DNA from: Mesorhizobium amorphae CCNWGS0123
Lineage (GTDB): Bacteria; Pseudomonadota; Alphaproteobacteria; Rhizobiales; Rhizobiaceae
Length of the DNA stretch: 64,000 nucleotides
Direction: 5' to 3'
NCBI RefSeq assembly: GCF_001686985.1
Contig: NZ_CP015318.1
Coordinates: 5,206,001 to 5,270,000, forward strand
Under the pieces are notes generated by a model. It had not been told where the DNA came from. It saw only the letters and a list, made by a program, of their open reading frames with translations, and searched no databases. Below are positions 1 through 64,000 of the stretch, piece by piece. Numbering within the stretch: position 1 is the stretch's first letter; each line of letters opens with the position of its first letter. The position numbers and the translations under genes are program-made.

Positions 1-25
1 CTGCAGGTTAGGTCGGGAGGGGCAA

Positions 26-874
26 ATGGACATTTCAGTCATTACAGACACGTTCGATGCCTGGACGGATACTACGCTCGGCTGGATCAGCGACAACGGG
101 GAATGGTTGTTCGAATTTATCCGGAGCGTGCTTGAAGGAACCTATGACGGCGTCCTGTGGCTTCTGCAACTGGCACCGTTCTATGTGATCGCCATTATCG
201 CAGCGTTGCTCGGATGGCGATTGATCAACGCTTTGTCCGGCGTCCTCGCGGGGCTTGCCCTGGTCTTTTGCGCTGTCATGGGCCTCTGGACAGAAACCAT
301 GAGCACATTGGCCCTGGTGATCACTGCCACGATCCTCGCCCTTTTCGTCGGCATTCCCATTGGCATCGTGGCGGGCTTTGTCAGATCGTTCGACCGATTT
401 CTCGAGCCGGTGCTCGACCTGATCCAGACCCTGCCGCCTTACATCTATCTGCTTCCTGCGATCGCGCTGCTCGGCTATGGGCCTGCGACCGCGCTCATCG
501 CCACCTTCATCGTCGCGATGCCGCCCGCCATCCGGCTCACCTCGCTTGGCATCCGCATGACACCGCTCGAATTCATCGAGCTTGGCCAGGCAAGCGGTCT
601 GACAACATGGCAGATGTTCATCAAGATCAGGCTTCCTTTCGCCATTCCAAGCGTAATGGCTGGGATCAACCAGAGCTTGATGATGGCGTTCGGCATGGTC
701 GTCATCGCGGGCATCGTTGGTTCGGGAGGTCTCGGCGAGACCATCTATTCAGCCGTACGCACGCTCGACATCGCCACGTCGATCAACGCCGCGATCGCGA
801 TCGTCATCCTGACCATGGTGCTTGACAGACTCACTCAGAGCGCGGCCCGCCGCGCCAGCGGAGAAGCAAGATGA
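26..874 (+). CDS. ProW-like betaine/proline ABC transporter permease 1
   Basis: Inner-membrane permease of an osmoprotectant or quaternary-amine ABC importer (282 aa). The N-terminal part carries hydrophobic segments (about residues 45-110). The binding-protein-dependent permease core follows, with the EAA-type loop near residues 185-215 (ELGQASGLTTWQMFIKIRLP) and a GSGGLGE motif near residue 235, both typical of ProW/OpuA permeases. A GGGAGGGG ribosome site precedes the ATG. The gene overlaps the next permease by 4 bp (ATGA), so the two are translationally coupled and probably form a heterodimer. The ATPase and binding protein are not seen downstream and are presumably left of the window. 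The substrate is inferred: proline betaine or a hydroxyproline derivative would fit the racemase-family gene that follows. Confidence 0.88.
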   Translation: MDISVITDTFDAWTDTTLGWISDNGEWLFEFIRSVLEGTYDGVLWLLQLAPFYVIAIIAALLGWRLINALSGVLAGLALVFCAVMGLWTETMSTLALVITATILALFVGIPIGIVAGFVRSFDRFLEPVLDLIQTLPPYIYLLPAIALLGYGPATALIATFIVAMPPAIRLTSLGIRMTPLEFIELGQASGLTTWQMFIKIRLPFAIPSVMAGINQSLMMAFGMVVIAGIVGSGGLGETIYSAVRTLDIATSINAAIAIVILTMVLDRLTQSAARRASGEAR

Positions 875-1719
875 ACCCTGATCTGGTCCGGTTTTCGCCA
901 GGAGCTTACCTGGCCCCAGTAGTGGATTGGCTGAATACGAACTTCCATCCGTTCTTCGACGCGGTGACCAAGCTGATCGAAGCCGTGCTGAGCGCGATCG
1001 AGGCCACTCTCCTCTACCCGCCGCCCTACGCGACGATCGTCGGGGCGGTCCTTCTCGCCGCCTTCTTCGTCAGCGTTCGGGTCTCGGTGGTGACAGCCAT
1101 CGCGCTCACCTTCTGCTTGCTGGCGGGGTTCTGGACCGCCTCGATGCAGACGCTGGCACTGGTGACGGTGGCGGTGATCATTTCCGTGTCGATCGCCTTC
1201 CCGCTCGGCATCCTGGCATCACGGTATAAGAAATTCGAGGCCGGGATACGGCCCGTGCTGGACATCATGCAGACCGTGCCGCCGTGGGTCTATCTTATAC
1301 CCGCCGTCATGATCTTCAGCCTCGGCCGTGTGCCGGCAATCATCGCGACGATCGTCTACGGCATACCTCCGATGCTGCGCCTGACCACCCTGGCCTTCAA
1401 CCAGGTGCCGAAAGACCTCATGGAGCTTGGTCATGCGACCGGGACTTCGCCGCGGTCGATTCTGTTCAAGATCGAAATCCCCTCGGCCACCCCGACACTG
1501 CTGGTCGGCCTCAACCAGTGCATTCTCCTGTCGCTGGCAATGGTCGTCCTGGCCGGCCTCGTCGGAGCAGGCGGCCTTGGAGCCGAAGTGACGCGGGGAT
1601 TGACGCGCATGGAAATGGGCCTGGGCCTCCGGGCTGGACTGTCGATCGTCGCGCTTGCAATCTTCCTCGACAGGCTTTCCAGGGGCGCGCTGGAACGCGG
1701 TCGAAGTCCCGCAAGGTAA
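871..1719 (+). CDS. ProW-like betaine/proline ABC transporter permease 2
   Basis: Second permease of the same importer, also 282 aa and homologous to gene 1 over its whole length. Residues about 45-120 hold the N-terminal membrane segments. The core contains ELGHATGTSPRSILFKIEIP (EAA loop) and GAGGLGAE near the C-terminus. It starts inside the stop region of the upstream permease and ends 26 bp before the racemase-family gene, so the three genes form one transcription unit. Two different permeases instead of one ProW homodimer imply an asymmetric transporter. Family assignment is secure; the substrate is not shown by sequence. Confidence 0.88.
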   Translation: MNPDLVRFSPGAYLAPVVDWLNTNFHPFFDAVTKLIEAVLSAIEATLLYPPPYATIVGAVLLAAFFVSVRVSVVTAIALTFCLLAGFWTASMQTLALVTVAVIISVSIAFPLGILASRYKKFEAGIRPVLDIMQTVPPWVYLIPAVMIFSLGRVPAIIATIVYGIPPMLRLTTLAFNQVPKDLMELGHATGTSPRSILFKIEIPSATPTLLVGLNQCILLSLAMVVLAGLVGAGGLGAEVTRGLTRMEMGLGLRAGLSIVALAIFLDRLSRGALERGRSPAR

Positions 1720-1745
1720 GCCGCCTGACCGCAAAAGGAAAAACC

Positions 1746-2744
1746 ATGCGCCGCAGTTTCTTCTGCATCGATTCCCACACCTGCGGTAATCCGGTCCGAC
1801 TGGTCGCGGGAGGCGGTCCCTTGCTGCCGCATGTCCCGATCGCCGAGCGGCGTGACCTGTTCATGCGCGACCATGACTGGATCCGGCAGGCATTGATGTT
1901 CGAACCGCGCGGGCACGACATCATGTCGGGCGCGATCATCTATCCCGCGTACCGTCAGGACTGTGACTTCGCCGTGATCTTCATCGAAGTCAGCGGCTGC
2001 CTGCCGATGTGCGGTGCCGGCACGATCGGCCTGGTGACGGCGGCCATCGAAGAAGGCCTCGTGACGCCGCGCGTTCCGGGCAGACTGTCGATCGAGACCC
2101 CGGCCGGCAGGGTCGATATCGAGTACGAGAAGTCGGGCGCGTTTGTGGACTCCGTTCGGATGTTCAACGTTGCCAGCTATCTGCATGCCGCGGACGTCGC
2201 TGTCGATATCCCTGGTCTCGGCCGGCTCGTCGTCGACATCGCCTATGGCGGCAACTACTACGCCGTCGTCGAACCGCAGGAAACATGGAAGGGCCTGGAC
2301 GGAATGTCGGCGAGCGACATCGTGGACCTCAGTCGCGGCCTCCGCGACGCACTCGAACCCGTCTGCGATCCAGTCCATCCCGAAGACGACAAGATACGCG
2401 GCGTGCACCACGCCATCTGGTGCGACAAGCCCTCCAGCGGCAACGCCGATGGCCGCGGCGCGGTGTTCTACGGCGACAAGGCCATCGACCGTTCACCAGG
2501 CGGCACCGGAACTTCGGCCCGCATGGCGCAACTCCATGGCAAGGGGCGGTTGAAGGTCGGCGACACCTTCCGCCAGGAAAGCCTGATCGGCTCGGTGTTC
2601 GAGGGCCGCGTCGAGGCGGAGGCCGACATAGGCCCCTTCAAGGGCATCAAGCCCAGCGTCGGCGGCTGGGCGCGGATCATCGGCCACAACACGATCTTCG
2701 TCGACGATCGCGATCCGTTGGCCCACGGGTTCCAGATCAAGTAG
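1746..2744 (+). CDS. Proline racemase-family enzyme with Cys/Gly catalytic pair
   Basis: 332-residue member of the proline racemase / 4-hydroxyproline epimerase / 3-hydroxyproline dehydratase family. The start is the ATG at 1746 (MRRSFFCIDSHTCGNP), where family homology begins. The first catalytic cysteine is present (Cys89 in PMCGAGTIG). The second motif reads DRSPGGTGTSA, so the position that is Cys in racemases/epimerases and Thr in trans-3-hydroxyproline dehydratases is Gly252 here. The family usually has MCGHG at the first site; here the His is Ala. Classical two-base racemization is therefore unlikely, and a one-base elimination or epimerization of a proline derivative is possible. Co-transcription with betaine-type permeases suggests an imported hydroxyproline or hydroxyproline-betaine substrate (inference). 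Confidence 0.85.
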   Translation: MRRSFFCIDSHTCGNPVRLVAGGGPLLPHVPIAERRDLFMRDHDWIRQALMFEPRGHDIMSGAIIYPAYRQDCDFAVIFIEVSGCLPMCGAGTIGLVTAAIEEGLVTPRVPGRLSIETPAGRVDIEYEKSGAFVDSVRMFNVASYLHAADVAVDIPGLGRLVVDIAYGGNYYAVVEPQETWKGLDGMSASDIVDLSRGLRDALEPVCDPVHPEDDKIRGVHHAIWCDKPSSGNADGRGAVFYGDKAIDRSPGGTGTSARMAQLHGKGRLKVGDTFRQESLIGSVFEGRVEAEADIGPFKGIKPSVGGWARIIGHNTIFVDDRDPLAHGFQIK

Positions 2745-2975
2745 GCGAAACCGAGCGATGGTGACATTGGGCGCGTGATCGGCGGAGTTGAATGGCAAGG
2801 AGCGGCGATCGGCGGCACCTGTTCTACGACGGTCGAGTCGTTCCTGGACCACAACGGGACGACAGCGGCTGGCACTATTGCTGATCTGGAAAACGGTTTC
2901 GACACTGCGATAGAAGCTTGTCCGGGCACAGCGTTTCAGACGGCGCTGGCGGCCAGATGGGCAGAGGGTTAGGCC

Positions 2976-3965
2976 ATGAAAGCAGCCAATGAAGCTCCGG
3001 GGGCCGGCCGATTGAAGATCGGCTTTATCCTGGCTCGTTCCTTCACTCTTTCCGCGTTCGCTTTGTTCGTCGACACGCTCAGATTGGCGAGTGACGAGAT
3101 CGACAGGTCTGGCAGGGTTCTGGCTGATTGGCAGGTGCTGGCGAGCACCAGGCACCTGATCACCTCGAGTTGTGGCGTGCAAGTCGCTCCAACATCGGAT
3201 TTCGTGGACCCCAGGGAATTGCACTACATCGTTGTCGTCGGCGGTCTGCTCAACAACGAGTTCCCGGTCGACAGCGAGACAGTCAGCTACCTGAAGCGAG
3301 CGGCCGCCAGCAAGGTTCCCCTGATCGGGGTTTGCACGGGCACGTTCATCCTGGCTGAGGCGGGCCTGATGAAATACCACCGGACCTGCGTAAGCTGGCT
3401 CCACTATGAGGCTTTCCGACAGCGCTTCCCGGATCATGACGTCAGGGCGGACCGCTTGTTTAATCTTGACCAAGCCAGAGGTTCTTGTGCCGGGGGCAGC
3501 AGTGCGGCCGACATGGCCGCGTCGATCGTCAGGCGCCACATCAGCAATGAGGCTGAGAGAAACGCCCTCGAAGTGTTGCAGATCGAGAAAGCGCGCGCGC
3601 CCTCGGACATCCAGCCGCGCCGGCCCCCTTTCATCGAGTGCAAAAATCCGCGGCTCAAGGCGGCGCTCATCATCATGGAGAACCATGTCGACAACAAACT
3701 CTCCATACCCAAGTTGGCGGCATCCGTCGGATTGTCCCGCAGGCAGCTCGAGCGCCTCTTCAGGGAAGAAACAAAGAACTCTCCGGCACTGGTTTACCTA
3801 AGGGTGCGTCTTGAGCGGGCGAAGCGCCTCCTGATGCAGACCAAGGCTCCGATGATCGAGATCGCCATCGAGGTCGGGTTTGAAAACGCCTCGCATTTCT
3901 CGAAGGTCTTCCACAAGACGTTCGGGCAACCGCCAAGCAAGTTCAGGTCAGAGATTTCAAACTGA
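2976..3965 (+). CDS. GlxA-family AraC-type transcriptional regulator
   Basis: 329-residue DNA-binding regulator. Residues about 12-190 form a DJ-1/PfpI-like sensor domain with the nucleophile-elbow sequence IGVCTGTFILAEAG. Residues about 225-325 form an AraC/XylS domain with two helix-turn-helices (LAASVGLSRRQLERLFREE and IEIAIEVGFENASHFSKVFH). GlxA relatives such as CdhR, GbdR and ArgR-type proteins often control choline, carnitine, glycine betaine and arginine catabolism. Lying downstream of betaine-type permeases and the racemase on the same strand, it is the likely regulator of that set. A 231-bp gap separates it from the racemase, so it may have its own promoter. Confidence 0.9.
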   Translation: MKAANEAPGAGRLKIGFILARSFTLSAFALFVDTLRLASDEIDRSGRVLADWQVLASTRHLITSSCGVQVAPTSDFVDPRELHYIVVVGGLLNNEFPVDSETVSYLKRAAASKVPLIGVCTGTFILAEAGLMKYHRTCVSWLHYEAFRQRFPDHDVRADRLFNLDQARGSCAGGSSAADMAASIVRRHISNEAERNALEVLQIEKARAPSDIQPRRPPFIECKNPRLKAALIIMENHVDNKLSIPKLAASVGLSRRQLERLFREETKNSPALVYLRVRLERAKRLLMQTKAPMIEIAIEVGFENASHFSKVFHKTFGQPPSKFRSEISN

Positions 3966-3987
3966 CTTGCCGTGGCGGAAACCCAGG

Positions 3988-5607
3988 CTACCGCAACGCG
4001 TCTTGCAAGATCATCTCCGCTGCCTTCTCGGCTATCATGATGACCGGCGAATTGGTGTTGCCGGAGACGATGGTAGGCATGATCGAAGCGTCGGCGATGC
4101 GCAAGCCCGCAAGGCCGTGGACACGTAAGCGGTCGTCGACCACGGCCATCCTGCCCGCCCCCATCTTGCAGGTTCCGACCGGGTGAAAGATGGTCGTGGC
4201 GATGTCGCCCGCCTTGCGCACCAGATCATCGCGACTGGAGAATTGCGGTCCTGGCAACATCTCTTCCGGCGAAAAGCGAGCAATGGCCTTCGCCTTCATC
4301 AGCCGCCGCGCATGCTCGATCGAGGCCACTGCGATGCTGCGGTCGCCCTTCGTCGATAGATAATTGGGCCGGATCTTCGCGGGCTGTCGCGGGTCGCCAG
4401 TTGCCATGTGCACGGTACCCCTGCTCTCGGGGCGCAGATTGCAGACCGAGACGGTCACGGCCGGGAAACGATGCAACGGCTCGCCCAGTCGGTCGGTGCT
4501 GAGTGGCTGCACATGATATTCGAGGTCGGGCGTTGAGAGCCGTGGGTCGGAACGGGCGAAGATGCCGAGTTGGCTTGGCGCCATGGACAGCGGCCCGCTG
4601 CGCCACAGGGCATATTCGGCCCCCATCGCCGCGCGGCTGAGGAGATTGTGGTAGCGCTGGTTGAGGGTAACGGCGTTCTTGACCTTGAAGACCATGCGTA
4701 GCTGCAGATGGTCCTGCAGATTTTCGCCGACACCCGGCATGGCATGCCGGACCTGGATGCCAAGCTGCGACAGGAGTTCAGCCTGTCCGACGCCGGAGAG
4801 TTCCAAGAGCTTCGGCGAATTGATGGCGCCGGCGGCCAGAATGGTCTCGCGGGCGCTGGCGACATGCAGCGCACCGCCTTGACGGAAGACGACACCGGTG
4901 ACGCGGCGGCCATCGACCTCCAGCCGTTCGGTTTCGGCGCCGGTCAGGATACGAAGATTGGTGCGGCCCTTTATGCCACGCAGGAAGGCCTTGGAGGCGT
5001 TCCAGCGTACTCCCCTCCTCTGGTTGACCTCGAAATAGCCCGAGCCTTCATTTGTGCCCTGGTTGAAGTCTTCCGTGCGCGGGATTGCGAGCTCTTCGGC
5101 AGCATCGCGAAAAGCGTCGAGGATCGGCCAGGACAGCCGTTGCCGCTCGACACGCCACTCGCCGCCGGCGCCATGCATCGTGCTGGCGCCACCGTGATAA
5201 TCCTCCGACTTGCGGAAATAGGGCAACACGTCGTCCCAGCCCCATCCGGCATTGCCGGCCTGCCGCCAGCCATCATAGTCGGCAGCCTGGCCGCGCATAT
5301 AGATCATGCCGTTGATCGAGGAGCAGCCGCCAAGCACCTTGCCGCGTGGATAGTTGAGACTGCGTCCGTTCAACCCCAGGTCCGGCTCGGTCTTCATCAG
5401 CCAGTCGGTGCGGGGGTTGCCCATGCAATAAAGATAGCCGATCGGGATATCGATCCAATGATAGCGGTCGCTGCCGCCGGCTTCGAGGAGCAGGACTTTG
5501 TTTCGCGGGTCGGCGGAGAGCCGGTTGGCGAGCACGCAGCCCGCCGAACCGGCGCCGACGACGACATAGTCGAACTCACCGAAATCAGATGGACGAACGA
5601 CGGTCAC
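3988..5607 (-). CDS. GMC-family FAD oxidoreductase (choline dehydrogenase-like)
   Basis: About 539-residue glucose-methanol-choline oxidoreductase that oxidizes an alcohol with FAD. The ADP-binding fold is at the N-terminus ([16 protein letters not shown]), followed by the GMC signature around residue 75-90 ([15 protein letters not shown]). The C-terminal [10 protein letters not shown] and [19 protein letters not shown] segments carry the catalytic His and the last FAD contacts. I chose the GTG at 5607 because it overlaps the stop of the upstream kinase gene (GTGA); an upstream ATG at 5640 inside the kinase is possible. It is the last gene of a nine-gene minus-strand sugar operon, so its substrate is probably a polyol or sugar rather than choline (inference). 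Confidence 0.87.
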
Positions 5608-7115
5608 TGGAGAGCCTGTCGGCTGGCGATGCGTTCCCACATCGGGGCCATTGCCTCGTTGATCTGGCCATAGAGCTGGTAGCGTGCGGCATAGGCTGGG
5701 GCAAGCGCATCGTTCGGCGCATAGCGGCGCGCGGCCGAGGTCATCGCCATGGCACCGGCAGCGAAATCCGCGAAGACGCCGACGCCGGTACCTGCTGCAA
5801 TCGCCGCTCCCAGCGCGCCGGTTTCGCGGCTCTTCGCGACGGTGACCGGCACGCCAAGCACGTCGGCAAAAATTTGCGCCCAGACGCCGCTGCGTGAACC
5901 GCCGCCGGATAACACTGCTTCATCGAACCGCGCACCCGCCGCATGCAGCGTTTCGATATGACGCTTGTGTTCGAAGACAACGCCCTCGAACAGGGCACGC
6001 AGAATATGCGCCCGAGTATGCCAGCCGGCCATGCCATAAAAGCCGGCGCGAGCCTGGCCGTTCTTCTGTGAACCGTAGAGGAAGGGGTGGTAGATCGGGA
6101 TATCGCCGGTCGGATCTATGGACGCGACAAGGTCGCTGCACAGTTCGAACGGAGACTTTCCTTCCGGTACATGGTCGAGGAACTCGCGGACGATCCATTC
6201 CAGATTGGCGGCGGAAGTAGCGCTGGATTCAATCGCCAGATAGCGCTGCGGATCGAAGGTCGACAGCATGAAGATCGACGGCTCGCGGATCGGCTCGTCG
6301 GTGATGACCTGGTTGATGCTCCAGGTGCCGGCAATGATCGAAGCGGCACCCGTGCGGGTGACGCCGGACCCGATGGCGCTGGCCACGACGTCGAACAGGC
6401 CGGCCACGACGGGAGTGCCGGCGCGCAGGCCGGTGAGCGACGCGACATCGCGCGTGACATGGCCGGCAATCTCGGCCGATTCCAGGACCGGCGGCAGCAG
6501 GTCGGCGCAGTCACCAAGGCCATAGGCCTCGAGCAAGTCCTGCTCGTAGCGCCGTCCCGGCATCGACAGCAACCCGCAACCGGACATATCGGTGGCATCC
6601 GTGGAGCGCGCGCCGGTCAGTCGGTTGACGATAAGATCCTTGCACAAGAATGCCGTGCCGATGCGGCCGAACAGTTCCGGTTCGAACCGCTTCAGCCAGG
6701 CGAGCAAGGTCGGCGTCTGCGCGGCCCAGGGCTTTTGCAGGCAATACTTGTAGGTGCGGTCGCCGATACTACTCTTTGCCCATTCGCCGACCAGGCCGAC
6801 GGCGCGGGTGTCGAGCGACTGGATGCCGATCAGCGGCGCGCCCGCCCGGTCGAGTGCATAAAGGCCGTTGCCGTGCCCGGCGCAGCCGATCGCGACGATG
6901 TCGCCGGCGTCGATGCCAGCTTCAGCGATGCAGCGGCCGATCACTGTGACGGCGTTGCGCCACAGTTCACCAAGATCGCGCTCGACATGGCCGGGCTTCG
7001 GCATCGACGAATGCCCGTCGAGCGCCGCAAGCGCCAGTTCGCGTCCCGTCATGTCGAAGATTATGGCCTTGATGACCGTATTGCCCGCATCAAGGCCCAG
7101 AATGTAACCGCTCAT
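5604..7115 (-). CDS. FGGY-family carbohydrate kinase, L-xylulokinase-like
   Basis: 503-residue cytoplasmic ATP-dependent sugar kinase. The N-terminal [15 protein letters not shown] is the phosphate-1 loop of the FGGY fold, and [20 protein letters not shown] near residue 400 is the second FGGY signature. From memory, several blocks match E. coli Lyx[43 protein letters not shown] and [18 protein letters not shown]. The best guess is therefore a ketopentose, ketose or polyol kinase of the LyxK branch rather than a classical XylB. It is coupled to the GMC gene downstream by a 4-bp overlap and follows the aldolase gene by 21 bp. Exact substrate unknown. Confidence 0.87.
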
Positions 7116-7136
7116 CGGCTTCTCCCGCAGTCGGCC

Positions 7137-7979
7137 TTACGCCTGGTTGTACAGATCCCAGGCGGTGGCGCCATCGGCGCCGTCGTGAATGATCGCCATC
7201 AGGCCCCGCACGACGGCGCTCGGATTGGCGTGCTGATAGATGTTGCGGCCATAGACCATACCCAGTGCGCCTTGCGCCATTAGCGCCGCCGATTTGTCGA
7301 ACACAGCGTGCAGATCCTCCTTGCCGCCGCCGCGGACCAGCACCGGGCAGCGCGCCGCCTCGACCACGCGGTGGAAGTCGTTGGCGTCGGTCGTCGGGTC
7401 TGCCTTGATGACATCGGCGCCCATCTCGCGCGCCAGCCGCGTCAGCGTGACGATCTTCCCGGCGTCGCCGTCGACCATGTAGCCACCATGCTCGGCGACC
7501 GGCAGCATGGCCAGGGGTTCGATCATCAGCGGCATGCCGTACTTTTCACAGTCGGCGCGTACGCGGGCGATGTTCTGAACGCATTGGCGGAAGAGGTCCG
7601 GTTCGTCGGGCAGCATGAACAGGTTCACGACCACGCAGGCGGCATCCATTTCGATAGCGCCGATCAGCGGTTCGACCTCGTTTTGCAGCACCGCCCACAT
7701 CGCCCGGTGGCGCACCTTGTTGTACGGGTTGCCCATGTCGATGCGCATCACCAGTGCCGGCTTGTCCTTGCCGGGCAGGTTCTGCAGCAGGTCGGCCTGA
7801 CCGTAGTTCATCTGGATAGCATCCGGCCCGGCCTTCGCCAGTTTTTCGACCACGCCGGCCACGTCTTCCAACCCAACAAGGAAGCTCTGCTCGTTGCAGA
7901 CCCCATGATCGATGGCAACGTCGAGGCAGCGGCCGTTGCCGAACAGCCGGTTCATGCGGACTTTCTTGTTCACGCGCAT
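7137..7979 (-). CDS. DeoC/LacD/LsrF-type class I aldolase
   Basis: 280-residue TIM-barrel aldolase that would cleave a phosphorylated sugar by a Schiff-base mechanism. It shows the family hallmarks LDVAIDHGV near the N-terminus, the candidate Schiff-base lysine in MGADVIKADPTTD (about residue 193) and the phosphate-binding VLVRGGGKED and GALGMVYGRNIYQH blocks. It resembles LsrF and the archaeal-type fructose-bisphosphate aldolases more than classical FbaA. An AAGGAG ribosome site sits 7 bp before the ATG, inside the 3' end of the GlpD-like gene (10-bp overlap). With the kinase and the dehydrogenase it makes an oxidation-phosphorylation-cleavage route, but the order of steps is inferred. Confidence 0.85.
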   Translation of the reverse strand: MRVNKKVRMNRLFGNGRCLDVAIDHGVCNEQSFLVGLEDVAGVVEKLAKAGPDAIQMNYGQADLLQNLPGKDKPALVMRIDMGNPYNKVRHRAMWAVLQNEVEPLIGAIEMDAACVVVNLFMLPDEPDLFRQCVQNIARVRADCEKYGMPLMIEPLAMLPVAEHGGYMVDGDAGKIVTLTRLAREMGADVIKADPTTDANDFHRVVEAARCPVLVRGGGKEDLHAVFDKSAALMAQGALGMVYGRNIYQHANPSAVVRGLMAIIHDGADGATAWDLYNQA

Positions 7980-9688
7980 ATTGCGCTCCTTTTGTTGTTT
8001 TCGCCGGGGAGGTTCGGCAGAAGGACGCCGTGCTGATGCTCCAGCAGCGACAGAAAGGCGGTGCGTTCGGTATCAGCCTGAGCCGTGCTCCAGCCTTTGC
8101 AGATGGCCAGGATTGAAAGTACGGCATCGACCAGTTGGCATGTCAGGTCGCCTGCTATGGCTATGATGGTACGACGCAGGAAGATGTCGGCCAGCGACTC
8201 GACGTGCTCACGCTCGATGATCAGCCGGATTTCGCCGGTGGAATAATCCGCGCCGGGCAACATCGGGTCCGGCACGACCGAAATTGCCGCCGCGATTCCG
8301 CCCGCCGACGTGCCGTAGCGTTCCAGAAGAGTTTGCGCGCGCAGCATCGTCAATCCGTGTTCCGCCGCCAGCCTGGCACACCAGTCGGCGGGATCGGAAG
8401 GAAAATCGCGGCCCCCGCCGATGGCGAGATCCTCGGTACCGACCGTGCGTACCAGCCCCGATCGCTCCAGCGCCATGTCGGCTGCCAGCGCGCCAAACGA
8501 GCGAAACGTCGTCCACTTGCCGCCGATCATGCACAGCGTCGCCGGCAAATTGCCAACCGGCTCGACGAATTCGCAGAAATGGTCGCGCGGGATGCGGCCC
8601 GTGAAACTGTCCTTGCTGGCTGGCAACGGCCTGACGCCCGAGAACCGGAAGACGATCTCATGCCTGGCGATTTTGATCGATGGGAAGACAAAGGCCAGCG
8701 ACTGCAGGATGTACTGGAGTTCGTCGTCCTCGCAGCGCACGGTGTCAGGATCGTCGACGCGGATTTCGGTCGAGCCGATCAGAACCTTGCCGAGATAGGG
8801 AAACAGGATGCAGATGCGTCCATCCTCGTTCTCGTAATAGACCATGTTCGCACCAAGTGCGTCATGGAGCTCCTGGTTGTCGACGATCAGGTGCGAGCCT
8901 TTGGTGCCGCCCATCATGCGCGGTGCTGGCGCGCCGATCGCCTTGTTCGTCAGGTCGATCCAGCCGCCGGTGGCGTTGATGACGAGGCGCGGGCGCAGCG
9001 ACAGGGTCTCCCCCGAAACGGTATCGGTCAGCGCGAGGCCATCTTCGTCGGAGCCGATCCGCGCATAGTTGAGCGCACGCGCGGCGCGTGAAGCCGCCAT
9101 CGCGTCGTTCAGCATTTCAAGGCCAAGCCGCTCGGGTCGACTCACCCAGGCGTCGTAATAGGTCGCCGAACTACGGGTCGCCGGATTGATGGCCGGCCAC
9201 GTCTTCAGCGTTTCCTTGCGCCCTCGGAAGCGATGGGTCGGCATCAGCCGGCGCGATGCCGTGAAGACGTCATAGAGCGTCAGCCCGGCCTTGATGACGA
9301 GTGCGCCGCGCCGGCTCGGCCGCCGTGTGAGGCCGAGGAAGCGGACGGCGCCATTGGCGATGCCGGAGAAGATGTCGAAGATCGGCACCGTCGTCGGCAG
9401 CGGCGCGACGTAGTGCGGCGCATTCCGCAAGAGCCGGTCGCGTTCCCGCAGCGATTCCTTGACCAGCTTGAACTCGCCATTCTCCAGATAGCGCAGGCCG
9501 CCATGCACCATGCGCGAAAGCGCTGCGCTGGCGCCGCTGCAATAATCGCCCTTCTCGGCGAGCAGCACGTCGACGCCCTGCAGGGCAAGCTCGCGAAAGA
9601 CGCTGATGCCGTTGATGCCGCCGCCGATGATCAGCACGGCAATGTCGGGCCGCTCTCGCAGCGCGGCGAGTGTTTCGGTGCGCTTCAT
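7970..9688 (-). CDS. FAD-dependent glycerol-3-phosphate dehydrogenase-like (GlpD/EryB type) enzyme
   Basis: 572-residue flavoprotein of the GlpD family, which oxidizes a polyol phosphate and passes electrons to quinone. The Rossmann FAD site is IIGGGINGISVFRELALQG (about residues 20-38). The GlpD block CSGASAALSRMVHGGLRYLE follows, then KGSHLIVDN and FRFSGVRPL (substrate region). The C-terminal DUF-type helical domain of GlpD is present. Brucella EryB, an erythritol-phosphate dehydrogenase, belongs to the same family, and a polyol-phosphate role fits the kinase and aldolase in this operon. It ends 10 bp inside the aldolase gene. Confidence 0.86.
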   Translation of the reverse strand: MKRTETLAALRERPDIAVLIIGGGINGISVFRELALQGVDVLLAEKGDYCSGASAALSRMVHGGLRYLENGEFKLVKESLRERDRLLRNAPHYVAPLPTTVPIFDIFSGIANGAVRFLGLTRRPSRRGALVIKAGLTLYDVFTASRRLMPTHRFRGRKETLKTWPAINPATRSSATYYDAWVSRPERLGLEMLNDAMAASRAARALNYARIGSDEDGLALTDTVSGETLSLRPRLVINATGGWIDLTNKAIGAPAPRMMGGTKGSHLIVDNQELHDALGANMVYYENEDGRICILFPYLGKVLIGSTEIRVDDPDTVRCEDDELQYILQSLAFVFPSIKIARHEIVFRFSGVRPLPASKDSFTGRIPRDHFCEFVEPVGNLPATLCMIGGKWTTFRSFGALAADMALERSGLVRTVGTEDLAIGGGRDFPSDPADWCARLAAEHGLTMLRAQTLLERYGTSAGGIAAAISVVPDPMLPGADYSTGEIRLIIEREHVESLADIFLRRTIIAIAGDLTCQLVDAVLSILAICKGWSTAQADTERTAFLSLLEHQHGVLLPNLPGENNKRSAICA

Positions 9689-9708
9689 TGCGGAAATGCC
9701 TCGTTTGC

Positions 9709-10704
9709 TCAGGCAGCCATCTGGGAGAGATGCATGGCTATCGCTGTGTCGATGGCGGCCAGTTCATCGCGGCTGAGCCTGATCTCGCCGGCGCGCGCAT
9801 TGTCGAGCGCCTGATCGGCGTTGCGGGCGCCGCATAGCGCAAAGGTGATGCCTGGCTGCGCCAGCGTCCAGGCAATCACGATCTGGGCCATCGAGGCTTC
9901 GTGCCGTTCGGCGATCGGGCGGATGGCCTGCTTGAGCGCCGCCACCTTCTGCCGGTTCCCGGCCGAGAAGCGCGGATTGTCCTTGCGCTGGTCGTCGCCG
10001 GTGAAGCTGCGCCCCGGATCGACCGACCCGGTGAGCAGGCCGAGCGCCAGAGAGGAGTAGCTCAGTGTCGCCAAATCGTGCCTGCGCGTGATCGGCAACA
10101 GCGTGCCTTCGAGCTCGCGGTCGATCATCGAATAGCGTTCCTGGATGGCGTCAAGCTGCCCGGCGGCGACATAGTGCTCAAGGTCCCCGGTGCTGACATT
10201 GCTTGCGCCGATCGCCCTGATCTTGCCGGACGCCTTCAGCTTCTCCAATGCCGCAACCGTCTCGGCGATCGGCGTGGTCGGGTCCTGCCAGTGGGTGATG
10301 TAGAGGTCGATGTAGTCGGTGCCGAGCCGCTTCAGGCTCTGTTCCACCTCATAGGCGATGCCGTCGGCGCCGAGATAGCGGTGCACCGGCTTGTCGTCCT
10401 GGTCGAAGAAATGGTTGCCCTTGCCGGAATGCCAGTTCAGCCCGCATTTGGTGGCGATCACCACCTTGTCGCGCTTGCCCTTGATCGCCTTGCCAACGAT
10501 TTCCTCGCTGCGACCGAGGCCATAGGCAGGCGCGGTGTCGATCAGGCTGACGCCGGCGTCGATGGAGGCTTCGATGGCGCGGATCGAGGCTTGCTCGTCA
10601 GTGCCGCCCCACATCCAGCCGCCGATCGCCCAGGTGCCGAGACCTACGGCGGATGCCTGGATGCCGGACGCGCCGATCGCACGCAGGATTTGTTCTGAAC
10701 TCAT
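9709..10704 (-). CDS. Aldo/keto reductase
   Basis: 331-residue NADPH-dependent (alpha/beta)8 aldo/keto reductase. The catalytic tetrad is visible: Asp and Tyr in LIDTAPAYGLGRSEEIVGKA, Lys in KVVIATKCG and His in DLYITHWQDP. The start overlaps the stop of the SorC regulator gene by 4 bp (ATGA), which ties it to the sugar operon. Closest general types are the YajO/L-glyceraldehyde-3-phosphate reductase and pyridoxal reductase groups. It probably interconverts an aldose or ketose and its alcohol before phosphorylation (inference). Confidence 0.9.
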   Translation of the reverse strand: MSSEQILRAIGASGIQASAVGLGTWAIGGWMWGGTDEQASIRAIEASIDAGVSLIDTAPAYGLGRSEEIVGKAIKGKRDKVVIATKCGLNWHSGKGNHFFDQDDKPVHRYLGADGIAYEVEQSLKRLGTDYIDLYITHWQDPTTPIAETVAALEKLKASGKIRAIGASNVSTGDLEHYVAAGQLDAIQERYSMIDRELEGTLLPITRRHDLATLSYSSLALGLLTGSVDPGRSFTGDDQRKDNPRFSAGNRQKVAALKQAIRPIAERHEASMAQIVIAWTLAQPGITFALCGARNADQALDNARAGEIRLSRDELAAIDTAIAMHLSQMAA

Positions 10705-11681
10705 GCTGCCTCTCTTTCGGCAAGGTCGAGAATGCCAAGGCCGGTGGCCTCGTCGGTTACGATGATGTCGAGATGATTGCCGCGCATGGCGCTGAGGATC
10801 GGCGCGATCTTGCTCGGCCCGCTGGCGACGCCGATGGAGCGCGGAATGGTGGCGAATTCGTCAAGGGTGAGCGACACCAGCGAGCGGTTGAGCGAATAGT
10901 CGCTGAGCTTTCCGTTTCGGTCGATCAGGTGTGCCAGCAATTCGCCGGATGCGCCCGAACGTTCGATAGCCTGGCGGTCGGCGCTGGAGGAGGGATGCAG
11001 GTCGTAATAGCTGGAATCGTCGGTCAGGATAGAACCGACGCCGACCACGGCGACATCGGCCTCGCGCGCCCGGCGAAACACGTCCGCCACCGCGCGCACG
11101 CCCATCAGCATCTCGCGCTGTTCCGGCGTGTCGGCAAACAGCGGCGCATGGATCTGGTAGGCGCGGCCGCCCAGTCTGTCGGCCATCAGCGAGGCGACGT
11201 GATTGACGTCGGTGTAGTGTTTGCCCTGCACGAGCCCGGTCGCCGGAATGACTTCGACATCATAACCGCGGCCGGGCTTCAGCCCGGCGACCAGCGCGCT
11301 GACGCCTTTGCCGCCGGTAATCGAGATGGTGTCGCCGTCCTTGATCGTTTCGAGCAGGAGGTTGGCCGCCGCCTCGCCGACTCGCAGCAAGGCCGTCTGC
11401 GGGTTTTCCGACACCGTCGGCACCACGACCGCACGCTCGATGCCGCCGAGCCGCACCAGCCGCGCTTCGAGATCGACCAGATGGTCGATCGGCGACTTGA
11501 TCTTGATCTCGACCAGGCCGAGCTGGTGGCCGCGCTTGATCAAACGGTTGACTGTGGCGTGCGAGATGCCGAGTTCCCTGGCGATCTCGGCCTGCGTCTT
11601 GCCCTCCATGTAGTGGAGGACAAGCGCCTGATGCATCTGGCGGACGGTCGAGATGTCGTCGCGTGTGTTTGGGGGTGCCAT
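10701..11681 (-). CDS. SorC-family sugar-binding transcriptional regulator
   Basis: 326-residue regulator with an N-terminal helix-turn-helix (GKTQAEIARELGISHATVNRLIKRG, about residues 28-52) and a C-terminal SorC sugar-phosphate-binding domain containing ISITGGKGVSALVAGL and VVGVGSI. LsrR, DeoR of Bacillus and EryD belong to this group and respond to phosphorylated sugars. It lies between the permease gene (21-bp gap) and the aldo/keto reductase gene (4-bp overlap), so it is co-expressed with the pathway and probably autoregulated. A plausible operator is the AT-rich palindrome at 15504-15528. Confidence 0.9.
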   Translation of the reverse strand: MAPPNTRDDISTVRQMHQALVLHYMEGKTQAEIARELGISHATVNRLIKRGHQLGLVEIKIKSPIDHLVDLEARLVRLGGIERAVVVPTVSENPQTALLRVGEAAANLLLETIKDGDTISITGGKGVSALVAGLKPGRGYDVEVIPATGLVQGKHYTDVNHVASLMADRLGGRAYQIHAPLFADTPEQREMLMGVRAVADVFRRAREADVAVVGVGSILTDDSSYYDLHPSSSADRQAIERSGASGELLAHLIDRNGKLSDYSLNRSLVSLTLDEFATIPRSIGVASGPSKIAPILSAMRGNHLDIIVTDEATGLGILDLAEREAA

Positions 11682-11702
11682 GATCGCTCTATCGTCTCGA
11701 AC

Positions 11703-12689
11703 TCAGGACTTCTTGCGGTGCAGGAAGTGGTCGGCCGACACCGCAGCCAGGAGGATGCAGCCTTTGATCATGTCCTGCCAGTAGACGGAGATGTCGAGCA
11801 GGATCAGCGAACTGGTGACCACCGACAACAGCGCCATGCCGAGTATGGCGCCGAAGATCGTGCCCGAGCCGCCCTTGAGCGAGGCGCCGCCGATGACGGC
11901 CGCCGCGATCACGTTGAGCTCCATGCCGGCGCCGAAGGTCGGCGTGGCGGCGCCGAAGCGCGCCATGTAGATCACACCCGCGAAACCGGAGAGCGTCGCG
12001 CACAGCACCGTCACCCAGAACTTCACCTGGTTGGTCTTGATGCCGGAGAACTGCGCCGCCTTCTCGTTCGAGCCGGTGTAGAACACCTTGCGGAAGGCGG
12101 TGGCGCGCCGGAGCAGGAAATCGAAGATCGCCACCACGACCACGAAGATGATGATGACATAAGGCACGCCCTGGAGGTTGCCCTGGCCGATCGCCTTGAA
12201 TTCCGGCGGCAGCGTGAACAACGACAGTGGCGTACCCTTGGTGATGACCAGGCACAGGCCACGCACGATCACCATCGCCGCCAGCGAGGTGATGAAATGG
12301 TTCAGCCCCACGACCGTCACGAAGAAACCCATCACCGCGCCGATCAGCGCACTTACTGCGATGCCGATCAGGCTCGCAGTCCAGGGATCCAGCCCGGCCA
12401 GGAACAGCGCCCCCGAAACCACCATCGAGAAGCAGACGACCGAGCCTACCGACAGGTCGATGCCGCCGACGATCAGCAGGATGGTCATGCCGACGACGAC
12501 AATGCCCTCGATCGAGAAGCTCATCAGCATGGCTCGGAAGTTGCCCCAGGTGAGGAAATGCGGCGAGGCGAGGCTCATGGCGATGCAGAGCGCCAGGATG
12601 ATGACGATCAGGCCGGCTTCGCGCATCGAGGCGAACCGAGCGAAGCTGGCACGGCGGCTGGCATCCGCCACCTTGATCTCGGCATGCAT
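11703..12689 (-). CDS. RbsC-type sugar ABC transporter permease
   Basis: 328-residue inner-membrane permease of the CUT2 (ribose/galactoside) class. I start it at the ATG at 12689 (MHAEIKVADASRR), 16 bp after the ATPase stop; longer in-frame starts lie inside the ATPase gene. About eight to ten hydrophobic segments alternate through the chain, and the CUT2 motif GGIDLSVGSVV is near residue 80. GGASLKGGSGTIFGAILG near residue 270 is also typical of RbsC and XylH relatives. One permease gene is present, so the channel is presumably a homodimer. Confidence 0.9.
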   Translation of the reverse strand: MHAEIKVADASRRASFARFASMREAGLIVIILALCIAMSLASPHFLTWGNFRAMLMSFSIEGIVVVGMTILLIVGGIDLSVGSVVCFSMVVSGALFLAGLDPWTASLIGIAVSALIGAVMGFFVTVVGLNHFITSLAAMVIVRGLCLVITKGTPLSLFTLPPEFKAIGQGNLQGVPYVIIIFVVVVAIFDFLLRRATAFRKVFYTGSNEKAAQFSGIKTNQVKFWVTVLCATLSGFAGVIYMARFGAATPTFGAGMELNVIAAAVIGGASLKGGSGTIFGAILGMALLSVVTSSLILLDISVYWQDMIKGCILLAAVSADHFLHRKKS

Positions 12690-12705
12690 CGTGGTTTCTC
12701 CCGCG

Positions 12706-14247
12706 CTAGGCGACATTCTGGGCCTGCCCCTCATACACTGCGTTCGGTTGCACGCCGGAAGCCAGCATGATGATCGTTTCCTCGTTGAGTTGACCCGTTC
12801 CGAGCACGCCGGCGATGCGGCCTTCGCGCACCACAGCCACCCGGTCGCACAGACCGATGAGTTCGGGCAGTTCCGAGGAGATGACGATGATGCCGACGCC
12901 CCGGTTGGCGAGGTCTCGCAGCAGGCGATGAATCTCGACCTTGGCGCCGACATCGATGCCGCGCGTCGGCTCGTCCATGATGATGACCTTCGGTGCGACC
13001 GAAAGCTGCTTGGCAATCGCCACCTTCTGCTGGTTGCCGCCAGAAAGCGTCGATACAGCCGCATCGATGCCGGACATGCGCACGCCGAGTTGCCTGGCAA
13101 GGCTGGTCGCCTGATCTGCTTCGGCGCGGCGGTCGAGCAGGCCGAAACGGCCGGTAAGCTTGCCGAGGTCGAGTGCCGAAACATTGGCCGCGATCGACAG
13201 ATCGAGGAAGACGCCGGAACGCTTGCGATCTTCGGAGAGATAGACGAGACCAGCGCGCACGGCATCGGCATAGCTGCGGATCGCAAGGTTTTTTCCGTCG
13301 AGTACGACGCTGCCGGCGGTCGCAGGCCTCAGCCCGCAGATCGTCTGCGCGATCTCGCTGCGGCCAGCGCCGATGAGACCGCCGATGCCGAGAATTTCAC
13401 CAGTTCGCAATTCGAGATCGACATTGGCGAAACGGGTACCATCCGACAGGCCACTCACCGAGAGCAGTGCGCGGCCAGGCTTTGCGTCGGCGGGAAGCTT
13501 GTCGGGATAGAGCTGAGTGATCTCGCGGCCGACCATCTTGCGGACCACGTCGTTGGGCGACGTCGCCTCGATGGCCTCGGTCGCGACATAGCGACCGTCG
13601 CGGAAGACGGTGACGCGGTCGCACAGCGAAAAGATCTCGGCCATGCGATGGCTGATGTAGATGACGGAAATGCCGCGCTGCTTCAGCCCGCGCACGATTG
13701 CGAACAGGCGCTGCGCCTCGGTTTCGGTCAGTGCCGCGGTCGGCTCGTCGAGGATCAGCACCTTGCAGTCGAGCGTCAGCGCCTTGGCGATCTCGACCAG
13801 TTGCTGGCTGGAAATGGAAAGGTCCGCGACCTTGGTGCGCACCGCAATAGGCGCGAGCCGGTTCATCGCCTTCTCGGCGTCTGCATGGACCTGTTGGAAA
13901 TTCATCAGCGGCGCGCGCCGGGCGTTGATCGCCGCCATGCAGATGTTCTCGGCGACCGTCGCATCCTGGCAGAGCGCGATTTCCTGATGCACCAGCGCGA
14001 TGCCGATCTTCTGCGCCGCCGCGGGCGATGCGATCGTCACCGGCTTGCCGTCGATCAGGATGTCGCCCTCGTCTGGCTGCAGGATGCCGCCGATCATATT
14101 CATCAGCGTCGACTTGCCGGCGCCGTTCTCTCCGCACAGCGCATGGACCTCGCCGCGGCGCAGCTCGAACTGCACGCCACTCAGCGCATGGACCGGCCCG
14201 AACGCCTTGGAAAGGCTCCGGATCTGAAGGACGGGCGCGTCGCTCAC
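12706..14247 (-). CDS. RbsA-type sugar ABC transporter ATP-binding protein
   Basis: 513-residue double ATPase of the CUT2 class. The first domain has Walker A GENGAGKS, the signature region [14 protein letters not shown] and Walker [12 protein letters not shown]. The second has a degenerate Walker A ([10 protein letters not shown]), signature [15 protein letters not shown] and [12 protein letters not shown], the normal pattern for RbsA, MglA and XylG. I chose the GTG at 14247 because AGGAG lies 6 bp upstream and the longer frame adds a low-complexity stretch absent from the family. It sits between the binding-protein and permease genes. Confidence 0.9.
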
Positions 14248-14326
14248 GCCATGCTCCTGCGAAAAGAGTTCGGAAGGGGGCCGGAAGGGAAGACCCTTCC
14301 GGCTCTGATGTCGGTTCGGCTCGAGA

Positions 14327-15358
14327 CTACTCTTCGATGCCCTTGGTGCCACGCCGCTTGAGATACTTGTCCCAATAGAAATCGTCGGCGTTGTCCTTGG
14401 TCACGATCGAGAAGCCATTGTCGACGAACGGCACCTTCATCGCGTTGGCGCCGGCGCGCTTGGCGTCGTTCATCGGGTCGATCAGTTCGGGATGCTTGGC
14501 CAGCCACAGAAGCATGAAGCCCATATAGCCTTGCATGCCCTGGTTGGGGTTGACCGAGCCGAAGATCTCGCCGGCCTTGATCATGTCGAGGATCTTGGCG
14601 TTGACGTCGGCCAGCATGACCCTGATCTTGCCGCCACCTTCCTTGGCCGCTTGAGCCGCGCCGATCGCCGAATTGGCTTCCGGCATGAAGACGGCACCGA
14701 GATCGGGATGGGCCTGAGCGAGGCTGAGCACCGCCTGATAGGCCTTGGTCGGGTCCTGGTTGGACGCGGCGCGACCGACCAGCTTCATATCAGGCCATTT
14801 GGCTTCCATGCGGGTGACAAAGGCCGAGATTCGCTTGTCGTGATTGTCCTGGCCGGGGTTCTCGAGGACCGCATATTCGCCCTTGCCGCCCATCGCCTCG
14901 GCGACGGCGTCGGCGGCATAGGTGCCTTCGGCGACATTGTCGGAGGTGATGTAGGAGACACGCTTGGAATTGGGCGAGTCGGCGGCGAAAGTCACCACCG
15001 CGGTGCCGCCGTCGGTAGCGCGGTTGATCGGCTCGATAAACGGATCGGAATTCATCGGATGCACCAGGATGCCGGCCGGCTTCTGCGCCAGTGCCTGGTC
15101 GAAAGTGGCGATCTGTTTGTTCACGTCATATTCCGGCGTGCCGGTATATTCAGTCTCACAGCCGAACTGCTGCCCGGCCTGCTTGAACATTTCATAGACG
15201 GGGAACCAGTATTCGACGCCCGATACCATGACGTTCATGACATATTTTTCACCCGGCTCGCATTTGAACGGGTTGGCGGTTTCGGCGTAGGCCTGGGTCG
15301 AGACCAAGATGGTCGACGCGGCCGCCGCCATGGCGAGCGTGCTCAGAAATTTGCGCAA
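14327..15358 (-). CDS. RbsB-type periplasmic sugar-binding protein
   Basis: About 343-residue substrate-binding protein of the CUT2 importer. The predicted start is the TTG at 15358, preceded by AAGGGAGGA and followed by a Sec signal ([20 protein letters not shown], cleavage after AYA). An ATG at 15382 without a good ribosome site is the alternative. The type I periplasmic fold shows sugar-family blocks such as [20 protein letters not shown] and ALGAVF-like [18 protein letters not shown]. It is the first gene of the nine-gene operon running to 3988 and lies opposite the SerC-SerA fusion. Confidence 0.88.
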
Positions 15359-15826
15359 GATTCCTCCCTTGGCCGAAGCCATGCTCAATGACAATCGCGA
15401 ACGCCGCAGCGTCTCGCTGTCTGGATTGATTGACGCCGGACATCCTCCAGAAACCCGACGCTCCGACAATTACCGGCTTTTCCAACGCTGTCAATAAAAT
15501 TCACTATATGAAATATATTTCAATATAGCTGGCGTCATTGTTCAGCGGCTCCAATGCGCGCCTCAGACGCAGCGGCACGAGCAAGCGAGCGGCTCAACGG
15601 CGGTCTGTGCCCCGATACACCACAGATATCATGAGCCAGCGCCCTTTCCCGAGCACCGCTATCGAGGCCAAAAGACCGTCGCTCGCAGCCATGCGATGCC
15701 AGCAATCCCTCACTAAGGACGACCATGACGCATTCAGCGTGCGCTTCGGCGCAGTTAGCGTCTTTTTTCTTTCGCGTTCGATCCACTATCCGCCCCCCGC
15801 CCTGGAAAACGGATAGGCAGATCATC
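15359..15826. other. Divergent intergenic region, sugar operon / SerC-SerA fusion
   Basis: About 468 bp between two divergent genes. It contains an AT-rich interrupted palindrome at 15504-15528 and AT-rich DNA around it (AATAAAATTCACTATATG) that would suit promoters in both directions. An open frame runs through 15725-15826 ahead of the fusion protein, but it lacks a ribosome site and homology, so I treat it as leader. No gene is supported here. Confidence 0.5.
15504..15528. promoter_or_regulatory. AT-rich palindrome, candidate operator
   Basis: The inner 12 bases GAAATATATTTC are a perfect palindrome, flanked by CTATAT and ATATAG that pair with a one-base offset. It lies about 145 bp upstream of the RbsB-type start and about 300 bp upstream of the fusion gene. 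The SorC regulator encoded in the operon is the obvious candidate to bind it. This is inferred from symmetry and position only. Confidence 0.5.
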
Positions 15827-18799
15827 ATGAACATCGCGCAGATGCAGGAACAGCGACTGAAGGCACTCCAACTGACCGGATCGGGCGCGCCAAAATTGCC
15901 GTCGAACCCGTTCTTCGGTGTCGGCCCGATCACCGATGCGACCACCGATGAAGTGGACAGCCGCCTGCGGCGCATCGCCTTCGACGCCTGGATCGAGAAG
16001 ACCTATCGCAAGTTCGACGACAGGGGCAACGACATCGGTGGCTTCACCACCGCCGAGATTTCCCGCAGCATGCACCGCGGCTACCCGGCGGACAAAATCC
16101 TGACCGATATGATCCGGGCGATCCATCGCTATTTCCACTTCCCGAAGGCGAACCGCATGGCAGTGGGACTCGGCGGCGGCCATAGCGGCTTCACTGTCTG
16201 CGTCCAGCACCTGATGAACGCCAACGACGCCTCCCAACGCGTCTATGTCGATACGCCGCAGCCAGAGAGCGATCCGTCCAGGTCCGCCGGCTTCTTCCGC
16301 CAGTCCTGGGCCACACAACTGATCGAGATGCAGCGTTTCGCCGAAAAAGGCTGCGAGAGCCGCATTCATTTCGCCGTCTCCGAAGGCGTGATCCCGACAG
16401 CAGCCGAGCTCTCCGCCCTCGGCGTCTCGATCTTCGTCGGCGTCGGCCACGAGACGACGGGGGCAAATGCCTATACCAGTGCCGAGATCCACGAACTGCT
16501 GAGCTGGATAGACGGCGATCCGACCAACCGTCATGCGGTGTTCGATGCCACCTCAATGCTCGGTGCCATGCCGTGGGAGCCCGAACTCGTCGACGCCGTG
16601 ATGGCGAAGTGCTGCCTGTTCATGCCATTCCAGAAGGCGATCGGCGGGGTGTCAGGCTATTTTGTCGCCTCCTTCACGCCCCACGCACTGGCACTGATCG
16701 AGAAGAACCAGCAAAATCCCGCCTGGGCGATCCCGCGCCAGTTGAAGATCGCGCCGCCGATCGACCCCAAGCTACCGCTTTCGGCCAGGCGCTCCGTAGA
16801 TGCCGGGCCATTCTACGACGCCGCAGAAGACCGCATGCTCGGCGGCGTCATCAACACCTACAGCGCACTTGCCTTTGCCGAGACCACCTTCGGCCTTTTG
16901 CAGTCGGAGGCTCGGGTCGGCTCTGTCGTCGAGCTCAACCGCCGTTCCGCCACCAATCGCAAGGTGATCGACGAGTGGGTCAAGTCGCACCCGATGCTAT
17001 CGCTGACAGTCACCGATGCCGAACGGCGCGGCGCGGCGGTAACGCTCCTTAAGGTCGAGGACGACGGCATCACCGACCCCGGCATCCACGCCCGCATCAT
17101 CGCCCGGTCGAAACAGCTGCTCGGCTATGAGGGCATCACCCATCCGAATGGCGAATATGAGCCCGGCCTCGACGCGGCCCGCTACGTCAATGCCTTCCCG
17201 GGAACGCCAGGCGACTATCGTGCCTGGGTCGGGGGCATCCGCGAGCCCGAAGATATCGTCGCGCTGCTGGAGAACCTGCAATACGCCTATCTGCGCGCCA
17301 AGATCGTCGTTCTCGAAGAGGAACTGGCGAAGAACGGCGTGACCTTCGAGGCCCAGGCCAATTCAGGCGGCGGCGGCCGCAAGGACGACCCTGCGCGCGC
17401 CTATGCGGTGCTGATCGCCGATCTGGTCGGCCTGCGCTTCGGCGCCGACGGCCAGCCGGATCACAGCGAGATAAAGGCCTACATCGAAGAAAAGGGGGGC
17501 GTCTTCCATCTCGGACCGCTCGGCGAGCGGTCGGCGCTTGAGAAGGGCCGCATCCATTTCTACTACCAGCCCAATTTGAGTACCGAGGCGGAGATCCTTC
17601 CGCAGACCGACAAGGGCCAGTACGACGCGCTGATCGCGGCGGCGACCTTCATCCCGAAGGCCTCCGTGTTCCCGCTCGGCGGCGTGCGCATTGGCGCCGG
17701 CACCGGCAACATGGGCTCGGCCTCCTGGGGCGGCGGCAATGGCGAGGGCGGCGAAGCGCCGTTGATGAACACGCCAGGCATCAACAGCCGGGCAACCGCC
17801 CAGATGGCGATGAAGGCGATCCTGAGAGTCGTTCCTGATCTGCCGGTCGACAGGCTGCACCGGATGGTCGCCGGCGGCGACTTCGACACCGGCCGACAGC
17901 TCAAGGATTTTCCGACCGCCAAGCTCGAGGGCCGCAAGATCGCCGTTCTCGGCTACGGCAACATCGGCCGCGAAGTCGCCAAGCTGGCCAAGGCCTTCGG
18001 CATGAAGGTGACGATCTACGCCCGCGAGCATCACAAGCGCTGGATCGAGGGGGAAGGCTTCAAACATGCCGCAAATCCGATTGCCGCCGCAACCGGCGCC
18101 GACGTGCTCTCTGTCCATATCGGTCTCGGCCGCCTGGATGCGGCGAGAGGCGTCTATTCCAACGCCGGAACCGTCGATGCGAAGGTGCTCGACGTGATGA
18201 ACGACGGCGCGGTGCTGGTCAATTACGACCGGGGCGAGGTCGTCGATGCCGCCGCGCTCGACGAGGCACTGTCGTCCGGCAAGATCGCGCATGCAGCGAT
18301 CGACGCCGATCTCTTCAAAGACGCCGCGACCGGCAGACTCAGCGGACCGATGCTTCCTTACCTGCCGCTCGAAGAGCGCCATAAGGGCAGGCTGGAGCTG
18401 CTGCCGCACGCCGCCGCAGACACCGACCATCCCTCCCGGGTAACCGGTGCGAAGCAGGCAGTCGACCAGGTCTTCGACGTCATCCGTTTCAAGTCGGTCA
18501 CCAATCTCAAAGGCGATCTGCCGGAAGGTTATGTGTCAGCCGGCAGCCGCACCCCCGGCGGCATCGGTAAAGTGACGAAGCAGGTGGTTGCTGAAGTCCG
18601 CGGCAAGGCGAAGCTCCTGGACGAACTGCGGCAGGCTTCGGAAAAGGTCGCGGCGATCCTTGGGGCACTTTCCTCCGTTTCCGATCCGGATCATCGCGAC
18701 CGGATCATAGATCGCTACACCGGGCTGCTTGTCGAAAGCGCCGGCCGGCAACGGGCTCTGCTCGACCAGTTCGGCCTCTACGGGCCGGCGGAGGACTGA
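15827..18799 (+). CDS. SerC-SerA fusion: aminotransferase plus 2-hydroxyacid dehydrogenase
   Basis: 990-residue protein that appears to join two steps of one pathway. Residues about 15-520 are a fold-type-I PLP aminotransferase of the SerC group, with the presumed PLP lysine Lys270 in FMPFQKAIGGVSGYF. Residues about 640-890 are a D-2-hydroxyacid dehydrogenase with the NAD site AVLGYGNIGREVAKLAKAFG (first Gly of the motif near 709), Arg802 in NYDRGEVVD and a His861 in LLPHAAADTD. The usual catalytic Glu region reads AAIDADLF and looks altered. SerA then SerC make phosphoserine from 3-phosphoglycerate; PdxB and SerC/PdxF make 4-phosphohydroxythreonine in pyridoxal phosphate synthesis. Either pair of steps fits. 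The ATG at 15827 is the start of homology. It is not a simple fusion of the housekeeping enzymes, since the dehydrogenase half is quite divergent. Confidence 0.8.
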   Translation: MNIAQMQEQRLKALQLTGSGAPKLPSNPFFGVGPITDATTDEVDSRLRRIAFDAWIEKTYRKFDDRGNDIGGFTTAEISRSMHRGYPADKILTDMIRAIHRYFHFPKANRMAVGLGGGHSGFTVCVQHLMNANDASQRVYVDTPQPESDPSRSAGFFRQSWATQLIEMQRFAEKGCESRIHFAVSEGVIPTAAELSALGVSIFVGVGHETTGANAYTSAEIHELLSWIDGDPTNRHAVFDATSMLGAMPWEPELVDAVMAKCCLFMPFQKAIGGVSGYFVASFTPHALALIEKNQQNPAWAIPRQLKIAPPIDPKLPLSARRSVDAGPFYDAAEDRMLGGVINTYSALAFAETTFGLLQSEARVGSVVELNRRSATNRKVIDEWVKSHPMLSLTVTDAERRGAAVTLLKVEDDGITDPGIHARIIARSKQLLGYEGITHPNGEYEPGLDAARYVNAFPGTPGDYRAWVGGIREPEDIVALLENLQYAYLRAKIVVLEEELAKNGVTFEAQANSGGGGRKDDPARAYAVLIADLVGLRFGADGQPDHSEIKAYIEEKGGVFHLGPLGERSALEKGRIHFYYQPNLSTEAEILPQTDKGQYDALIAAATFIPKASVFPLGGVRIGAGTGNMGSASWGGGNGEGGEAPLMNTPGINSRATAQMAMKAILRVVPDLPVDRLHRMVAGGDFDTGRQLKDFPTAKLEGRKIAVLGYGNIGREVAKLAKAFGMKVTIYAREHHKRWIEGEGFKHAANPIAAATGADVLSVHIGLGRLDAARGVYSNAGTVDAKVLDVMNDGAVLVNYDRGEVVDAAALDEALSSGKIAHAAIDADLFKDAATGRLSGPMLPYLPLEERHKGRLELLPHAAADTDHPSRVTGAKQAVDQVFDVIRFKSVTNLKGDLPEGYVSAGSRTPGGIGKVTKQVVAEVRGKAKLLDELRQASEKVAAILGALSSVSDPDHRDRIIDRYTGLLVESAGRQRALLDQFGLYGPAED

Positions 18800-19065
18800 G
18801 ATCGCTGCAGAAGGTTGCCGAGTGGCGCGCTGAACAGCGCCTTTCGAGGAACGCGTGCACAGCATTGGCACAGCGATCCCCGGCTCCAATGGCATCCGAT
18901 TGGCGCGCTGGCGGTGACTTCGCCGGCTTCGCGCCTCGACGAGACTGTCGAGGCTAGCCAAAGCCAGGCGGCGATCAAGGCGGGTGCTGTAGATTGCGGC
19001 ACGTCTCGCCTGCAAGGCCTGAACCCATCCTCTTTATCGTCCTTAGCCTTCTCCATCTGAATTTT

Positions 19066-19078
19066 TGAACGGCGTTCA
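19066..19078. promoter_or_regulatory. Operator palindrome copy 1 (TGAACGGCGTTCA)
   Basis: Perfect 13-bp palindrome, first of three within 69 bp. Centres are 22 and 34 bp apart. The form, a 13-bp symmetrical site with a central G/C, is typical of TetR-type dimers. No cognate regulator gene was found next to it. Confidence 0.65.
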
Positions 19079-19087
19079 TTTTTCTCT

Positions 19088-19100
19088 TGAACGCCGTTCA
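19088..19100. promoter_or_regulatory. Operator palindrome copy 2 (TGAACGCCGTTCA)
   Basis: Second copy, equal to copy 1 except that the centre base is C instead of G, that is, the same site on the other strand. It is followed by CGATATGCTATGTT, which could be a -10 region of the promoter reading toward the small ORF and the acyltransferase gene. Confidence 0.65.
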
Positions 19101-19121
19101 CGATATGCTATGTTGCATTTG

Positions 19122-19134
19122 TGAACGGCGTTCA
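19122..19134. promoter_or_regulatory. Operator palindrome copy 3 (TGAACGGCGTTCA)
   Basis: Third copy, with symmetry extended by one base on each side (GTGAACGGCGTTCAC, 19121-19135). GGAGGAAGG follows directly, a good ribosome-binding sequence, but only a 16-codon frame starts after it. The three copies together would give strong, cooperative repression. Confidence 0.65.
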
Positions 19135-19282
19135 CGGAGGAAGGCAAACCACCGGTCATGGCGCACCGCCCAGGAGCAGTGCCGACGCGTGCTCGAACGG
19201 ATGAATAAAAAGCCTGATTGTTTCCGGTCTGAAACAGGCCAGCGCCGACCCAACTTAACCCTGAAACGAAAGGATCATATCG

Positions 19283-19444
19283 ATGCCAAGCTATGCTCCC
19301 AACCATTCAAGCATTTGGAGAACGTCCGTCACCATCACCAAGGCGTTGCGTGATGCGGAGGAAGCAGGCCCGTTCATCAACAGGTTGAAAGACGCCAAGA
19401 CCGAAAAGCTGCTGATGGATATCAACCGCAGTAACGAAGTTTAA
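19283..19444 (+). CDS. Small 53-residue protein of unknown function
   Basis: A 54-codon ORF starting ATG CCA AGC TAT, with AAAGGA placed 8 bp upstream and a TAA stop. The product begins MPSYAPNHSSIW, is soluble and contains a charged, helix-prone segment (RLKDAKTEKLLMDINR). It lies downstream of the triple operator and about 80-90 bp upstream of the LplT-PlsC-acyl-ACP-synthetase gene, so it could be the first gene of that unit. I do not recognise the family. The ribosome site and position are the support; it could be chance. Confidence 0.45.
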   Translation: MPSYAPNHSSIWRTSVTITKALRDAEEAGPFINRLKDAKTEKLLMDINRSNEV

Positions 19445-19535
19445 TCCGGTTCCCGCTAACAACGAGGCTCAAACCGCGCAAGCAACCGCTCGATCCATTC
19501 GGATTGCTCGATGGCCTTGCCCAATGGAAATTGCC

Positions 19536-22500
19536 ATGAACAACAACCTGATGACGTCACGGCGCTTCGCACCTCTCTTCTGGACGCAATTCCTCTCGGC
19601 CTTCAATGACAATTTCCTGAAGAACACGCTGGTGTTCCTTATCCTGTTCACACTGGCTGCGGACAAGGCGGCGTCATTGGTAACGCTCGCGGGAGCTGTT
19701 TTCATGGCCCCGTTCCTGCTTCTGTCCGCACTTGGCGGCGAGATCGCCGACCGCTTCGACAAGGCCGCCGTGGCGCGCAAGTTGAAGCTCGTCGAGATCG
19801 GCGCCGCCATGCTGGCGGTCGTCGGCATCGCGCTCTCGTCGATCCCGGTGCTGTTGACGGCACTGTTCCTGTTTGGCGTCATTTCGGCGCTGTTTGGGCC
19901 GATCAAATACGGCATCCTGCCGGATCACCTCGAGCGCAAGGAACTGCCGCGCGCCAACGCCTGGATCGAGTCGGCCACCTTCGCCGCCATCCTCGGCGGC
20001 ACGATCGTCGGCGGCATTGTCTCGTCCGACGGCATCGGCGTCGCCGTATTCGGTCCGATGATGATGATCCTCGCCGTCGGTTGCTGGTTCGTCAGCCGCT
20101 ACATCCCGGCGACCGGCTCGGCCGCACCGAACCTGGTGATAGACAAGAACATCCTGCGCTCCACCTGGCGGCTGGTCAGCGAGTTGCGCACCAACCAGCG
20201 CATCTGGCGGGCCGCACTGATGGCGTCATGGTTCTGGCTGGTCGGCGCCATCATCCTTTCCATCCTGCCCCCCATGGTCAAGGATTCGCTCGGCGGCACC
20301 GAAATCGCCGTGACCGCCTATCTCGCCGTCTTCGCGGTCGCCGTCGCCATCGGTTCGGCCATTGCCGCGTGGATGTCGCAGGGGCGCATGGTGCTGTTGC
20401 CCGCCCCGGTCGGCACGGCCCTGATGGCCCTGTTCGGACTTGATCTCGGCTGGAGCGTCTGGGGCCTGCAGGCCTCTGCCCAGGCGCAGACGCTCAGCGC
20501 CTTCTTTGCCGGCCAGAACACCATCCGTGTCGCCATCGACCTGGCCGGCCTGGCGATTGCCGGCGCCTTCCTCGTCGTGCCGACCTTTGCGGCGGTGCAG
20601 GCGTGGGCGCCGGAGGATCGCCGTGCCCGTGTCGTCGCCGCGGTCAACGTCGTCAGCGCCGGCTTCATGACCATCGGTGGCGGTCTTGTCGCCGCCATCC
20701 AGGCAGCCGGCGTCTCCATAGCAGGCGTGCTGTTCGGCCTCGCCGTCATCAATGCCGTCGCCGCATGGCTGATGCTGAAGTATTTGCCGACGAACGCTTT
20801 CCGCGATTTCGTCTCCATCTTGTTCCGCGCCTTCCATCATCTGGAGGTGGAGGGGCTGGATAACCTCAAGGCCGCTGGCCCGGCCCCGATCCTGGCGCTC
20901 AACCATGTCAGCTTCCTCGATGGTCCGCTGGCGCTGACGCTGACCGATGAGGAGCCGGTCTTCGCCATCGACCACACCATCGCGCAGGCCTGGTGGATGA
21001 AGCCGTTCCTGAAGCTCGCCCGCGCGCTGCCGCTCAATCCGGCCAAGCCGATGTCGACCCGCACGCTGATCAAGATCGTGCAAGGCGGCGATCCGCTGGT
21101 CATCTTCCCCGAAGGCCGCATCACCGTCACCGGCGGCCTGATGAAGGTCTATGACGGCGCCGCCATGGTCGCTGACAAGACCGGCTCGATGGTGGTACCG
21201 GTCCGCATCGAAGGGCTGGAGAAGAGCTACTTTTCGCGCCTGACGTCACAGCATGTGCGCCGACGCCTGTTTCCGAAGGTCAAGGTGACCATTCTGGAGC
21301 CGGTGAGGCTCGAAGTTGCGCCGGAGTTGAAGGGCCGCAAGCGCCGTGCCGCGGCGGGTGCCGCACTCTACCAGGTCATGTCGGACCTCGTCTTCCGCAC
21401 CCAGGACATCGACAAGACCGTGCTGGAAAAGATCATCCAGACGGCGGACGAACGCGGCATGAAAAAGCTCGCCGTGGAGGATCCGGTCACCGGTTCACTG
21501 AGCTACGGCAAGCTGCTGACGGGTGCCGCGGTGCTCGGCGAGAAGTTCGAACACCTCTATGCCGACCAGCAGACGCTGGGCGTCATGCTGCCCAACGCCA
21601 ACGGCGCTTGCGCGACGTTGCTCGGCGTCATGTCGGCGGGCAAGGTTCCGGCGATGATCAACTTCACCGCTGGTGCCGCGAACATCCTCTCGGCCTGCAA
21701 GGCCGCCGACGTGCGGACCGTGCTCACCTCGCGCGCCTTTGTCGAACAGGCAAAGCTCGGTGCGGTGGTCGAGGAGCTCGGCCGCGCGGTGGACATCGTC
21801 TGGCTCGACGATTTGCGGGCCAGCATCGGTCTCAAGGACAAGCTGCTCGGCCTGTTGCGCAAGAGCACGCCGCGGGTTGCCCGCAAGCCCGACGATGCGG
21901 CGGTGATCCTGTTCACCTCAGGTTCGGAAGGCACGCCCAAGGGCGTGGTGCTGACCCACCGCAACATCCTGGCCAATGCCGCCCAGGCCGCCTCGCGCAT
22001 CGACTTCCATTCGGGCGACAAGGTCTTCAACATCCTGCCGATCTTCCATTCCTTCGGCATGACGGCGGGCACTGTGCTGCCGCTGATCTCCGGCGTGCCG
22101 GTCTACTTCTACCCCTCGCCGCTGCACTATCGCATCGTGCCGGAACTGATCTACGCGTCGAACGCGACGATCATCTTCGGCACCGACACGTTCCTCTCAG
22201 GCTATGCGCGCACGGCACACCCCTACGACTTCCGTTCGGTGCGCTACTGTTTTGCCGGCGCCGAGCCGGTGAAGGGCGCGACGCGCATGACCTATATGGA
22301 GAAGTTCGGTCTGCGCATCCTCGAGGGCTACGGCGTGACCGAAGCAGCACCGGTGATCTCCATCAACACGCCGATGTACAACAGGTCCGGCAGCGTCGGC
22401 AAAATCATGCCCGGCATGGAGTATCGCTTGGATCCGGTGCCCGGCGTCGATGATGGCGGACGGCTCTATGTGCGCGGCCCCAATGTCATGTCGGGCTATC

Positions 22501-22940
22501 TGCGCGCCGAGAAGCCGGGCGTGCTCGAGCCGCTGGAAGACGGTTGGCATGACACCGGTGACGTCGTCACCGTCGACGAGGCCGGGTTCATCACCATTCG
22601 CGGCCGCGCCAAGCGCTTCGCCAAGATCGGCGGCGAGATGATCTCGCTGGCGGCCGTGGAAGTGCTGGCCGGCGAATTGTGGAAGGGATCGCTGTCGGCC
22701 GTCGCCACCGTGCCGGATGCCCGCAAGGGCGAAAAGCTGATCCTGATCACCGAGGCGCCCAACGCCACGCGCGCCGAATTCCTGGCCTTCGCCAAGGCCA
22801 ACGGCGCCATGGACCTGATGGTGCCGGCCGAAGTGCGCATCGTTGCGAAAGTGCCGGTCCTCGGTTCCGGCAAGCTCGACTTCGCCGGCGTGACGAAGAT
22901 GGTGCGCAGCGAAGAAGACATGAAGATCAAGGCAGCTTGA
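19536..22940 (+). CDS. LplT-PlsC-acyl-ACP synthetase fusion (Aas-like phospholipid remodelling protein)
   Basis: About 1134-residue membrane protein with three parts. Residues about 1-410 are an MFS transporter of the lysophospholipid flippase (LplT) type with 12 hydrophobic segments. Residues about 430-610 are a PlsC acyltransferase with NHVSFLDG (HX4D) and FPEGRIT. Residues about 640-1125 are an AMP-forming acyl-ACP synthetase with LFTSGSEGTPKGVVLTH and the adenylation-domain block YGVTEAAPV. In E. coli, LplT imports lysophospholipid and Aas reacylates it with acyl-ACP. An ATG at 19524 would add four residues. A strong hairpin at 22954-22976 follows the gene. Confidence 0.9.
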   Translation: MNNNLMTSRRFAPLFWTQFLSAFNDNFLKNTLVFLILFTLAADKAASLVTLAGAVFMAPFLLLSALGGEIADRFDKAAVARKLKLVEIGAAMLAVVGIALSSIPVLLTALFLFGVISALFGPIKYGILPDHLERKELPRANAWIESATFAAILGGTIVGGIVSSDGIGVAVFGPMMMILAVGCWFVSRYIPATGSAAPNLVIDKNILRSTWRLVSELRTNQRIWRAALMASWFWLVGAIILSILPPMVKDSLGGTEIAVTAYLAVFAVAVAIGSAIAAWMSQGRMVLLPAPVGTALMALFGLDLGWSVWGLQASAQAQTLSAFFAGQNTIRVAIDLAGLAIAGAFLVVPTFAAVQAWAPEDRRARVVAAVNVVSAGFMTIGGGLVAAIQAAGVSIAGVLFGLAVINAVAAWLMLKYLPTNAFRDFVSILFRAFHHLEVEGLDNLKAAGPAPILALNHVSFLDGPLALTLTDEEPVFAIDHTIAQAWWMKPFLKLARALPLNPAKPMSTRTLIKIVQGGDPLVIFPEGRITVTGGLMKVYDGAAMVADKTGSMVVPVRIEGLEKSYFSRLTSQHVRRRLFPKVKVTILEPVRLEVAPELKGRKRRAAAGAALYQVMSDLVFRTQDIDKTVLEKIIQTADERGMKKLAVEDPVTGSLSYGKLLTGAAVLGEKFEHLYADQQTLGVMLPNANGACATLLGVMSAGKVPAMINFTAGAANILSACKAADVRTVLTSRAFVEQAKLGAVVEELGRAVDIVWLDDLRASIGLKDKLLGLLRKSTPRVARKPDDAAVILFTSGSEGTPKGVVLTHRNILANAAQAASRIDFHSGDKVFNILPIFHSFGMTAGTVLPLISGVPVYFYPSPLHYRIVPELIYASNATIIFGTDTFLSGYARTAHPYDFRSVRYCFAGAEPVKGATRMTYMEKFGLRILEGYGVTEAAPVISINTPMYNRSGSVGKIMPGMEYRLDPVPGVDDGGRLYVRGPNVMSGYLRAEKPGVLEPLEDGWHDTGDVVTVDEAGFITIRGRAKRFAKIGGEMISLAAVEVLAGELWKGSLSAVATVPDARKGEKLILITEAPNATRAEFLAFAKANGAMDLMVPAEVRIVAKVPVLGSGKLDFAGVTKMVRSEEDMKIKAA

Positions 22941-22953
22941 TCCGCGTACGAAG

Positions 22954-22976
22954 GGGCCGGCGCAAAACGCCGGCCC
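22954..22976 (+). terminator. Hairpin after the Aas-like gene
   Basis: Perfect 9-bp stem GGGCCGGCG / CGCCGGCCC around a CAAAA loop, 14 bp after the stop codon. There is no T-run after it, so it is at best a partial intrinsic terminator or an RNA-stabilising hairpin. It faces the 3' end of the convergent GGDEF-EAL gene, so it may serve to separate the two transcripts. Confidence 0.5.
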
Positions 22977-23133
22977 GTTCGGGCGATCTCTCAGCCTTGG
23001 CGGTGATCGCATCGGATAAGTTGCCATCAACCGGGTCCGGGGCCTAGCAAAGAGCCTTAATTCCAAATTGCAAGCTTGTTCAAAGATCGGCGAATGCGCA
23101 CTTGTCGAGATCGCTGCCGCGACCGCGGCCGTG

Positions 23134-25113
23134 CTAGGCGACGAGGCCTGGTCTAACTTGGTTTATCTCTTCGATTGGGACGGGATGACCCGTGAGAAAA
23201 CCCTGTATCGAATGGACGCCCAGGCGCTGCAGCAACATCTGCTGCTCTTCAGTTTCGACGCCTTCCGCGAGCACGGCATGGTCGAGATTGCGCAGAAGCC
23301 CGACCATGTCCTGCAACAGGCTTAGGCCACGAGATGTCTGGCAATCGTGGAGGAAACTGCGATCGATCTTGACGACGTCGAATTTGAAACGGCGGAGCCA
23401 GGAAAGGCCTGCAAATCCCGTTCCGAAGTCATCCAGCCAGATTTGAACGCCCAGGTTTCGCAGCCGCTCCATGTTTCTTACGGCTTGCGCCTCCAGAAAG
23501 ATGTCGCTTCCTTCGGTGATCTCAATGGCAAGCTTCTGTGGCGCAAGGCCGTGCCGACCGAGGATCTCGGTAATTCGCAGTGAAAAATTAGGAGCCTTGA
23601 GCTGACGAACTGATACGTTCGCCGTCACGACCGAGCCCAATCCATATTCCACCATGTCACTGCAGGCTTGATCAATTAACCAGGTACCCAGTTCCACGAT
23701 CGCGCCAGTTTGCTCGGCAACCGGTATGAACACGGACGGACTGATCATAGTGCCGTCGAAGTCGCACACGCGCATGAGCGTCTCATGGCCCAACAGTCGT
23801 CCTGACGCCAGGTCGCAAATTGGCTGATAGGCCACGGAAACGAGTTGCTTGGAAACTGCGAGCTTCAACAGTTCTGAGAGATTTTCGCTGGAGCGATCTC
23901 GGTCGGTAGCGTGCGGATCGTAAATAGTGAACGTTGCGCGGCCGGCAAACTTGGACGTGTAGAGGGCGCGATCAGCTTCCTGCAGCAGGATGCGAAGTTC
24001 CATGCTTTGATCGGCGCGCGTCAACGAGGCGCCGGCGCTGATGGTGACGATGTTTAGCTTGTCGCCCCGATCGGGGTGGTGGATATGCAAATCCTCTACG
24101 GCGCGACAAAACTGCTGCGTGAGCTCATTGAGGTGAGCACGCCCAGTGACCTTGCAGAGGACAACGAACTCTTCGCCGCCATAGCGGGCCGCGATGGCGT
24201 TGTTCGAAGCTGCCGTCTCGGAAAGGACATGGGCAAGTTTGATCAGGCAATCATCGCCGGCCTGATGACCAAGTCCATCATTGAATCTCTTGAAGTAGTC
24301 CACGTCGATCAGAATGAGGCCTATTTCGTCGTCGTCCGTGGCCCACTCGTTGCGCATCTCCGAGAATTCTCGAATGATCGCCCGGCGATTTTTCATTCCC
24401 GTGAGCGGATCCGTATCCGCGATTTCCGTCAGCTTTTGCCCCTTCTTGATAGCAGCCTGTTCTTGAATTTGCGCCCGAAGTGCATGCAGGAAAGTTTGGT
24501 ACCGCTCTACGCTAAGTCGCCAGGAAAGGTAGAGCGACAGCACCAGGCAATTCACGAAATAGGCTGACAGCACGACGCGGGCGACGACGTCGGTCTGAAG
24601 GGAAAAAAGCGCTGCGCCCATGAAGCTCATGGTCACCGTCGCCGATGAAATCGCTGAAAGCCAGAAACGAAAGTTAAAGAATAAGTTCGCTCCAAGAATA
24701 AATACTGTTCCAAAGACCATAAAGTGGGACAGCGCCGCCTGGTGGCCTGTTCCAAGAGCAGATAGCAGCCATCCGACTGCACCGATCACAATCGCCAGCG
24801 CTGCCACGAGATGTAAGGTCGTAAGGGCGAAGCCCCGTCGGGCGATTAGCTCGACGAGCACCAGGGAGGTGATCCCCAGCGTTAGGCGGGTCAGCACAAG
24901 CCGACCGGCGATGTCCGGAAAAAGAAACCAATCGAAGAGACCGTAAGCCACATAGCTAAGAACAGCAGCCCTCATACCCCATTGCACGAGCTTGCGGTTT
25001 TCACTGGCCTCCTTCTGGAGGAACCTCGCCAAAAGTGTCGGATCGGGCGAATGCCAGCGCGGGCGCGCGAGCGCTGCGACCACCCTCTGAGCAACCTCCT
25101 CAGTCAGTTGCAT
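23134..25113 (-). CDS. Membrane-bound GGDEF-EAL protein (c-di-GMP synthesis/breakdown)
   Basis: 659-residue inner-membrane signalling protein. Residues about 40-215 form about six membrane segments of a MASE-like sensor. Residues about 235-395 are a diguanylate cyclase domain with an intact GGEEF motif (ARYGGEEFVVL), so it may make c-di-GMP. Residues about 410-650 are an EAL domain with ETL in place of EAL (LLGHETLMR), EITEG, DDFGTGFAGLSWL and KIDRSFL, so most phosphodiesterase residues are kept. Both activities are possible. GGAGG lies 9 bp before the ATG. The gene is divergent from the methyltransferase gene at 25363. Confidence 0.92.
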   Translation of the reverse strand: MQLTEEVAQRVVAALARPRWHSPDPTLLARFLQKEASENRKLVQWGMRAAVLSYVAYGLFDWFLFPDIAGRLVLTRLTLGITSLVLVELIARRGFALTTLHLVAALAIVIGAVGWLLSALGTGHQAALSHFMVFGTVFILGANLFFNFRFWLSAISSATVTMSFMGAALFSLQTDVVARVVLSAYFVNCLVLSLYLSWRLSVERYQTFLHALRAQIQEQAAIKKGQKLTEIADTDPLTGMKNRRAIIREFSEMRNEWATDDDEIGLILIDVDYFKRFNDGLGHQAGDDCLIKLAHVLSETAASNNAIAARYGGEEFVVLCKVTGRAHLNELTQQFCRAVEDLHIHHPDRGDKLNIVTISAGASLTRADQSMELRILLQEADRALYTSKFAGRATFTIYDPHATDRDRSSENLSELLKLAVSKQLVSVAYQPICDLASGRLLGHETLMRVCDFDGTMISPSVFIPVAEQTGAIVELGTWLIDQACSDMVEYGLGSVVTANVSVRQLKAPNFSLRITEILGRHGLAPQKLAIEITEGSDIFLEAQAVRNMERLRNLGVQIWLDDFGTGFAGLSWLRRFKFDVVKIDRSFLHDCQTSRGLSLLQDMVGLLRNLDHAVLAEGVETEEQQMLLQRLGVHSIQGFLTGHPVPIEEINQVRPGLVA

Positions 25114-25362
25114 TATGACGCTCCTCCGCCACCCCCGGTAGCGAATGCAATAGCCGAGGTCGCTTGTCGGACGCAGGATGAAGGCATCACTGTCCGCAAA
25201 AAAGGCTGAATATCGCTAATCACCAGTAAACGCGGGTAGTCCGGATTTAGCGGAGCCGGGTCGACGCCGGCGCTCCCGCCACTGCATAAAATTTTATGAA
25301 AATATTTCGCATCATCCACACCGCGTCTATAGTTGTTCGCCGTGGACCGGAGGGTATACGGC

Positions 25363-26409
25363 ATGCGGCTCAACGCAGAATTACAACTCGACGAATACAG
25401 CCTCGTCACTACCAAGTTGATGAAGAGGCATGCCACGACATCTGACGAAACTGTCGATACCGACGAGTTGCGGAAGAGGACGGCCCAGCTCGCACTCGTG
25501 CTGGATCTCGCGAATCAAGCTTTCGTGCGGCACAAACCGGCCGGCCTGACTGTCGACCGCCTGGCAGGGAGACTCCATAAGCTTCGCAGGCAGGTTGCTC
25601 CTGCGGTCTGGCAGAAACTCATCCCCTTGGCCCAGCAACATCCCGTGGCACAATATTTGATCCAGGATCCGTTCACGCGCTGGTCGGTTGAAAAGCCGCG
25701 CGGGTATTCGGGCGATGCAAGCCTGCTGGACATTTACTACAAGCACCCCGTCGCCGAAGAGATCGTTGCTTCGTCGACCTCGCTTGGCCGACAGATCTAC
25801 GCCTATACCAGTGAAGCGGCGAGTTCTGTGGCGGGGCGCGAGCGCCGGGACATACTAACCAGAACTGTGGACGAAACGGTCCGCAGGGTGGAAAAGGCAG
25901 AGGTGCTGGCAATTGCATGCGGTCACCTACGAGAAGCTGAATGCTCCGAGGCGCTCGCCAAGCAACAACTGCGGCGTTGGGTCGGCCTGGATCAAGACCC
26001 CGTCAGCGTAGCCACGGTGAACCACGACTTTGTCGGCACTGCAGTCGAGGCACTCCACGGCTCTGTACGTGGAATTCTTCGCCGCGCCTACGCTCTTGGT
26101 ACATTCGATCTCGTCTACGCATCGGGGCTCTACGACTACCTCCCGCGTGCCATCGGCGTCCGCCTGCTTCAGAGAGCGTTGGAACTGGTCAAGCCTGGGG
26201 GCGAATTCCTGTTTGCCAATTTCAGCGATGAGATCACGACGGATGGCTACATGGAGACCTTCATGGATTGGCCACTCATCCTGCGTTCGGCCGACGATAT
26301 GTGGAGCATCATCAATGCCGCAATCGGCAAGGGTTCCTTCGAAGCCCAAGTCTATTATGGATCGAACCGGAACATCGTTTACGGCAAAGTCAGGAAGGGT
26401 GATCTCTGA
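25363..26409 (+). CDS. Class I SAM-dependent methyltransferase, possibly PhcB-like
   Basis: 348-residue protein. A GGAGG 9 bp upstream supports the ATG at 25363. A class I methyltransferase fold starts near residue 180 with VLAIACGHLREAE (motif I) and WVGLDQDP (acidic residue of motif II). FDLVYASGLYDYLP and LVKPGGEFLFANF follow. The block EKPRGYSGDASLLDIYY near residue 110 recalls proteins annotated as 3-hydroxypalmitate methyl ester (extracellular factor) synthesis enzymes such as PhcB, which make a quorum signal; this is from memory and unproven. A divergent GGDEF-EAL gene shares its 250-bp upstream region. Confidence 0.65.
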   Translation: MRLNAELQLDEYSLVTTKLMKRHATTSDETVDTDELRKRTAQLALVLDLANQAFVRHKPAGLTVDRLAGRLHKLRRQVAPAVWQKLIPLAQQHPVAQYLIQDPFTRWSVEKPRGYSGDASLLDIYYKHPVAEEIVASSTSLGRQIYAYTSEAASSVAGRERRDILTRTVDETVRRVEKAEVLAIACGHLREAECSEALAKQQLRRWVGLDQDPVSVATVNHDFVGTAVEALHGSVRGILRRAYALGTFDLVYASGLYDYLPRAIGVRLLQRALELVKPGGEFLFANFSDEITTDGYMETFMDWPLILRSADDMWSIINAAIGKGSFEAQVYYGSNRNIVYGKVRKGDL

Positions 26410-26425
26410 GCGCGAAATTTCGCGC
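26410..26425. terminator. Perfect 16-bp palindrome after the methyltransferase gene
   Basis: GCGCGAAATTTCGCGC directly follows the TGA stop. It forms an 8-bp stem with no room for a loop unless the central AT pairs open, and no T-run follows. It may be a weak terminator between the convergent methyltransferase and LacI-regulator genes. Confidence 0.35.
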
Positions 26426-26572
26426 AGGCATCCTTGGAACAATGTGGGGATCTACCAGGGCAACGCAACCAGAAGCGGATCGAGTGCGGGGCCATAAAGA
26501 TCAACCCTCCGCATCAACATGAGGCTGCCCATTCCGCGATGAACGGCATCGATCTTGCGGCTGCCTTTCGTG

Positions 26573-27601
26573 TCACGACGGAGACCCAACTGGAGCGGCG
26601 CAGGAATTTCTGACAATCAGGGTTGATTTCAGCCTGATGGACCGCGGTGCGGAGGACAATCCGTGGATCCGTTCAACGAGCATCTGCGCAGCTCTGCGGC
26701 CGATTTCAGTGCAGGGCTGCGCGACCAAGGTCAGCCGAGGCTCGAAAAAATCCGCCCATTCAAAATCGTCGAAGCCGGCAAGCGATATGTCTTCGGGTAT
26801 TCTCAGGCCCGCGGTGCGGATCGCTGCCACGGCTCCGATCGTTGTCAGATTGTTTCCAGTGATGATGCCGGTCGGCGGATTTGCCAATCTCAGCAAGGTC
26901 GCCACCGCGTGCTGAGTGGCCTCGAAATTCCTATTCGAAGGCTGCACAAGGTCCGCATCGAAGCCGATGCCATTGCGCTCGAGGCCCATCCTGTAGCCTT
27001 CGATGCGCTCGCTTGTGGTGCTGAACCCTGCCTGACCGCCGATCATGCCGATCCGTCTGTGGCCAAGTCCCGCCATATGTGAAACCAGACCGGCGACAGC
27101 ATGCTTGTTTTCAACACCGACATGGTCGAAGGCAGACTCAGCGAACCTGTCGACGAGCACGGTCGGAATGCCGCTCGTCTCCAGGTAGCGAATGGTCCTG
27201 TTTTCGGGGTCGCCGCATGGGGCCAGGATGATGCCGTCGACCCTGCGCTCCTGCAACGCCTGAACGACGGCAAGTTCGTGATCCGGCTCGTCGCGTGTGT
27301 CGGCGAGGAAGACCAGCAGGCCGAGGCGCGCGCACTCGCTCTCGATGGCGCAGATGATGTCGCTGAAATAGGGATTGGTAATCGCCGATATCGCGATGCC
27401 GACATAGTTGCTGACGTTGCGCGCGAGCGACCGCGCCAGCGCATTTGGCTGATATCCCGTTGCCGCGATCGCCTCGTTCACCAAGGCCGTTTTTTCGGGG
27501 CTGACGAGGCGCGTGCCGTTGATGACATGCGACACCGTGGACATGGACACTCCGGCTCGGCGAGCGACGTCGGTGATCGTTATAGCCGCTCTTCTCGCCA
27601 T
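26573..27601 (-). CDS. LacI-family transcriptional regulator
   Basis: 342-residue repressor. The N-terminal helix-turn-helix is ITDVARRAGVSMSTVSHVIN with the hinge helix NALARSLA. The rest is a periplasmic-binding-like sugar domain. It is the last gene of the minus-strand sugar ABC operon, 68 bp after the ATPase stop, and is the likely ligand of the double LacI-type palindrome at 32190-32217. Sugar ligand unknown. Confidence 0.92.
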   Translation of the reverse strand: MARRAAITITDVARRAGVSMSTVSHVINGTRLVSPEKTALVNEAIAATGYQPNALARSLARNVSNYVGIAISAITNPYFSDIICAIESECARLGLLVFLADTRDEPDHELAVVQALQERRVDGIILAPCGDPENRTIRYLETSGIPTVLVDRFAESAFDHVGVENKHAVAGLVSHMAGLGHRRIGMIGGQAGFSTTSERIEGYRMGLERNGIGFDADLVQPSNRNFEATQHAVATLLRLANPPTGIITGNNLTTIGAVAAIRTAGLRIPEDISLAGFDDFEWADFFEPRLTLVAQPCTEIGRRAAQMLVERIHGLSSAPRSIRLKSTLIVRNSCAAPVGSPS

Positions 27602-27669
27602 CCCCGCACCTCAATCCGGCACCTGTCTGTCCAGGAATGTCCCGCGGCCGCCGACTCGCAGCCGACTAT

Positions 27670-28779
27670 TCATTGTTGCCAGGCATAATCAATGAGGTTT
27701 TCGCCGCTGTCGCCGTTGAAGTAATGGACGTGGTCCATGTCGATGGAAAACAGCCGGTCGTCCCCAAGCTTGGAACGGTCGCTGGGCGGCAGCCGCGCTA
27801 TGCATCTGTGGTCGCCGGCGCTGAGGTCGAGAAGAATCTCGTGGCCGAGATGCTGAACCACATCGACATTGAACGCGATCGAATCGCTCCCTGGGATGGC
27901 GCCGGGCTGCAGGATCCTGAAATGCTCCGGCCGCACGCCCAACGTGACCGTTTTTCCCTGCTGGCCGGCAAGCGCCGCGCGCCGGCACTCCGGAACCGCG
28001 ATCCGCAACCGGCAGGCCTGGTCCAGGAGGGCGTTGCCGTCGTAGAGCAGGCGCAGGAAGTTCATCGCTGGCGATCCGATGAAGCCGGCGACGAACTGGT
28101 TGGCGGGCCGGTTGTAGACCTCGAGCGGTGCGGCCGCCTGCTGGATCTTGCCGCCGTTCATGACCACGATCTTGCTGCCCATGGTCATGGCCTCGGCCTG
28201 GTCGTGAGTGACATAGACGGTCGTGGTTCCGACCTCCTGGTGCATCTTGGTCAGGAAACTGCGCGCCTCGATGCGCATCTTCGCATCGAGGTTGGACAGC
28301 GGTTCGTCCATGAGAAACACGCCGGGACGGCGCACCAGCGCCCGCCCAAGCGCGACGCGCTGCCGCTGGCCGCCGGATAGCGCCTTGGGCAGCCTGTCGA
28401 GCAGGTCATCGATGCGCAGCCGCTGCGCCACCTGCCGTATCTGCGTTTCGATCTCGGCTTTCGGCGTCTTCCGGATCTTCATGCCGAAGGCGATGTTGTC
28501 GCGCACCGTCATATGCGGGAACAGCGCATAGGACTGGAATACCATGGCGATGTCGCGGTCCTTCGGCGGCAGCGTGGTGACGTCGCGTGCGCCGATGCGA
28601 AGCGTGCCGCCGGTGATCGATTCCAGCCCGGCGATCATGTTCAGCGTCGTCGTCTTGCCACAGCCGGACGGTCCCACCAGCACGGTGAATTCGCCATCGG
28701 CAATGTCCAGGTTCAGCCCGGACAGAACCGGCACCATGGCATAGCGCTTCTCGACGTCCTTCAGGGACACTTCAGCCAT
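27670..28779 (-). CDS. UgpC/MsmK-type sugar ABC transporter ATP-binding protein
   Basis: 369-residue ATPase of the CUT1 class. Walker A is GPSGCGKTT, the signature is LSGGQRQRVALGRALVRRP and Walker B is VFLMDEPLSNLDAK. The C-terminal TOBE/OB domain contains the family block VTLGVRPEHF. It hydrolyses ATP to drive import by the two permeases upstream. Its start is 30 bp after the permease stop. CUT1 ATPases are often shared among importers. Confidence 0.92.
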   Translation of the reverse strand: MAEVSLKDVEKRYAMVPVLSGLNLDIADGEFTVLVGPSGCGKTTTLNMIAGLESITGGTLRIGARDVTTLPPKDRDIAMVFQSYALFPHMTVRDNIAFGMKIRKTPKAEIETQIRQVAQRLRIDDLLDRLPKALSGGQRQRVALGRALVRRPGVFLMDEPLSNLDAKMRIEARSFLTKMHQEVGTTTVYVTHDQAEAMTMGSKIVVMNGGKIQQAAAPLEVYNRPANQFVAGFIGSPAMNFLRLLYDGNALLDQACRLRIAVPECRRAALAGQQGKTVTLGVRPEHFRILQPGAIPGSDSIAFNVDVVQHLGHEILLDLSAGDHRCIARLPPSDRSKLGDDRLFSIDMDHVHYFNGDSGENLIDYAWQQ

Positions 28780-28809
28780 TACAAAGTCCTTGTTGCACAG
28801 TCATCGAAA

Positions 28810-29691
28810 TCAGCCCTTCACGGCGCCGGAGAGATTGCCGCCCGAGATCTGCCGGTAGGTCAGGATGAACAGGATGACGATCGGCAATTGCGAGATGACG
28901 AGGCCCGCCGCCGGCAGGTTGAAGACGGCAAGGTAACGGTCGCTGTTCAGCTTCAGCATGCCGACTGTCACCGGGAAATTCTCCTCGCTGTTGAGGAACA
29001 CCAGCCCGAACACGAACTCCTTCCAGATGGCGATGAAGTTCAGCGTGTAGCCAACCAGAATGCCGGGAACCGACAGCGGCAGGATCACCTTCCAGAAAAC
29101 CTGGAAGTCGGTCGCGCCCTCGACATAGGCGGCCTTCTCGATTTCCGGCGGGATCGTCGTCATGAAGCCGCGCAGGATCAGCACCTGCAGCGGCATTCCA
29201 TAGACGCCGTGAACGATGATCAGGCCGATCTTGGTGTCCAGCAGATGGAAGGTGCGCAAAGTGTCGTAGAGCGGGATCAGCACCGTCTGCTGCGGCAGCA
29301 TCAGGCCGGTCAGCAGCAGGCCGAAGATCCATTTGCGGCCGGGCACGTTCATGCGGCTGAGCGCAAAGGCCGGAACCAGCGCCAGCGTTACGGCCAGCGC
29401 GGACCCGGCCGTGGCATAGATCAGGCTGTTCCTCAACAGCGTGCCGAAGCCGAGGCCGAACCAGACGTCGATATAGGGCTGGATGGTCGGCGACCTGGGC
29501 AAGGCGAAGGGTCCGGCCAGGAACTCGGCGTTCGACTTGATCGACGTCATCACGATCAGGAGCAGCGGTCCGAGCCATACCGCCGCCAGCACCAGCATGA
29601 GCAGGGTCGCGGCGAGTTTGGGCAGGACCGAGGCGAAGCTGCCGCGGCGCATGGCGCTGGCGTTCAGGGTCGCGTCAGACATCGAAGGCAC
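28810..29691 (-). CDS. UgpE-type sugar ABC transporter permease
   Basis: 293-residue CUT1 permease with six membrane segments. The EAA loop is EIEKAAYVEGATDFQVFWKV (about residues 190-210). The start overlaps the 3' end of the UgpA-type permease gene by 17 bp, showing coupled translation. It pairs with that protein to form the membrane channel. Confidence 0.92.
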   Translation of the reverse strand: MPSMSDATLNASAMRRGSFASVLPKLAATLLMLVLAAVWLGPLLLIVMTSIKSNAEFLAGPFALPRSPTIQPYIDVWFGLGFGTLLRNSLIYATAGSALAVTLALVPAFALSRMNVPGRKWIFGLLLTGLMLPQQTVLIPLYDTLRTFHLLDTKIGLIIVHGVYGMPLQVLILRGFMTTIPPEIEKAAYVEGATDFQVFWKVILPLSVPGILVGYTLNFIAIWKEFVFGLVFLNSEENFPVTVGMLKLNSDRYLAVFNLPAAGLVISQLPIVILFILTYRQISGGNLSGAVKG

Positions 29692-30601
29692 CCTTCAGAA
29701 CCTTGCCGAGCAGGAGAGCTGCCAGCGATCCCGCAATCACCAGGATGACGACGCTGAGTGCGGCGCCGTAGCCGAAGCGGGAGTTCCAGAAGCTCTCCAT
29801 GTAGACGAGATAGCCGAGCACGTTCGTCATTCCGAACGGCGCGCCCTTGGTCAGCACCGCGATCAGGTCGAAGGCTCGCAGCGATTCAAACAGCGTCAGC
29901 ATGACGATGATCGCGGTGACGGGGCGCAACTGGGGCAGGGCAACGCTGCGGATCATGCGCCAGTGTCCGGCACCCTCGATGCGTGCGGCGTCGAATGTTT
30001 CCTTCGGAACATCGCCAAGGCCGGCGAAGTAGAAGATCATCGGCATGCCGGTGAAGGCCCAGCCCGAAATGACCGCCAGCGTGTAAAGTGCGATGCGGTA
30101 GTCGCCGAACCATTCATGCACCAGGAAGCCGAGCCCGACCGACCGCAGCAAGGTGTCGAAGGCGCCGAACACCGGATTGAGGATGAGCAGGAACATCAGC
30201 CCGACCGCGATCAGCGACATGGTCACCGGAAAGAAGACGATCGTGCGCAGCAGAGACGGGGCAAACACCAGCCGCGCCTTCATCACATAGGCGATGAGGA
30301 AGCCGAGCGAGACCGGAAAGACCAGCGAAACGACCAGCCACTTGGCGTTGTTGACCAGCGCTATGTAGAAATACTTGTCATGGAGGAGGTAGGCGTAGTT
30401 GGCGAAGCCGACGAATTTCTTCTGCGGCGCCATGCCGTTCCATTCGAAGAAGCTGAGGTAGATCGTGTAGACGATCGGGTAGCCGATGAAACAGGCGAAC
30501 ACCAGCAACGGCACGGCGACGCCGAACACGGTCACGAACACATGCCGGCGGGCGAAGCCGACGAAGGTGCCGTCATCGAAGCGGCTTGCGCTGCTGGCCA
30601 T
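29675..30601 (-). CDS. UgpA-type sugar ABC transporter permease
   Basis: 308-residue CUT1 permease with six membrane segments and the EAA loop KETFDAARIEGAGHWRMIRS near residue 205. I start it at the ATG at 30601 (MASSASRFDDGTF), preceded by AAAGG at 9 bp. A longer frame from 30724 has no ribosome site and starts with unlikely sequence. It is the second gene of the operon, after the binding protein. Confidence 0.9.
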   Translation of the reverse strand: MASSASRFDDGTFVGFARRHVFVTVFGVAVPLLVFACFIGYPIVYTIYLSFFEWNGMAPQKKFVGFANYAYLLHDKYFYIALVNNAKWLVVSLVFPVSLGFLIAYVMKARLVFAPSLLRTIVFFPVTMSLIAVGLMFLLILNPVFGAFDTLLRSVGLGFLVHEWFGDYRIALYTLAVISGWAFTGMPMIFYFAGLGDVPKETFDAARIEGAGHWRMIRSVALPQLRPVTAIIVMLTLFESLRAFDLIAVLTKGAPFGMTNVLGYLVYMESFWNSRFGYGAALSVVILVIAGSLAALLLGKVLKGAFDV

Positions 30602-30727
30602 GGTTGCGCCTTTCGATTTGATTTCGGAAATGGACGGGCGGCGTCGCGTTGCGGCGGCGCACTGAAGCGCCGCCGCCGGGGAGGATGCGGGGCGAAGTGC
30701 GCAGCACTTCTCCCGCTCGGTCATCGC

Positions 30728-32029
30728 CTAGGACTTCTTGACGCGCGCCGCTTCGTCCTCGGTCAGCTTCATGGCGTCTTCGGGTGACATGGCGCCGGCC
30801 AGCACACCCTGGACGCCGTCGAGGAACTTGTCCGAGATCGCCGGCGGCGTGGCGTGGTCGACATGCATGAAGGTGAAGGAGCCGGACTCCGCCATTGCCT
30901 TGCCCAGCCGCTGTTCCATCTCGCTCAGCCGCGACAGGTCGGAATTGACGTTCGACGGGAAAGGCTTGTCGATCTCGAGCTTCTTGCTCATCGCTGCGTC
31001 GGACACCATCCAGTCCAGGAACTCCGCCGCTGCATCCTTGTTCGGGCTGTTCGCATGGATCATGATCGTGTCCTCGGCGAACACCGACATCACCGGCTTT
31101 TTGCCCGGGAAAGCCGGCATCGGGAAGAAGTCCATCGGCACGACGCAGCATTGCGGCTGGTCGCCGCGGAAGCGGCCGAGATTGAACGAGCCCTGATACC
31201 AGTGCAGGCCGTGCCCCTGCGTCCACGGCACCATGGCGGGCCCGAGATCGATCGAGTTGAACGACGGCTCGAACATCCCGTCCTGAGCCAGTTTCTGCAT
31301 CATGGCGGTGACATCGACGGCGCGCGGGTCGGTCCACGGAATGGTGCCGTTGATCAGCCCGTCATAGACGTCCAGCCCATGCTTGTTGACCAGGATCGCC
31401 GACCACATGAATTGCGAGGGCCACTTCTTCTGGTTGGCCAGCATGAAGGCGGCAAGGCCGGCTTCCTTGCCCTTCTGGGCATTGGCCATGAGTTCGTCCC
31501 AGGTGGTTGGAACCTTGAGCCCGAGCTTCTCGTAGATGTCCTTGCGGTACCAGACCACCGAGGCGCACATCTCCGTCGGCACGAAATGCTTCTTGCCGTT
31601 GTAGACGGACAGCGTGACGCCGGCCGGGTTCAGCTTCTTGTCCCAGCCATATTTTTCGTAATAGGGCGTCAGATCGGCAGAGAAACCGTTGTCGACGATC
31701 TCCTTGCCGCGTCCGCCTTCCCAGGAATAGAAAAGATCCGGCGGATTGCTCGAAGACAGTTCGATTGTCTGCTTGGTCTTGTAGGTCTCGCCGTCGACGC
31801 TGGCGCCGGTAACATGGACGCGGTCGCCGTTCTTCTTGTTCCATTCGTCGATCAGCCAGTTGGCGTAGACCTCGGAAGAGGGCCACGGCGCCCGGTAGAA
31901 ATACCGGAGTTCGGCGGGTGCGGCCCGCGCCATCTTGACCCCTGACGCAGCCGCCACGGCCGTGGCGCCAAGCGCCGCCGAAGCTTTCACGAAGGTGCGG
32001 CGAGACAGTCCGTTCTGCTTGAAGTTCAT
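30728..32029 (-). CDS. Extracellular sugar-binding protein of ABC importer (Tat signal)
   Basis: 433-residue type I solute-binding protein (SBP_bac_1). The ATG at 32029 follows GGAGGAACCG, an excellent ribosome site. The N-terminus has a twin-arginine signal (LSRRTFVKASAALGATAVAA, cleavage after ARA), so it is exported folded. It delivers a sugar to the two CUT1 permeases. First gene of the operon, with an operator palindrome about 160 bp upstream. Sugar unknown; the LacI regulator suggests a glycoside or polyol. Confidence 0.9.
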   Translation of the reverse strand: MNFKQNGLSRRTFVKASAALGATAVAAASGVKMARAAPAELRYFYRAPWPSSEVYANWLIDEWNKKNGDRVHVTGASVDGETYKTKQTIELSSSNPPDLFYSWEGGRGKEIVDNGFSADLTPYYEKYGWDKKLNPAGVTLSVYNGKKHFVPTEMCASVVWYRKDIYEKLGLKVPTTWDELMANAQKGKEAGLAAFMLANQKKWPSQFMWSAILVNKHGLDVYDGLINGTIPWTDPRAVDVTAMMQKLAQDGMFEPSFNSIDLGPAMVPWTQGHGLHWYQGSFNLGRFRGDQPQCCVVPMDFFPMPAFPGKKPVMSVFAEDTIMIHANSPNKDAAAEFLDWMVSDAAMSKKLEIDKPFPSNVNSDLSRLSEMEQRLGKAMAESGSFTFMHVDHATPPAISDKFLDGVQGVLAGAMSPEDAMKLTEDEAARVKKS

Positions 32030-32189
32030 CGGTTCCTCCCGTTCGGTTTGACTATTCACAGGCAGCATCAGGTCGCCACGAAGCGCGGGCGCGACGTGTG
32101 CCGGCAAGGGCTGTTGCTGATCCTCCGAAGGCGAATACGGCAGTGCGGTTCTGCATCACCAAATTCGTCACGGAGATTGAATTAATCCA

Positions 32190-32217
32190 ATCGAAGCGCT
32201 TGCGCAAGCGCTTCGAT
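32190..32217. promoter_or_regulatory. 28-bp perfect palindrome: double LacI-type operator
   Basis: The left half is ATCGAAGCGCTTGC and the right half is its exact reverse complement. Inside are two copies of AAGCGCTT (32194-32201 and 32206-32213), each itself a palindrome with the central CG typical of LacI-family operators, 12 bp centre to centre. It lies between the terminator of the hydrolase gene and the sugar ABC operon. The LacI regulator at 26573-27601 is the natural candidate. Confidence 0.75.
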
Positions 32218-32336
32218 ATGCATTTTTCGTCTTTTTGCGCGTGTCATGCGGCCTGTCGACATCTATGGCCTGGCAGAGCCCTTCCGTCGGTTTCGCGATC
32301 GCAATTCCTTGGTGTCACGGATGGTCCCCGGAACAG

Positions 32337-32371
32337 CAAAAAAGGCCAGGGCGCCGCTTAGGCGCCCTGGC
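32337..32371 (-). terminator. Rho-independent terminator of the hydrolase gene
   Basis: Read on the minus strand, GCCAGGGCGCC pairs perfectly with GGCGCCCTGGC around a five-base TAAGC loop and is followed by CTTTTTTGC. It begins 23 bp after the stop of the alpha/beta hydrolase gene, the correct place and direction. Confidence 0.9.
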
Positions 32372-32393
32372 AGTCCGTCGAAGGTGATCGGGT

Positions 32394-33089
32394 TCAGTTC
32401 TTGCCGGCCGCCGCCTGCTCGATGAGGCTGGCAACCGCCTTGGGATCGGAGACGTAGACGGCGTGGCTGCCGGGCACCTCGACGGTCGTCGCTTTAGCGC
32501 GGCTGGCCATCTGGCGCTGCGCCGGCGGCGGGATCATCCTGTCGTCGGTGGCGACGAGATACCATGAGGGCTTTGCCTTCCAGGCCGGAGCGGTGACCTT
32601 GCCTTCGAGCGCCGCCACACCCCACGGAACTTGCGAATCCGCCATGAAGGCGGCGAGCGAAGGACGGACATCGGCAGCGAACGAGGCGGCGAACTTCTCC
32701 TTGTCGAGCATCAGGAAGCCGTCGACGGGCGGCAGGATCGGCGGCACCGGCGCTCCGGGCGGCGGGTTGGCGATCAGGCTCGAAACCGATTCGCCGGCAT
32801 CCGGCGCGAAGGCCGCGATATAGACCACAGCCGCCACCTTCGGATCGGTGCCGGCTTCCGACACCACGACGCCGCCGTAGGAATGTCCGACCAGGATGAC
32901 ATTGCCGGGAGCGGCGGCAATGGCGCGCCTGGTGACCGCGACGTCGTCGGCTAAAGAGATCGTCGGATTCTGGACGATGGTGACGTCATAGCCGTCCTTC
33001 TTGAGGATCTGGTAGACGCCGTCCCAGCCGGAGCCATCGACGAAGCCGCCATGCACGAGGACGACGGACTTTGCTGCAGTGTTCGACAT
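32394..33089 (-). CDS. Alpha/beta hydrolase (EstC/salicylate-esterase-like)
   Basis: 231-residue soluble hydrolase. It shows the oxyanion region VVLVHGGFVDGSGW near the N-terminus and the nucleophile elbow LVGHSYGGVVV with Ser about residue 90. The C-terminal catalytic His is likely in VPGSHAVYVSDP. It resembles small plant salicylate-esterase-like proteins common in rhizobia. It is monocistronic, with its own terminator, and divergent from the winged-helix TPR gene. Substrate unknown. Confidence 0.85.
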   Translation of the reverse strand: MSNTAAKSVVLVHGGFVDGSGWDGVYQILKKDGYDVTIVQNPTISLADDVAVTRRAIAAAPGNVILVGHSYGGVVVSEAGTDPKVAAVVYIAAFAPDAGESVSSLIANPPPGAPVPPILPPVDGFLMLDKEKFAASFAADVRPSLAAFMADSQVPWGVAALEGKVTAPAWKAKPSWYLVATDDRMIPPPAQRQMASRAKATTVEVPGSHAVYVSDPKAVASLIEQAAAGKN

Positions 33090-33275
33090 TTGAGTTCTCC
33101 TTTTTCAAAAGCGTTGTTTGCGTTGATTGCAGGAGGACTATGCGTCAGGGCCGGCGGGCGCGCTTTGAGGCGGCCTTCAGGCCCGCTTGATTTTACCTTT
33201 AGATCGCTTTGATTTTGAGTCCGCGACGCGGCTAGAGTGTTCGGAGTCGCCATTCCCACGGTCTGGAGCCAGCAT

Positions 33276-34835
33276 TTGCCGTATCATTTCGAGGATTTTG
33301 CTCTGGACGGCGATCGGCGCGAACTGCGCCGCGGCAACGACCTGATCCCGGTCGAGCCGCAGGTGTTCGACCTCTTGCAATATCTGCTCCGCAATCGCGA
33401 ACGGGTGGTCAGCAAGGACGATCTGGTCGACGCGGTCTGGCAGGGCCGCATCGTTTCCGATGCCACCCTTGCCAGCCGCGTCAACGCTGCCCGCAATGCG
33501 CTCCACGACAGCGGCGAGGAGCAGCGCCTCGTCCGTACCATCTTGCGCCGGGGCTTTCGCTTCGTCGGCACCGTTCGCGAGGAGGCCCAGTCGACGGAAA
33601 CGGGGGCGACGGCACCGGCGGAGAAACCGATGGCTGGCCTGGGCATTCCCGCCCGTCCCTCCATCGCCGTGCTGCCCTTCTTGAACTTGAGCGGCGATCC
33701 GGAACAGGATTATTTCGCTGACGGCATGGTCGAGGACATCATCACCGGCCTGTCGCGCATAAGGTGGCTGTTCGTCATCGCGCGCAATTCCTCCTTCACC
33801 TACAAGGGCCGCGCCGTGGACGTGAAGCAGGTCGGGCGCGAGCTCGGCGTGCGCTATGTGCTGGAAGGCAGCGTGCGCAAGGTGGGAAACCGCGTACGCA
33901 TCACCGGCCAGTTGATCGACGCCGAAGACGGCAGCCATCTGTGGGCCGAACGCTACGACCGCGACCTGACCGACGTGTTCGCGCTGCAGGACGAGATCAC
34001 CGTCAGCGTGGTCGCGGCCATCGAGCCCAATCTGCGCCGGGCCGAGATCGAACGCGTCAAGCGCCAGCGCCCCGACAGCCTCGACGCCTATGACCTGTTG
34101 CTGCGCGCGCTGCCCGATGTCTACACCTTCATGCCCCAGGGCGCCGCCAAGGGCCTGCCGCTGCTCGACCAGGCCCTGGCCATCGAGCCTAACTATGCGC
34201 TTGCCCACGGCTTCGCCGCCTGGGCGCACCAGACGCTGTTTATTCGCGGCGGCCTGCAGGCGGAGCACCGCGATAAGGCGGCCCGCCATGCCCATGCCGC
34301 GATCGAGCACGGCTCAGGGGACGCGATGGCGCTGGCCTTGGCCGGTTTCACCATCGGTCTGGTCGAGCATGACCGCAGGCTCGCTGACGAGGCCTTCTTA
34401 CAGGCGCTCGGGCTCAGCGCCTCCTGCGCCTTCGTCTATGCGTTTGGCTGCGTACCGGTGGCCTATAGCGGCGATGCGGCCCGCGCCATCGATTGGGGCG
34501 AGCAGGCGCTACGGCTCAACCCGCTGGACACCATGAGCTGCGTGCCGCAAGGCATCATCGGCTTCGGCAATTTTCTCCACGGCCGCCACGAGCAGGCGAT
34601 TGCTGCCGGCCGGCGGGCGGTGGAGATGAACCCCGGCTTCAGCATCCTGCACGGCTGGCTGGCCGCGCCGCTGGCGAGGCTCGGGCGGATCGAGGAGGCA
34701 AAAGCCGCGGCCACTCGGCTTTTGTCACTCGACCCGCAATTCACCATCGGCCGCTGGTCCACTGCCGTCGGACTTGCGCCTGATATCATCGACGACGTCA
34801 CTGACGCCATGCGATTGGCGGGATTGCCGGCATAG
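33276..34835 (+). CDS. Winged-helix, TolB-like and TPR protein
   Basis: About 519-residue protein. Residues about 5-100 are an OmpR/CadC-type winged helix (EPQVFDLLQYLLRNRERVVSKDDLVDAVW, TILRRGFRFVG). Residues about 125-245 are the TolB-N-like domain often found next to adenylate cyclase or TPR modules (IAVLPFLNLSGDPEQDYFADGM). The rest holds TPR-like repeats. I prefer the TTG at 33276, with GGAG 7 bp upstream; a GTG at 33237 is the alternative. There is no receiver or transmembrane segment, so it may be a one-component cytoplasmic regulator. Targets unknown. Confidence 0.8.
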   Translation: MPYHFEDFALDGDRRELRRGNDLIPVEPQVFDLLQYLLRNRERVVSKDDLVDAVWQGRIVSDATLASRVNAARNALHDSGEEQRLVRTILRRGFRFVGTVREEAQSTETGATAPAEKPMAGLGIPARPSIAVLPFLNLSGDPEQDYFADGMVEDIITGLSRIRWLFVIARNSSFTYKGRAVDVKQVGRELGVRYVLEGSVRKVGNRVRITGQLIDAEDGSHLWAERYDRDLTDVFALQDEITVSVVAAIEPNLRRAEIERVKRQRPDSLDAYDLLLRALPDVYTFMPQGAAKGLPLLDQALAIEPNYALAHGFAAWAHQTLFIRGGLQAEHRDKAARHAHAAIEHGSGDAMALALAGFTIGLVEHDRRLADEAFLQALGLSASCAFVYAFGCVPVAYSGDAARAIDWGEQALRLNPLDTMSCVPQGIIGFGNFLHGRHEQAIAAGRRAVEMNPGFSILHGWLAAPLARLGRIEEAKAAATRLLSLDPQFTIGRWSTAVGLAPDIIDDVTDAMRLAGLPA

Positions 34836-34986
34836 ATGGTAAAGGCGCATGCCCGAACAGCGAACGTCGGTTGCTGGCAAAAGTGCCGCGATCCGCGCCA
34901 TACCTGACCCCGGCTTCCGATGACGCCTCGCGGCGGTCCATGCTACGCGGCCTGAGGTTGTCAAATTTCAACGACCAGCAAATGTC

Positions 34987-35007
34987 GGTGCCAACGGTCA
35001 CCATCCG
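34987..35007 (+). repeat. Third copy of the GGTGCC(G/A)ACGGTCACC repeat
   Basis: 21 bases that match 38300-38320 with one difference (A for G). The repeat lies in the gap between the TPR gene and the end of the BetI-like gene. The other two copies, in opposite orientation to each other, lie in front of the monooxygenase gene. Confidence 0.6.
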
Positions 35008-35039
35008 GCTCTGCAAGCGATCTGCCATGCAGCACAACC

Positions 35040-35669
35040 TCAGCCCAGCTGACGGCCGGGATCGGTGCGCGACAGATGTTCATCCCAGCGTATGTGAGGA
35101 ATGCGGTGAGCCAGGTAGTCGCTCAGTTGCTCTAGCGCTTCGAGGGCAGAAATTTTTGCCGGTCGCAATCCGAGTCTCAGCCATAGGCCATCGATGATTG
35201 TGGTTATGCCGAGCGCCACGGCCTCGCATTGATCGGCTGGGACCAGTCCGGACAATGCACTCATCAAGTTCGAGTGCATGCGGGCGTGGACGACGCGCTG
35301 GATACGCGCCAGCTGCGGCTCGCGCGGAACTTCGGCACAGAGCGCCAGCCAGGCATGGCAAATTCCCGGCGTGAAGAACGCGGTACTGAAATTGCCGGCA
35401 ATGATCGCCCACAGGCGTTCGTCGGAGCTACGAGCCAAACGCATCCGCCGGATGACCTCGTCACGCAGCAGGGAGTTCGAATGGCGCATCGTGTGCTCGA
35501 AAAGCTCCTGCTTTGTTTTGAAATAGTGATGGACAATGCCTTTTGAGGCACCTGCCCTCTGCGCCACCTTCTCAATTGTAGCTCCAGCCACACCCTCGCT
35601 TTGGAGCACCTCAAAGGCTGCATGGCGCAACTCACGGCGTCGAATGTCACTGATTTTTGTCAGACCCAT
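35040..35669 (-). CDS. BetI-like TetR-family regulator
   Basis: 209-residue repressor. The TetR helix-turn-helix is ATIEKVAQRAGASKGIVHHYFKTKQELFE (about residues 25-55), and the C-terminal part follows BetI (IVGGNF-like IIAGNFSTAFF, TTIIDGLWLRLGL). BetI proteins repress choline or glycine betaine genes; the ligand here is unproven. The ATG at 35669 fits BetI length; a TTG at 35723 would add 18 residues. It is divergent from a LuxR-type gene across a region with three TTGGCC-type palindromes. Confidence 0.85.
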   Translation of the reverse strand: MGLTKISDIRRRELRHAAFEVLQSEGVAGATIEKVAQRAGASKGIVHHYFKTKQELFEHTMRHSNSLLRDEVIRRMRLARSSDERLWAIIAGNFSTAFFTPGICHAWLALCAEVPREPQLARIQRVVHARMHSNLMSALSGLVPADQCEAVALGITTIIDGLWLRLGLRPAKISALEALEQLSDYLAHRIPHIRWDEHLSRTDPGRQLG

Positions 35670-35687
35670 GAGTGCACATTGACATAT

Positions 35688-35744
35688 TTGGCCAAAAGGA
35701 TCAAGAATTGGCCGGCTGACCAATTTTTAGGCCACTCGGCCAAT
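35688..35744. promoter_or_regulatory. TTGGCC-rich operator region
   Basis: Three related sites lie within 57 bp between the divergent regulator genes. They are a perfect TTGGCCAA (35688-35695), an inverted repeat ATTGG-N8-CCAAT (35707-35724) and GGCCACTCGGCCAAT (35730-35744). The BetI-like TetR protein encoded next door is the likely binder, controlling itself and the LuxR-type gene. Confidence 0.6.
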
Positions 35745-35752
35745 GAGGCGAG

Positions 35753-36826
35753 ATGAATGTTCATTCTCCGGTGAGCAGGTCTACTCCAGATCACACCCAG
35801 ATTCGGTTTGAGATGCCGAATAGCATGGCGAGGCTGGGGTTCTGCACCGCGATCGGACGCGCAAGCGCGGCAATCGGCGATGAAGCTTTCTATGACCGAT
35901 TGCTCGAGGTGACGGCCTCTTTGGTCGAGGCCGATCAGCTTTCTCTGGTTCGGTATTCGAGTTCTGGAGCGCCGGACCTTATCATCCCGCGCGAGATCCG
36001 CAGTGAGGTTGCTGCGCCTTACGCGTCAGGTCTCTACACGCTCGACCCGTTTCATGACTATTGGCGCAGCGTTGGATTACCGACCGTCAGTTCGCTGCGC
36101 CGACTGGCACCGGCCGAGATGTGGAAGAGCCGTTATGCCCTGGAGTTCCTGCGGGCGGCCAGCATCAGCGACGAGATTGCAGTGTTTTTGCCGCCGATCG
36201 GGGGAGCCAGTCCGACGCTCATTGTCGACCGGGCCGTTGGCGAATTCAGCGCGGCGGAACTTGCGACGATCGAGAATGCCTTCCCCTTGCTGGCCGGGCT
36301 GCACGATGCCCATCTGAAGGCCATCATCAGTCATGGCCTGGCGGCTGATGCCACCGAGAAGCCCTTGCGACTTCTCGATCGGCGAGGCGACGAACTTGCC
36401 GCAAACAGCGCTTGGCGCAGATTGGTGGCCGAGCCAAACGGTGGGCTGGTGGAGGCATTGGTTGAGCTCTCCACCACCGGCAAGAGGCAGGCATCGCTTC
36501 CTGATGGCCGGCTCGTGGTCAGATCAGCACTGGGCGCCGATTTCGGTGCGGCGCCGGGTGGCCAATGCGACCAGGTCGAGGTTTCTGCCATGCATGCACC
36601 CCGTGCAGATCGCAATGCCTGGCTCTCGGTTCTTACCCACCGCGAACGGCAAATCGTCGAGTTGACTCTCGAAGGCCATCCGATCGCCAGCATCGCAGAC
36701 CGCCTCGGTGTCAAACGCGGAACGATCAAGAACCACCGACTTCGCCTCTACCAGAAGCTCGACATCACCACTGAACGCGAGCTCTTTCTCACTTATGTCC
36801 AGCACTTGCGGGCGACTGGCGCTTGA
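35753..36826 (+). CDS. LuxR-type helix-turn-helix regulator
   Basis: 357-residue regulator. The C-terminal domain (about 290-352) is a LuxR/NarL helix-turn-helix with LTHRERQIVELTLEGHPIASIADRLGVKRGTIKNH. The N-terminal 270 residues have no domain I recognise; there is no receiver aspartate pattern and no clear autoinducer domain. Proteins with this layout occur beside monooxygenase and SDR genes in rhizobia. It is divergent from the BetI-like gene and convergent with the flavin monooxygenase gene. Confidence 0.82.
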   Translation: MNVHSPVSRSTPDHTQIRFEMPNSMARLGFCTAIGRASAAIGDEAFYDRLLEVTASLVEADQLSLVRYSSSGAPDLIIPREIRSEVAAPYASGLYTLDPFHDYWRSVGLPTVSSLRRLAPAEMWKSRYALEFLRAASISDEIAVFLPPIGGASPTLIVDRAVGEFSAAELATIENAFPLLAGLHDAHLKAIISHGLAADATEKPLRLLDRRGDELAANSAWRRLVAEPNGGLVEALVELSTTGKRQASLPDGRLVVRSALGADFGAAPGGQCDQVEVSAMHAPRADRNAWLSVLTHRERQIVELTLEGHPIASIADRLGVKRGTIKNHRLRLYQKLDITTERELFLTYVQHLRATGA

Positions 36827-36835
36827 TAGCGCCCT

Positions 36836-38230
36836 TCACTCGGCTGCAGGGCGAAACTCCACATCAGCGAGCCTTGGAACCGGCAGCCGGGTGCGGCCGA
36901 AGCCAAGGGAACGGGCGCGCTTTCGGCCTCGCCTGAGTTCGCCGTCCAGCTCCGAGAAATAGATGTCCTGGTCGAGTTGCATCGTGTGTCGGGCCGACGC
37001 GTAATAGCGGCTCATGTGCTTCTTTTCATCGACGACAATGGTGCGCTTCTGCTCTTCCACGTCTGGCAGCGCATAGTCGCCCGCCAGATATGCCGCGATC
37101 CACTTTGCCTGTCGATCGGCAAGCGCGAACAGCGTGATACTGGGTTGGGCCAAGGCGATGAAGAAGAGGTTCGGGATCCCTGGCTTGAGGACGCGCTTGA
37201 ACAAAGGGAGGCGATTGCCCGGCGCCGCGATGAAGGATGGGTCAAAGAATGGAAAGGTAACCTTGTAGCCGGTGGCCCAGACGATAATATCGATCTGTTC
37301 GCGGCGACCATCCTCGAAGACGACGCGGTCACCGTCCATCTCCCTGATCCCGGGACGAATTTCGATATCGCCCGAAGCGACCATCGTCGGGAATGTGTCC
37401 GAGACCGAGACATGCGCTTCGAAAACCCGGTGATCCGGCTTCGGCAGCCCGAAATCTTCCATGTGACCGACCGCGAAATGGAATATCCGTCGGCCGACCC
37501 AGCGTTGCAGCGACAGCGGCAGCCAAGGATAGAGCTTGCCTTTGTCGGCAGGCTTGCCGAGGAGGAAGCGCGGGAAGATATGCGCGCCGCGACGCGTGCT
37601 TACGAAGAGCTTCTTCGCAATATGGCGCGGGCAGAGTTCAGTGGCGATATCCATCGCGGAATTGCCCATGCCGACAACAAGGACGTTTTTGCCCCTGAAA
37701 TCAACCGGCGTAAAAGGGTCGCGGTAGCCGTGCGAGTGAAGTTGCATCCCGTCGAACTTGCCTGGATAGGCGGGGTCGGGCAGACGCGAATCCCAATGGT
37801 GCCCGTTGCAGACGAACAAGGCGTCGTATGAGCGCGTCTGCCCATCGCCCAAGCGAATCTGCCAGGTGCCGTCGGCATCGCGATCGGCCTTCTTGACCTC
37901 GGTGTTGAGTTCGACCTTACCGGTCAGGCCGAAGTGGTCCATGTAGGACAGCAGGTAGGCCAGCACCTGCGTGTGGTGCAGATAGTGCGGGGTATCGGCA
38001 GGCATTGGGAAATCTGCCAGCTGCAACTGCAGCTTCGAGGTGTCGATGTGCAGCGACCGATAGGCTGCCGACTTGCCATTTGGATTCTCGAATGCCCACT
38101 GACCGCCAACCCGATCGCTCATTTCGAACCAGTCGAAGGGAATGCCGCGCTCGGTGAGTGACTTGGCGGTGACAATCCCGCTGCAGCCTGCTCCGATGAT
38201 GCAGCATTTGGGAAGGGTATCCGACTTCAT
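36836..38230 (-). CDS. Flavin-containing monooxygenase
   Basis: 464-residue class B flavoprotein monooxygenase, which oxygenates a nucleophile or ketone with NADPH and O2. The FAD site is CCIIGAGCSGIVTAKSL at the N-terminus and the NADPH site is VLVVGMGNSAMDIATEL (about 190-210). The FMO fingerprint reads FKGKNV-like VDFRGKNVLVVG, and the ATG box near 330 reads DIIVWATGYK. The ATG at 38230 has GGGAG 9 bp upstream. An inverted repeat lies in its upstream region. With the two SDR genes and the lactonase gene it could act on a terpenoid or alicyclic compound (inference). Confidence 0.9.
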   Translation of the reverse strand: MKSDTLPKCCIIGAGCSGIVTAKSLTERGIPFDWFEMSDRVGGQWAFENPNGKSAAYRSLHIDTSKLQLQLADFPMPADTPHYLHHTQVLAYLLSYMDHFGLTGKVELNTEVKKADRDADGTWQIRLGDGQTRSYDALFVCNGHHWDSRLPDPAYPGKFDGMQLHSHGYRDPFTPVDFRGKNVLVVGMGNSAMDIATELCPRHIAKKLFVSTRRGAHIFPRFLLGKPADKGKLYPWLPLSLQRWVGRRIFHFAVGHMEDFGLPKPDHRVFEAHVSVSDTFPTMVASGDIEIRPGIREMDGDRVVFEDGRREQIDIIVWATGYKVTFPFFDPSFIAAPGNRLPLFKRVLKPGIPNLFFIALAQPSITLFALADRQAKWIAAYLAGDYALPDVEEQKRTIVVDEKKHMSRYYASARHTMQLDQDIYFSELDGELRRGRKRARSLGFGRTRLPVPRLADVEFRPAAE

Positions 38231-38295
38231 GGCAATGGCTCCCGCAAGACAAACGTGATCGTGGCAGGAACCTAATTCAGCCTCTGAGACGCCAA

Positions 38296-38371
38296 CAATG
38301 GTGCCGACGGTCACCATCCGAAACGCTGGTCTGCGCAGTGATGCGATGAATAGTGACCGTCGGCACCATTG
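38296..38371. repeat. 19-bp inverted repeat between monooxygenase and SDR genes
   Basis: CAATGGTGCCGACGGTCAC at 38296-38314 is repeated in perfect inverted form at 38353-38371, with 38 bp between. It lies between two divergent genes (38230 and 38435), where it could be an operator pair or a looped repressor site. A third, near-identical copy is at 34987-35007, so it could also be a dispersed repeat. Confidence 0.7.
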
Positions 38372-38434
38372 GCGGCACAGCGACCAGTGACATAGCCTTG
38401 GTCATAGCGAAAATCGCTTTGCCGGAGCCACGAT

Positions 38435-39211
38435 ATGCCACTCGACCACCCATCCCAGGAGAGGTCCTCCTCCCCCTTTCAAGTTCCACAGCTGCTTGTT
38501 GGACGACGCGCCGTTGTCACAGGCGCTGCCCGCGGAATTGGTAAGGCGATCGCCGACGCATTCGACCAGGCCGGCGCAACGGTTTTCCGCCTCGATATCA
38601 ATTCGTCTGAAACCGTTCGGGGCTGCGACATAGCGGATGAAGAATCCGTCAAACGCGCCTTGGCCGAGATAGCAGCCGACGGCCCGATCGACGACGTCGT
38701 CCACGCCGCGGCCATCGGCGCCGTCGCCCCCCTGGCCGACATGCCAGTGGCAGACTTTCGGCGTGTGCTGGAAGTGAACGTGATAGGCGCTTTTCTTGTC
38801 GCGCGGGAGGGATCACGGCATCTGCGTCACGGCGGCAACCTTGTCCTCATCGCGTCACAGTATGGCCTGAAAGGGTGGCCGCTTTGGGGAGCCTATTGTG
38901 CCTCAAAGGCCGGTGTGCTCAGGCTGGCAGATGCGCTGGTGGGGGAACTCGCACCGCGGGGCATACGCGTGAATACCATTTCGCCCGGAAGCGTCGATAC
39001 GGAGATGGTAGCGACGACGACGGCCAATGTTGCGCGGGAGTCTGGAACTGACCCTGCAGCCATACGTGCCGGTTATGAAGCGGCTATCCCGATGGGACGC
39101 TTCGCACAACCGCAGGAGATCGCCTACGTCGCCGTGGCACTGTGCTCGGGCCTATGCTCGTACGTGAATGGATCCAACATCGTCGTGGACGGAGGCGAGC
39201 TTTCTCGCTGA
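38435..39211 (+). CDS. Short-chain dehydrogenase/reductase 1
   Basis: 258-residue NAD(P)-dependent oxidoreductase. The glycine motif is AVVTGAARGIGKAIADAF, and the catalytic Tyr-Lys is in GAYCASKAGVL (Tyr about 157, Lys about 161). The C-terminal PMGRFAQPQEIAYVAVALCS and YVNGSNIVVDGGEL are classical. GGAG lies 7 bp before the ATG. It precedes a second SDR gene and an SMP-30 gene on the same strand. Substrate unknown. Confidence 0.9.
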   Translation: MPLDHPSQERSSSPFQVPQLLVGRRAVVTGAARGIGKAIADAFDQAGATVFRLDINSSETVRGCDIADEESVKRALAEIAADGPIDDVVHAAAIGAVAPLADMPVADFRRVLEVNVIGAFLVAREGSRHLRHGGNLVLIASQYGLKGWPLWGAYCASKAGVLRLADALVGELAPRGIRVNTISPGSVDTEMVATTTANVARESGTDPAAIRAGYEAAIPMGRFAQPQEIAYVAVALCSGLCSYVNGSNIVVDGGELSR

Positions 39212-39380
39212 CGACCCTGCAGTCAGCAGCCACAGTCGGCGCTCCAAAATTCGCAAACAAGTTGGCTGCTTCTCGAACAGCCTTTTGAGGCTGACGCCGA
39301 CGATCAGAATACGACCGACGAGTATCGATGATGCCTTCCGAGATAGCGCCGGTCGCCCCGGTACAAATAGAGAGAAAAAA

Positions 39381-40151
39381 ATGAACCAGCGAGTGATGAT
39401 CACGGCGGGGGGGTCGGGCATTGGCTTGGCGATCGCAAAGACTTTCGCCGATAGCGGGGCCAAGGTCCATATTTGTGACGTCGACGAGCGAGCGTTGCAA
39501 AATGCTGCACAGACATACCCGCAGATCGTGGCCAGAAAAGTGGACCTGGCCAACGAGAAAGCGGTCGACGATTGGTTCGATGATACCCTTGGCGATCTCG
39601 GGGGCCTCGATGTTCTGATCAACAACGCCGGCACCAAGGGTCCAACCGGCTATGTCGAGGAGGTCAAGCTTCAAGACTGGCGAGAATGTCTGGGCATCTG
39701 TCTTGATGCGCAGTTCCTCTGTGCCAGGCGTGCCACTCCGGTCATGAAGCGCCAGGCCTCCGGCAGCATCGTCAACATCTCTTCGACCGCGGGCCTGTAT
39801 GGCTATGGGCTGCGAACGGCTTATGCCGCAGCGAAATGGGCCGTCATCGGCTTCACAAAATCGCTCGCCGTCGAGCTCGGCCCCTTCAACGTACGCGCCA
39901 ATGCGATTTGCCCAGGCTCGGTCAACGGCGCGCGCATGCAGCAGGTTATCAAAGCTGAGGCCGACAGCCGCGGCGTCGCGATCGAACTCGTCCAAGAGGA
40001 ATATGTCCAATCCCAGTCGATCAAGCGCTTCGTGGAACCTGAGGAGATCGCCGAAATGTGCCTCTTCCTGGCGTCACCGGCCGCAAAGATGGTGACGGGT
40101 CAGGCACTAGCGGTCGACGGCCACACTGAGACATTTCACATCGGGAGCTGA
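39381..40151 (+). CDS. Short-chain dehydrogenase/reductase 2
   Basis: 256-residue classical SDR. The cofactor motif is MITAGGSGIGLAIAKTF, NNAG is present (INNAGTKGP) and the catalytic Tyr-Lys is in RTAYAAAKWAVIGFTK. The ATG at 39381 is where homology starts; the frame is open further upstream to 39168 but without homology. The stop is 5 bp before the SMP-30 gene, so they are co-transcribed. Confidence 0.9.
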   Translation: MNQRVMITAGGSGIGLAIAKTFADSGAKVHICDVDERALQNAAQTYPQIVARKVDLANEKAVDDWFDDTLGDLGGLDVLINNAGTKGPTGYVEEVKLQDWRECLGICLDAQFLCARRATPVMKRQASGSIVNISSTAGLYGYGLRTAYAAAKWAVIGFTKSLAVELGPFNVRANAICPGSVNGARMQQVIKAEADSRGVAIELVQEEYVQSQSIKRFVEPEEIAEMCLFLASPAAKMVTGQALAVDGHTETFHIGS

Positions 40152-40156
40152 GCACC

Positions 40157-41041
40157 ATGCCGCTGGACAACACAGAGTGGAAGATCTGTGCTCCAACGCG
40201 CGATCGGCTGGGTGAGAGCATCCTGTGGCATCCGGCAGAACAAGCGCTCTATTGGATCGACTTCTACGGCCCCATCGTCCATCGGCAAAGGCAAGGCGAT
40301 GGCGTTGTCGACAGCTGGAAGATGGATTTCGCTAAGACGATTGGGTCGCTCGTCCTTACCGACGAAGGCCTGCTTCTCGCCGTAGATCACGGGCTCCACC
40401 TCCTCGACACAGATACCGGGAAAACGCGCTTTTTCGCGGACCCCAAGCAAGCAAAAAGGAACCTCGTCTACAATGACGGGAAGGTCGACCGAGCCGGACG
40501 CTATTGGGTGGGAACCTACGATGTGTCGGAGCGGGATCCAAACGCGCTCTTCTATCGCATGGTCCCAGGCGCCGACTGGGAGGTCGGCGACAAAGGCTTC
40601 GTCATTTGCAATGGCCCGACTTTCTCGCCAGACAATCGCAAGCTTTATTTCAGCGACACCGTCGGTCATCGGATCCTTTCCTACGACCTTGACGATGACG
40701 GTTCGATATCGGGTCGCCGGGTGTTCTTCACCTTTGCCAACAATGATGGAATGCCGGACGGCCTTGCGGTTGATAGCGCGGGCAATGTGTGGTGCGCCCT
40801 CTATGGCGGCAGCAAGGTTGTTTGCATCGACCCCAAGGGGACGCTCCGGCGGTCGCTCCATTTGCCAGCCACTTTCGTGACAAGCCTGTGTTTTGCCGGA
40901 CCGGAACTCAAGACACTTTGTGTCACGACCGGCTGGGAGAGCAGTACGACCGAGGCGACAAATGCAAACGATGTCGGTGGCGCGGTCTTCATGCGGCCGG
41001 TTGATATCGCTGGTTTGCCCGAACCTATTCTGGAGCTTTAG
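40157..41041 (+). CDS. SMP-30/gluconolactonase-family protein
   Basis: 294-residue six-bladed propeller lactonase. Family blocks include GESILWHPAEQALYWIDFYG, NDGKVDRAGRYWVGTYD (metal-binding Asn/Asp), CNGPTFSPDNRKLYFSDT and PDGLAVDSAGNVWCALYGG. GGGAGC precedes the ATG by 8 bp. Paired with SDRs it would open a lactone made by sugar oxidation. Sequence after its stop (41042) enters a scarred region on the other strand. Confidence 0.9.
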   Translation: MPLDNTEWKICAPTRDRLGESILWHPAEQALYWIDFYGPIVHRQRQGDGVVDSWKMDFAKTIGSLVLTDEGLLLAVDHGLHLLDTDTGKTRFFADPKQAKRNLVYNDGKVDRAGRYWVGTYDVSERDPNALFYRMVPGADWEVGDKGFVICNGPTFSPDNRKLYFSDTVGHRILSYDLDDDGSISGRRVFFTFANNDGMPDGLAVDSAGNVWCALYGGSKVVCIDPKGTLRRSLHLPATFVTSLCFAGPELKTLCVTTGWESSTTEATNANDVGGAVFMRPVDIAGLPEPILEL

Positions 41042-41205
41042 CCTTGCGACGGTCTGCGGCATGGAGGAGGCATTGGGAACGGCAGGCAGCGCGCCCATTG
41101 GACGATCAACGCGCGAAGATGCTTCGTGCCTTACTATCGACCTGAGGGCCGACTGGCCTTCACTCCAACGCTGTTGCGGCTCGCCCCCGTCTGATTCACT
41201 GTCGG

Positions 41206-41563
41206 CAATCAGCGAAAGGTAGCGCTCAAGAGCCTTCGAGAACTTGGCTTGCCAAATCTCATGCGCAGTACGGAGATCTCCGTCCCGCAAGCTTTCGAAC
41301 AGCTTGACGACATACTTCTCGGCATCGCCCTTTCGGTCAGTATAAACGACCCCGAGTTGATGGTTGAAGCGCCTGACGTCCGCAGTCAGCTCGGAAAAGT
41401 AGCGGATGGTCCGCTGCAATCCCGTCGCATCGATGACCGCCTGCTGGAACTCCAGATCGTTGCGAACGGTCTCCGCCTGGCTATCAAGGTTAGCGAACTT
41501 GACGGCATTCTCAGCCAATTTTTCAAGCCGCTTGATGTCAGCCGACGCCAGGCGACCGGCTCT
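41206..41563 (-). pseudogene. GntR-family regulator fragment (FCD domain only)
   Basis: On the minus strand the frame after a TAG reads RAGRLASADIKRLEKLAENA, then NDLEFQQAVIDATG and AHEIWQAKFSKALERYLSLI. This is the C-terminal FCD ligand-binding domain of a FadR/GntR regulator. The DNA-binding winged helix is missing, and the frame has no normal stop, running on antisense to the SMP-30 gene. It abuts the racemase fragment at 41564 in the same frame, as expected from a deletion that joined two genes. Confidence 0.7.
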
Positions 41564-41840
41564 CTACTGCTTGACCGAGGTGGAGGTGCCCCAGGTGTCG
41601 GACAGCACGTAACCCTGGGGATACGGATCTGTCGGATCGAGATAGTAACTGTGCTCACCTGTGATCCAGGCCCGGCCGGTGATCTCCGGAACGAGCGCCC
41701 TGCGGGTGCCGATTTCCGTCAGCTCAACAATCCTGCCTGTGAAGCGCGAGCCGATGATCGATTCGTGGATCAACACATCGCCCACTCCCATCAGGCCGCT
41801 GGCCTGCAGCACGGCCAGCTCGATCTGAGGGAGCCTTGAA
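41564..41840 (-). pseudogene. C-terminal fragment of a proline racemase-family gene
   Basis: About 80 residues (from LQASGLMGVGDVLIHES to DTWGTSTSVKQ and TAG stop) match the C-terminus of the intact enzyme at 43983-45023 with only about five differences by eye. The catalytic motifs are missing. The protein upstream of the match (from about 41926) is unrelated, so this is a 5'-deleted paralogue. Confidence 0.85.
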
Positions 41841-41915
41841 CCTGCCTGGCCGATTGACGCCGGAACTCCCATCGAGCTGCTGTGGCCTGTTCTTTCTCGT
41901 CGCAATCCCCGACTA

Positions 41916-42302
41916 TCAGGCGCCATCCTCGTAAAACTCGATGGGGAGTCCGTCAGGGTCCGCGATGAAGGTAAACGGCCGTCCTGTGTGGGGATCTATC
42001 CGGATAGGCTCAACTTCGACGCCTCGCGCCCGAAGTAACCGGGCGGTCGCCTCTACCGAGTCGACCGAGAATGCCAGGTGTCGCAATCCGCATGCCTCAG
42101 GCCTGGTGGGCCGGCTCGGTGGTGCTGGAAAGCTGAACAACTCGATCTGCACAGGTCCATGGCGCAAGTCGCACTTCCAAGATTGCCTTTCGGCGCGCCA
42201 AATTTCGTCGGCAACAACGAAATCGAGCTTGCTCGTGTAGAACTGCTTCGACATCTCATAGTCACTGCAGATGATTGCGACGTGGTGGATTCCCAGAAAC
42301 AT
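41916..42302 (-). CDS. VOC-family protein (YaeR/SMU1112c-like)
   Basis: 128-residue glyoxalase-fold protein. IHHVAIICSDYEMSKQFY, IELFSFP, ACGLRHLAFSVD and DPDGLPIEFYE agree with the YaeR group, as I recall it. The metal ligands His (HHVAI), Glu (IELF), His (RHLAF) and Glu (IEFYE) appear present. GAGG lies 9 bp before the ATG at 42302. It lies inside the scarred region but looks intact. Function of the group is not well known. Confidence 0.85.
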   Translation of the reverse strand: MFLGIHHVAIICSDYEMSKQFYTSKLDFVVADEIWRAERQSWKCDLRHGPVQIELFSFPAPPSRPTRPEACGLRHLAFSVDSVEATARLLRARGVEVEPIRIDPHTGRPFTFIADPDGLPIEFYEDGA

Positions 42303-42431
42303 CGAATTGGCCTCAGGTGAGCGAGCAACGGCCGGGTTCACAGCATTACTTCGCGATCGGTCGGTGCCGGCACCGCTTCGATGCCGGGACGGCCCAGACT
42401 TCGGCGCCGGCGACAAAGCTATGATGCAGCG

Positions 42432-43400
42432 TCAGCGCCGCGGATGATCGCCCGACAATTCGAGGTCTGCGCCGATTGCTCGACGAAACATTTCCGTGCG
42501 GCCTGGAATGCCCACGGTCGGAGGCGCGAAGACCGAGATCGCCTTTGGGTGAACCTTGAAATGGGCCGGTGTCGAGGTGACGATCTCACCATCGGTGTTG
42601 ACCGGCATCGGCTTTTCCGTCTCGATGTCGAACTCGACGCACCTGGCCGTGCGCACCTCACGCCAGGCGCCATGCGTTCCAGAACGGAACGAGCGGAGCA
42701 TCAGCGCCAGCTTCCAGAGATTCGTCATTTCCAGGCTATAGAGATCGAGATGTCCGTCATCGATCTCGGCCGTCTCTTCCACGACGTTGCCGCCGCCGTA
42801 GTGCCGACCGTTTCCAACCGCGATCTGGTAGGTTTCGGCTTCGATCGCCGCGCCTTTCTCGGTAATCTTCGCGTAAAACCTGGCGGCCCGCGTTAACACT
42901 TTCATCGCCGCCAGCGCATAGCCAAGCCTGCCGAAACGCTTCTTCAGAGCGGGGTCCAGACTTTGCGCCAGTTCGGTGCTGAGTCCGATACTGGCGACGT
43001 TGAAAAAGGCATGACCGTTGACCGTGCCGACATCGATCAGCCGGGTTTGGCCGCGCGCGATCAGATCGGCGGCCTGCAGGAGATCCATGGGAATATTGAG
43101 TGTGCGAGCGAGGTCATTCGCCGTTCCCATAGGAATAATGCCCATCGGCAGGCCGCCTTCCATTACCGCCATCGCCGCCGACGACACCGAACCATCGCCA
43201 CCGCACACGACCACAAGATCGGCCATATGGCGTAAGCGAACGATGTCGCGAGCGATCTCAGGCAACGCCTCGAACGTCTCGACGGTGACGGAAAGCCGGC
43301 CTCCCTCCAGCCGCTCCACAATTGGCGCGATCAGCTCCTGGCCGCGCCGCGCCTTGGGATTGAGGAGCAGCAATGCGCGCCTTCTAGCTAGTTTGCTCAT
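42432..43400 (-). CDS. Diacylglycerol kinase-family lipid kinase (YegS/DgkB-like)
   Basis: 322-residue soluble lipid kinase. The DAGK catalytic block is VVVCGGDGSVSSAAMAVMEG, followed by IIPMGTANDLARTLNIP. The C-terminal domain has GNGRHYGGGNVV and the acidic metal site IDDGHLDLYSL. It phosphorylates diacylglycerol or a related lipid. It seems to stand alone, with no partner gene adjacent. Confidence 0.92.
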   Translation of the reverse strand: MSKLARRRALLLLNPKARRGQELIAPIVERLEGGRLSVTVETFEALPEIARDIVRLRHMADLVVVCGGDGSVSSAAMAVMEGGLPMGIIPMGTANDLARTLNIPMDLLQAADLIARGQTRLIDVGTVNGHAFFNVASIGLSTELAQSLDPALKKRFGRLGYALAAMKVLTRAARFYAKITEKGAAIEAETYQIAVGNGRHYGGGNVVEETAEIDDGHLDLYSLEMTNLWKLALMLRSFRSGTHGAWREVRTARCVEFDIETEKPMPVNTDGEIVTSTPAHFKVHPKAISVFAPPTVGIPGRTEMFRRAIGADLELSGDHPRR

Positions 43401-43722
43401 TCAGAGATCGGTCCGATAGGTCATGGCTCAACGCAAATAGGGTGGCTGCTTCCAGATTTCGACCGCAACCGACGCTTTTGACCGATTGTCCTGAAAAAGT
43501 GTCGGCAAAGACCGCATAACCTTGTCGTCGAGTTTGCCCATCGTCCATTCCATTCGGCGGCCGAGGGTACTGCACCACGAAATCGCGAACTGACTCTGGT
43601 AAGCTGAATTTGACAGCGATGTGAACGCCGCAAATGACGCTACGGCGCGTTTCTGACTTTTTCACAGGCTAAGATCTTGCGGTACCGCCGCTGTATGCGC
43701 GAACTTGGCCACCGCATCCAGT
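43401..43722. other. Gap without a supported gene
   Basis: About 320 bp between the lipid kinase and tautomerase genes. A 93-codon frame on the minus strand (43384-43665) overlaps the kinase start, has no homology I recognise and no convincing ribosome site. I see no palindrome or repeat of note. Confidence 0.4.
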
Positions 43723-43917
43723 TCATGATTTCGCTGGCCGCTGCATAGGTGCGCCGGCTGTGAACCAGTCTTGAGCCGGCGTGTCGTTGAAAATCACCAT
43801 CACGTCCCTGGGATCGGAAGCCAGCTTTTCCACGAAGACTCGCGTTATCGCGTTCGCCACCTCGTGCTTCTGCCCTGGTGAGCGGCCGGGATAGAGATCG
43901 ATCTTTACAAGGGGCAT
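43723..43917 (-). CDS. 4-oxalocrotonate tautomerase-family protein
   Basis: 64-residue small tautomerase. After Met removal the N-terminal residue is the catalytic Pro (PLVKIDLYPGRSPGQK). The length and the beta-alpha-beta pattern fit 4-oxalocrotonate tautomerase. It lies 65 bp after the proline-racemase-family gene on the same strand, so it may belong to that transcript. Substrate unknown. Confidence 0.82.
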   Translation of the reverse strand: MPLVKIDLYPGRSPGQKHEVANAITRVFVEKLASDPRDVMVIFNDTPAQDWFTAGAPMQRPAKS

Positions 43918-43982
43918 GGCATCCTTCCTTCGATTGGCGTTGCGCTGTATGCGTGAGGCGAGCTCTGGCCCCGTCGGCGCAC

Positions 43983-45023
43983 CTACTGCTTGAGCGAGGT
44001 CGAAGTGCCCCAGGTGTCGGACAGCACGTAACCTTGGGGATACGGATCCGTGGGATCGAGATAATAGCTGTGCTCGCCGGTGATCCAGGCTCGTCCGGTG
44101 ATCTCCGGAACGATCGCCTTGCGGGCGCCGATCTCCGTCAGCTCCACAATCCTGCCTGTGAAACGGGAGCCGATGATCGATTCATGGATCAACACATCGC
44201 CCACTCCCATCAGGCCGCGGGCTTGCAGCACGGCCATGCGGGCCGATGTGCCGGTTCCGGTCGGGCTGCGATCGGAGCGTCCGGGCGAGACGATGCAGGT
44301 GTTGCGGGTGACGTTGCCCGGACCCTGGAACGGCATGGCGAACTGCACGATCGACACGCCGCGCACATGGTCGAATTCCGGATGGACGACATCGAGCTGT
44401 TCGCGCGCGGCCCGTCGGACCTTCTCGCCCACCACGGCCAGTTCGCGAGCCTCGTCAGGGGCGACCGAGAAGCCGAGCGCCTTGGCATCGACAATCGCGT
44501 AGAACATGCCGCCATAGGCGATATCGACCGTGAGCGCGCCGAGCCCCTCGACCTCGATGTTGGCATCCAGGCGATCGACAAAGGCAGGCGCGTTGCGGAA
44601 GGTGATCGAGACGCATTTGCCGTCGCGGCATTCGGCGCGCACTTCGATGACGCCACCCGGCATGTCGAGCTTGAAGCGCGTCTCGGGCTCCTGCATCGGC
44701 ACCATGCCAGTCTCGAGCAGCACCGTGGCAACGCAGATCGTGTTGGACCCGGACATCGGCGGATACTCGGTCGGCTCCATGATGATGGCGCCCGCGGCGC
44801 AATCCTCGCGCGTCGACGGAACCAGGAGATTGACGTGCCGCGCAACACTGCCGCGTGGCTCGCAGATCAGCATCCGCCTTACATGGTCGTGATCACGTTC
44901 CATCGTGATCATCTTTTCCATCATGGTGCGGCCCGCCGGCGGCAGGACGCCACCGACGATGACGTCGCCGACTTCGCCTTCGGCGTGACAGCCGACGACA
45001 CGAATAGAGGCTTTGGTGCGCAT
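43983..45023 (-). CDS. Proline racemase-family enzyme, probable trans-3-hydroxyproline dehydratase type
   Basis: 346-residue member of the same superfamily as the enzyme at 1746. At the first catalytic position the sequence is MSGSNTIC, so Ser91 replaces the usual Cys. At the second it is DRSPTGTGTSA, so Thr255 replaces Cys. Thr at the second site is the mark of trans-3-hydroxy-L-proline dehydratases, which make pyrroline-2-carboxylate; those I recall keep Cys at the first site, so the Ser-Thr pair is less common. GAGGGAGC lies 5 bp before the ATG. An aldehyde dehydrogenase fragment ends 23 bp upstream on the same strand. The C-terminus is duplicated at 41564-41840. Confidence 0.85.
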   Translation of the reverse strand: MRTKASIRVVGCHAEGEVGDVIVGGVLPPAGRTMMEKMITMERDHDHVRRMLICEPRGSVARHVNLLVPSTREDCAAGAIIMEPTEYPPMSGSNTICVATVLLETGMVPMQEPETRFKLDMPGGVIEVRAECRDGKCVSITFRNAPAFVDRLDANIEVEGLGALTVDIAYGGMFYAIVDAKALGFSVAPDEARELAVVGEKVRRAAREQLDVVHPEFDHVRGVSIVQFAMPFQGPGNVTRNTCIVSPGRSDRSPTGTGTSARMAVLQARGLMGVGDVLIHESIIGSRFTGRIVELTEIGARKAIVPEITGRAWITGEHSYYLDPTDPYPQGYVLSDTWGTSTSLKQ

Positions 45024-45045
45024 TGTTGCTCCCTCTCGACCAAGG

Positions 45046-45150
45046 CTATTTGCTTGGCAAGTAGCGCGGATAGCTGCGCGAGTCTTGAATCACAACCGTT
45101 TTGAGAACACAGAACTCTTCGGTCGCATAGCGCCCGTTCTCACGGCACAC
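45046..45150 (-). pseudogene. C-terminal fragment of an aldehyde dehydrogenase
   Basis: Minus-strand frame reading RENGRYATEEFCVLKTVVIQ and ending SRSYPRYLPSK with a TAG stop. This resembles the end of an ALDH (ENGRYA.EEF..LKTV). Upstream at about 45150 it gives way to a DapA-family fragment on the opposite strand, so most of the gene is lost. It precedes the racemase-family gene by 23 bp, a former operon partner. Confidence 0.55.
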
Positions 45151-45673
45151 GTGCCGACCTGTTCTTCGCGTTGCGCGCCGAGCATCCGAACCTCGTCGGC
45201 TTCAAGGAGTTCGGCGGCCCGGAGGACCTGCGCTATGCGGCGGAAACATCACCAGCCGTGACGACGACGTGGCGCTGATGATCGGCGTCGACACCGCCGT
45301 CTTCCACGGTTTCGTCAATTGCGGCGCCTCCGGCGCCATCACCGGCATCGGCAATGTTCTGCCCAAGGAGGTGCTGCACCTTGTCGGGCTGAGCCAGGCG
45401 GCCAAGGGGGACGTCGAGGCCCGCCAGCGCGCGCTGGAGCTGGAATCCGCGATCAGCGTCCTCTCCTCCTTCGACGAAGGCCCTGACCTCGTGCTCTATT
45501 TCAATCACATGATGGTGCTGAAGGGGAATCCCGAGTACAGGTTGCACTTCAACGAGACGGATGCCCTGACTGACAGCCAGCGCGGTTATGTCGAGGCGCA
45601 GCTCAAATTGTTCGACAGCTGGTATGCCCAGTGGTCGAGGCAGCCCGGCGCGATTGCGAGGTATGCGGCCTGA
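45150..45673 (+). pseudogene. DapA/dihydrodipicolinate synthase-family gene fragment with frameshift
   Basis: The frame first reads ADLFFALRAEHPNLVGFKEF (with the Schiff-base Lys) and GGPEDLRYAAE, then stops. One base further the second frame continues GNITSRDDDVALMIGVDTAV to the natural end ...QPGAIARYAA at 45673. A single missing G near 45241 explains this. The 5' half is absent. DapA-family enzymes include the pyrroline-4-hydroxy-2-carboxylate deaminase of hydroxyproline catabolism, which fits the neighbours. Confidence 0.75.
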
Positions 45674-45806
45674 ATCCGCGAATGCGACAAGACGGCCTTG
45701 CAATACGCCAAGCCATCCCTGGATCCTAACGGCGAGCTATGGAACTTTCGACTTTCGGAAGAGCGGGGTTCGAGTCCAAGAAAAGCCGAAGTGAGTACGC
45801 CAATAA

Positions 45807-45880
45807 AATTCAACAAAATCAACAAGTTAAAGCAACGGTGGGCCCGGAGGGCGTATTAGAATCGTTGATTTTGTTGAGTT
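45807..45880. repeat. AT-rich inverted repeat
   Basis: AATTCAACAAAATCAAC at 45807-45823 and its inverted copy at 45864-45880 (one mismatch) flank 40 bp that include GGGCCCGGAGGGC. This lies between the DapA-family remnant and the channel remnant. It is unusually AT-rich for the window and may be a border of inserted DNA or a terminator-like structure. Confidence 0.5.
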
Positions 45881-45942
45881 TTTCGTGGGCCAAGATCAGA
45901 AATCTTCCCGTATCGTTCCGCATGGTCCCGTGACGCCATACC

Positions 45943-46165
45943 GAATGCTCAACATCTTCGCCGACTTCGAAACCGCCCTGTACTTTTCCACCATCACTTT
46001 CTCGACGGTTGGCTATGGCGACATCGTGCCCGCCCATGCGCGGCGTATCCTGACGGCACTCGAGGGCGTGAACGGGTCCCTGCTCATCGGCTGCTAGACC
46101 GCCTACCTGATCGCATCAGGCACCCGCACGAGCCGTTCAAGGCCGGCGAACATTTTCGACAGCAG
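45943..46165 (+). pseudogene. Truncated potassium-channel gene copy
   Basis: The frame reads ADFETALYFSTITFSTVGYG and DIVPAHARRILTALEGVNGS, nearly the same as residues about 77-120 of the intact channel at 55987-56418. A TAG then replaces the codon after IGC (intact: IGWSTAYLIA). After it TAYLIASGTR is still readable before a further frameshift. The N-terminal half with the first membrane segment is missing. The selectivity filter TVGYGD remains. Confidence 0.85.
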
Positions 46166-46367
46166 CAGATGCTCCGATTTGCTCCCGATCAATGAACGCG
46201 CGGCAATCTGTCGGTAGGCTCCTTCTCGATGGGTAACCTCGAATTTGCTCAAAGACAGGCGAGAGGAAGACATCTGCTTTCTGCTTCTTTCGATGAATTG
46301 ACAATCTGCTGGTCGAAAGGCAGACCGGTCAAATCAGGAGGGAAGAATTCAGGGTTGGGAGGATAGC

Positions 46368-47336
46368 ATGGGCGAGGATCTATCCGGTCATCATGCCGAC
46401 CGCATTCAGGCGGCGATCGTTTCGGACGCGGCGGCGAAATCCGCGCTGGTTGCCTCTTGGCGACGGTCTTCCAGTTTGCATCGGCTCGATCCAGCCGACT
46501 GCAGCCCACCACGCTACCTGACGGAAGCGGAACTGGGAGAGGCCCGGCAGCGCGTCGAGCCACTCATCCGGGCTGCCCAATCGAGTCTCGACCGTCTCTA
46601 TCTTGCGGTAGGCGGCGTCGGATGCTGCGTTCTGCTCGCTGATCGTAACGGCGTGCCGGTCGAACGGCGCGGCGCGCCTGTGGATGACGAGACGTTTCAT
46701 TCCTGGGGTCTGTGGACCGGCTCCGTCTGGAACGAAGAGAGCCAGGGCACCAACGGGATCGGCACCTGCCTTGTCGAACAGCGTGCCCTGACGATCCACC
46801 GCGACCAGCATTTTCACACCCGCAACACGGGGCTGAGCTGCACCACCGCTCCCATCTACGATCACCGTGGAGATCTTGTGGCCGCGCTTGACGTGTCTTC
46901 CTGTCGGGCTGATCTGACCGAGGCCTTCGCCAATCTTATCTCGGTGGCCGTGATCGACGCGGTGCGTCGGATCGAGGCTGAGAACTTCAGGATGGCGTTT
47001 ACCAAAGCGCGAATTCTGCTGGCACCGGTAGCCGACAAAGGTTCCGGCGCGCTGATCGCGGTCGACGCGGACGACCTTGTGGTCGGTGCGACCCGGTCGG
47101 CTCGCCTGGCGCTTGGAATTACGCAGCAGTGTCTCGACAAACCGATGCCAGCGGCCGATCTGCTCGGCTGGGCTGAGAACGGCCCGGAAGTTCTCGCCGG
47201 GGCCGAGCGCGGCGTTCTCCAGCGCGCGCTGGCGCGCGCAGACGGAAATGTCTCGGCTGCGGCTCAGGCGCTCGGCATCAGCCGCGCGACGCTTCACCGC
47301 AAGCTCAACCGCCTGGATGTGCACAGGTCTCACTGA
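46368..47336 (+). CDS. AcoR-like GAF/Fis-type regulator without AAA+ domain
   Basis: 322-residue regulator. Residues about 60-210 form a GAF-type sensor with the AcoR-like block SVWNEESQGTNGIGTCLVEQ and FHTRNTGLSCTTAPIYDHRG. Residues about 275-318 are a Fis-type helix-turn-helix (RADGNVSAAAQALGISRATLHRKLNRL). The central sigma-54-activating AAA+ domain of AcoR (GAFTGA, Walker A) is missing. It precedes an aldehyde dehydrogenase gene by about 150 bp, with an 18-bp palindrome between. It probably activates that gene in response to an alcohol or aldehyde, but without AAA+ it should act on a sigma-70 promoter. Confidence 0.85.
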   Translation: MGEDLSGHHADRIQAAIVSDAAAKSALVASWRRSSSLHRLDPADCSPPRYLTEAELGEARQRVEPLIRAAQSSLDRLYLAVGGVGCCVLLADRNGVPVERRGAPVDDETFHSWGLWTGSVWNEESQGTNGIGTCLVEQRALTIHRDQHFHTRNTGLSCTTAPIYDHRGDLVAALDVSSCRADLTEAFANLISVAVIDAVRRIEAENFRMAFTKARILLAPVADKGSGALIAVDADDLVVGATRSARLALGITQQCLDKPMPAADLLGWAENGPEVLAGAERGVLQRALARADGNVSAAAQALGISRATLHRKLNRLDVHRSH

Positions 47337-47358
47337 CCTTTTCGAATCCCCGCGTGAC

Positions 47359-47376
47359 TGTCGCAGTTCTGCGACA
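47359..47376. promoter_or_regulatory. 18-bp palindrome TGTCGCAG-TT-CTGCGACA
   Basis: A perfect inverted repeat with a 2-base centre, 22 bp after the regulator stop and 108 bp before the dehydrogenase start. TGTCGC-N-GCGACA palindromes are known as upstream activator sites for AcoR-type proteins. I found no convincing -24/-12 (GG-N10-GC) promoter between it and the ATG. Confidence 0.7.
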
Positions 47377-47483
47377 CATGCCAGCCGGCTCCTGTCCTCG
47401 CCACGGTGACAAGACGGGCGGAAATCGCAAGTCTCTCTTCCGAAGCGTCGCATCCCGCGACGTCAGTTTTGGGAGGAAGACAC

Positions 47484-49001
<1,518 letters not shown>

Positions 49002-49070
49002 TCGCCTTTTGTGGCTCACAGGCGCGGCTCCGCGAGGTGCCGCGCCACAATTTCTAAATCGGAAAAGGCC

Positions 49071-49409
49071 ATGCATGCGAAGGTCACGGCGACGCCCGCC
49101 GCGCTTGAACTGATCGCGGAGATCATTGCCGAGCATGGTCCGGTGATGTTCCATCAATCCGGCGGCTGCTGCGACGGCTCTTCACCGATGTGCTATCCGC
49201 GTGCCGGCTTCATGGTAGGCGACCAGGACGTGCTGCTCGGCCACATCGGCGACGCGCCGTTCTACATCAGCGCTTCGCAGTTCGAGGCCTGGAAACATAC
49301 CGATCTCATTGTCGACGTGGTGGCTGGTCGCGGCGGCATGTTCTCGCTGGACAATGGGCGGGAGAAGCGGTTCCTGACGCGGTCGACGATCTGCGCCGTT
49401 CAGCCGTGA
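49071..49409 (+). CDS. DUF779-family protein
   Basis: 112-residue small protein. The conserved block MFHQSGGCCDGSSPMCYPRAG, with three cysteines, is the mark of DUF779. Members are almost always next to an acetaldehyde dehydrogenase, as here (69 bp downstream). The function is unknown; the cysteine cluster suggests a metal or redox role. Start chosen at ATG 49071 (MHAKVTATPAALEL). Confidence 0.88.
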   Translation: MHAKVTATPAALELIAEIIAEHGPVMFHQSGGCCDGSSPMCYPRAGFMVGDQDVLLGHIGDAPFYISASQFEAWKHTDLIVDVVAGRGGMFSLDNGREKRFLTRSTICAVQP

Positions 49410-49507
49410 AAGGGCCCAGTAGCTACGCTGCTTGTTCTTTGTCTTGGCTCAACGAGCATCCCGGAAAGCGGATGCAACATGACTGCTTCCAATCACGGGC
49501 AAGTGGC

Positions 49508-49723
49508 ATGAAACGCAATTTCAGCGACGATACGACGATGGACGAAATCATGCACGGGTCGCCGGCGGCCATTCGGGTCCTGCTCCAGCACGGCATGCTT
49601 TGCGTCGGCTGCCCGATTGCTTCGTTCCATACCATTGCCGACGCGGCACGGGAGCACGATCTGAACGAGGAACAACTCAGTTGCAATTTGCGGGCTGCAA
49701 TCGAGAGTTCCGACTACGACTAG
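49508..49723 (+). CDS. DUF1858-family small protein (ScdA-N-like)
   Basis: 71-residue protein. MDEIMHGSPAAIRVLLQHGM is followed by LCVGCPIA, the typical CxxC of DUF1858. Members are found near denitrification and hybrid-cluster genes and resemble the N-terminus of the iron-sulfur repair protein ScdA/YtfE. It faces the NnrR-like gene, with a 4-bp overlap of the two stops. The weak ribosome site makes the exact start uncertain. Confidence 0.75.
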   Translation: MKRNFSDDTTMDEIMHGSPAAIRVLLQHGMLCVGCPIASFHTIADAAREHDLNEEQLSCNLRAAIESSDYD

Positions 49724-50424
49724 TTTTTCACGGCGCGGCCTTCCGCGATCAGAAGCAGCCGGTGAGGTTCGACCACGGTCACCTTCTGGCGCCCGCTTTT
49801 GACCAATCCCTGATCTTCCCAGGCCGATAGCAGCCGGCTCACCGTATGGAGCGTTGTTCCCGTCATCTCGGCAATGTCCTGGCGTGAGATCGGGAAGTCG
49901 ATCAAAATCCCTTCTTCCGTCTTTTTGCCCATCTGCTTGACCAGCTTGAGCAGAGCATGGGCGACGCGCTGATCCACCTGCTCGGTGGACATCTCGATGA
50001 CGCGCGTATGAGCATCCTGCAGCCTGCTGCCGACGGTCTTGTAGGTGTTGGCGCTGAAGCTCGGGAAATCGGCAGCGAATGTTGGCCACAGGTGGCTTGG
50101 CCAGGCAAGAGCCACGCAATCGACGGCAGCGACAGCATTCGCCGGATAGGTGGTGCGGCCAAGCGCGTGGGCGATGCCCATCAACTCGCCTGGACTTATG
50201 TATCGCACCGTCACCTCGTGACCGTCCGGCGTCGATTTCACCACACGCACATGTCCGTCGAGTAGCAGGAAAAAGGAATGTGCCTCCTGCTCCTGCTCGA
50301 ACACCGGTTGGTCCTTGGCAATCCGGAGCGACCTGGCTTGGCCCACTATACGGTCGAGATCCGCGGCCGCCACGCCCTCGAAGACAGAAAGCCCTGCGAT
50401 CAGTGAGCGATCGAGGCTACCCAA
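49720..50424 (-). CDS. nnrR: Crp/Fnr-family regulator, NnrR-like
   Basis: 234-residue regulator. Residues about 15-125 are a cyclic-nucleotide-type barrel without the N-terminal cysteine cluster of Fnr. Residues about 145-225 are the Crp helix-turn-helix (ISRQDIAEMTGTTLHTVSRLLSAWEDQG). The E-x-x-S-R core reads TLHTVSRLL, as in Fnr/Nnr proteins. The TTG at 50424 follows GGGAGGG. Its place beside nnrS, pseudoazurin and nirK, and the TTTGCG-N4-CGCAAA boxes before them, point to an NO-responsive NnrR/Dnr type. This is inference from context, not from the ligand site. Confidence 0.75.
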   Translation of the reverse strand: MGSLDRSLIAGLSVFEGVAAADLDRIVGQARSLRIAKDQPVFEQEQEAHSFFLLLDGHVRVVKSTPDGHEVTVRYISPGELMGIAHALGRTTYPANAVAAVDCVALAWPSHLWPTFAADFPSFSANTYKTVGSRLQDAHTRVIEMSTEQVDQRVAHALLKLVKQMGKKTEEGILIDFPISRQDIAEMTGTTLHTVSRLLSAWEDQGLVKSGRQKVTVVEPHRLLLIAEGRAVKN

Positions 50425-50481
50425 CTATGTTCCCTCCCGACTTTTGATCGCCGCCTATGCATCCAAGTCCGTCTGATCAGA

Positions 50482-50661
50482 GAATGTCTCATGGGCGACC
50501 GACGGGCGGCAAGAGCGCACTCCGGCCGGTAGTGTCTCAATGACGCCGGCAATGGCGGCTGGCGTGTCGGCTACTCTCTGGTCGATGGACAATCTTTGCG
50601 AGAAGATGGACGCCGTAGCGCCTAAGCCGGGTCCGCGCGGACCGTACAAAAAGGGGACCTA
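50482..50661 (+). mobile_element. C-terminal remnant of an IS1-like transposase
   Basis: A frame ending in TAA reads SMTPAMAAGVSATLWSMDNL then KMDAVAPKPGPRGPYKKGT. TPAMAAG...LWS and the PKPG.RGPYKK tail are the end of transposases common in rhizobia (IS1-type, from memory). Everything upstream is lost. It marks the left edge of the denitrification genes and lies between the NnrR-like and cytochrome genes. Confidence 0.55.
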
Positions 50662-50997
50662 AGGCGGCGGAGGTTCGACGGTAATCTTGATCGCGGCATA
50701 GTAAGCCGCAACATTGGCGATGTCTTCATCGCTCAGTTTCTTGACGGCCAACGACATCATTGGACTCTTGCGCTCTCCGGCCTTGTAAGCCATCAGCGAG
50801 TGGACGAGATAGTCGTACTTCTGCCCGGCGATATTGGGCGCTTCGCCACCGACGAGCATAGCTCTGCCGACGCCATCCTTGCCGTGGCACGATTGGCATT
50901 TCACCATGACTGTCCGGCCGGCGATGCTATCGCCTGCTGCCTGCGCAAATGACGAGGTGACCACGAGGGCAGCCACGCCAAGGATCAAGCCACGCAT
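50659..50997 (-). CDS. Small periplasmic cytochrome c
   Basis: 112-residue monoheme c-type cytochrome. The Sec signal (MRGLILGVAALVVTSSFAQA) is followed by the heme site CQSCHGKDGV; the likely Met ligand is in KSPMMS. It resembles cytochrome c553/c4 domains. GGAG lies 7 bp before the ATG at 50997. It is divergent from nnrS and could share the NnrR-type box at 51147, which suggests a role as electron donor in nitrite reduction. Confidence 0.85.
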   Translation of the reverse strand: MRGLILGVAALVVTSSFAQAAGDSIAGRTVMVKCQSCHGKDGVGRAMLVGGEAPNIAGQKYDYLVHSLMAYKAGERKSPMMSLAVKKLSDEDIANVAAYYAAIKITVEPPPP

Positions 50998-51146
50998 ACT
51001 ATGCTCCGTGAATTGCTCCGTAGATCGGACGACAAGGCACCCTACACCCGGCGAGACGGCATAGCGAATCTTCATGGTCGAAGATCGGAAATTCAAACTG
51101 AGACACTACCCCTCCGGCCGCTTCCCTTGAAAATTCCGAATCTTGT

Positions 51147-51160
51147 TTGCGCGGCGGCAA
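51147..51160. promoter_or_regulatory. NnrR-type box upstream of nnrS
   Basis: TTGCGCGGCGGCAA, extended to TTTGCG-N4-GGCAAA, lies about 95 bp before the nnrS start and 150 bp before the divergent cytochrome start. It is the least symmetrical of the three boxes of this class. Confidence 0.6.
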
Positions 51161-51254
51161 ATTCCGTCTGCCAAAGCCAAGATAGAACGGCCGAAATAGC
51201 TGCCGTCGATGTGATCTATCACGTCGGCGTGCGGCATCTATTTCAGGGGATGTC

Positions 51255-52457
51255 ATGGCAATTCCACGCACGCGACCAAGCGCCTACCCGGCAGTTCTCT
51301 CATACGGCTTCCGGCCGTTCTTTCTGCTCGGTTCTCTATATGCCGGCGCTGCGATCCTGTTCTGGTTGCCTTTGTTTTACGGCAGGCTCGAGACCTCCAG
51401 CATGTTCTCGCCGGTGGACTGGCACGTCCACGAGTTGCTGTTTGGTTATCTGGCGGCAGTGGTGACGGGTTTCCTGTTGACTGCAATCCCGAACTGGACC
51501 GGACGTCTTCCGGTACAGGGCCTGCCTCTACTGGTGCTCGTGTTGCTTTGGTTCGCGGGACGGTTCGCCGTCTTCTTTTCGGCGGAGACAGGCTGGCAGC
51601 TCAGCGCCGCCATAGACTGCGCCTTTCTTCTGGCGGTTGTCGCCGCCGCCGCGACGGAAATCATCGCGGGCCGAAACTGGCGAAATCTCAAGGTCATTCT
51701 GCCGGTGACGACGCTTCTGGCCGCGAACATGATGTTCCATGCCGAGGCGCACTATCAAGGAGTGTCCGACATCAGCCGCCGCCTCGGTCTTGGTGCGGCG
51801 GTCGTCCTCATCATGATCATAGGTGGCCGCATCGTTCCCTCCTTCACCCGCAACTGGCTGGCGCGCGAGAGCCCGGGACGCCTTCCGCTTCCCTTCGGCA
51901 GATTCGACGTGGGTGCGATCGCGCTCTCCGCAGCCGGATTGATGGCCTGGGCCTTCTTTCCGGATAGTGCTGGCGCGGGGGCAATGCTGATCTTGGGGGC
52001 GATCCTCAATGCCGTTCGGCTTGCCCGGTGGGCTGGAGACCGTACGCTGCGCGATCCTCTAGTGCTGATCCTGCATGTCGCATTCGCCTTCGTGCCGCTC
52101 GGTCTCTTGCTTGCCGGCCTTGCCGTCTTCGTTCCCGAAAAAGTTCCAGCAGTTGCCGGCATTCATGCGTTCGGCGTCGGAGCGGTGGCCTGTATGACAC
52201 TCGCCGTTATGATCCGCGCCACCCTCGGACACACGGGACGAGAACTGCGGGCGAACATCGGTACATGCGTGGTCTTTGCGGCGATCGTGCTCGCGGCCCT
52301 TTTTCGCATTGGAGCTGCATTCGTACCGGGGCAAGCGGTGCTCCTCCACATGTCGGCGGCGCTATGGATCGCATCCTTCATCGGATATGCGGGCCTGGTT
52401 GGTGGGATGCTCGTTCGACCACGGTTGCAGGCCAGGCAGCCGAGAACCGGCGCTTGA
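51255..52457 (+). CDS. nnrS: NnrS-family membrane protein
   Basis: 400-residue integral membrane protein with about twelve hydrophobic segments. The family block DWHVHELLFGYLAAVVTGFL is near residue 55, and conserved His/Arg residues are seen in GGRIVPSFTRNWL. NnrS is a heme- and copper-containing protein regulated by NnrR and linked to relief of nitrosative stress. AGGGG lies 6 bp before the ATG, and an NnrR-type box lies upstream. Confidence 0.9.
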   Translation: MAIPRTRPSAYPAVLSYGFRPFFLLGSLYAGAAILFWLPLFYGRLETSSMFSPVDWHVHELLFGYLAAVVTGFLLTAIPNWTGRLPVQGLPLLVLVLLWFAGRFAVFFSAETGWQLSAAIDCAFLLAVVAAAATEIIAGRNWRNLKVILPVTTLLAANMMFHAEAHYQGVSDISRRLGLGAAVVLIMIIGGRIVPSFTRNWLARESPGRLPLPFGRFDVGAIALSAAGLMAWAFFPDSAGAGAMLILGAILNAVRLARWAGDRTLRDPLVLILHVAFAFVPLGLLLAGLAVFVPEKVPAVAGIHAFGVGAVACMTLAVMIRATLGHTGRELRANIGTCVVFAAIVLAALFRIGAAFVPGQAVLLHMSAALWIASFIGYAGLVGGMLVRPRLQARQPRTGA

Positions 52458-52530
52458 AGGCCCAGATTTCAGGGACTGGCTGCCCGTCTAGATGCGACAG
52501 GTTCTCTGCATGCACATTTCACACGCCAAT

Positions 52531-52544
52531 TTGCGCCAGCGCAA
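52531..52544. promoter_or_regulatory. NnrR-type box upstream of pseudoazurin
   Basis: TTGCGCCAGCGCAA, inside the 16-bp palindrome TTTGCG-CCAG-CGCAAA, 75 bp before the pseudoazurin ATG. Fully symmetrical arms make this the clearest NnrR-type site. Confidence 0.75.
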
Positions 52545-52618
52545 ATCGCCAAGTTTCTCGGTCACGTAGAAGAGCGCATCGGTTGATGCCGTGACGAACT
52601 CAAGAAAAGGATCTTCAA

Positions 52619-53065
52619 ATGAAACTGCCTCTGATCGCTGCGGCCATCGCCCTGCTTTCCATCGCCGGCGCCGCAAATGCCGAAGAACACGTGGTACAGA
52701 TGCTGAACAAGGGAGAGAAGGGTTCGATGGTCTTCCAGCCCGCCTTTGTTCGGGCTGTGCCCGGAGACACGATCAAGTTTGTGCCGACCGACAAGTCCCA
52801 CAATGCCGAAAGCATCAAGGGCATGATCCCCGACGGCGCCGAAGCCTTCAAAGGTAAGCCCAACGCCGAAATTGCCGTGACTTTGTCCCAGGAGGGTGTC
52901 TATGGCGTGAAGTGCGCTCCACACTACGGCATGGGTATGGTCGCGCTGATCGTCGTCGGCAAGCCTGTCAACCTGGAAGCGGCGGAAGCCGTAAAGCAGG
53001 TCGGAAAAGCCAAACCCGTATTCGCCGAACTGTTCGCAGAGGTGACCAAGACAGCCTCTAACTGA
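52619..53065 (+). CDS. Pseudoazurin (cupredoxin)
   Basis: 148-residue periplasmic blue copper protein. A Sec signal ending ANA precedes [20 protein letters not shown]. The copper ligands are visible as His in SHNAES and Cys, His and Met in [10 protein letters not shown]. Pseudoazurins donate electrons to NirK, whose gene is next. AAAGGA precedes the ATG. An NnrR-type box lies upstream and a hairpin terminator downstream. Confidence 0.92.
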
Positions 53066-53105
53066 CCTTTGTTCATAGATCCCCTCCGGTTCGGCGGCGG
53101 GGGGA

Positions 53106-53142
53106 AGGCCGGGCGGACCAGGGGAGAGGTCCAGCCCGGCCT
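53106..53142 (+). terminator. Hairpin terminator after pseudoazurin
   Basis: AGGCCGGGC-GGACC pairs with GGTCC-A-GCCCGGCCT (one bulged base) around AGGGGAGA. ATTTCATT follows, a weak T-rich tail. It lies 40 bp after the stop and before the box of nirK, so pseudoazurin and nirK have separate promoters. Confidence 0.6.
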
Positions 53143-53287
53143 ATTTCATTCCGGATTGGTGCAGCAGAGCCGATGCCTTCCGATCTCTAGGGAGGTTTCC
53201 CTCTTGAAGAGTGGCTTCCCATACGGCTCGGCGTCTGCGCCGGTGCATCCCACTCCAAAACGCAGAAGTTGCATCAATGTATTGGAT

Positions 53288-53301
53288 TTGCGTTAGCGCA
53301 A
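53288..53301. promoter_or_regulatory. NnrR-type box upstream of nirK
   Basis: TTGCGTTAGCGCAA, inside TTTGCG-TTAG-CGCAAA, 62 bp before the nirK start. Its arms equal those of the pseudoazurin box. Confidence 0.75.
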
Positions 53302-53363
53302 AGAACTTGCCAGAGCCGAGACTATTCTGACGACATCGAATGGCCGAAGCCAAGGAGATGGAA

Positions 53364-54467
53364 ATGCTTACGAGACGCGAAGCTTTGTTGGGAACTGTCC
53401 TTACCGCAGCCGCGGTCGCAACCGTTGGTGCAATGCCTGCGGTGGCGAACGCGAAGGACGTCGCGGGACTGCCCCGGGAAAAGGTGACCTTGGTCCCGCC
53501 GCCGTTCGTTCATGCTCATGACCAGGTCGCCAAGGGTGGTCCAAAGGTCGTCGAATTCACCATGACGATCGAGGAGAAGCCGATGATCATCGATGCCGAC
53601 GGCACGCAGCTCAATGCGATGACCTACAACGGCTCGGTTCCCGGTCCTTTGATGGTCGTGCATGAAGGCGACTATCTCGAGCTGACACTGATCAATCCTG
53701 AGACCAATACGCTCGCCCACAACATCGATTTCCATGCTGCCACCGGTGCGCTCGGCGGCGGCGAACTGACGCTGGTCAATCCCGGCGAACAGGTCACGCT
53801 GCGCTTCAAGGCCACCCGGTCCGGAACCTTCGTCTATCACTGCGCACCCGGTGGATCGATGATCCCATGGCACGTCGTGTCAGGGATGAGCGGTGCGGTG
53901 ATGGTCCTGCCGCGCGACGGCCTCAAGGACGACAAGGGCAAGCCCGTCCACTACGACCGCATCTACTACATCGGCGAGAACGACTTCTACATCCCGCGCG
54001 ACGAGAAAGGGCAATTTAAGAAGTATGAGTCGGCCGGCGACAACTACGACGACACTATGAAGGTCATGCGCGGGCTGATCCCGACGCATGTGGTGTTCAA
54101 CGGCAAGGCAGGTTCGCTGACCGGCGACAACGCCATGAAGGCGAAGGTCGGCGAAACGATATTGATCGTTCATTCGCAGGCCAACCGCGACACGCGTCCG
54201 CACCTGATCGGCGGTCATGGCGACTTTGTCTGGGAACAGGGCAAGTTCGCCAACCCTCCGGCCAAGGATCTGGAAACCTGGTTTATCCGCGGCGGATCGG
54301 CTGGGGCGGCGCTCTACACTTTCCTGCAGCCTGGGATCTATGCCTATGTGAATCATAATCTGATCGAGGCCGTCGAACTCGGCGCTAGCGCGCACTTCAC
54401 GGTCGAAGGAAACTGGGACGACGATCTGATGATGCAGGTCGAAGCGCCCAAGGCAATTGCCTCGTAA
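53364..54467 (+). CDS. nirK: Copper-containing nitrite reductase NirK
   Basis: 367-residue periplasmic trimeric enzyme that reduces nitrite to NO. The ATG at 53364 has AAGGAG 6 bp upstream; the ATG at 53340 lacks one. A twin-arginine-type signal ([20 protein letters not shown]) precedes the two cupredoxin domains. The type 1 and type 2 copper ligands are in [35 protein letters not shown] (His-Cys-His-Met) and [10 protein letters not shown]. Electrons come from pseudoazurin; NirV is encoded next. Confidence 0.95.
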
Positions 54468-54485
54468 ACGGGAGATCCGATCCTA

Positions 54486-54520
54486 AGTGCAGCCCTGCGG
54501 CGAAGCCGAAGGGCTGCACT
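54486..54520 (+). promoter_or_regulatory. 11-bp stem hairpin between nirK and nirV
   Basis: AGTGCAGCCCT pairs perfectly with AGGGCTGCACT around a 13-base loop, 18 bp after the nirK stop. There is no T-run. It may stabilise the nirK mRNA end or reduce read-through into nirV. Confidence 0.55.
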
Positions 54521-54539
54521 CGCGGCCGGACTTGATGCC

Positions 54540-55412
54540 ATGTCCTTTGATCCTGTCTTCACCTTCGGAACAATTGGGGCTGCCGCGCTGATCGGCATGG
54601 GCATAGCTCACGCGCTCGACGATGGTTCTTTGGCGTTAACCCAACCGATCGCCGCGAGCGAACTGGTGATCCTGGGGCCCGGCTCGTTCGATCACCCACA
54701 GGCCGGGGAATTCCTCAAGGAGAACCATCCGGTCGCAGCGCCCGTGGTGCAAGAAATCATCGAAGCACCCCTGGAAATCATGAAGTACCAGGTGAGCGTA
54801 CTGGACTATGGCCGCTGCGTGGCGGACGGCGCTTGCAAATCCGCCGATACGCGCAAGATTGGCAACATTCCGGTCACCGGCGTCAGCCACATCGATGCCG
54901 AAGCCTATGCGACCTGGCTGTCAGCCCGCACAGGTGAGGTATGGCGGCTGCCAACGGACGTCGAGTGGGCCTATGCCGCCGGCGAGCGGTTCCGGGGCGA
55001 CATAGAGGGTGGGGAAGACGACCCGAACAACCCAGCGCGGCGGTGGCTCGCCCAGTATCGCACCGAAACCTCGCTCGGGCGGAAGCCAGATCCGGAGCCA
55101 AGGGCACAGGCGGCTTTTGGTATCAACTCAAAAGGATTGGCGGACGTTGCGGGCAACGTCTGGGAATGGACCTCGACGTGCTTCGTCCATACAACCATGG
55201 CCAGCGATGGCGTGAAGGTTGCGAGTTCGATCGACAATTGTGGCGTGCACGCTGTGGAGGGCTTCCACCGCACCTACATGTCGAACTTCATCCGCGACGG
55301 CAAAAGCGGCGGCTGCGCCGTCGGCACGCCACCCGACAATCTGGGCTTCCGGCTCGTCCGCGACCGGACCAGTCTTGTGCAGGCCGCCCTTCGGCGCCTG
55401 GGATTTTCCTGA
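54540..55412 (+). CDS. nirV: NirV, formylglycine-generating-enzyme-like protein
   Basis: 290-residue protein. A hydrophobic N-terminal segment (FGTIGAAALIGMGIAHAL) is followed by an FGE/SUMF1 domain from about residue 75: TGVSHIDAEAYATWLSARTG, WRLPTDVEWAYAAGERFRGD, VAGNVWEWTSTC and NLGFRLVR. NirV commonly follows nirK; its exact function is unknown. The cysteine pair of true FGE enzymes is not obvious. Confidence 0.9.
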   Translation: MSFDPVFTFGTIGAAALIGMGIAHALDDGSLALTQPIAASELVILGPGSFDHPQAGEFLKENHPVAAPVVQEIIEAPLEIMKYQVSVLDYGRCVADGACKSADTRKIGNIPVTGVSHIDAEAYATWLSARTGEVWRLPTDVEWAYAAGERFRGDIEGGEDDPNNPARRWLAQYRTETSLGRKPDPEPRAQAAFGINSKGLADVAGNVWEWTSTCFVHTTMASDGVKVASSIDNCGVHAVEGFHRTYMSNFIRDGKSGGCAVGTPPDNLGFRLVRDRTSLVQAALRRLGFS

Positions 55413-55430
55413 CAGCTTAAACAAGAGTGC

Positions 55431-55883
55431 ATGATGACGTTGAAATCAGTTTTGGTCGACAGGGTGCGCCCCGTCGCGGAACAGCCTCTGGATCGCGCCG
55501 GCGTCGATCGGACATCAATAGGAAAACTGGTCCGCGCGTTCTATGCCAAGGTGAGGAACAACGAGCGGCTCGGGCCGATTTTCGCGCGCGAGATCACCGG
55601 CGATTGGGAGCCACATCTCGAGAAAATGACTGATTTCTGGTGCTCCGTCATCCTGAAGAGCGGCGACTATCACGGCCGCCCGGTACCGGCGCACCTCAAG
55701 CTCAAGGATGTCACCGAGGCAGATTTCGATATCTGGCAGCACCTCTTCGGTCAGACGGCCGCCGAACTCTTCGCCCCGGAAACGGCGGCGGTGTTTGTCG
55801 ACCGCGCCGAGCGGATCGCGACAAGCCTGAAGCTCGCGATGTTCTTTCGTCTCACTCCCGCCTCGGCGGGGGGAAGCCAATAG
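55431..55883 (+). CDS. Group III truncated hemoglobin
   Basis: 150-residue globin. LVRAFYAKVRNNERLGPIFA, WCSVILKSGDYHGRPVPAHL (proximal His in AHL) and DFDIWQHLFGQTA match the group III trHb pattern (Campylobacter Ctb type), which protects against NO and other nitrosative stress. It lies 18 bp after nirV and is probably co-transcribed, giving NO detoxification next to the NO-producing reductase. Confidence 0.9.
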   Translation: MMTLKSVLVDRVRPVAEQPLDRAGVDRTSIGKLVRAFYAKVRNNERLGPIFAREITGDWEPHLEKMTDFWCSVILKSGDYHGRPVPAHLKLKDVTEADFDIWQHLFGQTAAELFAPETAAVFVDRAERIATSLKLAMFFRLTPASAGGSQ

Positions 55884-55986
55884 GTGGCTTTGGCGAAGCT
55901 GGACCGGTGCTTCAAGGCTCGAAAGGCCAGCGACAGGTTTGATTTTCCGCAAGGAAAGCGCCGCTCGAGGCTTCTAGTTTCATGGC

Positions 55987-56418
55987 ATGGCTCTCAACCT
56001 CTTCGTCGGTACGATCGTCATAGGCCTGACGGTCCTCATTCACACCTTTGGCCTCATCGCAGTCACCCATGCGATGGGACATCTGGTGGCGCGATTTCGC
56101 ATGCACGGGCGACGAAGCCGGGTTGTCGCAATGATCAGCGTAGTGATGGGCCTTTTTGCAGTCATGACTGCCGAGGTCTGGCTATGGGCCGGTGTGTACC
56201 GCCAGCTCGGCGTTTTGCCGGACTTCGAGACCGCGCTCTACTTTTCGACCATCACCTTTTCGACGGTTGGTTATGGCGACGTGGTGCCTGCCCATAGCTG
56301 GCGCGTCCTGGCGGCGCTCGAGGGCGTGAACGGGTTTCTGCTGATCGGCTGGTCGACCGCCTACCTGATCGCGGCCGGAACGCGCGTCGGCCCGTTCAGG
56401 GTTGGCGAACACTTTTAG
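55987..56418 (+). CDS. Two-TM potassium channel-like protein (Ion_trans_2)
   Basis: 143-residue inner-membrane protein. Hydrophobic segments near residues 5-28, 48-72 and 110-130 surround the pore loop TITFSTVGYGDVVPAH, a perfect K+ selectivity filter. No ligand-binding or RCK domain is present. It follows the hemoglobin gene by about 100 bp. A broken copy of its C-terminal half is at 45943-46165. Why it lies in this island is unclear. Confidence 0.88.
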   Translation: MALNLFVGTIVIGLTVLIHTFGLIAVTHAMGHLVARFRMHGRRSRVVAMISVVMGLFAVMTAEVWLWAGVYRQLGVLPDFETALYFSTITFSTVGYGDVVPAHSWRVLAALEGVNGFLLIGWSTAYLIAAGTRVGPFRVGEHF

Positions 56419-56445
56419 AGCCAACGAACGGCACGACCGTCTCGT

Positions 56446-57819
56446 TCAGACAGCCAGGGAATGTCTGCCGGTCCCGGTCTGAAGGTATTTGTCGAACTTC
56501 GCGGCCACGATCCTGACAAGCGGGCGGCTCTCCTGCGGCACGACGAAGTGTTCGCCATCGAGGAGAAGCAGCCTGTCTACGCCATTGGTGGCGAGACGGC
56601 TTGCTGCAGCCAAAAGCTTCTGCCCGACATCGCCGAAACGTTCGACCAGTTCGATCGCAGAAAAGGCAAAATGGCACATGAGGCGCTCGATGATCCATCC
56701 TCTTGCCAGATCATCGACGCTGAATTCAATACCGCGCGCTGTCGCCAATTGTCCGGAGCTCACAGCCTTCTCGTACTCGCCCGTCGCGACGATGTTTTGT
56801 GCGTAGCCTTGTCGGAACCGGCTGATCGAAGATGGTCCAAGACCAATCAGGGTTTCGCAATTGTCTTCGGTGTAGCCTTGAAAATTGCGACGGATATTGC
56901 CGACACGAGCCGCGATCGCGAGCCCATCGTCGGGCTTGGCGAAATGATCGAGTCCCAAGGCCTCGTAGCCGGCATCCACGATCAGCCGCGAGGCGAGCTG
57001 CGATTGCGCAAGCCGTTCGGCGGAATCGGGCAGCCAGGCTTCATCGATCATCGTTTGATGCTTCTTGAACCACGGCACATGCGCGTATCCAAACAGCGCA
57101 ATCCTGTCAGGTTCCAGCGTCAACGCCTGGGCGACGGTCGCGGCGACGCTCTCAAGGGTCTGGTGCGGTAGCCCGTAAAGCAGGTCGAGGTTTACGGAAT
57201 CCGCGCCCCGCGCGCGCACCGCGTCCACTACGCTCTTGGTCAGCAGGAAGCTCTGTTCGCGATTGATGGCCTTCTGCACCTTGGGATCGAAGTCCTGTAC
57301 GCCAAGGCTCGCTCTTGTCACGCCGATTGCGGCGAAGGCGTCGAGGCGGCCTTCATCCATGTCGTTGGGATCGATTTCGACACTGAGGCTGGCACCGTCG
57401 AGAAAATCGAATCTGTCCCTCAGGGCTTTCCCAAGTGCCAGGATGTCCTCTGGCTCTAGCATCGTCGGCGAACCACCACCGAAGTGAACGGCACGCACCC
57501 TGCCCCTGCCTTTCACGAGGTCGCCGACCGTCTCGATCTCTTTATGCAGCGAGCGCAGGAAGGTTGCCACGGGCGCATAGTGCCGTGTCTGCTTGGTGTG
57601 GCACGCGCAGAACCAGCACAACCTGTCGCAGTACGGAACATGCAGGTATAACGATATCTCGTCATCGGCTTCGAGCGCGTTCATCCAGCCGCGAACAATT
57701 ATGGCGTCGACGCCCGGGTGAAAGTGCGGTGCAGTTGGATAACTCGTGTAGCGCGGAACGTTTTCGCCCGCCGCGACGGTCAAATTTGCCTGGTTGTTGT
57801 TGGGCGCATTTGTCTGCAT
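56446..57819 (-). CDS. hemN: Oxygen-independent coproporphyrinogen III oxidase HemN
   Basis: About 457-residue radical-SAM enzyme that makes protoporphyrinogen IX without O2. The iron-sulfur motif is CDRLCWFCACH (CX3CX2C) about residue 60. VHFGGGSPTML and GLDHFAKPDD are family blocks. A GTG at 57828 would add three residues. An Fnr-type box lies about 36-49 bp upstream of the start, shared with the divergent fnrN. This enzyme supplies heme for cbb3 oxidase under low oxygen. Confidence 0.93.
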   Translation of the reverse strand: MQTNAPNNNQANLTVAAGENVPRYTSYPTAPHFHPGVDAIIVRGWMNALEADDEISLYLHVPYCDRLCWFCACHTKQTRHYAPVATFLRSLHKEIETVGDLVKGRGRVRAVHFGGGSPTMLEPEDILALGKALRDRFDFLDGASLSVEIDPNDMDEGRLDAFAAIGVTRASLGVQDFDPKVQKAINREQSFLLTKSVVDAVRARGADSVNLDLLYGLPHQTLESVAATVAQALTLEPDRIALFGYAHVPWFKKHQTMIDEAWLPDSAERLAQSQLASRLIVDAGYEALGLDHFAKPDDGLAIAARVGNIRRNFQGYTEDNCETLIGLGPSSISRFRQGYAQNIVATGEYEKAVSSGQLATARGIEFSVDDLARGWIIERLMCHFAFSAIELVERFGDVGQKLLAAASRLATNGVDRLLLLDGEHFVVPQESRPLVRIVAAKFDKYLQTGTGRHSLAV

Positions 57820-57854
57820 GAGCGGCACCGTAGAAACGCCAGGGCGCCGAGTCC

Positions 57855-57868
57855 TTGATCTTCGTCAA
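57855..57868. promoter_or_regulatory. Fnr/FixK box between hemN and fnrN
   Basis: TTGATCTTCGTCAA (TTGAT-N4-GTCAA, an anaerobox). It is 36 bp from the hemN start and 86 bp from the fnrN start, so both genes may use it. FnrN autoregulation through such boxes is known in rhizobia. Confidence 0.8.
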
Positions 57869-57953
57869 AGCGACTGACGGCAAGGACAAACTGACGCAAC
57901 CATTCTCGAGGCTGCGGTGGTATTCTGCCGGCATCTTGACCTTGAGCGATGAA

Positions 57954-58682
57954 ATGACCGTCAGACAGGACGTTCACAGTTCCGGCATTCCCGTGCTTTG
58001 CCAGTCCTGCGAGGCACGGCATCGCGGCGTCTGCGGCGCGCTCGATCCCGACCAGTTGGTCGGGCTCGCCAAGACCTCGTCAAGGCACAGTGTCGAGCCG
58101 GGGGTCGAGCTGATCGGCGACGCCGAGACCATCGACAGCTATTCGAACGTGCTTTCCGGCGTGGTCAAGCTGACGAAGAGCCTTTCGGACGGACGCCAGC
58201 AGATTGTCGGCCTCCAGTTCGCGCCAGACTTTCTGGGAAGACCGTTCAAGGCGGAAAGCGAGATCAACGCGGAAGCGGCAACGGCTGTCTCGCTTTGTTC
58301 GTTTCCGAAGACGGCCATCGAACGGATGATGAAGGAATCGCCGGAGCTGGAGCATCGCCTGCTCAGGCAGACGCTGAACGAACTCGACGAGGCGCGCGAC
58401 TGGATGGTGACGCTGGGCCGCAAGACCGCGTCCGAGAAGGTGGCGAGCTTCCTGCTGATGATCGCCATGAACATCGATCCCGCGGTCGACCTGGCTGCCA
58501 ACTCGGCGACTTTCGAACTTCCGCTTACGCGCGCTGATATCGCCGATTTCCTCGGCCTGACGATCGAAACGGTGAGCCGCCAGCTGACCAGGCTGCGAAC
58601 CGACGGGGTGATCCGAATCGAGAACAACCGGCATGTGACTGTGGACAGTCTCAGCCGGCTGGAGCAGCGCTCCGGCGCCTAG
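57954..58682 (+). CDS. fnrN: FnrN, oxygen-sensing Fnr-type regulator
   Basis: About 242-residue regulator. Near the N-terminus, VLCQSCEARHRGVCGAL gives the C-x2-C-x7-C part of the [4Fe-4S] site; the fourth Cys is in AVSLCSFPK (about 120). The helix-turn-helix is TRADIADFLGLTIETVSRQLTRLRTDG with the Fnr-type E..SR core. It activates the microoxic genes (fixNOQP, fixG, hemN) when oxygen is low. Start chosen at ATG 57954; the ribosome site is weak. Confidence 0.92.
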   Translation: MTVRQDVHSSGIPVLCQSCEARHRGVCGALDPDQLVGLAKTSSRHSVEPGVELIGDAETIDSYSNVLSGVVKLTKSLSDGRQQIVGLQFAPDFLGRPFKAESEINAEAATAVSLCSFPKTAIERMMKESPELEHRLLRQTLNELDEARDWMVTLGRKTASEKVASFLLMIAMNIDPAVDLAANSATFELPLTRADIADFLGLTIETVSRQLTRLRTDGVIRIENNRHVTVDSLSRLEQRSGA

Positions 58683-58714
58683 ACCCGGCGGCGCGGCCGG
58701 CGGCCATCCCGGTT

Positions 58715-59227
58715 CTAGCCAGGATCCGGTATCCCGATCAGCGGCAGCACGTGCTCGCGTTCAAATGCGATATGCCGGCGCAGGCTTTCGAAGAAACCGC
58801 GCAACATGAAGCCGATAGCTTCGGCATTCTCGACAGTCTCGCCGTGACCGATCGCCAGCAGAATTTCGGTGACCTCGTCGGCGAAGCACTCGTCTTCGAT
58901 GTGCTCGGCGCGCAGCCGCGGGATTGAGGCTACGCTCGCATTGCTGCCCTGCACGGCAGCCTCGTAGGCGGGGAAGATGATCGTCTCTTCGTATCGATGA
59001 ATGTTGCGCAGCAGTGGAACGAGCACGTTGGCCGTGCCGAGGCACTTCAGACGATCGACGCTTGGCAAGGCGTCTGCAATTCTTTCCAGGGCATCGCAAA
59101 GCTGCAACTTTTCCCGGTGCGCGCGCTTCATCACCGCGGCTGGGACCGACTCTCTGTCCAATCGAGCCGAAGCCAGCGCGTCTTCATGGCGTGGATCGAA
59201 CAACGACGGTCCTCGCTCCCCGTTCAA
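58715..59227 (-). CDS. Hemerythrin-domain protein
   Basis: About 170-residue protein with a four-helix hemerythrin-like domain. Metal ligands are likely in RNIHRYEETIIFPAYE (HxxxE), RAEHIEDE and RRHIAFEREHVLPLI. I chose the TTG at 59227, with GGGAG 8 bp upstream; an upstream frame to 59299 would cross the Fnr box. Such proteins sense or store O2 or NO, or help repair iron-sulfur clusters. It is divergent from fixN across the Fnr box at 59286 and probably shares it. Confidence 0.75.
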   Translation of the reverse strand: MNGERGPSLFDPRHEDALASARLDRESVPAAVMKRAHREKLQLCDALERIADALPSVDRLKCLGTANVLVPLLRNIHRYEETIIFPAYEAAVQGSNASVASIPRLRAEHIEDECFADEVTEILLAIGHGETVENAEAIGFMLRGFFESLRRHIAFEREHVLPLIGIPDPG

Positions 59228-59285
59228 TGACAGTCTCCCGTTTCCCTGGCGTGACCGACGCTGCCCAATCCAAAACGAAGCGGCT

Positions 59286-59299
59286 TTGACCTGGATCAA
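59286..59299. promoter_or_regulatory. Fnr/FixK box upstream of fixN
   Basis: TTGACCTGGATCAA, a good anaerobox (TTGAC-N4-ATCAA), 80 bp before the fixN start, a normal distance for Fnr/FixK activation. It also lies 59 bp before the divergent hemerythrin start. Confidence 0.85.
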
Positions 59300-59379
59300 G
59301 GCGACCCCGAAGCAACTGCGGAATTGGTGCCGACGCGGATCGATGTCCGCGAACCGGAATCCAAGGTCGGGGACATGCC

Positions 59380-60990
59380 ATGAAATTCGGCACGGAAATT
59401 GTCTTGTTGTGCTTCTTCACCTTCCTGGCGCTGGTGGCGGCCGGCTTTGGTGTCGACGAACCTTTCCGGCAACACATGTGGGTGCTGTTCTTTGTGTTGC
59501 TCGGTTTTGTCGTTGTCCTCCTGCGCAACACCAGCTTTGCGGCCCCAGCTCCGATTGATTCTTCGGCCTATATGGACGGGCCGGTCCGCTACGGTGCCAT
59601 CGCCACCATGTTCTGGGGCGTTGTCGGCATGCTGGTGGGCGTGATCATAGCGTTGCAGCTTGCCTACCCGGATCTCAACATCGAGCCGTGGTTCAATTTC
59701 GGCCGCCTGCGGCCGCTGCATACATCCGGTGTTGTCTTTGCGTTTGGCGGCAACGCGCTGCTTTGCACGTCCCTGTATGTCGTACAGCGCACCTGTCGCG
59801 CACGGCTCTTCGGCGGCGATCTCGCCTGGTTCGTATTCTGGGGCTATCAGCTTTTCATCGTCATGGCCGCGACCGGCTATCTGCTCGGCATCACCGAGAG
59901 CCGCGAATACGCCGAACCCGAATGGTATGTGGATCTCTGGCTGACCGTTGTCTGGGTCGCTTATCTCATCCTGTTCCTCGGCACGATCCTGAAGCGCAAG
60001 GAACCGCACATCTACGTCGCCAACTGGTTCTACCTGTCGTTCATCGTGACCATCGCGATGCTGCATGTGGTCAACAACCTGTCGATGCCGGCCTCATTCG
60101 TGGGCTCGAAGAGCTACTCCGCCTTTTCCGGTGTCCAGGACGCCCTGACGCAGTGGTGGTATGGCCACAACGCCGTCGGCTTCTTCCTCACCGCCGGCTT
60201 CCTCGGGATGATGTACTATTTCGTGCCCAAGCAGGCGAATCGGCCGGTCTATTCCTACCGGCTGTCGATCATCCATTTCTGGGCGATCATCTTTCTCTAC
60301 ATCTGGGCCGGACCGCATCACCTCCACTACACTGCCCTGCCCGACTGGGCGCAAACGCTCGGCATGGTGTTTTCGATCATGCTCTGGATGCCGTCCTGGG
60401 GCGGCATGATCAACGGGCTGATGACGCTGTCGGGAGCCTGGGACAAGATCCGTACCGATCCGATCATCCGCATGATGGTGATGGCGATTGCCTTCTACGG
60501 CATGTCGACCTTCGAAGGTCCGATGATGTCGATCAAGGCGGTCAACTCGCTGTCGCACTATACGGACTGGACCATCGGGCATGTCCATTCCGGCGCACTT
60601 GGCTGGGTTGGAATGATCTCGTTCGGCGCGATCTACTACATGGTGCCGAAGCTCTGGAACCGCGAGCGGCTCTATTCGCTGCGGCTGGTCACCTGGCACT
60701 TCTGGCTGGCGACCCTCGGGATCGTCGTCTACGCCGCGGTGATGTGGGTTTCCGGCGTCATGCAGGGCCTGATGTGGCGTGAGTACGACGAGCAGGGCTT
60801 CCTGGTCTACTCCTTCGCCGAAACCGTCGCCGCCATGCATCCATACTATGTCATGCGCGCCATCGGCGGGGCCATGTACCTCAGCGGTGCCCTGCTCATG
60901 GCGTGGAACATCACCATGACCATCCTCGGCTACCAGCGCGAGGAGCAACCGCTGCCGGGTTCCGAGCCCGCCCTCCAGCCTGCCGAATAA
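59380..60990 (+). CDS. fixN: cbb3-type cytochrome c oxidase subunit I (FixN/CcoN)
   Basis: 536-residue membrane catalytic subunit with at least twelve membrane segments. Conserved blocks include [17 protein letters not shown] (heme His), [20 protein letters not shown] (CuB His-Tyr region), [20 protein letters not shown] (CuB His pair) and [16 protein letters not shown] (heme ligands). It reduces O2 with very high affinity. First gene of fixNOQP, 80 bp after an Fnr/FixK box. Confidence 0.95.
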
Positions 60991-61001
60991 GGAGCCAGAC
61001 A

Positions 61002-61733
61002 ATGGGCTTGATGGACAAACACGCGATCATCGAGAAGAACGCCACACTTCTTCTCATTGGCTCGCTGCTTGTGGTGACTGTCGGCGGTATCGTCGAGATT
61101 GCACCACTCTTCTATCTCGACAACACGATCGAGAAGGTCGAAGGCATGCGGCCCTATTCGCCGCTCGAACTCGAGGGGCGCAACATCTATGTGCGCGAGG
61201 GCTGCTATCTCTGCCACAGCCAGATGATCAGGCCTTTCCGCGACGAAGTCGAGCGCTACGGCCACTACAGCCTGGCGGCCGAGTCGATGTACGACCATCC
61301 GTTCCAGTGGGGATCGAAGCGCACCGGCCCCGACCTTGCCCGGGTCGGCGATCGCTATTCGAACGATTGGCACGTCCAGCATCTTGTCGATCCGCGCTCG
61401 GTGGTGCCGGAATCGATCATGCCGCGCTACGCATTCCTGAAGGACACGCCGATCGATGTGAAGGACTTCTCGACGCATCTGGTTGCGAACGAGCGCGTTG
61501 GCGTCCCCTACTCCGATGACATGATCGCCAACGCTAACGCCGATCTGACGGCGCAGGCCAACCCGAGTGCCGACACGTCCGGCCTGGAAAAACGCTATCC
61601 AAAGGCCAAGGTCGGCGATTTCGACGGCAACCCGCAGCAGGTCACCGAGATGGACGCGCTGGTCGCCTATCTCCAGATGCTGGGCACGCTGGTCGATTTC
61701 AAAACCTACGACGAAGCCGCCGGCTACCGCTGA
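61002..61733 (+). CDS. fixO: cbb3 oxidase subunit II (FixO/CcoO)
   Basis: 243-residue membrane-anchored cytochrome c. One N-terminal membrane segment ([18 protein letters not shown]) is followed by the heme c site [20 protein letters not shown] and [11 protein letters not shown]. It hands electrons to subunit I. It starts 11 bp after fixN and ends 12 bp before fixQ. Confidence 0.95.
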
Positions 61734-61745
61734 GGAGTGCCACCC

Positions 61746-61895
61746 ATGGACTACAATTTGATGCGCGAGTTCGCCGATAGCTGGGCCCTGCTCGCCATGG
61801 CGCTGTTCTTCGTTGGCTGCATCGCCTTTGCGCTTCGCCCCGGCAGCCGGACGCAAGCCGACGAAGCCGCCCGCATTCCTCTCAAGGACGATTGA
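61746..61895 (+). CDS. fixQ: cbb3 oxidase small subunit (FixQ/CcoQ)
   Basis: 49-residue single-span membrane protein (MDYNLMREFADSWALLAMAL and on to FALRPGSRTQ). It lies between fixO and fixP, where CcoQ always is; it stabilises the oxidase. The stop is 2 bp before the fixP start. Confidence 0.92.
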   Translation: MDYNLMREFADSWALLAMALFFVGCIAFALRPGSRTQADEAARIPLKDD

Positions 61896-61897
61896 CC

Positions 61898-62761
61898 ATG
61901 AGCACAGAGCGTATCGACGACGTGTCCGGCATCTCGACAACCGGCCATGAGTGGGATGGCATCAAGGAGCTCAACAACCCGCTTCCGCGCTGGTGGGTGA
62001 TAACCTTCTACATCACCATCGCTTGGGCGGCCGCCTATACGATCGCCTACCCGGCATGGCCGATGCTGTCGTCCGCGACCAAGGGCGTGCTCGGCTACTC
62101 CAGCCGCAACGATGTCAAGAATGAACTGGCAGCGGCGGAAGCAGCCAAGGGCAAGTATGTCGCGGCCATCCAGGCGAAGACCGTCTCCGAGATTGCTGCT
62201 GACGATGCGCTGCGCGAGTTCGCCGTTGCCGCTGGCGGCGCCGCCTTCAAGGTCAATTGCGTGCAGTGCCACGGCTCGGGCGCCCAGGGCTCAGCCGGCT
62301 TTCCCAACCTCAATGACGACGAGTGGCTGTGGGGTGGCAGCGCAGAACAGATCCAGCAGACGATCACGCACGGCATCCGCTTCGCCTCGGATCCCGATAC
62401 GCGGCAGTCTGAGATGCCCGCCTTTGGCGACATCATCACGCCCGAGCAGGCCACGCAGGTCAGCGCCTATGTCGCCAGCCTCTCCGGCCCCGTTCACGAC
62501 GCAAGCCTGATCGAGCCCGGCGCCAAGGTCTTCGCGGAAAATTGCGTCGCCTGCCATGGCGCCAACGCAAAAGGCAACAAGGAGCTTGGCGCGCCCGACC
62601 TGACCGATGCGATTTGGTTCTACGGATCGGGCGAAACAGCGATCGCCGCCCAGGTCCGCGCGCCGAAACACGGCGTGATGCCGGCCTGGATCGGGCGCCT
62701 TGGCGAAACCACAGTCAAGGAACTTGCCGTCTACGTCCATTCGCTTGGCGGTGGAGAATAG
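61898..62761 (+). CDS. fixP: cbb3 oxidase subunit III (FixP/CcoP)
   Basis: 287-residue diheme cytochrome c with an N-terminal membrane anchor (about residues 35-58: WWVITFYITIAWAAAYTIAY). The two heme sites are CVQCHG (about 126) and CVACHG (about 217). The family block HEWDGIKELNNPLPRWW precedes the anchor. It accepts electrons from soluble cytochromes. A strong terminator follows. Confidence 0.95.
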   Translation: MSTERIDDVSGISTTGHEWDGIKELNNPLPRWWVITFYITIAWAAAYTIAYPAWPMLSSATKGVLGYSSRNDVKNELAAAEAAKGKYVAAIQAKTVSEIAADDALREFAVAAGGAAFKVNCVQCHGSGAQGSAGFPNLNDDEWLWGGSAEQIQQTITHGIRFASDPDTRQSEMPAFGDIITPEQATQVSAYVASLSGPVHDASLIEPGAKVFAENCVACHGANAKGNKELGAPDLTDAIWFYGSGETAIAAQVRAPKHGVMPAWIGRLGETTVKELAVYVHSLGGGE

Positions 62762-62798
62762 GAGCGGGGCCTATTCTCGACCCTCGGCCGCCAAGCGA

Positions 62799-62832
62799 CG
62801 AGGTCCGGCCAAAAGCCGGGCCTCGATTTTTT
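62799..62832 (+). terminator. Rho-independent terminator of fixNOQP
   Basis: CGAGGTCCGGC pairs with GCCGGGCCTCG (one G-T pair) around a 5-base CAAAA-type loop and is followed by ATTTTTT. It is 38 bp after the fixP stop and 15 bp before the fixG anaerobox. Confidence 0.92.
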
Positions 62833-62846
62833 CCGACATCTGAAGA

Positions 62847-62860
62847 TTGACCTGCATCAA
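62847..62860. promoter_or_regulatory. Fnr/FixK box upstream of fixG
   Basis: TTGACCTGCATCAA, nearly the same as the fixN box, 62 bp before the fixG start. It gives fixGHIS-type genes their own low-oxygen promoter after the fixNOQP terminator. Confidence 0.85.
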
Positions 62861-62921
62861 CGCGGCGCGACCCGCCCGGCGGCAAGAGTTGTTTACGGGG
62901 GCAGGATCATCGGGTACGCGA

Positions 62922-64000
62922 ATGGAGATCACGGTGCTGGATCAGACGCAGGTAGAACGGTTGGAAGCCGAGGCGGTCAATTCCGCCAAGACCCGCCAGC
63001 CGCTCTATGCCGCGCGCAAGAAGATCTTCCCGAAACGCGCCTCGGGCAGCTTTCGCCGCTTCAAATGGCTGGTGATGGCGATCACGCTGGGCATCTACTA
63101 TCTGACGCCTTGGCTGCGATGGGATCGCGGCGCGTTTGCGCCCGACCAGGCAGTGTTGCTCGATCTCGCCAACCGCCGTTTCTATTTCTTCTTCATCGAG
63201 ATCTGGCCGCAGGAATTCTACTATGTCGCCGGCCTGCTGATGATGGCCGGCATCGGCCTTTTCCTGATCACCTCCACGGTCGGCCGGGCCTGGTGCGGTT
63301 ATACCTGTCCGCAGACCGTGTGGGTAGACCTGTTCCTCGTCGTCGAGCGGGCGATCGAAGGCGACCGCAACGCCCGCATGAAACTTGACGCCGGTCCGTG
63401 GACGGCGCGCAAACTGGTGTTGCGCGTAACGAAGCACGCCATCTGGGTGGTCATTGCGGTAGCCACCGGCGGTGCGTGGATCTTCTATTTCGCCGACGCG
63501 CCGACGCTGATCGGCGAAGTCTTCACCGGCACCGCCGCGCCGGTCGCCTACGTCACCATCGCTGTGCTGACGGCGACGACCTACACATTCGGTGGGCTGA
63601 TGCGCGAGCAGGTCTGCACCTACATGTGCCCGTGGCCGCGCATCCAGGCAGCCATGCTCGACGAGAATTCTCTGACCGTCACCTACAATGACTGGCGCGG
63701 CGAGCCCCGCTCGCGCCATGCCAAGAAGGCCCTGGCTGCCGGTCAGCCGGTCGGCGACTGCGTCGACTGCAACGCCTGTGTTGCCGTCTGCCCGATGGGA
63801 ATCGACATCCGCGACGGCCAGCAGCTCGAATGCATCACCTGCGCGCTCTGCATCGACGCTTGCGACGGCATCATGGACAAGCTTGGCAGGGAGCGCGGGC
63901 TGATCTCCTATGCGACATTGTCCGACTACAACGCCAACATGGCGGTGGCGACCGCGGGCGGTTCCTCCCCGGCGACCCCCTCCCTTGTCAGGACGGCTGA
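62922..64000 (+). CDS. fixG: FixG/CcoG, cbb3 oxidase maturation protein (3' end beyond window)
   Basis: 359 residues are visible with no stop before the window ends. The membrane protein has segments near residues 45-60, 90-115 and 165-215. WCGYTCPQTVW and QVCTYMCPWPRIQ are the CcoG cysteine motifs. A double [4Fe-4S] ferredoxin domain follows with CVDCNACVAVCPMGID and CITCALCIDAC. CcoG reduces copper for cbb3 assembly. The rest of the fixGHIS operon should follow beyond 64000. Start at ATG 62922, with a weak ribosome site. Confidence 0.93.
   Translation, partial: MEITVLDQTQVERLEAEAVNSAKTRQPLYAARKKIFPKRASGSFRRFKWLVMAITLGIYYLTPWLRWDRGAFAPDQAVLLDLANRRFYFFFIEIWPQEFYYVAGLLMMAGIGLFLITSTVGRAWCGYTCPQTVWVDLFLVVERAIEGDRNARMKLDAGPWTARKLVLRVTKHAIWVVIAVATGGAWIFYFADAPTLIGEVFTGTAAPVAYVTIAVLTATTYTFGGLMREQVCTYMCPWPRIQAAMLDENSLTVTYNDWRGEPRSRHAKKALAAGQPVGDCVDCNACVAVCPMGIDIRDGQQLECITCALCIDACDGIMDKLGRERGLISYATLSDYNANMAVATAGGSSPATPSLVRTA

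Follow-up and report, generated by a model that had tools for sequence, protein, structure and literature searches.

A 990-residue SerC-like aminotransferase/D-2-hydroxyacid dehydrogenase fusion of rhizobia and its possible role in converting serine to D-glycerate

Introduction

The window (the whole stretch of 64,000 nucleotides of Mesorhizobium amorphae DNA analysed here) contains an open frame of 990 codons without internal stops (15827..18799, + strand), whose product resembles SerC in its first half and SerA or PdxB in its second. A sequence-only reading had described it as an aminotransferase and a dehydrogenase of one pathway fused in an order reversed relative to their reactions. It had proposed that a phosphohydroxy-oxoacid may be channelled, and that the true substrate may differ and perhaps come from a divergent sugar operon nearby. 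This raises the question of which reactions the protein performs and why they are joined.

Results

The fusion is a conserved single gene

Both halves were found in one frame in 79 of 80 alphaproteobacterial loci in a scan of GTDB genomes (the best 80 of 190 relatives, some of the loci being cut by contig ends). Furthermore, at least 80% of the query was covered in one place in 31 plasmid records. The possibility that a sequencing error had removed a stop between two normal genes is thereby excluded. In four pairwise comparisons of fusions, codon position 3 took most of the nucleotide differences in both halves. Members of the family occur across many nitrogen-fixing and related bacteria; annotated plasmid orthologues carry the NCBI name 'NAD(P)-dependent oxidoreductase'. 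As the scan comprised the best 80 of 190 relatives, more distant fusions or unfused aminotransferase genes may exist. Four weak class-level matches (42-50 bits) are confined to the C-terminal portion of the profile and resemble ordinary genes of the SerC type.

An ATG at 15725 would provide a longer frame; because stops occur between the equivalents of 15725 and 15827 in several close orthologues, 15827 is the likelier start. A conserved element near -100 (15726..15753, +) is also present in Sinorhizobium/Ensifer orthologues and has one site in the genome at up to 3 mismatches. An ATG-started frame of the type MTHSA(C) is present near -105 in 21 of the 82 loci listed and in the window. We do not claim a leader peptide, since this frame is cut differently between loci (MTHSA, MTHSAC, 15 residues) or reads on. 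A search for a riboswitch upstream of the fusion gave no Rfam match at E 1 between 15400 and 16000, and promoter-like and terminator-like sites did not exceed shuffles (1 versus 0.9 and 2 versus 4.4, respectively).

The N-terminal half is a SerC-like class V aminotransferase

Profile, alignment and predicted fold all assign residues 1-505 (15827..17341, +) to the SerC-like class V aminotransferases. The NCBIfam phosphoserine transaminase model PRK03080 matched residues 226-492 (E 1.1e-14), though far under its curated cut-off (54.2 versus 477 bits); TIGR01365 gave 38.6 versus 448.2 bits, and the fusion scored 40.8 bits in a genome-wide SerC search. The profile of the aminotransferase family had no match among PDB sequences at E 0.001. 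The predicted fold was nearest to M. tuberculosis SerC (2fyf/3vom; Z 27.5, rmsd 3.1, 356-357 residues aligned), with alanine:glyoxylate transaminases next (Z 25.6). On alignment with the genome's own SerC, K270 (16634..16636, +) stands opposite the lysine of its QK motif and is the predicted PLP Schiff-base lysine, and H83-R84 (16073..16078, +) stands opposite its His-Arg pair; neither varies among the 33 aligned fusions. R465 (17219..17221, +), which aligns with a C-terminal Arg of SerC, is a probable alpha-carboxylate binder; the role of this Arg in E. coli SerC is covered in the available part of PMC9309667.

The C-terminal half has a predicted D-2-hydroxyacid dehydrogenase fold and lacks the usual Glu

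A variable linker (about residues 501-525; 17327..17401, +), marked by low pLDDT at 504-520 and by variable alignment columns, connects to the dehydrogenase half (residues 519-990; 17381..18796, +). Pfam 2-Hacid_dh_C covers residues 676-826 (E 1e-25), and the predicted fold matched D-2-hydroxyacid dehydrogenases with Z of 24.1-26.0 among the 50 matches listed. NCBIfam phosphoglycerate dehydrogenase models matched residues 645-826 (E 5.8e-20) and 647-892 (E 1.2e-19), far under their curated cut-offs. Scores were 70.5 versus 454 bits for SerA/PGDH (TIGR01327), 53.2 versus 434 and 31.9 versus 687 bits for PdxB, and, among hydroxypyruvate/glyoxylate reductases, 38 versus 492 bits for GhrB and 26.1 versus 403 bits for GhrA. 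A C-terminal helical extension (residues 907-990; 18545..18796, +) is predicted from secondary structure, and the fold alignments mostly end near residue 900 among the matches listed.

The Rossmann dinucleotide motif GYGNIG (709-714; 17951..17968, +) and, by alignment, the catalytic residues R802 (18230..18232, +) and H861 (18407..18409, +) are invariant in 33/33 fusions. The Arg-Glu-His set of SerA is nevertheless incomplete: at position 831 (18317..18319, +), opposite the catalytic Glu, the 33 rows contain K, V, T, M, R, Q, S, F or I, and never E. Where the second Rossmann strand ends, the aligned fusions all have A732-R733 (18020..18025, +) in place of the Asp of the genome's SerA, a replacement that we take to point to NADP(H), which suggests this cofactor for the dehydrogenase half. 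SerA has two Arg positions that are presumably on the substrate side. In an hhalign comparison with the genome's SerA, one of them is opposite the invariant R621 (17687..17689, +) and the other is opposite A604, which is A, V or T across the aligned fusions.

The sequence-only reading thus named its residues correctly (K270, GYGNIG, R802, H861, and AAIDADLF at 823-830). The comparison of predicted structures and active sites that it had suggested agrees with it, giving a SerC-like and a D-2-hydroxyacid dehydrogenase fold in which Lys, Arg and His are kept and Glu is absent. Its views that the dehydrogenase half is divergent at the usual Glu and that the true substrate may not be that of SerA or PdxB are also supported.

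We considered the possibility that the dehydrogenase half serves the transaminase as a sensor or regulatory domain, the fold being used as in CtBP proteins. The missing Glu and the presence of CtBP structures among the top matches are consistent with this. Yet, the dinucleotide motif and both catalytic residues, Arg and His, are unchanged in all 33 fusions, and the dehydrogenase half also occurs standalone in 14 of the 61 genomes searched, which makes such a role highly improbable. In a tree of this half, whose outgroup branch is very long, the 13 standalone rows formed two groups, and no order of fusion and fission emerged.

A classical serine or pyridoxal pathway enzyme is unlikely

The fusion could also be a SerA-SerC or PdxB-SerC enzyme in the classical sense, oxidising and aminating 3-phosphoglycerate or 4-phosphoerythronate with channelling. 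The nearest families of both halves belong to that pathway, the His-Arg pair of SerC is kept, R621 occupies one SerA substrate-side position, and in one locus (L098) a gene for a HisN-like phosphatase (234.6 of 275 bits) begins at the fusion's stop. Moreover, the available part of PMC2705460 describes in oomycetes a predicted bifunctional phosphoglycerate dehydrogenase/phosphoserine aminotransferase (Ps142688 and Pr80380), which is assigned to serine synthesis and would unite its first two steps. Its dehydrogenase is N-terminal and reportedly clusters with metazoan enzymes, and its transaminase is C-terminal. The bacterial protein likewise combines these two kinds of enzyme but, as far as this description goes, in the opposite order, transaminase first. 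A literature search that lacked most subscription journals gave no mention of the bacterial fusion.

This order argues against the classical reading, as do the A/V/T at position 604, the absent catalytic Glu, the Ala-Arg in place of the acidic NAD residue and the scores far under the PGDH, PdxB and SerC cut-offs. In addition, the same genome has ordinary adjacent serC and serA genes elsewhere (L006), so that a housekeeping role of the fusion in serine synthesis, which we therefore rejected, is unlikely. Altogether, we consider the classical reading improbable. The case for a phosphohydroxy-oxoacid is likewise weakened by A604 and by a glycerate 2-kinase neighbour in one clade, even though R621 is kept.

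Gene neighbourhoods point to more than one possible substrate

In the window, a sugar operon is adjacent to the fusion and divergent from it, which would fit the processing of one of its intermediates. In flanks of about 8 kb, however, homologues of the operon's binding protein and ATPase (>60% identity) stood beside the fusion only in two other, close Mesorhizobium loci, of M. amorphae (L040) and M. waimense (L041); a further locus (L049) has such homologues in a different arrangement. We therefore rejected a general link, and we give next to no credence to the earlier idea that the substrate comes from this operon.

In L057, only 3 bases separate the fusion from an intact glycerate 2-kinase homologue downstream, and decayed copies lie just after the fusion in L033, L042, L046, L047, L049, L060 and L080. 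Of the 8 loci with the kinase, 7 thus carry a decayed copy, and the association seems to represent a single ancestral arrangement within one clade. In Sinorhizobium, the fusion is downstream of genes for a BhcA-like class V transaminase, a CitE-type lyase, a malate-CoA ligase (beta subunit, 725 bits versus a cut-off of 604) and a BCCT transporter. Two fusion lineages share this place behind the operon, as seen in L042 and L085, whose fusions are 71% identical and whose upstream DNA is 87.7% identical; AraC-type genes intervene in L044, L047, L051 and L052. In L084 and L086, folD lies less than 1.5 kb away from the fusion, and a DAO+GCV_T demethylase-type gene is upstream of it in Paracoccus. 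In the majority of loci, both the kinase and the malate-CoA ligase operon are absent from the flanks. In a tally without a control set (121 proteins from 36 loci: 117 of 137 chosen by script, the remainder dropped mostly as short, and 4 picked by hand), no family matched more than 5 proteins. The neighbouring genes were called in this analysis, and some calls are wrong.

Other contexts would fit a transamination and reduction that start from a different amino acid, one whose side chain is anionic (e.g. glutamate, aspartate or a hydroxyproline-derived one), and yield the matching D-2-hydroxyacid in amino-acid or amide catabolism. They include M20 peptidases (L086, L110, L112, L114, L117), an amidase after the fusion (L092, L093) or after an aminotransferase-only gene (L104), a trans-3-hydroxyproline dehydratase-like gene upstream (L098, with 447.5 of 550 bits, L122 and L123) and an FMN-dependent hydroxyacid dehydrogenase (L105). 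The invariance of H83-R84 speaks for the same reading. Yet, none of these contexts is common to most loci, and those with glycerate kinase and malate-CoA ligase indicate C2/C3 acids. We regard this alternative as doubtful, though a serious contender.

Discussion

The 990-residue protein is confirmed as a SerC-like class V aminotransferase fused to a D-2-hydroxyacid dehydrogenase; profiles, predicted folds and the conserved single frame bear out what had been read from the sequence, including the union of two plausibly consecutive steps. Tentatively, we favour a bifunctional enzyme that converts serine to hydroxypyruvate and the latter to D-glycerate. The SerC-like half would take an amino acid, most likely L-serine, pass its amino group to a keto acid and release hydroxypyruvate, which the dehydrogenase half would reduce, probably with NADPH, to D-glycerate; glycerate 2-kinase could then bring this product into central metabolism. 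The fusion would be useful because reduction pulls transamination, with or without channelling. Since the protein, on the serine reading, runs from amino acid to oxoacid to hydroxyacid, its domain order follows the reaction order and would be the correct one rather than reversed.

Several observations suggest serine as the substrate: the glycerate 2-kinase in L057 with its decayed copies in 7 loci, the malate-CoA ligase/BCCT operon upstream of 71%-identical Sinorhizobium fusions, folD in L084/L086 and the DAO+GCV_T gene in Paracoccus. The loss of one SerA Arg at position 604, the Ala-Arg after the second strand and a domain order opposite to that predicted for the oomycete fusion in the available part of PMC2705460 point in the same direction. 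On the other side, the kinase link is confined to one clade and mostly decayed, most flanks lack both kinase and operon, AraC-type genes intervene in four loci, and the Sinorhizobium operon already includes a transaminase of class V. An anionic side chain would suit the retained His-Arg pair of SerC better than serine would, unless glutamate/2-oxoglutarate is the partner; the second SerA Arg position is still occupied, by R621, there is no catalytic Glu, and the peptidase, amidase and dehydratase-like contexts fit another amino acid.

A wider proposal, more doubtful than the conversion itself, is that rhizobia and their relatives use this single polypeptide, a SerC-derived transaminase with a Glu-less hydroxypyruvate reductase, as a serine-to-D-glycerate module of glycine-betaine/one-carbon metabolism, in which it would replace separate enzymes, and that it has been exchanged among bacteria as a complete module. 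If the serine reading is true, a family now labelled only by its generic oxidoreductase name would acquire a function, serine would have a one-protein route to glycerate, and a natural fused transaminase-reductase would become available for channelling studies and D-hydroxyacid production. A Glu-less D-2-hydroxyacid dehydrogenase would also be a test of how much of the triad is needed.

Compared with SerC (PRK03080/TIGR01365, 2fyf), the aminotransferase half shares the class V fold and keeps the Gln-Lys, Asp-Ala-Thr-Ser, Asn-Thr and His-Arg positions and the C-terminal Arg, but it is about 505 residues long, with insertions, and scores far under the cut-offs. With SerA and other D-2-hydroxyacid dehydrogenases (TIGR01327, GhrB), the second half shares the fold, GxGxxG, the catalytic Arg and His and, by alignment, one of the two SerA Arg positions; unlike them, it lacks the catalytic Glu and the Arg at the other SerA position and has a Gly-rich loop (about 623-642) and the helical C-terminal extension. 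The D-2-hydroxyacid dehydrogenase fold predicted for it is also that of GhrA/GhrB. The separate serC and serA of the same genome have the order of the fusion, serC then serA, but are ordinary housekeeping genes very distant from it in sequence. In the serine cycle, hydroxypyruvate reductase and serine transaminase are encoded by separate genes. The reactions proposed here and the glycerate-kinase neighbour are the same as for that pair, whereas in the present case one polypeptide would carry both activities, and its transaminase half resembles SerC.

Architecture and active site of the fusion protein

The single open frame at 15827-18799 (+) has 990 codons and comprises a SerC-like class V aminotransferase half (residues 1-505) and a D-2-hydroxyacid dehydrogenase half (residues 519-990), separated by a variable linker. 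Judged by sequence, both halves are distant from every curated family, with 54.2 bits for the aminotransferase half against PRK03080 (curated cut-off 477) and 70.5 bits for the dehydrogenase half against the PGDH family (curated cut-off 454). The predicted aminotransferase half (pLDDT 84.5) matched best the fold of M. tuberculosis SerC (Z 27.5), followed by alanine:glyoxylate transaminases (25.6). When the full model (pLDDT 78.0, pTM 0.55) was compared, the predicted dehydrogenase fold gave Z values of 24.1-26.0 among the 50 matches listed, which include 2-hydroxyglutarate, lactate and phosphoglycerate dehydrogenases. Due to low pLDDT in several conserved loops, no geometry was taken from the models.

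In the aminotransferase half, H83, R84, W161, D240, Q269, K270, N343, T344 and R465 were invariant in 33 aligned fusions. Alignment with the genome's own SerC placed K270 opposite the lysine of the QK motif, H83-R84 opposite its His-Arg pair and R465 opposite a C-terminal Arg. Retention of the His-Arg pair points to at least one substrate of this half with an anionic side chain. R465 would correspond to R335 of E. coli SerC, which is reported to bind the substrate alpha-carboxylate (PMC9309667).

R802 and H861 of the dehydrogenase half were likewise invariant in the 33 fusions. The divergence of this half at the usual Glu region, pointed out in the sequence-only reading, was borne out: position 831, aligned with the catalytic Glu of SerA, was never E; the residues there were K, V, T, M, R, Q, S, F and I. 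Two SerA arginines, presumably substrate-side, face A604 (A, T or V in the 33 rows) and the invariant R621. The second Rossmann strand ends in an invariant Ala-Arg, as against Asp-Pro in the genome's own SerA; this presumably favours NADP(H), and the half would therefore work as a reductase in the cell. In human PHGDH, Arg54-Val59 and Ala76-Val83 are listed among the active-site loops (PMC7097917).

Distribution of the fusion

Scanning GTDB species genomes with the aminotransferase half gave 190 relatives, the best 80 of which were read. Both halves lay in one frame at 79 of these 80 loci (some cut by contig ends), so that a sequencing error abolishing a stop between two normal genes, as had been considered, can be set aside; the fusion is a real family. 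The remaining one, L104 (a locus in a metagenome-assembled genome), carries the aminotransferase half alone. An amidase gene directly follows this gene (L104:3581-6506), and the same amidase family directly follows full fusions at L092 and L093. Named hosts included Mesorhizobium, Rhizobium, Sinorhizobium/Ensifer, Shinella, Paracoccus, Labrys, Chelativorans, Kiloniella and Aestuariispira, and 31 plasmid records covered at least 80% of the protein. An Ensifer adhaerens plasmid copy of about 582 residues (L032:10001-11749, annotated 'hypothetical protein') has the aminotransferase half and only the start of the dehydrogenase half, and is apparently truncated. The closest among the matches listed was M. 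amorphae CCBAU 01570 (99% over the aminotransferase half). The distribution is sparse: counting the window's own genome, the fusion was found in 4 of 398 genomes of a phylum sample, with full-strength matches in 3 of 385 of a class sample.

A search at E 1e-60 of the window's own genome and 60 relatives, 61 in all, gave 7 with the fusion, 14 with a standalone dehydrogenase half (open frames of 476-656 codons) and 2 with both. A tree of the dehydrogenase halves gave no resolution on whether standalone genes preceded the fusion. Standalone genes (L015-L028 in Mesorhizobium relatives; L031, L037, L038 and L039 on Shinella and Sinorhizobium plasmids) share roughly 59-68% identity with the dehydrogenase half of the fusion; they occur with M20 genes or with genes that by eye are aromatic-amino-acid-lyase-like or DadA-like, and that of L031 lies near a phn operon.

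The housekeeping role considered earlier is unlikely for the fusion, since a normal serC (743.9 bits, above cut-off) adjoins the gene for a 533-residue SerA elsewhere in the same genome. The order serC-serA there is that of the fusion halves.

Upstream region and the adjoining sugar operon

A conserved stretch at 15726-15753 recurs in orthologues from M. amorphae, M. waimense and several Sinorhizobium/Ensifer; with up to 3 mismatches allowed, the genome has a single such site. This suggests that the fusion gene has its own control site, though the conservation could reflect relatedness alone. The stretch starts beside an ATG whose frame (MTHSA...) ends at differing points in relatives.

The idea that the substrate comes from the divergent sugar operon found little backing: close homologues of its binding protein and ATPase had the same arrangement beside the fusion at only two other loci compared, both Mesorhizobium, and at L049 they are present but arranged differently. 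This cluster (3988-15469, minus strand) encodes a GMC oxidoreductase, an FGGY kinase, a DeoC/LacD-type aldolase, glycerol-3-phosphate-dehydrogenase-like and aldo/keto reductase proteins, an LsrR/DeoR-like regulator and a ribose-type ABC transporter.

Neighbours in other genomes and possible function

A tally of neighbour proteins at 36 loci found no gene family accompanying most fusion copies. Three links look informative. At L057, an intact glycerate 2-kinase homologue begins 3 bases past the fusion stop; it scored 226 bits against NF041176 (under the cut-off of 550) and is 70% identical to a window-genome gene scoring above the DUF4147 cut-off. L042, L046, L047, L049, L060 and L080 have decayed copies no more than about 100 bases from the fusion end, which with L057 makes 7 of the best 80 of 190 loci; plasmid locus L033 has one as well.

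A malate-CoA ligase run lies upstream of the fusion, within flanks of 8 kb at most, at 8 of the best 80 of 190 loci (L042, L044, L047, L049, L051, L052, L085 and L087) and at plasmid locus L036, with AraC-type genes in between at L044, L047, L051 and L052. It comprises a class V transaminase (601 bits against BhcA, cut-off 650), a CitE-type lyase, malate-CoA ligase beta (above cut-off), a succinate/malate-CoA ligase alpha subunit and a BCCT transporter (640.6 bits against the glycine-betaine model, cut-off 650). L042 and L085 have 6.7 kb of the run in common, with 87.7% DNA identity, while the two fusions show 71% identity and sit on different well-supported tree branches. This looks like replacement of one fusion by another at the same site, which suggests that function is tied to the operon.

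Finally, L084 and L086 carry folD no more than 1.5 kb from the fusion, and a DAO+FAO_M+GCV_T protein, presumably of the type seen in dimethylglycine or sarcosine demethylation, is encoded upstream in Paracoccus aminovorans.

Together, these links suggest C2/C3 and one-carbon metabolism. The fusion might convert serine via hydroxypyruvate to D-glycerate, which would then yield phosphoglycerate. Weighing the links against the counter-evidence, we consider this possible, at somewhat under even odds: the kinase link resembles one ancestral event, mostly decayed, and a transaminase is already encoded in the Sinorhizobium operon. The kept His-Arg pair, and R621 keeping one SerA position, also count against serine. 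So do genes for M20 peptidases, for amidases and for proteins resembling trans-3-hydroxyproline dehydratase near the fusion at other loci, which would suit another amino acid. The same logic with another substrate is somewhat less probable than the serine reading, and we rate the classical pathway with phosphorylated substrates as improbable.

At L098 (4315-11770), L122 and L123, the fusion clusters with DapA-family, trans-3-hydroxy-L-proline dehydratase-like, aldehyde dehydrogenase and HisN-like phosphatase genes, the last beginning at the fusion stop codon in L098. A proline racemase family gene in the window (43983-45023, minus strand), 25 kb from the fusion, is 53% identical to the dehydratase-like gene of L098.

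Comparison with known fusions

Both parts of the fusion are of known kinds. No paper naming the bacterial fusion was found in the open-access literature searched, and its architecture with a Glu-less dehydrogenase is a variant without description there. Joining these two enzyme kinds is not new in principle, since a predicted phosphoglycerate dehydrogenase/phosphoserine aminotransferase fusion of oomycetes is in print, where it is assigned to steps one and two of serine synthesis (PMC2705460). As described there, the dehydrogenase comes first in the oomycete protein, whereas the bacterial fusion has the opposite order.
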